24,348 nucleotides of DNA from the IMG/VR virus record IMGVR_UViG_3300007512_000194, positions 1-24,348 of that record. One strand, 5' to 3'. The stretch is from a virus. The position numbers were made by a program, and so were the translations under genes. Under the pieces are notes generated by a model that was not told where the DNA came from, did not search any database, and was given only the letters and a program-made list of their open reading frames with translations. This document shows, in pieces, positions 1 through 24,348 of this stretch (positions within the stretch are counted from its first letter, which is position 1; every line of letters starts with the position of its first letter).

Positions 1-218
1 TCTCCATAATTACGCTTGGGACACAAGATTCCGCCCCTGTGGTCTCCTACGTTATAATGAAAGAACATTTCCTTCAGTGGATCTCCGTCGTTAGTTGGAA
101 TGATCCGAATGTCGGTGTCGCCCTCGTCTGGTTTAAACCAAACAGAAGTAGAATCACCTTTGTTTTCACCGCGCAAAGTTGCGAGCTTGCGGCGCATAAG
201 CTCCATATCAATTGACAT
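1..218 (-). CDS. gp32: gp32-type single-stranded DNA-binding protein, N-terminal part (runs off left edge)
   Basis: An open frame of 72 codons starts at the ATG at 218 and runs off the left edge without a stop. The peptide begins MSIDMELMRRKLATLRGE and continues with VWFKPDEGDTDIRIIP and then GGILCPKRNYGE. A short basic helix followed by a WxxxxGxxxIRxxP strand and a Cys-Pro element is the pattern of the T4 gp32 N-terminus and start of its OB-fold core in T4-like phages. gp32 coats single-stranded DNA during replication, recombination and repair. The start is supported by AAAGGAG about ten bases upstream. The gene has its own sigma70-type promoter, so it is probably expressed earlier than, or independently of, the structural genes to its right. 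The zinc-binding and C-terminal acidic parts of the family cannot be checked because the gene is cut. Confidence 0.75.
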   Translation of the reverse strand, partial: MSIDMELMRRKLATLRGENKGDSTSVWFKPDEGDTDIRIIPTNDGDPLKEMFFHYNVGDHRGGILCPKRNYG

Positions 219-244
219 TATTCAATTTCTCCTTTTGTGAATAA

Positions 245-273
245 AGTATAACACACCCAACTTTAAGAGTCAA
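245..273 (-). promoter_or_regulatory. sigma70-type promoter for the gp32-like gene
   Basis: On the minus strand TTGACT (268-273) and TATACT (245-250) are separated by exactly 17 bases. A TG one base upstream of the -10 gives an extended -10 element, TGTTATACT. The ATG of the gp32-like gene lies 26 bases downstream of the -10, with a good ribosome binding site between. The -35 overlaps the stop codon of the upstream tubulin-like gene. Both hexamers are one base from the bacterial consensus, so recognition by unmodified host RNA polymerase is likely. Confidence 0.8.
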
Positions 274-1114
274 GTGTTTTTTGTTCTTGTACTACGTTTG
301 TGTGGGCAACGCAGAACCCAAAATCATCGTGCTCGGTTTCATAAATGGCATATGAAATCTTTTTGAAAGCATTCTTTGGTTTTTCCTTGAGCAAATCAAC
401 CAGCTTTTTGTGAAGGCCTCCCTCACTCGCTAATCTTTTGTCGTTTATACATATATAATAACACACTTCTCGCGGGGCGTCAAGCTCAAAAAACCATTTT
501 TCTTCAAGTTTTTCTACATCCAGCGCAGCTATGGCGCGAATGCGACTTGTGGCGGCCGGGGTCGATACTACACCAATCTCGGGCTCTGTAAACTCAAAGA
601 AATTTAAGTAATGGACCATCGAGAAAATCGTGTTATTCAGGGTATCATAATAGGTCTTAATAGGTATTTCTCCTATTACCTTTTCTAGAAGGGCGTTGGA
701 AATAATCGTGATCGAATTAAATAACCCAGAGCGCGCATATTCTTGCAGTACTGCAAAAGTAATCTTCTCATTTGTTTTGGGGGCGCCGGTCAACAACTCC
801 GTATCGGGCTGAATATAAAAGAGGTCTATTCGAGTGTGCCTAATTTGTTCTAAGATGCCTAGTCCATAATTAGAGCTAAGAGAGGCTCCCGTAATAAATA
901 CTTGTGTTCGTTCGCGAACATTTTTAAAAAACTCTGTGAGATCGGGTACATTCTGCTCATATTGATCTGGGTCTTCAAAATGTTTTAGCTTAAATTTATT
1001 TTTAGTATTTCTTTTAACTTTATTGTTTAAAGCATATACTTCATAATTGCTAATATCTTCAAACTTTTCTACAATAGCAGAACCGACGTTCCCGATACCG
1101 ATAATTGAAATCAT
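263..1114 (-). CDS. divergent tubulin/FtsZ-superfamily protein (candidate)
   Basis: A 283-residue protein. Seen in order: MISIIGIGNVGSAIVEKF (G6, G8 and G11 in a GxGxxG turn, like the FtsZ T1 region), then YEVYALNN (24-31, the position of FtsZ AINTD), then VFITGASLSSNYGLGILEQI (72-91, where FtsZ has VFITAGMGGGTGTG), then NEKITFAVLQEYARSGLF, then ITIISNALLEKV (135-146, like the tubulin IDNEAL or FtsZ IPN element), and then TYYDTLNNTIFSMVHYL. This order fits a small phage tubulin. The T4-loop signature GGGTG(T/S)G is not intact and the T7-loop acidic residue is unclear, so polymerisation or GTP hydrolysis may be altered or lost. Known phage tubulins (PhuZ, TubZ) position DNA or capsids. The start is supported by GAGGAG eight bases upstream. 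It overlaps the polymerase gene by four bases (ATGA), implying translational coupling. An alternative reading is a Rossmann-type nucleotide-binding protein. Confidence 0.5.
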   Translation of the reverse strand: MISIIGIGNVGSAIVEKFEDISNYEVYALNNKVKRNTKNKFKLKHFEDPDQYEQNVPDLTEFFKNVRERTQVFITGASLSSNYGLGILEQIRHTRIDLFYIQPDTELLTGAPKTNEKITFAVLQEYARSGLFNSITIISNALLEKVIGEIPIKTYYDTLNNTIFSMVHYLNFFEFTEPEIGVVSTPAATSRIRAIAALDVEKLEEKWFFELDAPREVCYYICINDKRLASEGGLHKKLVDLLKEKPKNAFKKISYAIYETEHDDFGFCVAHTNVVQEQKTLDS

Positions 1115-2295
1115 AACTTTAACTCCTCTATGCTGCCATAATCTTTACCGCATTTTAAATTAACTAAGAACTGGTCTAGTTTGTTCGTCGAGAACATTTT
1201 CTTTATCTCCGGTACTAAATGCCTGTCTTCATTAGCTAAATCAATCACAATTTCATCATGCACAACAAAGGCAATAAAAGATTTTTTATCTTCCAAGTAT
1301 TTATCGATTGCTACCGCTCGATCTAATACCAAATCTGCTGTGGTACTCTGTATAATATAATTCAAAGCTTTGCGTTTGTCAACCTTTATTTTTCTTTTAA
1401 ATGGAGTGTGTACAAATTCTTCGTCATACCACTTGTCGAGCACCTCTTCTCTCTTATAGCTTTCAAACTCATTGGCTGGTGCATCGCTGTTATATATCCA
1501 CGCAAAAAACTTTACCTTTGCTTCTTGCCGAGATATTTCCTCTCGGATTAAATTCTTAATGTGCCATTCGTGCACGTCTTCTTGAGGCTGGTCTTCGCCG
1601 GCTAGCGCAATGAACGTTCGTACCTCGGCAGCGTTATAGTCAAGTGACAATAGCCAGTCGTTATGGGGTTTTACAAGCTTCCTAAATTCCTTTTGAAGGG
1701 TCAGTATAGGAAACGAATTTGCTCGCGTTGTAAGGCGTCCTGTGACTGTTCCGAATAAATTGTAATCAACATGAGTAGGACCACTTAGCAGCCTCTTAAT
1801 TCGCATAGAATTTGAGGAAGAATAGTGCAACTTTTTACACCCCTCGTTCGTTAGATGAAGGTGCCGATACTTAAGATCGTGTAGGAGTGCCGATACATTC
1901 TTTAGATGATCATAGCACTCGGGTTTGGAATAGTTCTCTATGACATGAGCTGTCACTTTATTTTTAATCTCGCAAAACTTTTTAAGAAAATCTTGGGGTA
2001 CCAAATCAAAAATACAATGGTCGCGCATATTAACCTTGGCCAATTCAAAAGATTTTAGATAAGCTCGGAATCTTTTTTGGGCCGCCTTGAGTTCTTCAAG
2101 ATGTTTGGCCGGGCATGCTTCAGCCAAGGAAAGACCTGCGCAGTATAAAGAAGCATACTCTATATCTCTATTCTCTAGTCCACCCGAATACTTCCATGTA
2201 TGGGTGAGTTCGGTGGGGAAATCTTCATAATAAAGCTTACCCTCACAATAAACACCTACACATTCACTTTTATCATCTAACGTCTGAAATATCAC
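1111..2295 (-). CDS. Short family A DNA polymerase, polymerase domain only
   Basis: A 394-residue protein carrying the polymerase signatures of the Pol I/T7 family in the right order. FGTVTGRLTT (181-190) matches the TGRLSS element. Motif A is LDYNAAEVR, with D219 and E224. Motif B keeps R256, K260, F264 and Y268 of the RxxxKxxxFxxxY O-helix, but Asn replaces the usual Gly after the Tyr. NYIIQSTTADLV (312-323) matches the conserved helix before motif C, and motif C is VVHDEIV (H346, D347, E348). The catalytic carboxylates are present, so the enzyme is probably active. At 394 residues it is far shorter than Pol I (about 900) or T7 gp5 (about 700), and no 3'-5' exonuclease motif is visible in its first 150 residues. 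Translation probably starts at GTG 2295; the ribosome binding site is weak (CGAGCAG). It lies eleven bases after a gene of unknown function, at the end of the structural gene series. Confidence 0.8.
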   Translation of the reverse strand: MIFQTLDDKSECVGVYCEGKLYYEDFPTELTHTWKYSGGLENRDIEYASLYCAGLSLAEACPAKHLEELKAAQKRFRAYLKSFELAKVNMRDHCIFDLVPQDFLKKFCEIKNKVTAHVIENYSKPECYDHLKNVSALLHDLKYRHLHLTNEGCKKLHYSSSNSMRIKRLLSGPTHVDYNLFGTVTGRLTTRANSFPILTLQKEFRKLVKPHNDWLLSLDYNAAEVRTFIALAGEDQPQEDVHEWHIKNLIREEISRQEAKVKFFAWIYNSDAPANEFESYKREEVLDKWYDEEFVHTPFKRKIKVDKRKALNYIIQSTTADLVLDRAVAIDKYLEDKKSFIAFVVHDEIVIDLANEDRHLVPEIKKMFSTNKLDQFLVNLKCGKDYGSIEELKL

Positions 2296-2306
2296 CGTCT
2301 GCTCGT

Positions 2307-3602
2307 TTATTTAAGATTTCTACGGGCTTTAATCCGGTGGACCTCGCGTTCGGTCTCACGCCAATCTCCGCCGTGTTTTCGCTCGTACTCATCTTTTGCT
2401 CTTGCATATTTATTATTATAACTCACTGAGCCAATATAGTCAAATGGTTTATTGAGAACATACTCAAAATTTTTAATAGCTACATTAATTTGCCCTGTGC
2501 GCATCACACCAATACAGTCATCTATGAGCCGTAGTTGTTCTGCTGGGGTGAAATGACTTTCCTCTTCCAAAAACCTTATCTGACAATATGTTTTAATATA
2601 ATATTCAGCACTTTTAAGAGAATTAAACTCTCCAAACGTATAGGAGGGTGCGTAAGTTACCAGAGGCGAAAGCTCATTACTATAAGCACAGATAGCTGGG
2701 GTCGTCGTATGCGGGGAGCGCACAACCAGAAAAAGATTATATAGATCTTTTTCAAAACGGCTTATATAGGCGACTGGCACACTACGAAAAATGGACCCTA
2801 GCGTTCCTGTGACACCAGAGGCGTGGCCGGCACGTGATTGAGCGTCCATCATTATCTTGGAGTCCAGGTCAGCTAAGAGGCGCCAAGGCGCCGACGAATC
2901 TACAATAAAACCATAAGAATTACACGTCTTTACATAAAAGTCCCAATTAAGGCTGTTATAAAAAAGATCAATCTTCTCTTGATCGTTGTTATATCCTAAA
3001 TCTGCAATTTCAACAACGAGGCCGCTAACGCGTGATGGACAATATTTACTTTTAGTCCAAGCCACTTGAGTGAATGGTGCCTGCAGCGCTGCGTCTGGGA
3101 GAACTTGAAGAAGGGCTGACATAAAATCATCCATTGTTAAAATAACAATACCTCGTTTTCTAAGCTGTGTCTTTAAGGTGTTGGCCATTAATCCAAAATA
3201 TTGGTCATATCGTATAGTAGGATTGGTATAGGCTTTATAAACTTTTAAATTAGAAAGGAATGGATCGTTGGGGTTGATCTTTCCGATCATTGCACATTTT
3301 TCAAATTGTTGGGCCATCTGCTCAAAGAGATCGACCACAAAATCAACTGCTTGATGCGTTTCATCCGGATTAACTAAAACTTTAGAATTAAATTTCTGGA
3401 GAGCGCTTTGTCTTACGATCATCGGAACATATTGTTGATCAACTTTTCCATACATATTAAGCTCTGCCAGATGATAGTTTATTAAATTATTGTGTGAGAC
3501 AGCCCCCTCAGTGCGAGCAGTAATAGATTTTCTATAATATTTAGTTCGCTTATAAAACAGCGATTTCAAAGGAATGGTGGTTTTTTTAACGTATTTGCTC
3601 AT
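2307..3602 (-). CDS. Unrecognised 431-residue protein, probably virion- or assembly-related
   Basis: I do not recognise this family. The protein has a basic N-terminus (MSKYVKKTTIPLKSLFYKR) and a basic C-terminus ending RRNLK, and no signal peptide or clear membrane segment. A distinctive central stretch reads YGFIVDSSAPWRLLADLDSK, followed by a Gly/Ser-rich passage (GHASGVTGTLGS). Most of the protein looks like a mixed helix-strand globular fold with many Tyr and Phe. It starts nine bases after the stop of the 1324-residue hub-like gene, with AAGGAAT as ribosome binding site, and is followed eleven bases later by the polymerase. The tight spacing suggests co-transcription with the tail genes, so a tail or baseplate role is the simplest guess, but this rests on position only. 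Confidence 0.75.
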   Translation of the reverse strand: MSKYVKKTTIPLKSLFYKRTKYYRKSITARTEGAVSHNNLINYHLAELNMYGKVDQQYVPMIVRQSALQKFNSKVLVNPDETHQAVDFVVDLFEQMAQQFEKCAMIGKINPNDPFLSNLKVYKAYTNPTIRYDQYFGLMANTLKTQLRKRGIVILTMDDFMSALLQVLPDAALQAPFTQVAWTKSKYCPSRVSGLVVEIADLGYNNDQEKIDLFYNSLNWDFYVKTCNSYGFIVDSSAPWRLLADLDSKIMMDAQSRAGHASGVTGTLGSIFRSVPVAYISRFEKDLYNLFLVVRSPHTTTPAICAYSNELSPLVTYAPSYTFGEFNSLKSAEYYIKTYCQIRFLEEESHFTPAEQLRLIDDCIGVMRTGQINVAIKNFEYVLNKPFDYIGSVSYNNKYARAKDEYERKHGGDWRETEREVHRIKARRNLK

Positions 3603-3611
3603 TTCTATTCC

Positions 3612-6600
3612 TTAAGGATTCACCACCTCTTCCTCGGCATTGTCATTTCGATTGGCTAAGGCGCTGTGACATTGTGCCGGCCCTGTTGTGGCTGCATCCG
3701 GGTTCCCTGTAGCTGTAGCTCTTTCAGCTTGAATTGCGGAGTTTTCTATGGCATTGACCCACTTAGCATAAATTTTAGATTCAGCTTGACCTGCTGCAAA
3801 AGTATGCGAAGATTTTACTATCATATAATAACCGCCAATACCTAAGTCTGTCAAGCCAAATTCTGTAGCAGTTCCTCCCGCTCTCATATCGGGCGCAAAG
3901 CCGCGCGGATCCACATATATGTAAGTCCCTGGATAGGTTTTAACATTAGAATAAGAATCGATTTCGGTATCGTACACGACACGCAATTGTTTTAAGCCGT
4001 CATAGCCATCTTGTTCGAATCTAACCTCTGCCAAACCACGCGAATCAGTTTTACTGAGTTTAATGTTTTTAATGAGTCCTTCGCCGCGGCCAAGTTGATA
4101 GTGAAAGATTCCGGCATTTTCATCATCTCGCTTGTTTCCTTGCATGCGCTCTGCGGGTGCAGTACGTCCTGCAAAATAAACAAAATAGTTGACTTCGTCC
4201 GCAACGTCGGGCGAAGAGATTGGGCCGCGGCCGGAGATGTTTAAAATGGGCATCGATAAGGTCGATAAGGAGATCCGAGCTTTACCCGCGGCTTTCATAC
4301 TAGCAGCGATTTCATCAAGCCCATCGGCTTGTTGCGGATAACTCGTTATAACTGCTTGATTAACCCGTACTCTTTGTTTAATACTCCAATCAAAACAAGT
4401 TTCATCGTTTAAGAAGTCTCTTATGAGCTTGTTAAACAAGTCATTAAGAAAACTCGTAAGAGTATACGTGCTTCTCTCTTTTTTCAACATCTGGTCCGCA
4501 AGATATTCCAGAAAATACCGAACTGAAATAGGTATGTCACCGAAGTTTACCATCGCACTCGCGCCTCCTAAGACTCGTGTACCTTGATCGCCTTGATTCA
4601 CAAACTCCACCGGGCCTAATAAAATTCTTAATTTTTTAAAATTCTTATAAGCCCGAGTATATTTATCAACTGCCATTGTAACTTGACAACGCGTAATATC
4701 TGAGCCTTCCGTTGACAGTCGATCCGAAAGACGGTCGCCCAACGTTGAAAGCTCCTTTTCGAGTGATTCTAAAATCGTATCGATCAAATCGCTTATATAG
4801 AAGAAGGAAAGGTTTATTGTTTCTGGATTCTCTACAAGAAGGGATGCCTTAAAAACATTCGCCTCTTCACTCTCAGAGCCGACTCCCGCATCTGCAAAAT
4901 TATAAGAGTCAAAGGCAGTCGCCATTTCGGCCGCTAGGCTAGCATCATTTTCACTATCGCTTTGTATTTGAAAAGCTTCTCCAGCACCCTCCCCCGCATT
5001 CCAATTGTAGAAAGGGCCGGCCGAGTTAAACTCTGCCACTTCGGACCACGGAAGTTTTATATAATAAATTCGTTTTTTGCCTTTTAGGTTTTCTATTAAA
5101 GAAGTAAGCGCTTGGCTTTTTTCTGCTGCAGCCCTGTCAGCGAGAGTTTTTTTAACGTTGCTTGCTTCTTCGGATTTGCAATTGCGATTATAGAACTCTA
5201 TTTGTAAATTTCTTATAATTTGTTCGATGGTTGTGTCAGTGCCGGCAAAAATATTAAATGCCGGGCTATCGTAATAATCGTCTACAAATGCCAGATATTC
5301 AATAGTAAAGATGACACGCCCCATATCATCAAATTCAAAATTATGAACGGTAGGCGTTAAGTTTAAAGTAGTGTAAGATTGATAAATGGCATCTCGTAAG
5401 TTGTTACTATTACGATTTGGATCGCTCGTGAGACTGCTCATCGTGCTCCAAGGACCTTGACCAGAGGGGCGCGCCCAGCCAACAACGGCCTTAAGCCTAA
5501 AGTTTAATTTATCTAAATTGGCTTCTTCAAGCGCCGAATGTTGCCCTATGGCGGTGACAAAACCTCCAGCAGCAATAGTCGCGCAATCATTGTTGCTCTG
5601 AGTAGGTTGTGTGGTCTTGAGAGCTAAATCACTATAACTAATCCCATTGTGCACATCAAATAATTCAGACATACTATTAGCAAAGATCTTTAAAGTGGCT
5701 TTAATGCTCTTTTTAACAGCAAAAGGATTATTTCCTTCATACGAAAAATCAAAGCTTTTTACTCCCACTCCAAAGCCGCGTTGTTCTTTTCTTTTCAACA
5801 CTTCTTGAAGATTTGGCGCGCCCCAAGACTTAAAAATAAACTCTTGTTCTGTGGTTTCGTTATCACTGTCGTAGGCTACTTTAAACAGCCGAATCATTGG
5901 CTGCAAGTGATTAAGGACATCACTTTTCATATTAAAGAAAACTTTTTGATCACCAGTCTGCGTGAGCTTGTTAAGAAACCCATAAGAGTCTCCATCAACT
6001 AATAAAGTAGAGTTGCCGGCTTCCCCTAAATAAGGCACTCCCTTGCCGGGAGTCGCGCCGGTACCGCAGCTAGCTGCTATGGAGCCAGAACGCGGCGCAG
6101 TGCTGTCCCGACGTTTTTTGTGATCAGCAATATCGGAAATATAAGAAAGTAAAAAGCATTGCTCATTAAAAATAGTTCGCTGGCGATCCATCGCAGCATA
6201 GGTAGAGGCACTATGGCTATCGTCAAGCATGTCGATCAGAGAATCATTAAGACCGTCCCATCCGTCGCCGCGGACCAGAGCCGCGGCATATGCAAGGGGC
6301 CCCTGACCGCCGCCGGCTAGCGCTACTATCGCCTCGTTATAATCTTGCTGAGCATTGGCAAAGATCCGGGATTGCTCCGACCAACACCCATAGCCCGCGG
6401 CTATGTTCCTGGCGAAGAGAGAGAACTGACCCAGGAGTCCCCCAAGATCGTTAAGAAGTTCTTCGTTGGCTGCTCTATTAATATCGGCCGCGATGAGCCT
6501 CCGCAAGGCAGCCCTTGCCTGACTAGCCATTTCGGCAAGTGTGCCATTCTTCCATGATCGTGCGCCGCGCGGGACTGTGACGCTGGGATCTGTTGCCTGC

Positions 6601-7586
6601 GCCTGGGAGAGTCCTTGGGCATAGCTATCATCGGCAAATGCGGCAACCTGATCGCGCGCGCCGGCGCCCGAGGTAAAGTAATAAGAAAGCTGTACCGCGC
6701 GCTCCCAGGCCGAACCCTCTCTTTGTTCGACCTCCTGGGCGCCCAGTTGAGCCCAAAAAGCTTGATGCGCGTGTGCGTGGAAGGTTCCAGCGTGCTGGAT
6801 GAGAGTTTTAATGCCTTTGCGCTGTTCGTTGGTGACATCGGTTCTTTGATACTCCTCTTTGAGAGCATTCGGCATCACTTGGCCGGTTTTGAGGGTGAGC
6901 GTGCCAGAATCATATTCGCTCTGTCCAAGCTCACCAGCGTCGCTCTCGCCGGTGACGTAATGGTGCCACTTAAGGCGTTCTCCCCGCGCGATATTGCCCG
7001 GCGTGCCAGAACGATGAGAGTCTGCACAAAATGCAGAATTTTCAGCCATTGAACGAGCATAAAAATAAACACCCCCAAAAAATTGTGCCGCCATTTGGCT
7101 ATCAACAGAACTATTTTTTAGAGAAATAGCTAATCTATTTGCCGCCGACACCTCTTCGCCATGGCGGGTGAACGGCGCCGAAGAGTCCGCGGCCTCCAGC
7201 GTAATATTGAAGGCGCCAGCCTCGGACGTCCAGGCTTCATCATGGCCGCGTGGATTATCAGTATCGGTAAAATTCTTATCCCAGATAACTTTAAGTTTTT
7301 GGTAAGATTCACAAGCTTTTTCTTCATTTAATTTGATTTGCCGTACACACTTCTCGACCTCATCATAATAAAGAGTCGCAGCGCGAATGTGTGCATCGAC
7401 GGCAGCTAGCGCCTGATCGACTTCATCGTCGTCCAGATTTCCCTCGATCCGTAAGAAGGCGCGCTTTTTTTCTATTGCGCTCGCATTCCTGTTGTCGCGT
7501 TGCCATCTTTCCCACTCGCTCATGCTCTGGTCTTCCGTTGCCGGGCCGCCGGTGATGTCCGAAAAATCGCCTCCTCCGCCAGCCAT
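3612..7586 (-). CDS. Very large baseplate-hub-like structural protein (1324 residues)
   Basis: This is the largest gene in the window. Position supports a baseplate hub: it follows tape measure, a tube-initiator-like protein and a LysM protein, the order seen in contractile tails before the hub/spike. The last ~200 residues contain strand-rich repeats and the element YYMIVKSSHTFAAGQAESKI (1253-1272), which resembles the strand pair at the end of hub proteins (gp27/gpD type, 'Y.V..v.H.....G..t.i'). Residues 548-640 and 740-790 carry similar strand patterns (FDFSYEG; VHNFEFDDMGRVIFTIEYLA). The first ~500 residues are helical, Ala/Gly-rich and coded by visibly more GC-rich DNA than the rest. The hub assignment is moderate; no lysozyme motif was seen. 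Start: ATG one base after the LysM stop, with GAGGG nine bases upstream. T4 gp27 is only about 390 residues, so this would be a heavily extended form. Confidence 0.5.
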   Translation of the reverse strand: MAGGGGDFSDITGGPATEDQSMSEWERWQRDNRNASAIEKKRAFLRIEGNLDDDEVDQALAAVDAHIRAATLYYDEVEKCVRQIKLNEEKACESYQKLKVIWDKNFTDTDNPRGHDEAWTSEAGAFNITLEAADSSAPFTRHGEEVSAANRLAISLKNSSVDSQMAAQFFGGVYFYARSMAENSAFCADSHRSGTPGNIARGERLKWHHYVTGESDAGELGQSEYDSGTLTLKTGQVMPNALKEEYQRTDVTNEQRKGIKTLIQHAGTFHAHAHQAFWAQLGAQEVEQREGSAWERAVQLSYYFTSGAGARDQVAAFADDSYAQGLSQAQATDPSVTVPRGARSWKNGTLAEMASQARAALRRLIAADINRAANEELLNDLGGLLGQFSLFARNIAAGYGCWSEQSRIFANAQQDYNEAIVALAGGGQGPLAYAAALVRGDGWDGLNDSLIDMLDDSHSASTYAAMDRQRTIFNEQCFLLSYISDIADHKKRRDSTAPRSGSIAASCGTGATPGKGVPYLGEAGNSTLLVDGDSYGFLNKLTQTGDQKVFFNMKSDVLNHLQPMIRLFKVAYDSDNETTEQEFIFKSWGAPNLQEVLKRKEQRGFGVGVKSFDFSYEGNNPFAVKKSIKATLKIFANSMSELFDVHNGISYSDLALKTTQPTQSNNDCATIAAGGFVTAIGQHSALEEANLDKLNFRLKAVVGWARPSGQGPWSTMSSLTSDPNRNSNNLRDAIYQSYTTLNLTPTVHNFEFDDMGRVIFTIEYLAFVDDYYDSPAFNIFAGTDTTIEQIIRNLQIEFYNRNCKSEEASNVKKTLADRAAAEKSQALTSLIENLKGKKRIYYIKLPWSEVAEFNSAGPFYNWNAGEGAGEAFQIQSDSENDASLAAEMATAFDSYNFADAGVGSESEEANVFKASLLVENPETINLSFFYISDLIDTILESLEKELSTLGDRLSDRLSTEGSDITRCQVTMAVDKYTRAYKNFKKLRILLGPVEFVNQGDQGTRVLGGASAMVNFGDIPISVRYFLEYLADQMLKKERSTYTLTSFLNDLFNKLIRDFLNDETCFDWSIKQRVRVNQAVITSYPQQADGLDEIAASMKAAGKARISLSTLSMPILNISGRGPISSPDVADEVNYFVYFAGRTAPAERMQGNKRDDENAGIFHYQLGRGEGLIKNIKLSKTDSRGLAEVRFEQDGYDGLKQLRVVYDTEIDSYSNVKTYPGTYIYVDPRGFAPDMRAGGTATEFGLTDLGIGGYYMIVKSSHTFAAGQAESKIYAKWVNAIENSAIQAERATATGNPDAATTGPAQCHSALANRNDNAEEEVVNP

Positions 7587-7587
7587 T

Positions 7588-7929
7588 TCAGTAAGCCCTC
7601 ATGACTTTAAGCGCTGCTTCGATATCAAGCGGAATGGTTAATGTGCTGCCGATCCTAATGTCGGCTTCGGTGGCATAACCATTATAGAGTGCAATGACCC
7701 ACCAGTAGCGAGTATCTTGATAGTATTGATCGGCTAAGCGATATAAACGATCTCCGTATTTCCACATATGATTGGTGGTCTGTAGGGTGCCGCGTTCTGC
7801 TGCGGTGGGGTTATAAATATAGGGGGTCTCGTATTGGCGGATGTTTTTGATCCCGCGTTCTTTGCGCAAGAATTCATAACCGCTAAAGCCGTTATTAATA
7901 ATTCTGTATTTTGAGTATCGTGATGCCAT
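7588..7929 (-). CDS. LysM-domain baseplate/hub protein
   Basis: A 113-residue protein with one LysM-like domain at about residues 54-101: HMWKYGDRLYRLADQYYQDT, then WWVIALYNG and IRIGSTLTIP. The GDRLYRLA..YY....YWWVIA..N pattern followed by I.IG..L.IP is the LysM signature found in P2 gpX, T4 gp53-type wedge proteins and the small LysM proteins of contractile injection systems. In those systems the protein sits at the inner baseplate between tube and hub or wedges and is not a cell-wall enzyme by itself. The N-terminal ~50 residues (RYSKYRIINNGFSGYEFL) are a separate extension. It lies between the tube-initiator-like gene and the hub-like gene, nine bases and one base away respectively, so the three are probably translated from one message. 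Confidence 0.75.
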   Translation of the reverse strand: MASRYSKYRIINNGFSGYEFLRKERGIKNIRQYETPYIYNPTAAERGTLQTTNHMWKYGDRLYRLADQYYQDTRYWWVIALYNGYATEADIRIGSTLTIPLDIEAALKVMRAY

Positions 7930-7938
7930 AGGTTAATG

Positions 7939-9060
7939 TTATTCTCCTGGTTCCCAAGATTTATCGAAAGTGGTAGAGTCGAATCCAGATTTATCATATT
8001 CGCCTGTGTGCAGTGCCAATTCTGTCGCTGCTCTTCCCACGTCGCTCTCGTATTCGTACATTTTGGGGGCTCCTTCAGCATCTATATTGGAGCCCTCAAT
8101 GCGTGTAATAGTGGGTCTAGGCACCAACGCCGCATAGCGTGCTTCGGCGTTCGCTGTAAGTTGATCGGGGGACATGTAATAGTCGGACTTTAAGTCGTCT
8201 TCTGCCTCCAAATTCGCGACCATGACCGTCATGTTTAGGGTGCGCTCGTCGTTAGCGTCCTTACTTATAGGGGAAGAGCCCTCAAAGTCAAGCCCATATG
8301 GGAATGCAGGTTGGTGGAAATTGTTTTCCCTATCCCACCCTAATGAGTGCTCGTGGATCACATCAAAGTCAAAATTAATCTCGATAAGTTTTGGCAAAAG
8401 ATTGCCTCCAGTGGGACCTCTCTCGATAACACCGGCTTCGCCGGACAAATTATGATTAATGGTAAGCGATTTTAAGATCCCCAATAACCCATCTTTAGAA
8501 GTATGATATGCTTGAGGGTTAGAATAAGTTTCTGGGCCGGCGCCTGGGGCCTGGGCTCTGGCCAAGTTCATCACCCCCAATCTCAAAAGAGGCGATTGGG
8601 CGATAGTGGTAGCAGATCCTCGTTCCAAATATGTGGGATATAAAAATTGTGCCAACGCTTGTACCTTGGCGAGATTTTCGTAAGCTTCGCTCTGGGTGGC
8701 AGCAGGGATCTTTAACGCCAGAGAAATAGTACGTGTCGTGTTCTTAAACTGATAAATGGGATCCATGCGCCCATAAACCGTTTCTGAGTTCCAGTCCGGA
8801 GAATAAGTTTCGACGTAATTTTCAATAAAAGCTTTAAAAAACAAGCTGCGGCCGCTGGGAACATGTTTAATATCAATGACAAACCCTTTGTTGGCGAGCA
8901 TATCGGAGCCATCGGGTCCATAAACACTCCTGTTTTGATATAGTTCGTCCGGAGGGAATGTGCGATCAACTCCACCACCATTCCTCTTTAATTTAGTACT
9001 GCTAAACCAGTGGGAGCCAATAGGCTTATCGTTGTTGTTATCGTTGTTGCCACTAGACAT
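7939..9060 (-). CDS. Baseplate/tail-tube-initiator-like structural protein (gp48/gp54 position)
   Basis: A 373-residue protein. After a polar, Asn-rich start it has a conserved-looking core: VIDIKHVPSGRSLFFKAFIE (61-80), then YSPDWNSETVYGRMDPIYQF (86-105), then TTRTISLALKIPA. A second strand-rich block is LLPKLIEINFDFDVIHEHSLGW (221-242). Alternating strand patterns with 'SVYGRMDP'-like loops suggest a tube-like beta fold. Position between tape measure and LysM/hub genes matches the tube initiator or tube-cap proteins of contractile tails (T4 gp48 and gp54, P2 gpU-like). The specific family is inferred from pattern and position. The ribosome binding site AAGGAT precedes the ATG, and the gene begins six bases after the tape measure stop. 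Confidence 0.5.
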   Translation of the reverse strand: MSSGNNDNNNDKPIGSHWFSSTKLKRNGGGVDRTFPPDELYQNRSVYGPDGSDMLANKGFVIDIKHVPSGRSLFFKAFIENYVETYSPDWNSETVYGRMDPIYQFKNTTRTISLALKIPAATQSEAYENLAKVQALAQFLYPTYLERGSATTIAQSPLLRLGVMNLARAQAPGAGPETYSNPQAYHTSKDGLLGILKSLTINHNLSGEAGVIERGPTGGNLLPKLIEINFDFDVIHEHSLGWDRENNFHQPAFPYGLDFEGSSPISKDANDERTLNMTVMVANLEAEDDLKSDYYMSPDQLTANAEARYAALVPRPTITRIEGSNIDAEGAPKMYEYESDVGRAATELALHTGEYDKSGFDSTTFDKSWEPGE

Positions 9061-9066
9061 TAATTA

Positions 9067-11805
9067 TTATCCTTGTCCTGCAAAAATAGGCTTGTACTGA
9101 TCGCCCATTATCTTAACTACTTTCTCTTCCAAAAGTTTGCCGTCTAATTCAAGACGAACTGTAATATTTTGTGCGGAAGTTCCTCCGCCTGCGCCGGGTG
9201 CACCGGTAGCAGGGCGAGCGGCTGCGGTCGAAGCGCGACCAGCGGCGGCGCCGCCTCCTCCCGCAGCAAAGGCTAGGGCAATCGGTTTCAGAGATGTGGC
9301 AGCTAAAGCCATCGCTCCAAAGCCTAGCGTCAAAACCATTGTTTTCATTACGGGGATATCACTGATCGCGTCTGCAGTCCCTTGTAGTGCTGTGGATAAG
9401 CCGGCAATGTTGTCTGTTTGTAGGGCGGACATGCTAGTCATTAAGCTTTGCAGGGGGACCAGGGCGCCTCTAACAGCGCTTCCTAAGCTGCTAAAAGCTG
9501 CCGCCGTTTTTTCAAGGGCGCTCAAACTATCTATAGAAATCTCATCAATAGCCGTAGCAATACCGCGAATACCGCTAGCGGAATCACCCATCCCTCCAGT
9601 AGGAATTTCTCCGATAGATTCCATGATTGTGGCAATAGCTGTCAAATCATCTGTGGCAATAAATTTTAGAGCAAATGCGAGGGCGCCCATTCCTATCGCA
9701 AATGCTATAAGTCCGACGCCTGCAGCTACCATTCCTATAGCTCCTAACCCAAATGATAAAAGAAATGTGGTTACGAGTGCCATTTTTTCCGGGCTCAGCG
9801 CATTAAACATTTCGCCAAAACTGGAGGCCATATAGCCAATTCCAGCGGCCAATATTGCCACAGACACAATAAGAATTGCGATAGGCGGTATAACCGCCCA
9901 CAAACCAACTCCAAAAGCGGCCATGCCGGCGCCGGCGGCCGTCATTGCGGGGGTTGCTTTACTCAAGATTTTAGAGGTTAACCAAAGGGCTCCTGCAAGA
10001 GCAACGAGTTCTATAACCAGAAGAGAGGGTGACTTCATGAACATTGCGGCGGCGATGAGACCGAGAGCCAAGGCAAAAACACCTAGGGCAACTCCTGATT
10101 GAATTGCCTCCTTTTTGGACTTGCTCATAGATTCCTTCATCAGAAAGTTGGCTACTGACAATGCGCCAGTGGTTATAGCAGATGCAACTTGCATTACTTT
10201 CAGGGCCCCTAACACCGCTGTAAACGTTTTTACTATCCACATATTATCACTAAGGAAGTGTAAGAACTTGGCGGCCATAGTGGCCAGTTTCAAAAATTCA
10301 TCCGCATTGTCTGCCAAAATGTTTTGAAGCTGTTCTTGGATATTTTGAACTGATTTCGCCCTTTCCGCTTGTTGCTCATAGGACTCGGCAGATGCGTTTG
10401 TGGCGTCGGTCATTAAATCGGTGCGGCCGCTCAACATTAAAGCTAAATCGCCTACATCCGACAAGCCCAACGCGTCAGTATAAAATTGCTTTTGATAATA
10501 AGACATCGTATCAAACGAAAGTCCTGCTTGCTCGATGGCGCCGCGAATGGTCTCGAAACGAGAGGCCGGATCGGTGTCCATCATCATATCCATCGCGTTA
10601 ACAAAGTTACCACCTAATGCAGCATTGAGCTTTCCAGTCGCTGTAGCAGCATCTTCGAACGTATCGAATTTGTTGGCGATTTGCAGGACTTTGCCCATTT
10701 CCATGCCTGTCAGCTTTTGGATACGGGAGAGTTCTTTGAATGTAGAAATACCCTCCTGGCCGAATTTGGCCAGTTGTGGTCCCATAGCGGCATACTGCGC
10801 AGCCATTTCTCCGGGCACCACTTGAAGTTCGCGTGCAACAGCAGCTAATTCTAAGGCTGTGGTTTCTGCGCCTTTAATCGACTGTCCAAACATCTTCATA
10901 GACGTTTGAACACCCTTTGCCACATCGGCGGATGCAATGCCGGTTTCGGCGAGAAGTGCGGTGGTCTTTACGAGTGAGTCTTGCTGGGTTCCGCTGGCCA
11001 TTGTGAATTCGGTCACATTCGTTACAAGATCTCCGGTTGCTGTTGCTGCTTCTTCAGCAGATACGCCATACTCATTTAAAGCTTTATAATTCTCATGCAA
11101 ACGTGTGGTATATTCTGCAGGAAGTTGGAAAGTTTTTTCAAATTGCTTTTCGGCAATGTGGGCGCCCATTACCATGCTCTTAATAGAACTAAGCATAAAG
11201 TTAAATGCACCTGCAGATTTCTCGGTAGCTTTCGCCAGCAAATACATGCTTCCTTGTCCAGCTTTGCTGGCTTCCGCATATTCCTCCATAGCGTTGGTTA
11301 GCTGGGTTGTTCCTCCCAGTTGCGACTTGATAAGATCATTGGCTCGACCGGCGGCCGCGTTTTGCTCTTGCGCTAGCTCTAGTCTTTCCTGGGCGTTTTT
11401 GATGGCCGACTCCTGGACGCGAATCGCCTTCTTGCCGGCCTCTGTGTTTTTGTCTTGAAGAGAAATTTGTTCGCGTGCTTTCTCGATTATTTTCTGCTGC
11501 TGTTCGATTTGATTCTCATGCAGCATCTGATTGTTTTCAAGGCTTCGCCCCAAGGTCCTGATCTGGTCTTCCTGTTGCTTAAGGAGATCAATTTGTTCCT
11601 CGATGGCGGTTGATTCCTTTCGGCGCGCCTCTTGAGTTGCGCGCACCTTATCGAGGTTCTGTGTCAGGACCCCTTGAGCGTCCCGGAGTTGTCTTTCAAC
11701 ATCATCGCCGGCGGCTTTCTTTGCTTTAAGAAGCTCAAGTTCTTCTCTGGCAAGTTCAACAGCCTCCTGTTGTCTTCGTAGTTCTTCCTTGGTGGGCGCG
11801 GCCAT
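9067..11805 (-). CDS. Tail tape measure protein
   Basis: A 912-residue protein with the standard tape measure architecture. Residues 1-155 are a long, charged heptad-rich coiled coil (many E, Q, K, R and L). Residues 200-500 are an Ala/Thr/Gly-rich helical region. Several hydrophobic segments follow at about 523-555, 570-612, 622-660, 675-715 and 821-849. A low-complexity Ala/Gly/Pro linker (848-875) leads to a strand-rich end (ITVRLELDGKLLEEKVV). Tape measures fill the tail tube, set its length and pass out at infection, when the hydrophobic segments may enter the host membrane. The gene follows a terminator and a copy of the ACTATTTA motif, so it probably heads its own transcript. Its ribosome binding site is weak (GGGAAC). 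Confidence 0.9.
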   Translation of the reverse strand: MAAPTKEELRRQQEAVELAREELELLKAKKAAGDDVERQLRDAQGVLTQNLDKVRATQEARRKESTAIEEQIDLLKQQEDQIRTLGRSLENNQMLHENQIEQQQKIIEKAREQISLQDKNTEAGKKAIRVQESAIKNAQERLELAQEQNAAAGRANDLIKSQLGGTTQLTNAMEEYAEASKAGQGSMYLLAKATEKSAGAFNFMLSSIKSMVMGAHIAEKQFEKTFQLPAEYTTRLHENYKALNEYGVSAEEAATATGDLVTNVTEFTMASGTQQDSLVKTTALLAETGIASADVAKGVQTSMKMFGQSIKGAETTALELAAVARELQVVPGEMAAQYAAMGPQLAKFGQEGISTFKELSRIQKLTGMEMGKVLQIANKFDTFEDAATATGKLNAALGGNFVNAMDMMMDTDPASRFETIRGAIEQAGLSFDTMSYYQKQFYTDALGLSDVGDLALMLSGRTDLMTDATNASAESYEQQAERAKSVQNIQEQLQNILADNADEFLKLATMAAKFLHFLSDNMWIVKTFTAVLGALKVMQVASAITTGALSVANFLMKESMSKSKKEAIQSGVALGVFALALGLIAAAMFMKSPSLLVIELVALAGALWLTSKILSKATPAMTAAGAGMAAFGVGLWAVIPPIAILIVSVAILAAGIGYMASSFGEMFNALSPEKMALVTTFLLSFGLGAIGMVAAGVGLIAFAIGMGALAFALKFIATDDLTAIATIMESIGEIPTGGMGDSASGIRGIATAIDEISIDSLSALEKTAAAFSSLGSAVRGALVPLQSLMTSMSALQTDNIAGLSTALQGTADAISDIPVMKTMVLTLGFGAMALAATSLKPIALAFAAGGGGAAAGRASTAAARPATGAPGAGGGTSAQNITVRLELDGKLLEEKVVKIMGDQYKPIFAGQG

Positions 11806-11836
11806 ATATTAAGTTCCCGGGATCTAGCGTCTTCAG

Positions 11837-11844
11837 TAAATAGT
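11837..11844 (-). promoter_or_regulatory. ACTATTTA intergenic motif, candidate late promoter of tape measure operon
   Basis: Minus-strand ACTATTTA lies 31 bases before the tape measure start and seven bases after the T8 tract of the preceding terminator. It is one of five exact copies found in intergenic gaps, all pointing the same way. Function is inferred from recurrence and position. Confidence 0.55.
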
Positions 11845-11850
11845 TTGCAT

Positions 11851-11876
11851 AAAAAAAAGACAGGGCATGCCTGTCT
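11851..11876 (-). terminator. Rho-independent terminator after the chaperone-like gene
   Basis: On the minus strand AGACAGG pairs with CCTGTCT around the loop CATGC (11858-11876), followed at once by eight T residues (11851-11858). It begins two bases after the stop of the 75-codon gene, so it ends the transcript carrying tube, gp26-like and chaperone-like genes. Confidence 0.85.
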
Positions 11877-11877
11877 C

Positions 11878-12105
11878 TTAATACTTCGTAGGTGCAGTGG
11901 GCTGGTTAAAAGGCGTTAAAGTCTGGATATTGGAGCCTTTGCCGCCCTGAGAAGCTTTTTCGATTGCGTCCGATTCTGCCTCAAGCTGTCTTACGAGACG
12001 TTCTACGAACCACGTCCTAAGACCTACGGGAAGATTATAAGCTTCCGTAAATGACCAACCGCCTGAATATTTTAAGAAGAAGAACTGCTCATACACGTTC
12101 TCCAC
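11878..12105 (-). CDS. Small tail-assembly chaperone-like frame, possibly expressed as a frameshift extension
   Basis: A 75-codon frame encoding NVYEQFFFLKYSGGWSFTEA, then YNLPVGLRTWFVERLVRQLE and a Ser/Gly/Thr-rich tail. The aromatic-rich helix-turn (FFLKY.GGWSF.EAYNLP) followed by an amphipathic helix looks like the small proteins found just before tape measures in T4-like phages. Position between a tube-proximal gene and the tape measure is that of tail-assembly chaperones (lambda G/T, P2 E/E'). The only in-frame start is GTG at 12105, four bases after the gp26-like stop, with no convincing ribosome binding site. The frame is open upstream as far as the T7 run at 12124-12130, so it may instead be made as a +1 or -2 frameshift extension of the upstream gene. 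A strong terminator follows its stop. Confidence 0.65.
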   Translation of the reverse strand: MENVYEQFFFLKYSGGWSFTEAYNLPVGLRTWFVERLVRQLEAESDAIEKASQGGKGSNIQTLTPFNQPTAPTKY

Positions 12106-12109
12106 ATAT

Positions 12110-12970
12110 TCATCGGTCAGGCCAAAAAAAGTCCGCGGTCAGCGGAACCTCCATTTCCTGATCATGGCCACATTCGCCACAGCTAAACTCTTGGTTTAAA
12201 TCGATATTGGGAGCTACCATCTTATAAGCGAGTCGCAAATGGCGAGCATCTATAGACGGAATGTTTTCCACCAAATAGTTACAGGCCTGGGTCGAATCAT
12301 CACCATTAACAGCCACAATCATATTGCGGAGTTGAGTTGTAACTGCTTTCTCGTAAGAACTCTTTTGCTTGTTGCGGGCGCCTTTCAAAATGGCCTTTTC
12401 ATCTCGGCCAATTAAAAGTCGAAAAGTAGCAGTAACTTGAGTACTGGGAAGGATCGTTTCAAACGTCCCATCGCCGTGGTTAACAATATCCAGATCGGTT
12501 TCCCCCGTGGTGCCATCAAAGACATTCGCCTCGTTTAGATCAAAAGAATAATCTTGCGAAGCTTCGCATGCAGGACACGTCACTTTCGTCGTATAAATAT
12601 TTCCATACGCAGATGAACGGATAGCAATAAGAATCGCATTTCTGTCGCCTACTAATACATTATCGGCGTTGATCCGATTATCCATTATTAAGTTCTGAAT
12701 GACTCGATCTAGAGCTACCCCCTTTTTAAGGAGTGTCCGGGAAGTTAAAATATCTTCCTCTTTGGCGGTCATTTGTTTAATCTCAATACTTTCCTGCCCA
12801 TGCAATGGGTGGTCTTCAGGATAGAATCGCCCCTGGGAGGGGAGTTCTACATATTCAGTTGGGATCACAAATGAGAATCCCGATGTTTCTTGTTGTAACG
12901 CTTGGGGTGGGGGTCCACTGTTATCTGGGGTGGTGTCACCCATGCCCAAGCGATCTTTATTGCGTGACAA
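12110..12970 (-). CDS. gp26: T4 gp26-like baseplate hub/tail assembly protein with two CxxC pairs
   Basis: A 286-residue protein with the pattern of the gp26-type family of T4-like phages: VELPSQGRFYPEDHPLHGQE (41-60), then IEIKQMTAKEEDILTSRTLL (62-81) and KKGVALDRVIQNLI. Two Cys pairs, C132/C135 (CPAC) and C264/C267 (CGEC), could together bind one zinc ion and bring both ends of the core together. In T4, gp26 acts in baseplate hub assembly; by position this gene also corresponds to the tape-measure chaperones of other phages. The start is TTG at 12970, supported by AAGAGGTG four bases upstream and by an in-frame stop just before it. The next ATG is codon 10 and has no ribosome binding site. 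The gene ends ADFFWPDR, and the two Phe codons lie within a T7 run. Confidence 0.65.
   Translation of the reverse strand: MSRNKDRLGMGDTTPDNSGPPPQALQQETSGFSFVIPTEYVELPSQGRFYPEDHPLHGQESIEIKQMTAKEEDILTSRTLLKKGVALDRVIQNLIMDNRINADNVLVGDRNAILIAIRSSAYGNIYTTKVTCPACEASQDYSFDLNEANVFDGTTGETDLDIVNHGDGTFETILPSTQVTATFRLLIGRDEKAILKGARNKQKSSYEKAVTTQLRNMIVAVNGDDSTQACNYLVENIPSIDARHLRLAYKMVAPNIDLNQEFSCGECGHDQEMEVPLTADFFWPDR
12124..12130 (-). other. Candidate slippery site (T7) for +1/-2 frameshift between the gp26-like and 75-codon frames
   Basis: In the gp26-like frame the RNA reads GAC TTT TTT TGG CCT GAC CGA TGA. A +1 slip of the second Phe codon on the T7 run gives TTT TTT GGC CTG ACC GAT, which enters the 75-codon frame. 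The product would be about 363 residues, with the junction FFGLTDEYVENVYEQ. A GGAGG lies 17 bases upstream. No stimulatory downstream structure was recognised. Confidence 0.4.
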
Positions 12971-12999
12971 TATTCACCTCTTGTTCTTTGTTAAAATTC

Positions 13000-13596
13000 T
13001 TAGCTGTTGCCGCCGCCGACAGACCAGAACTTATTCTTCTCGCCAGTGGCTGTCGTCTTATCGCGAATGCTCTTTCCTCGGGCTTCCAGAGTTGCCCAAT
13101 CGTACTTCATCGTAACCGTCAATACCGTTAAATCATCTTTTCCGTATTCTAAGTCACCGTACTTAATTTCAGTAATGAAAGCATTGTTAAGCGTCCAGGT
13201 TTCGAGGGCGACTCCGTTAGAATCGATCTGCTCGACCGTCACAACACCCAGCGCCGTCGAAGCGCTAGCCTTTGTCATCGTGCTGTTGTCGCCCGGGGTA
13301 GGAATTTTATATCCGCCGGCTTGAACGATGTCTGTCAAGGATGCTGCCATGTCAGGATCGACTGGGTCGACCAATGTTACCGATACATCCTGCCACGTAA
13401 CAGCGCCAGGATAATAAAAGGTGTGATTCAAATACTTGTGCTCTGTCGAAGCGATTTGAAAAGAAGGCTTTGTAGCGGTTTTTGCGTACCAAAGCGTGTT
13501 ATCGCTAAGTCCGTTAAAGCGCACTACAAATCTAAATGACCTTTTGGGATCGTTTAGCGCGGGGTTGTTAGAATGATTGGTTGACCAGAATGGCAT
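13000..13596 (-). CDS. gp19: Tail tube protein (gp19 type)
   Basis: A 198-residue protein, slightly longer than T4 gp19 (about 163). The N-terminal part reads RSFRFVVRFNGL, followed by KPSFQIASTEHKYLNHTFYY (43-62) and PGAVTWQDVSVTLVDP. 'K.SF.....EHKYLNH.F.YPG...W..V..T..D' is a hallmark of T4-like tube proteins. The protein forms hexameric rings that stack inside the sheath as the DNA channel. Position directly after the sheath gene is the T4 order (18 then 19). The gene has its own candidate promoter 30 bases before its ATG and a GGAG ribosome binding site, consistent with high copy number. Confidence 0.9.
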   Translation of the reverse strand: MPFWSTNHSNNPALNDPKRSFRFVVRFNGLSDNTLWYAKTATKPSFQIASTEHKYLNHTFYYPGAVTWQDVSVTLVDPVDPDMAASLTDIVQAGGYKIPTPGDNSTMTKASASTALGVVTVEQIDSNGVALETWTLNNAFITEIKYGDLEYGKDDLTVLTVTMKYDWATLEARGKSIRDKTTATGEKNKFWSVGGGNS

Positions 13597-13626
13597 GATT
13601 TAGGTACTCCTATAAGGTTTCAAAAT

Positions 13627-13634
13627 TAAATAGT
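13627..13634 (-). promoter_or_regulatory. ACTATTTA intergenic motif, candidate late promoter of tail tube operon
   Basis: Minus-strand ACTATTTA lies 30 bases before the tube start codon, in the 64-base gap after the sheath gene, and is preceded by a short hairpin (13637-13656). It is one of five exact same-orientation copies. Confidence 0.55.
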
Positions 13635-13636
13635 CA

Positions 13637-13656
13637 ACGGAAGGAAAAACTCCCGT
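13637..13656 (-). other. Short hairpin between sheath stop and tube promoter motif (weak attenuator candidate)
   Basis: Minus-strand ACGGGAG can pair with CTTCCGT (seven pairs, one of them G-T) around the loop TTTTTC. No T tract follows the stem, so it is not a classical terminator; it could be an RNA end or processing structure of the sheath message. Confidence 0.3.
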
Positions 13657-13660
13657 ATCT

Positions 13661-16591
13661 TTAGTCATCAAAAGATGCTCCCGTCGAGGCAATCACAAAA
13701 TCAATCGCAATGAACTCAATAGAGCGTGCAGGTTTAACCATAATCTTGGCATACATAATATTCTGGTCAATCAAATCTGGGGTTGTAGTAGATTCGTCCA
13801 GGACCAGTCTATATTCGGTAAGTCCCAATCTCACGACTGCGTTCTGCAGGAAGGGCTCGACAAGTCCCTTAAATCTCGCCCACGTCGCTTGTACGTTTTG
13901 CTCAAACAGAATTTGAGTGGAGAGAATAGAAATCTGCTTCTTCAAGTAGATAACGAGTCGGCGTACATTAATACGGTCCAAGGCACTTTGGCGCTCTTGA
14001 AGCGTCTTCTGCCCAAACACCACAATTCCGCTAGAGGGGAACGAGGCAATCGGATTAATGCGCGCATCGTAAAGAGTGTCGCGCTCTTTAGATGTCAGTC
14101 TCTCAGTCACAGAAGTAACTGGAATACCTGCTGCGCCATCACTAAGACCGCCGCGATTGAAGCCCGCAGGAGCGAACCACAATTCAGACGAAGCTTGTGA
14201 AGATGCCAGCACTCCCATCATTGCGACGGAAGGCGGAATCCACAGCATGCGGCCTGTTCGGTCGTCTACTGTCTGGACCCACGGATAGAAAGTTGCGCCA
14301 TAACTGGAGTCAATTCGACGATTCCGAAGGGTTGTGGCTGCTTGCTGGGGGGTTGTGGCGATACGGGAAGCCTTTGTGCTGCGAGAAGAATAAGATCCTT
14401 CAGAAGCAGGGAGGTATACATTAGGCAGGTCAATGAGAGACATCGCATCTGCGCGCTCTTCACAAACGTTTACCATATGTGTAGTCAGGCCCGGAACCGT
14501 TACGCCGGGTGCGGCCAAGAGATTCATATTAAGAGACTCAGGGTCGGCTACTGTATCAACAGCGCGCTTAATCGTGTTATAAGCATAGCTATTGCGATCA
14601 TCTACACTGCTAATGTCTGTCATTCCAGTGTTATATAGAGGATCGGGCTTTGTGATATCCCAGCCATCGAAGCCACCCCAAATAGGAGCGGTGAATTGGC
14701 TGTATCCGAGGTCTAAGATATCGCCGTAGGAGGCACTCGTTACAGACTTAGAGGAGGCGCGAGATCCGGATTCATAATAGTATCCGCCGGAACTGCAAGA
14801 GAGCACATTATCAAGAGTGAAAATATACGCATAAGATTCAATACCGGCAACCGCGGTGCTGTTTACTGGATCGTCAACAGATGTTGCAGTCCAGAAACGA
14901 TGCATTGAGGCCACGCTCGGATCCCAGCGGGTGCTAGTCGACGAACGCGTGCTTTGGAATCCAAAGTAGGCATCAGTATTATCTGCTAAGCCGCCATCAG
15001 ATGCCGACAAGCGAGTCTGTGCAACGGGGAATCCGAGACTCGCAGTCAGGGCCAGCGCTTGTCCGGCGAGACCAACGCTGGACAAGAGTGTTGAACCACT
15101 CAGAAGTGTTGGGGTATTAAAGATCATCAAATTCTGGTCAGTCAAGTCGACTGAAGAACTAACAGAGATTCCGCTCGTAAACCGGGGCGGCCCATAATAT
15201 CCGAAGGGAAGCAATTCGGCGTCAGTGCCGCCGGCTTCTACAGTCGCATTCATTTCCACATACACGAACTTAGATTGGTTTGCATATTCTCCATAAGTCT
15301 TCAATCGACGACTAGTGGTATCCCAAGATGTATACTGATCTCCAATCTTGCGAGAAAGGAAATTGGGGGAAGTGGGATCGAGCGTACAGTTATCAAACCG
15401 TTCCATCACTTGAACATTACTATCGGTATCTGACAGAGCGCGAAGAACCACGCTGAATGTTCCGTAGTCACTTACCGTAGAGGTGGACTTACGAATGTTC
15501 TCAATAGAAACCTTAACGTTCTTTTGGAGCCACTCGCCGTGTCCGCGGTCTTTAAGACGGAAAAGCTGTTGCATCTGATCCGGACGGAAGGAAGCGGGAG
15601 TTCCAAGGTCTTGACCAATGAACCAACCGGCTTTACCAAGGGCCGAGTCTGCACTAACCCCCTGAACATTGTGAGGCCCTGTTGTGTTAGCGCTATTCAA
15701 TGCTATAGGAAGGATACATCCATGGAGAGCAGCAGAGGTAAGAGAACTTCCGCTCGTCACTGTAAAGAGAGCGGGATTTGAATGGATACCATCGCGAATT
15801 TCTTGTTCGAAACTCTCACCAAGCCAATAGTTTTTCTTCGACGAGGCCGGTGCAAATGTTCCTGCAGCCGCCACTAGTTGAGGATTGGTGTTAAAACGCT
15901 TGCGAATGAAGAGATCGGAACTATCATCAAGATTAAAGCGAATTTTTTCGCTGGCTAAGTCGTTGTTTCGAATCTCCACCGTAAAAGAATTGGCGGTGGC
16001 AGTATCGTTAGCTATGACCTGCCCAATAGAAGCAGTCGTAGCTGTGGAGCGCATTAGCGTCCCACTTAAAGCAATTGAAGCATTATCATCTACGTACCAA
16101 ATAGCAGCCAGGACGCCTTGTAGTCCGGCTGTCCCACCTACTATGGTACCAGAGCCAGACGGCCAGATCCAGAGTCCGTAGGCGCCTCCGTTAGCAGCAT
16201 AAGTGGCCCCGGGGCTCTCAGTTGTTTTCCAACCAGCGAGCGCGGTAGAGGCGCCTGTGTTATTAGCGTGTTGCTCACCTAAGAGGCGCACATATGTCAG
16301 GGGCGCCACATTGGCACGCAAAAAAGCTTTAGCGGCATAAGTACCGTACATTGCGGATTGGTAGTTGCCATCGCGATAAACATCGCCGCCGGTACCTCCG
16401 GGTACTGTATCTCCGAACACTTCTACAAATTCAGAGTAAGAGCGGACCTTAACAGGTTGCATAGCGGGGCCCCTAGAGGCACGACCAATAACAACAGGTC
16501 CAATTTCTTCTGCTGACTTGGGAATGAAAGAGTTGTCGATCTCATTGATAAAAACACCAGGAGAGACAAACTTAAAGTTTTTTACTGACAT
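13661..16591 (-). CDS. gp18: Contractile tail sheath protein (gp18 type, enlarged)
   Basis: A 976-residue protein. The start (FVSPGVFINEIDNSFIP, residues 8-24, followed by GPVVIGRASRGP) is the sheath N-terminal arm. The C-terminal third carries WIPPSVAMMGV, WFAPAGFNRGG (ending near 815), the strand IVVFGQKTLQ (about 856-865) and NVRRLVIYLKKQISILSTQI, then an end rich in hydrophobic strands (IMVKPARSIEFIAIDFVIAS). These are the conserved parts of the contractile sheath fold. T4 gp18 has 659 residues; the extra ~300 here lie in the middle (about 110-700), which is Ser/Thr/Gly-rich and probably forms surface-exposed domains. The gene has AAGGAA as ribosome binding site and a candidate promoter 55 bases upstream. 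Confidence 0.93.
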   Translation of the reverse strand: MSVKNFKFVSPGVFINEIDNSFIPKSAEEIGPVVIGRASRGPAMQPVKVRSYSEFVEVFGDTVPGGTGGDVYRDGNYQSAMYGTYAAKAFLRANVAPLTYVRLLGEQHANNTGASTALAGWKTTESPGATYAANGGAYGLWIWPSGSGTIVGGTAGLQGVLAAIWYVDDNASIALSGTLMRSTATTASIGQVIANDTATANSFTVEIRNNDLASEKIRFNLDDSSDLFIRKRFNTNPQLVAAAGTFAPASSKKNYWLGESFEQEIRDGIHSNPALFTVTSGSSLTSAALHGCILPIALNSANTTGPHNVQGVSADSALGKAGWFIGQDLGTPASFRPDQMQQLFRLKDRGHGEWLQKNVKVSIENIRKSTSTVSDYGTFSVVLRALSDTDSNVQVMERFDNCTLDPTSPNFLSRKIGDQYTSWDTTSRRLKTYGEYANQSKFVYVEMNATVEAGGTDAELLPFGYYGPPRFTSGISVSSSVDLTDQNLMIFNTPTLLSGSTLLSSVGLAGQALALTASLGFPVAQTRLSASDGGLADNTDAYFGFQSTRSSTSTRWDPSVASMHRFWTATSVDDPVNSTAVAGIESYAYIFTLDNVLSCSSGGYYYESGSRASSKSVTSASYGDILDLGYSQFTAPIWGGFDGWDITKPDPLYNTGMTDISSVDDRNSYAYNTIKRAVDTVADPESLNMNLLAAPGVTVPGLTTHMVNVCEERADAMSLIDLPNVYLPASEGSYSSRSTKASRIATTPQQAATTLRNRRIDSSYGATFYPWVQTVDDRTGRMLWIPPSVAMMGVLASSQASSELWFAPAGFNRGGLSDGAAGIPVTSVTERLTSKERDTLYDARINPIASFPSSGIVVFGQKTLQERQSALDRINVRRLVIYLKKQISILSTQILFEQNVQATWARFKGLVEPFLQNAVVRLGLTEYRLVLDESTTTPDLIDQNIMYAKIMVKPARSIEFIAIDFVIASTGASFDD

Positions 16592-16646
16592 ATTTGTGAT
16601 TCCTTTTAAGACAATGGGCTAAAATTACGCCACTGTAATCATTAAT

Positions 16647-16654
16647 TAAATAGT
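16647..16654 (-). promoter_or_regulatory. ACTATTTA intergenic motif, candidate late promoter of sheath gene
   Basis: Minus-strand ACTATTTA lies in the 114-base gap between the gp15-like and sheath genes, 55 bases before the sheath start. Its upstream flank (AAAT) is identical to that of the copy before the scaffold gene, giving a shared 12-mer AAATACTATTTA. The rest of the gap is AT-rich and holds no clear terminator hairpin. Confidence 0.55.
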
Positions 16655-16705
16655 ATTTGGGATCTCAAAAAGCTCCTGAACTGCAAAGAAAAATGGGGGT
16701 TTACT

Positions 16706-17596
16706 TCAGGAAGTCTTACCAAAGATATTAAGATTGCCGGTTGGGACCGGTCCTTCGCTAGGAAATGTAACTTCTACAATGTTTTCTTCCATCGTCACAA
16801 TGGGGCGATCATCGCTTTCGCCTTCCCCAATGAGATACCCTAAGACTTTAATAGTGATTTCGGTTTCAAAGAGGCGAGCATCTTCAGCTAAATCAGCTAC
16901 TGTGTTATTGTGAGTAAAGTTTTGGTCTATAAAGCCTTCGTAAAGATGTCCATTACGCCTCATGACAAAAACATTGGTTTGACCTGTTCGCCCAATGAAG
17001 GGGGATACCAATTGGTTCATCTGTTGCTGATATTCTGTTTTAATTATAATCTTATATTCCAGATCCACATATACCGGGATAGGCACTGATAAAAACTGTA
17101 CTACTACTTGCTTATTAATGCGGGGATAATTACGCTGGAGGGTGCCGCCGGCATTGGTTCGTGTGCCGACCGCGGTGGCATAATTACGGGTCTTGTCTTC
17201 AACAATGCGCTTTGCAATAACAAATCGGCCGGAGCGCTGGTTGTGCTTATTAGAATACAAATGAGCTTGAAACGATCCCCGATTTTGAGGGTTTTTCACA
17301 ATCCCTGTTCTTTCTACGCTAATAAGAGGTAATTTCAGCGCATCGTTGTCATCGCGCAAGGATTTTTCATTTTTAACCTGATACGCCCTTTCAGGAACTT
17401 GCCACAATACAGGGACTTCTTTAAAGCCTTCATTGGTAACAGTGCTGAGTTTCAAGTCTTCTTTTACCCACGATACCAGAGAATAATCTATATTCTCAAT
17501 AGTGGAGGCCAGCATCCCTATCTCTTCTAAGGTAAAGGTGGTATTGCCCACGCTTCCTGTAGGCAGCATTGCAAAATCAAAATTATCAGGTAGCAT
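16706..17596 (-). CDS. gp15: Tail completion / sheath terminator protein (gp15 type)
   Basis: A 296-residue protein. VPVLWQVPERAYQVKNEKSL followed by LPLISVERTGI corresponds to the T4 gp15 pattern VPI.YA....F.....K...LP.I.....  PVYVDLEYKIIIKTEYQQQM followed by LVSPFIGRTGQTNVFVM matches the gp15 stretch P....YEL.I.TRY...M.Q...QI.P.F. FETEITIKVLGYLIGEG matches the gp15 W.LTF.V.GW.YP end. gp15 caps the finished sheath and tube and joins the tail to the neck. Its length is close to T4 gp15 (272). The start overlaps the end of the gp14-like gene by 11 bases, indicating translational coupling, with AAGGGA as ribosome binding site. Confidence 0.75.
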   Translation of the reverse strand: MLPDNFDFAMLPTGSVGNTTFTLEEIGMLASTIENIDYSLVSWVKEDLKLSTVTNEGFKEVPVLWQVPERAYQVKNEKSLRDDNDALKLPLISVERTGIVKNPQNRGSFQAHLYSNKHNQRSGRFVIAKRIVEDKTRNYATAVGTRTNAGGTLQRNYPRINKQVVVQFLSVPIPVYVDLEYKIIIKTEYQQQMNQLVSPFIGRTGQTNVFVMRRNGHLYEGFIDQNFTHNNTVADLAEDARLFETEITIKVLGYLIGEGESDDRPIVTMEENIVEVTFPSEGPVPTGNLNIFGKTS

Positions 17597-18077
17597 CGAA
17601 TAGTCCCTTGCGCGCGCGCTTACACGTTGCTTTTATCTGGAAGGTGTGATCAACCTGTCCAAAGAGTTTCCGCTCCTCTTCAATTTTTAAAATTTCATAA
17701 TAATTGGAGCCATATAGAACAAAATCGCCTTCCCGCACATATAAGTCTTGATCTTCGGTCAAGCGGCGTCTATGGAAATATACTGCAATTTCCCAAGTCT
17801 TGTCTACTCCGAAATTCTTCATATATTCAGTAGCTTCGGTGGAGAATTCTACCAATGCATAAACTCGGAGGGGAGGTAAGTAAGTCTTTTTGATAGCCTC
17901 GCCGTAAAGCTCGTGAAAGTTGGTAGTCTCTAAATCGATAGGATAATATAAGATCTGTTGGCCAATGACTTTTTCAATTAATTCGTCATTAACTTGTTTG
18001 ACTAAATTGCGCTCTTTCTTCCCCAAGAAAAGAGGAGGAGGAGGATTTTTAGGTCTTTCCCATTCATTATCTGCCAT
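17586..18077 (-). CDS. gp14: Neck / head-completion protein (gp14 type, short)
   Basis: A 163-residue protein. After a Pro-rich start (RPKNPPPPLFLGKKE) it reads NLVKQVNDELIEKVIGQQIL, then YYPIDLETTNFHELYGEA and PPLRVYALVEF. 'N.LV.....E.I...G....Y.P....  ....GE........ .....EF' is the pattern of neck proteins of the gp14 family. It ends with a small barrel-like part (REGDFVLYGSNYYEILKIEE; FQIKATCKRA). T4 gp14 is about 256 residues, so this is a compact version. Neck proteins close the filled head and provide the tail docking site. Position between gp13-like and gp15-like genes (T4 order 13-14-15) is strong support. The start is seven bases after the gp13-like stop. Confidence 0.6.
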   Translation of the reverse strand: MADNEWERPKNPPPPLFLGKKERNLVKQVNDELIEKVIGQQILYYPIDLETTNFHELYGEAIKKTYLPPLRVYALVEFSTEATEYMKNFGVDKTWEIAVYFHRRRLTEDQDLYVREGDFVLYGSNYYEILKIEEERKLFGQVDHTFQIKATCKRARKGLFDAT

Positions 18078-18084
18078 TATTTAA

Positions 18085-19356
18085 TTATCCTACAAAAATT
18101 GGAAGAGGTGTGATCTTTAATACCTCAGTTGCGGCGTCAGTCAGTTCTTGATCCGACTTAGCCAGTGCGGGATACTCCATCTCCTTCAACATCTCCATAA
18201 GTTTATCCTTAAGTGCTGTTTGTTCTTCTTTGGCCTGCGACAACAAATCCGCAAAGTTTAATGTCACGCTTTCTCCCGGAATGGGCACAGTGGTAAATTT
18301 TCCACGAATTTGCCCCAACATCTCTTTAGAGAGGGCTAATGCATATTTTCTAATCCATTGTTTTCCAATAGCATTAATATTGGCATAGGGAATATTGTCA
18401 AAAGGAACCGTATTCATATTATTAATGCCTTCAATCCCCGTTTTAGTATCTCCATCCTCCTGCCATGGCACAATATCAACATAGAACCTTACCCAAATAC
18501 GATCTAGCTGGGAATCGCTCCACGTAGTGGGCTCTGGGTAAATTCGTAAGCGATCATTAATAATTTCGTATGAATAATGCGAAGTTCTAGTGTAGATCGA
18601 ATCTTCATACATAATGGCTTGCATTTTGTTCTGCCATGTGGGAATAATTTCAAAAGTGGAATCATCGGCAAACTGACCATAAGTTGACATGTTGCCAACA
18701 ACGCCAAACCCACCGTAGTAGCCATAAAAACGCCACATTGCGCGGGGAGACTTATAAAACACCTTTGTGATGATTACACGTTTATTATCAACTTTATTTT
18801 GGAAATCAATCCCAGTGCCGGCATCATCCACTCCTGATACGGAAGCACTCTGGATGATTGATTGAAGGTCATAGTCCTGCACTTTGGTTTGAGGTTGGAA
18901 GGAGGCCGAATATTCGGGCACAGTGCCCCCAAATCCGCCTGCTGCTGCCGCCCCGTCACCTACGCGACGAGAATATCCAGTTGTAAATCTTGGATATCTT
19001 AAATTGATATTAGAGGGACCACTTTTCCGATCTCCCTTGTGATCGAAGGTGCCTGTTGCATTTCCTAGGAAGGTGGATAGAGCATTTTTAGATTGGTGAA
19101 GGTTAATAATATACGAATATTCTAAGACCGCTTCTTCATACGCCGCATAGACGTTTGAAGGCGTCAGTTCGATGTCTATTACATCTCCGCCGAGCTTCTT
19201 ATAGGTATAAGCTACCTGAAGGGCTGCACCACTTAAGAAATCGGCAGAACCTGTGTAGATTCCAAAGGGTAAAGAACCAGATACTAGGTCTACACTTCCT
19301 GTAGACGTCAAAACTATAGCACTTGTTTCAGATCGTGGTTGTAGGTTGGTTGGCAT
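18085..19356 (-). CDS. gp13: Neck protein (gp13 type)
   Basis: A 423-residue protein that begins the neck gene series. Near the C-terminus it has IGKQWIRKYALALSKEMLGQ followed by IRGKF, VPIPGESVTLNFADLLSQA and a Glu/Lys-rich helix. 'W...Y.LAL.KE.LG.IRGKF...P.PG..V.LN...LL' is a recurrent signature of gp13-type head-tail connector proteins in T4-like phages. The middle carries aromatic-rich strands (AMWRFYGYYGGFG). It is longer than T4 gp13 (about 309); the extra length lies in the Ser/Gly-rich first 200 residues. Neck proteins seal the portal after packaging. The ribosome binding site is GGGAG, and the gene follows a terminator by about 115 bases, so it needs a promoter in that gap. Confidence 0.6.
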   Translation of the reverse strand: MPTNLQPRSETSAIVLTSTGSVDLVSGSLPFGIYTGSADFLSGAALQVAYTYKKLGGDVIDIELTPSNVYAAYEEAVLEYSYIINLHQSKNALSTFLGNATGTFDHKGDRKSGPSNINLRYPRFTTGYSRRVGDGAAAAGGFGGTVPEYSASFQPQTKVQDYDLQSIIQSASVSGVDDAGTGIDFQNKVDNKRVIITKVFYKSPRAMWRFYGYYGGFGVVGNMSTYGQFADDSTFEIIPTWQNKMQAIMYEDSIYTRTSHYSYEIINDRLRIYPEPTTWSDSQLDRIWVRFYVDIVPWQEDGDTKTGIEGINNMNTVPFDNIPYANINAIGKQWIRKYALALSKEMLGQIRGKFTTVPIPGESVTLNFADLLSQAKEEQTALKDKLMEMLKEMEYPALAKSDQELTDAATEVLKITPLPIFVG

Positions 19357-19376
19357 ATATTAAACTCCCGCTGTTC

Positions 19377-19384
19377 TAATTAGT
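19377..19384 (-). promoter_or_regulatory. Degenerate copy of the intergenic motif (ACTAATTA) before the neck genes
   Basis: Minus-strand ACTAATTA differs by one base from the ACTATTTA motif and lies 20 bases before the gp13-like start, in the 181-base gap after a terminator. The gap (19357-19537) is otherwise AT-rich, with T runs, and shows no gene. This could be a weaker sixth promoter or chance. Confidence 0.25.
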
Positions 19385-19471
19385 TTTTTAAAACATAAAA
19401 ACGAAAATCTCAAAAATTTACCGGGGAAAAAATTTGGGAAATCGACATTTTTGATTATTGGTCTCGATAGA

Positions 19472-19501
19472 AAAGCCCCCCAACCGAAATTGAGGGGCTT
19501 T
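19472..19501 (-). terminator. Rho-independent terminator after the 148-residue virion-like gene
   Basis: AAAGCCCC (19472-19479) pairs with GGGGCTTT (19494-19501), extended by CAA/TTG across one mismatch, with a six-base loop. On the minus strand it is followed by TTTTC. The A/T-rich outer pairs on both sides could let it work in both directions. It starts 36 bases after the stop of the 148-residue gene. Confidence 0.85.
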
Positions 19502-19537
19502 AATAAAGACACAGATAGTTTCTTATAAAAGTTTAAA

Positions 19538-19984
19538 CTAAACTCCGCCGGCTCCGCCCTGGATTCCACTACCGCTTGTCGCAGTGTGCAAAATTTGCCA
19601 GTTCTGCCCATCATAAATTAAACCAAGCGCTTGTCGAGCCTGATTTATCGACGCAGTCAATGCCGTACCTCCAACACCTGCCGAACAGCTAAGGGTGAGA
19701 CTCTTGGAACCTCCAACCTCTTTTAATACCACATACTTAACTTGTCCAGTAGTGTTGCCAGCCGCAAGCGAAACGCTTCCGGAGCCTGCTGCCGTAGTGA
19801 CAAGAGAAAGTAAAGTAGTCAAAGAAAGAGCCTGTGGTGAGGTATTAGCCCCATCGTCGAGTCCTCCATCCACCGATTCTTTGGATTCGAGTTGCATTAA
19901 TTGAAAACCCATGCTTTTAACATTGGTCACCGCAAGTCCCTGCATGAGGGCACGCAATCTTGCAATATTTTGTGAAACAGCCAT
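19538..19984 (-). CDS. Small virion-like protein of 148 residues (possible capsid decoration or fibre-associated protein)
   Basis: I do not recognise a named family. An N-terminal helix (NIARLRALMQGLAVTN) is followed by Ser/Thr/Gly-rich strands, with VSLAAGNTTGQVKYVVLKEV and then QALGLIYDGQNWQILHTATS near the end. The 'LIYDG.NW.I' ending is common in small trimeric beta-structured domains of phage fibres and surface proteins. The gene is a transcription unit of its own: a candidate promoter and a perfect AAGGAGG ribosome binding site upstream, terminators on both sides. It sits directly downstream of the major capsid gene. Strong isolated expression next to capsid genes fits a high-copy decoration protein, but a head-neck fibre is equally possible. 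Confidence 0.75.
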   Translation of the reverse strand: MAVSQNIARLRALMQGLAVTNVKSMGFQLMQLESKESVDGGLDDGANTSPQALSLTTLLSLVTTAAGSGSVSLAAGNTTGQVKYVVLKEVGGSKSLTLSCSAGVGGTALTASINQARQALGLIYDGQNWQILHTATSGSGIQGGAGGV

Positions 19985-20095
19985 TTCAAAATTCCTCCTT
20001 ATATATTGAATTATGTAGTGCTGCGCAAGTTATAAACCTGCTAGCTAATAGCTGCGCTGTGCACAGACTATAGACGCCTCCTACAACGCCTACAC

Positions 20096-20103
20096 TAAAT
20101 AGT
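20096..20103 (-). promoter_or_regulatory. ACTATTTA intergenic motif, candidate late promoter of the 148-residue gene
   Basis: Minus-strand ACTATTTA lies eight bases beyond the T-rich tract of the capsid terminator and 111 bases before the next start codon, giving a long leader. The 182-base gap (19985-20166) otherwise holds the terminator and a leader with several short inverted repeats (for example around GTGCAC), but no gene. Confidence 0.5.
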
Positions 20104-20110
20104 CTAGGCA

Positions 20111-20142
20111 AAACAAAACCCCCCGGTCTTTCGACCAAGGGG
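20111..20142 (-). terminator. Strong Rho-independent terminator after the major capsid gene
   Basis: On the minus strand CCCCTTGGTC pairs with GACCGGGGGG (ten pairs, two of them G-T) around a GAAA tetraloop (20119-20142), followed by TTTTGTTT (20111-20118). It lies 24 bases after the capsid stop codon. The GNRA tetraloop adds stability. Confidence 0.9.
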
Positions 20143-20166
20143 CTAAGTTTTATTTATCCGCTAATT

Positions 20167-21957
20167 TTAGGTAGCAGATCCGGACTCACCTAAGAGACCG
20201 CGCACGATAACAAGACCGTACATATCGGGACGCACCATCTTCTTGGCGTACCGAGTCATCACGCCCTTGCGGGGCACGAAGTCTTCAGGGCCAAAGATAG
20301 TGGGTGTGGTCTGTAACGGCACATAAGGTGCGTATACATATCCGCTTTCAAGGAAAGAGGAACCACGACGTCCGACCAGAACCACGTTCCGCAGGAAGTA
20401 TGGGTCAACAATGACGTCAAACTTCTTGGAAAGAGATCCAGTCTTGACAGCACCCACGGTACCGGTTTCATCATCTGCCGTAACAGAGGCACGGAAACCA
20501 GCCGTGAATTCGAGAATGTTGGCAACTTCAGGTCCGCAGACGATGAAGTTAGCACCACCACGCAATGTCTTGCGATGGATCTGTGCGGAGACATCATTGA
20601 TAGTTTCAATGAGGGTCTCATACCACTCACTCACAGTACCGGTGAAGTCGGGAGCCTTAGTAGCTGCTCCAATTTCCACGCCACTCGTCTTATCGACAAA
20701 CAAACCGGGTGAACGTGACCAGTAATAAGTACCGGCAGTTGCACCACCAACGAGGTCACCAAGGATCTCGCGGTCAATCTCAAGAGCAACTTGCTCAGAG
20801 AGAATGCTGGTCAACTCAACCTCAGCATCAAGGTTGTGGTAGGCGTTAAGATCTTGTCCTAACTCCGGGGTCCACTTGGCCTTGAGCTTCTTGGTCATCG
20901 CGGTAACAGCCGTACTGTCCACCTTGATGTCGATCTCGGGGATCTCAGGGTTACCTTCGAGTCCCCAAACCGCAGCACCAACGACAGCACCCATAGCGGT
21001 TGCAGCATTGAAGTTGTCACGGATCGGAACCTGGGTTACCCAGTTGCCGGACTCGGCAATGTGTCCAACCGAGGCAGAGAGAGAAACGACAGTAAAGCGT
21101 ACACTCTCCACAGATTGAGCGGAATCAGCAGCCGTGACAACGCGTGTCAATCGACGTACCAGCGCGTAGCTGTCACCAACAACACCCGAAAGTGCAGTGT
21201 TCAATGCAGTGCTTGTTACCTCGAAAGCTGCGACGTTGTCGAAATCAGCGTCTTGGTTGATAAACAGCTGCTTTGTAAGGTCCCAAACACTAACCTTGTA
21301 GCCACTTCCAGACAACGCAAGAAGATCGGGATCATACTCGATATACTTCTTGTTTGCGTCCGTTTCACTACCATTAAGGTTGAACTGAGCGCGTACTGCG
21401 TACTGAGCCGTGGTGTTGGTTACGGAGCCACTCGGGGATGCATATGCATAACCGCGCGCGGCAGAGGTCCGAGGACCACCGAAGCCACTACCATCAGTGC
21501 TGACCAAGTCGACACCGCCAGTGATTTGTGAACCAACCTGATTCGTACCATAAATGGACTTGTCAGCAAGGTTACCAAACCGGTCGGTTTGTGGACCCGT
21601 ACTGTCTCCCAAATTGGGCGAGAACACGAAGTCCAGGAAGAAGATGAGACCCGAGGGTAAGCTCATCGGCTGAACACTAACAAGATCGTTAGCAATCAGT
21701 CCTGCAAAAACACGACGGACGATGGGGAACGCGACGGCTGCAAAGCCTTCAACATCACCACCAGACATCGTAGAGTTTTCACGAAGAAGCTCTTTAGCTT
21801 GGTTCTCAAGTAACCTAGCCATAGACTGCTTCTTACGGTCATTATCAAGACCCTCTAAAAGTCCTGTGCGCTCCCACTTTGATAACAAAGCGTGACCTTC
21901 TGCGCGCATATCACGGTTGACAACACCTTCGGTCAACCTATCAATAATACCAGCCAT
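20167..21957 (-). CDS. gp23: Major capsid protein (gp23 type)
   Basis: A 596-residue precursor (T4 gp23 is 521). FPIVRRVFAGLIANDLVSVQ followed by PMSLPSGLIF (77-106) is the gp23 pattern R......I..D...VQPM..P.G..F. YHNLDAEVELTSILSEQVAL followed by EIDREIL matches H..DA..EL..IL......EI.RE. FIVCGPEVANIL and, near the end, GYVYAPYVPLQ and FVPRKGVMTRYAKKM match the C-terminal pattern. gp23 forms the hexamers of the HK97-fold shell and is cleaved by the prohead protease. LLRE at 57-60 is a plausible cleavage site of the (I/L)xE type, close to the T4 position (65). The ribosome binding site is AAGGAG. The gene is 38 bases after the scaffold gene, in the T4 order 22 then 23. Confidence 0.93.
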   Translation of the reverse strand: MAGIIDRLTEGVVNRDMRAEGHALLSKWERTGLLEGLDNDRKKQSMARLLENQAKELLRENSTMSGGDVEGFAAVAFPIVRRVFAGLIANDLVSVQPMSLPSGLIFFLDFVFSPNLGDSTGPQTDRFGNLADKSIYGTNQVGSQITGGVDLVSTDGSGFGGPRTSAARGYAYASPSGSVTNTTAQYAVRAQFNLNGSETDANKKYIEYDPDLLALSGSGYKVSVWDLTKQLFINQDADFDNVAAFEVTSTALNTALSGVVGDSYALVRRLTRVVTAADSAQSVESVRFTVVSLSASVGHIAESGNWVTQVPIRDNFNAATAMGAVVGAAVWGLEGNPEIPEIDIKVDSTAVTAMTKKLKAKWTPELGQDLNAYHNLDAEVELTSILSEQVALEIDREILGDLVGGATAGTYYWSRSPGLFVDKTSGVEIGAATKAPDFTGTVSEWYETLIETINDVSAQIHRKTLRGGANFIVCGPEVANILEFTAGFRASVTADDETGTVGAVKTGSLSKKFDVIVDPYFLRNVVLVGRRGSSFLESGYVYAPYVPLQTTPTIFGPEDFVPRKGVMTRYAKKMVRPDMYGLVIVRGLLGESGSAT

Positions 21958-21995
21958 TTTTAAAATATCTCCTTATATAATTGTATTTTGGCATC

Positions 21996-23174
21996 TCATT
22001 TGATGCCTGCTAGTCTTTTCATCCTTTCCGCAATGGGATCGGATGGAGTGCTCTCTTGACGAGAAGCACGAATAACAGAAGTGCTGCGGCGAGTAATGGC
22101 TTCACTCAACGATTGTGGGCCGCGCTGTGGTGCGGCCGGCGTTGCGTTTTCAAGCGTATGATATATCGTCTTGGCTTCTGTTACTGAACCAGCTTTCGAA
22201 ATAGCGTCGGCAATCTTTGTTTTTTGCCGCTCATTTAAGGAGGTATTTCTGAGCACACGGTTCGTGTAAAGCAAGCGAGCATTAGAAAGGTTGACATCAT
22301 TCAATCCTTGTCGTAATTCTCCAGTTACTTGCTTATATTGTTCAAGGGACTCGTTAAGTTGTTTATTTTCGAAAACTAACTCTTCTTGAGCCTTCTTTAA
22401 AGTATCTAATTCATCTTGGAAATCAGTGCTGCGACGATGTGCTAGCGCTCTCTCCAATTCATATTTCATATCTTCTGAGGAGCGGCCGGCCCAACCTTTT
22501 AAGGTGGCGCCCATGTCTACCGTCAATCTTTCGACGATATCCTCAATTAATTCATCAGTGATTTCTAAGCCTTCGGCTGACATCTCTGCGGCATCGACGT
22601 TTTCATCATCTTCTTTCTTCGAGCCGGGGTTCAGGAGACTATTCATTTGATCATCGTCTGCTTCGGCTTCGGCTGCTGCCGAGACACCGGGTGATTGCAC
22701 TTCCTCAAGATCCTCTTCGTCTTCTGACAGGAGTTCTACCAGTGTTTGTTCATTGAGGTTGATCTCTTGTTCATCGTGGAGAGTTCGAACTGCTTCTTGC
22801 AGAGCATCAAGGTTAATCTCTATCTCGACGTCTTCTCCACTACGCGGAAGACGTTCTAAATTTTCGCCTTCGTTCTCTGAAAGGTTGTCCGTCGCGGCAA
22901 GGGGAATATTTGCGGCTACTTGTTCTCCAGTGCCCGCGTCAGTTTCGGCGCCCATCGGATCCATACCACCTTCGGGGGCCCCTAGGTCCATTGCGGGGGG
23001 CGCTTCTAATTCTGCGCCTAGTGGATCTTCCATCTCATCCTGTTCTAATAACTTAGTCAGGGTTTCGCGAACTTCTGTTGCGTATTTGTCAATCACGGTA
23101 GTTTCCGCGCTTTTTAAAGCTGCTTCACGCAAGCTTTGAGCGTCGACGATGGCGTCTTTCAAAAGAGTGGACAT
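21996..23174 (-). CDS. gp22: Prohead core scaffolding protein (gp22 type, enlarged)
   Basis: A 392-residue, very acidic protein. Residues 40-200 are rich in Glu, Asp, Ala, Gly and Pro and probably disordered. Residues 205-245 form helices, and 250-300 a coiled coil (LDTLKKAQEELVFENKQLNE). The stretch LYTNRVLRNTSLNERQKTKI (302-321), then ADAISKAGSVTEAKTIYHTL and the basic end RMKRLAGIK, is characteristic of gp22-type scaffolds in T4-like phages. The scaffold forms the inner core on which gp23 assembles and is then degraded by the prohead protease. T4 gp22 has 269 residues, so the acidic half is expanded. The ribosome binding site is AGGAG, and a candidate late promoter lies 32 bases upstream. 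It is probably co-transcribed with the capsid gene. Confidence 0.85.
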   Translation of the reverse strand: MSTLLKDAIVDAQSLREAALKSAETTVIDKYATEVRETLTKLLEQDEMEDPLGAELEAPPAMDLGAPEGGMDPMGAETDAGTGEQVAANIPLAATDNLSENEGENLERLPRSGEDVEIEINLDALQEAVRTLHDEQEINLNEQTLVELLSEDEEDLEEVQSPGVSAAAEAEADDDQMNSLLNPGSKKEDDENVDAAEMSAEGLEITDELIEDIVERLTVDMGATLKGWAGRSSEDMKYELERALAHRRSTDFQDELDTLKKAQEELVFENKQLNESLEQYKQVTGELRQGLNDVNLSNARLLYTNRVLRNTSLNERQKTKIADAISKAGSVTEAKTIYHTLENATPAAPQRGPQSLSEAITRRSTSVIRASRQESTPSDPIAERMKRLAGIK

Positions 23175-23206
23175 TAATATACTCCTAAAATGATACTAAT
23201 TCAAAA

Positions 23207-23214
23207 TAAATAGT
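23207..23214 (-). promoter_or_regulatory. ACTATTTA intergenic motif, candidate late promoter of scaffold-capsid operon
   Basis: Minus-strand ACTATTTA lies 32 bases before the scaffold start in a 100-base AT-rich gap. It shares the 12-mer AAATACTATTTA with the copy before the sheath gene. Confidence 0.55.
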
Positions 23215-23232
23215 ATTTTATATCGTAAAACA

Positions 23233-23253
23233 CCTCTTTTTATATAGGAGAGG
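23233..23253 (-). terminator. Weak hairpin after the fibre-like gene, possible terminator
   Basis: On the minus strand CCTCT (23249-23253) pairs with AGAGG (23233-23237) across an AT-rich loop of 11 bases, followed by TGTTTTA. The stem is short and the T tract imperfect, so termination would be partial at best. It lies in the position where the two stronger terminators are found relative to the ACTATTTA motif. Confidence 0.3.
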
Positions 23254-23274
23254 CACTGTTAACACTTAGATATA

Positions 23275-24348
23275 CTATGGAAGCGGCATTGACACGCCAA
23301 TAATGGCCCAAGTATAAGCTCCTCCCCCCGCAGCTAGAGCCTGAATTCGTATTCCTTCGGTGGCTTCGAGAGATTGTAAAGCAGCATTATCAATCAGTTC
23401 GCTCCCGTTGGGACGCACTTCTGCTTCACGGTGAGCGCTAATATTTTTAATATAAAACACACTCCCATCGACCGTAGATGCAGCTGGTAGCGAAGCGGTA
23501 ATGTTAGTCAGTGAACCGCTCATGTAAATGATATTATCAGAAATCGCCACACTATAATTTGAAGTTTTTACTGCGTAGGGGAGCTTCAGCCCATATCCTA
23601 CTACCAAGTTGGAACAACTTAATGCAGTTCCCGTGGCGCCCGAAGAACCAGTGCTAAAAGATAAAGCTCCATCTGACATAAAGCTTCCATCGGTGCTTCT
23701 CAAAAATTGAATATCGCCGGCGCCTCCGGACCCCGTAGCGTCGGTGGCTACATTTGTCAAGTTCGCACCGTCACCATAGAATGCGGATGCTGAAATGTTT
23801 ACCGAAGCTGTGAGAGTGCCGGCGACATCAACAGTGCCAGCGGCGGGGTCTAAAGTAATATCTCCATCCACATCAAATACCAGATGGGCTGCAGTAGCAT
23901 TGTCATCAACTGTTGAGATCGTGGTTGCGCCATGGGTAGTGGTTTGAATCTGGAAGTAATCGCCACTATCGGCTGAACTTTCAATTCTAAGATCGACACC
24001 ACCGTCCTCAACATCAAGTTGGATTCCGTAGTTGACGTCTCCGCCCCCAGCTTCGATTCTTGCCCCTTGGACAAGGCTGCTGCCGTTTGTTCCGCCTTGC
24101 GCGTTAATAAACACACCGTATAGAAAGGCTCCGCCGGCGTCAGCAGCGTGCGAAAGCGTCGGGGTGACGTGTAAGCCATACATGTAGTTGTTGCCGTTGG
24201 TGGCTGTCGTGTTATCCATGTCAAGTTGGATACCATACATGGTGTTGTCTGACGTGGAAGCGCCGGTCTTATCCCAGTCTATGTGCAAGCCGGTTATTGA
24301 GGCTTCAGTGAGATCCGAGTAATTCTTGTCTAGTTTTATTCCTGTTGT
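23275..24348 (-). CDS. Fibre-like / beta-helical virion protein, C-terminal part (runs off right edge)
   Basis: The frame is open to the right edge, giving 357 visible residues. A TTG at 24288 is in frame but is probably an internal Leu, because the same repeat pattern continues upstream of it. Rungs of the form (Y)GIxLDxxx recur every 17-20 residues: GIKLDKN, GLHIDWDKTG, YGIQLDMDN, YGLHVTP, YGVFINAQG and YGIQLDVEDGG. This suggests a beta-helix. ASAFYGDGANLTNV (168-181 counted from that TTG) is the 'GDG..LTN' linker common in tail fibres and other trimeric surface proteins. The last ~100 residues form a separate strand-rich domain (YSVAISDNIIYMSG; GSVFYIKNIS; AYTWAIIGV). No S74 self-cleaving chaperone domain was seen at the end. 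A tail or head fibre is likely; its exact place on the virion is unknown. Confidence 0.7.
   Translation of the reverse strand, partial: TTGIKLDKNYSDLTEASITGLHIDWDKTGASTSDNTMYGIQLDMDNTTATNGNNYMYGLHVTPTLSHAADAGGAFLYGVFINAQGGTNGSSLVQGARIEAGGGDVNYGIQLDVEDGGVDLRIESSADSGDYFQIQTTTHGATTISTVDDNATAAHLVFDVDGDITLDPAAGTVDVAGTLTASVNISASAFYGDGANLTNVATDATGSGGAGDIQFLRSTDGSFMSDGALSFSTGSSGATGTALSCSNLVVGYGLKLPYAVKTSNYSVAISDNIIYMSGSLTNITASLPAASTVDGSVFYIKNISAHREAEVRPNGSELIDNAALQSLEATEGIRIQALAAGGGAYTWAIIGVSMPLP

Follow-up and report, generated by a model that had tools for sequence, protein, structure and literature searches.

An uncultured T4-type phage carries a gene for a compact protein that almost certainly adopts the tubulin/FtsZ superfamily fold, judging from predicted structures, and that has neither the T4 nor the T7 signature of this superfamily. 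We coined the name tubS for this gene. It lies in the window, which is the whole stretch of 24,348 nt analysed here, and replication genes flank it on both sides (Table 1). Phage tubulins are known chiefly in jumbo phages that form a nucleus (PhuZ) and in Bacillus/Clostridium plasmids or phages (TubZ). A tubulin family that lacks T4/T7 signatures, is missed by the profile libraries tried and keeps a constant position among the replication genes of uncultured T4-type phages appears to be new, as does the frequent company of TubS with a second, canonical tubulin, TubL. The accessible parts of the open-licence literature (including PMC7824862, PMC10299810, PMC13282480 and PMC12583498) give no account of such a family or pairing. 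Our explanation, which we hold tentatively and at rather less than even confidence, is that TubS, as a tubulin that binds nucleotide but hydrolyses it poorly, serves to scaffold and position phage replication.

Table 1. Features of the tubS locus and of TubL genes (window coordinates unless a locus is named; residue numbers are those of the window TubS)
Feature	Coordinates	Strand	Basis
gp32-type SSB, N-terminus, cut by window end	3..218	-	full-length copy L025:5897-6661 matches PF08804 gp32, 7.7e-16
tubS, predicted compact divergent tubulin/FtsZ-superfamily protein, 283 aa	263..1114	-	ORF; AlphaFold2 model; Foldseek; VIA
T7 region, residues 176-182; no NxDxx(D/E)	569..589	-	sequence comparison and models
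Helix H7 equivalent, residues 152-175, including N160 (635-637), H168 and N171	590..661	-	model and conservation
N140, first residue of helix H6 (140-147), at the FtsZ IPND guanine-contact Asn position	695..697	-	Asn in 125/130; profile register
T4-loop equivalent, residues 76-83 GASLSSNY, replacing GGGTG(S/T)G	866..889	-	follows strand 69-75, enters helix 81-90
T1-loop equivalent, residues 6-12 GIGNVGS (family GxGxxA/G)	1079..1099	-	G6 in 126/130, G8 in 130/130; end of strand 2-7 into helix 8-18
Family A DNA polymerase (polA), 394 aa	1111..2295	-	PF00476 E 9e-16; phrog_17; stop overlaps tubS start by 4 nt
Putative tubS ribosome-binding site, AGGAG	1123..1127	-	sequence reading
gp23 major capsid protein	20167..21957	-	PF07068 E 1.2e-71
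TubL (canonical phage tubulin)	L184:1297-2448, L186:1297-2448, L187:1318-2445, L188:1318-2445		PF00091 above cut-off

The tubS ORF begins with ATG and its stop codon occupies positions 263-265 on the minus strand. The number of its loci, its constant neighbours and its sequence constraint mark it as a real gene and not a chance ORF. It is under strong purifying selection, with dN/dS of 0.05-0.10 in the 7 of 11 pairs that had a finite dS (dS exceeded 2 in two of the 7). With the TubS sequence itself as query, 43 viral-contig loci were matched; alignment searches of IMG/VR matched 472 and 477 viral stretches, and a profile built from distant members matched 243 stretches in viral contigs. These four sets overlap and were left unmerged. 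This presence in hundreds of uncultured viral stretches suggests that a cytoskeletal-type protein serving phage replication may be far commoner than thought. For the sequence alignments and counts, one set of 182 loci was reduced to 175 proteins with intact ends and then to 86 below 93% identity. A second set of 272 ORFs, kept if they were 255-330 aa long and free of X, gave 180 distinct sequences and 122 below 85% identity. The 130-member set used for most residue counts below consists of the window protein, 121 of these 122 (one is the window protein itself) and 8 new sequences.

No TubS relative was found in 50,697 phage records with the window protein, L283, L284 or L286 as query; Aeromonas and Gordonia phage matches obtained from the same records with queries L039 and L339 were partial, had E values of at least 0.3 and were taken as chance. 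Bacterial and archaeal genome contigs yielded 55 pattern matches, none of them to a TubS relative. Pfam, PHROGs and NCBIfam gave no convincing match for TubS members. The library matches of family members were scattered over unrelated families; the strongest was to phrog_29734, a family without assigned function (E 0.00027 in 2 of 26 members), and others were to a DEAD helicase profile (E 0.00054, also 2 of 26) and to GARS_N (12 of 27, E 0.008 or worse). Matches to uteroglobin and cysteine-synthase among PDB sequences (E 0.03 or worse) were taken as chance. The Pfam tubulin model PF00091 was above cut-off for no TubS member; it matched 0 of 27 in one set and 2 of 26 in another (best E 0.1). 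As a yardstick, PhuZ of phage phiKZ is also under this cut-off, with 30.5 against the required 33 bits. A weak match of the same model lands on tubS in 4 of 16 contigs (E 0.007-0.018).

Structure prediction carries the assignment to the tubulin superfamily. AlphaFold2 was run without templates on the alignment of 86 TubS sequences, and the model of the window protein had a pLDDT of 89.0 and a pTM of 0.89. Its N-terminal part consists of strand 2-7, helix 8-18, strand 24-30, strand 69-75, helix 81-90 and strand 95-102, followed by helix 110-128, strand 134-139, helix 140-147, a long helix at 152-175, and C-terminal strands and a helix. Foldseek against the PDB gave its best match to FtsZ, and all 50 matches listed carry FtsZ or TubZ titles. 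VIA-align placed CetZ first (Z 22.9; 3.4 A over 262 residues), then TubZ (Z 22.2), FtsZ (Z 21.1) and tubulin (Z 20.8); here too all 50 matches listed are titled CetZ, TubZ, FtsZ, tubulin or microtubule. The listed PDB matches cover the model from residue 1 to at least 280 of 283. The second template-free model, with a pLDDT of 90.9, is of the remote family member L355, which has 300 aa and shares 29% identity with the aligned window protein; its scores were Z 24.0 with CetZ and Z 23.5 with TubZ, and the listed PDB matches run from residue 1 to at least 297 of 300. Among viral structure models, seven matched TubS with E values of 0.001 or less. The first of them is named 'FtsZ Cell division GTPase' and comes from an uncultured phage; FtsZ, Cell division protein and Tubulin each appear once among the names of the seven.

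A sequence-only reading of the window had proposed that this ORF encodes a divergent tubulin/FtsZ-like protein whose elements follow the tubulin/FtsZ order. Both proposals hold in the predicted structures: the two models match the superfamily end to end, the strand and helix order is retained, and every string on which the reading relied (GIGNVG, YALNN, VFITGASLSSNYGLG, LQEYARSG, IISNALLEKV and YYDTLNN) is present in the checked translation. A fold lacking the GTPase core and H7 would have spoken against the proposal; the predicted fold contains both, with H7 spanning the 24 residues 152-175, and has the C-terminal domain as well. Compared with FtsZ, TubS is alike in its end-to-end fold (VIA Z about 21, Foldseek E 1.5e-13), in strand and helix order, and in having Asn at the likely base-contact positions of H6 and H7. 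It differs from FtsZ in being only 10-16% identical in the alignments listed, with a length of 283 aa, and in lacking GGGTG(T/S), the T7 motif NxDxx(D/E) and, in the models, helix H8. Profile-profile comparison, which had been suggested as a check, gave support that is weak on its own. TubS matched a combined TubL, FtsZ and PhuZ profile with 33% probability, aligning T1 on T1, N140 on IPND and N160 on AAND of FtsZ, whereas each of the three taken singly gave 1-2%; the match is thus supportive without being proof.

The GxGxxG start of TubS could instead belong to an NAD(P)-binding Rossmann protein of the F420_oxidored or hydroxyacid-dehydrogenase type, and a confident match to an unrelated dehydrogenase was looked for. 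Sub-threshold Pfam and NCBIfam matches to residues 2-51 were obtained (E 0.11-0.16), and Shikimate_DH matched one of 27 TubS relatives with an E value of 0.0057. However, the matches of the window protein are confined to the first loop region and stay below the cut-offs (13.3 vs 21.6, 11.8 vs 25.1 and 12.1 vs 184 bits), and the predicted fold is that of tubulin along the full length of both models. Because both tubulin-fold models have superfamily matches in the PDB, we rejected the dehydrogenase-type Rossmann protein and give it next to no probability.

In FtsZ and tubulin, Asn residues in H6 and H7 contact the guanine base, the T4 loop holds the phosphate, and the T7 loop of the neighbouring subunit drives hydrolysis. 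In TubS the glycines of the T1 loop are conserved (Table 1). At T4, residue G76 is present in 127 of 130 members, and the signature GGGTG(S/T) in none of the 130, as the sequence-only reading had noted for the window protein. GGG occurs in the T4 region of 8 members and GG in 36. The T4 sequence in the clade of the window is GSSxSSNY or GASLSSNY, in which G76, S78, S81, N82 and Y83 are invariant (27 sequences). Distant members have loops like GGSGxISGASL, and one has GGGGKAS. Since the distant members keep more glycines, the loop was probably remodelled from a glycine-rich one. The sequence comparison thus indicates that the signature is altered and not decayed, as the altered T4 loop is itself conserved; the facts behind the earlier phrase 'degraded GTPase signature' stand, but 'replaced' describes them better. 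The T7 loop had been called unclear in that reading, and the motif NxDxx(D/E), even with Ser allowed for Asn, was found within residues 168-195 in 0 of 130 members (the string occurs elsewhere in the protein in 22 of 130). In neither the window model nor the L355 model is there a helix H8 between H7 and the next strands.

The base-contact positions appear to be kept. Besides N140 in H6, N160 of H7 is conserved in 129 of 130 members, as are H168 in 129 and N171 in 128; N140 and N160 sit where they would be expected in the model. The register of this pocket rests on the 33% match to the combined tubulin profile together with secondary structure. With the likely guanine-contact Asn residues kept and the T4/T7 motifs gone, it is fairly likely that TubS still binds guanine nucleotide, and its GTP hydrolysis is probably weak or lost, because the T7 motif and H8 are missing and T4 is remodelled from Gly to Ser/Asn. 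An altered nucleotide chemistry, as earlier proposed from sequence, is plausible, and the conserved loop GSSxSSNY may represent a naturally occurring tubulin whose nucleotide chemistry differs.

TubS could still form a cytomotive filament on its own, as PhuZ and TubZ do, which would move or centre the DNA of the phage, with GTP hydrolysis through unusual T4/T7 chemistry. This would agree with the fold matches, of which the top Z scores are to CetZ and TubZ, with the conservation of the likely base-contact Asn, with four large contigs that have TubS and no TubL (see below), and with an acidic residue somewhere in region 176-186 in 121 of 130 members. The T7-position motif is nevertheless absent from all 130 members, H8 is absent from both models, a single glycine is left across T4 columns 76-83 in 75 of 130 members, and the C-terminal tail of the window protein is short, with 11 residues beyond the last strand in the model. 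We consider such a filament unlikely.

The genomic location of tubS points to replication. The window belongs to a T4-type phage, as had been stated from the sequence: apart from the gp23 capsid gene it contains a PF12322 match (3.7e-19) and sheath, tube and baseplate PHROGs. A polA gene lies directly upstream of tubS in 170 of 170 loci with more than 900 nt of flank on that side (116 distinct tubS sequences), and the SSB gene directly downstream in 139 of 139 loci with the same flank on the other side (96 distinct tubS sequences); distinct sequences are given since some loci were taken twice from one contig. Around 80 more distant tubS loci, tblastn with the window proteins detected polA no more than 300 nt upstream in 35 of 64 and SSB no more than 400 nt downstream in 68 of 72. 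In the eight additional divergent loci L535-L542 it detected polA in 8 and SSB in 7. Of the 122 TubS genes, 110 have enough upstream DNA for this comparison. In 89 of these an upstream ORF of 200 codons or more runs into the tubS start, the overlap being 4 nt in 69; in 16 no such ORF was seen. The 394-aa polymerase apparently consists of the polymerase domain alone, as PF00476 was matched over about model positions 103-374 in the same locus of the 203-kb contig G001. A PF00476 scan found no second polymerase locus in G001. Of seven other contigs scanned, five had only the tubS-adjacent locus and two had none; one of these two, G025, has polA by tblastn. The full-length SSB copy listed in Table 1 lies in the 203-kb contig of L025.

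These data led us to propose a role, tentatively and with slightly less confidence than is given above to the explanation as a whole. The tubS product would be made together with the phage 394-aa DNA polymerase and SSB and would be a tubulin-type scaffold of the replication complex. It may self-associate, or join or cap TubL protofilaments where TubL is present. The assembly would tether and position replicating phage DNA, and in TubL-bearing phages TubL would supply GTPase-driven dynamics. The gene neighbourhood is a weak sign of a physical partnership of TubS with its neighbours' products.

The same neighbourhood fits another reading, in which TubS is a non-polymerising replisome accessory that reuses the tubulin fold, either as an adaptor for the mini-polymerase or SSB or as their nucleotide sensor. 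The overlap of the tubS start with the upstream ORF and the polA and SSB neighbours of divergent loci agree with it, and so do the clade-specific Q124 and R128 at the end of H5, invariant in all 122 TubS, together with H168 and N171 in H7. With T7 and H8 lost, TubS might just as well not polymerise. Such an accessory would not, however, explain why the two likely base-contact Asn and the T1 glycines are kept, as if the nucleotide pocket matters, and the frequent company of TubL would need another reason. We regard this reading as somewhat unlikely.

A third possibility, which the sequence-only reading had also raised, is that TubS acts as a decoy, binding the FtsZ of the host and so preventing division. 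Phages are known to target FtsZ, and a tubulin fold without catalytic loops could resemble a capping subunit. However, wherever the flank is long enough, tubS lies within the replication gene cluster; the family is also large and diverse, and many of these phages own a canonical tubulin that would be a nearer partner. A role inside phage replication is preferred over the decoy because of the replication-gene location and the second phage tubulin, and we find the decoy quite improbable.

This second tubulin, TubL, was above the cut-off of the Pfam tubulin model in five of six contigs of 78-203 kb. The four TubL proteins first aligned have 383 and 375 aa, and a set of 29 (93 sequences reduced to 65 and then 29 by the same distinctness and 85% identity filtering) ranges from 344 to 409 aa. 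The T1 loop of TubL is GVGGGG(G/N)KMA, the T4 signature GGGTG(S/T) is found in 29 of 29, and T7 is S/T-F-D-x-x-D in 27 of 29, which keeps both acids and has Ser/Thr for Asn. The N-terminal extension is acidic and has DF motifs. Profile comparison of TubL gave 95% with FtsZ and 0.2% with PhuZ. TubL was found in 241 stretches in viral contigs, and its member L187 matched nothing in the 50,697 phage records.

Among 24 contigs chosen for carrying TubS or TubL, 16 have TubS, 22 have TubL and 14 have both. All 12 contigs of at least 127 kb in this set carry one TubS and one TubL. No TubS was seen in eight of the 22 contigs with TubL, which measure 68-123 kb and may be fragments (two were rechecked), and two TubS contigs (68 and 78 kb) gave no TubL. 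When contigs were chosen by gp23 instead, the 80 loci listed included 8 contigs of at least about 50 kb; six of these 8 carry TubS and one carries TubL. No TubL was detected in TubS contigs G025 (187 kb), G033 (184 kb), G034 (132 kb) and G026 (127 kb) by three profiles, which included PF00091 and the 29-member TubL profile, the latter run without a positive control; G033 and G034 came from the distant TubS search. The idea that TubS and TubL form an obligate pair was dropped in view of these four large TubS contigs without TubL and the eight TubL contigs without TubS. TubS looks like the more widespread gene of a wider clade, with TubL added in some lineages, and the contigs are perhaps incomplete.

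A tubulin may have become a core part of the replication module in a large uncultured clade of T4-type phages. Where both tubulins occur, a hydrolysis-dead TubS, translated with the DNA polymerase, might co-assemble with a catalytically competent TubL, and this heterotypic filament of alpha/beta-like kind would carry viral DNA as it replicates. We consider this specific form of the proposal rather unlikely. Systems of two tubulins include alpha/beta-tubulin, BtubA/B and archaeal FtsZ1/FtsZ2. Like these, some of the phages have two different tubulins per genome, and here one of the two is catalytically impaired on sequence. In contrast to them, tubS and tubL are not neighbours (they are about 42 kb apart in G001) and not always together, and a heterodimer is only hypothetical. 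If true, a heterotypic TubS/TubL filament would be the first two-tubulin cytoskeleton in a virus; we know of no earlier one from any virus. The pair raises the question of whether a tubulin lacking the catalytic loop can work alongside an active partner, a matter relevant to the origin of the alpha/beta type of labour division. The archaeal FtsZ1/FtsZ2 pair is treated in the accessible part of PMC12583498.

PhuZ, TubZ and CetZ resemble TubS in fold and differ in other respects. PhuZ of nucleus-forming jumbo phages such as phiKZ is likewise a phage-encoded protein of tubulin fold. However, the C-terminal domain PF22334, which phiKZ PhuZ matches with 1.7e-37, does not appear among the listed family matches of TubS members, and the carrier of TubS is a T4-type phage. 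The chimallin model PF25677 was above cut-off in none of 8 large contigs, with a weak match (E 0.0034) in G003; this model is Phikzvirus-specific and a weak test. TubZ, the partition tubulin of plasmids and phages, shares the fold (Z 22-23.5) and has the signature loops that TubS lacks. In the TubZ partition system the DNA-binding adaptor TubR and the centromere tubC lie beside tubZ; the neighbours seen at tubS are polA and the gp32 SSB. CetZ, a group of archaeal shape proteins, scored highest in VIA with both models (Z 22.9 and 24.0) but was effectively tied with TubZ, which trailed by less than 1 Z; unlike TubS, CetZ is archaeal and cellular and its signature loops are intact.

Several other genes were noted around the two tubulins. 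Upstream of polA on the minus strand, positions 2307-3602 encode a 431-aa protein with no Pfam match at E 0.1, which is 29-43% identical in the relatives compared, the near-identical L025 aside. Between the T4-type structural genes and polA lies a 1324-aa ORF (3612-7586, minus strand) with 36-47% identity in the relatives compared, again L025 aside. At L025:7928-9040, close to a UvsX/RecA-like ORF, is an ORF that starts with MKTPLRYPGGKSRAVN and has a counterpart in only part of the relatives compared; its motif suggests an adenine-specific DNA methylase. In L184 (23-1300) and L186 (197-1300) an ATPase gene precedes tubL, and its stop overlaps the tubL start. From its sequence this gene reads as SbcC/Rad50-like, and a gene resembling that of L184 precedes tubL in 44 of the 80 loci whose flank is long enough.
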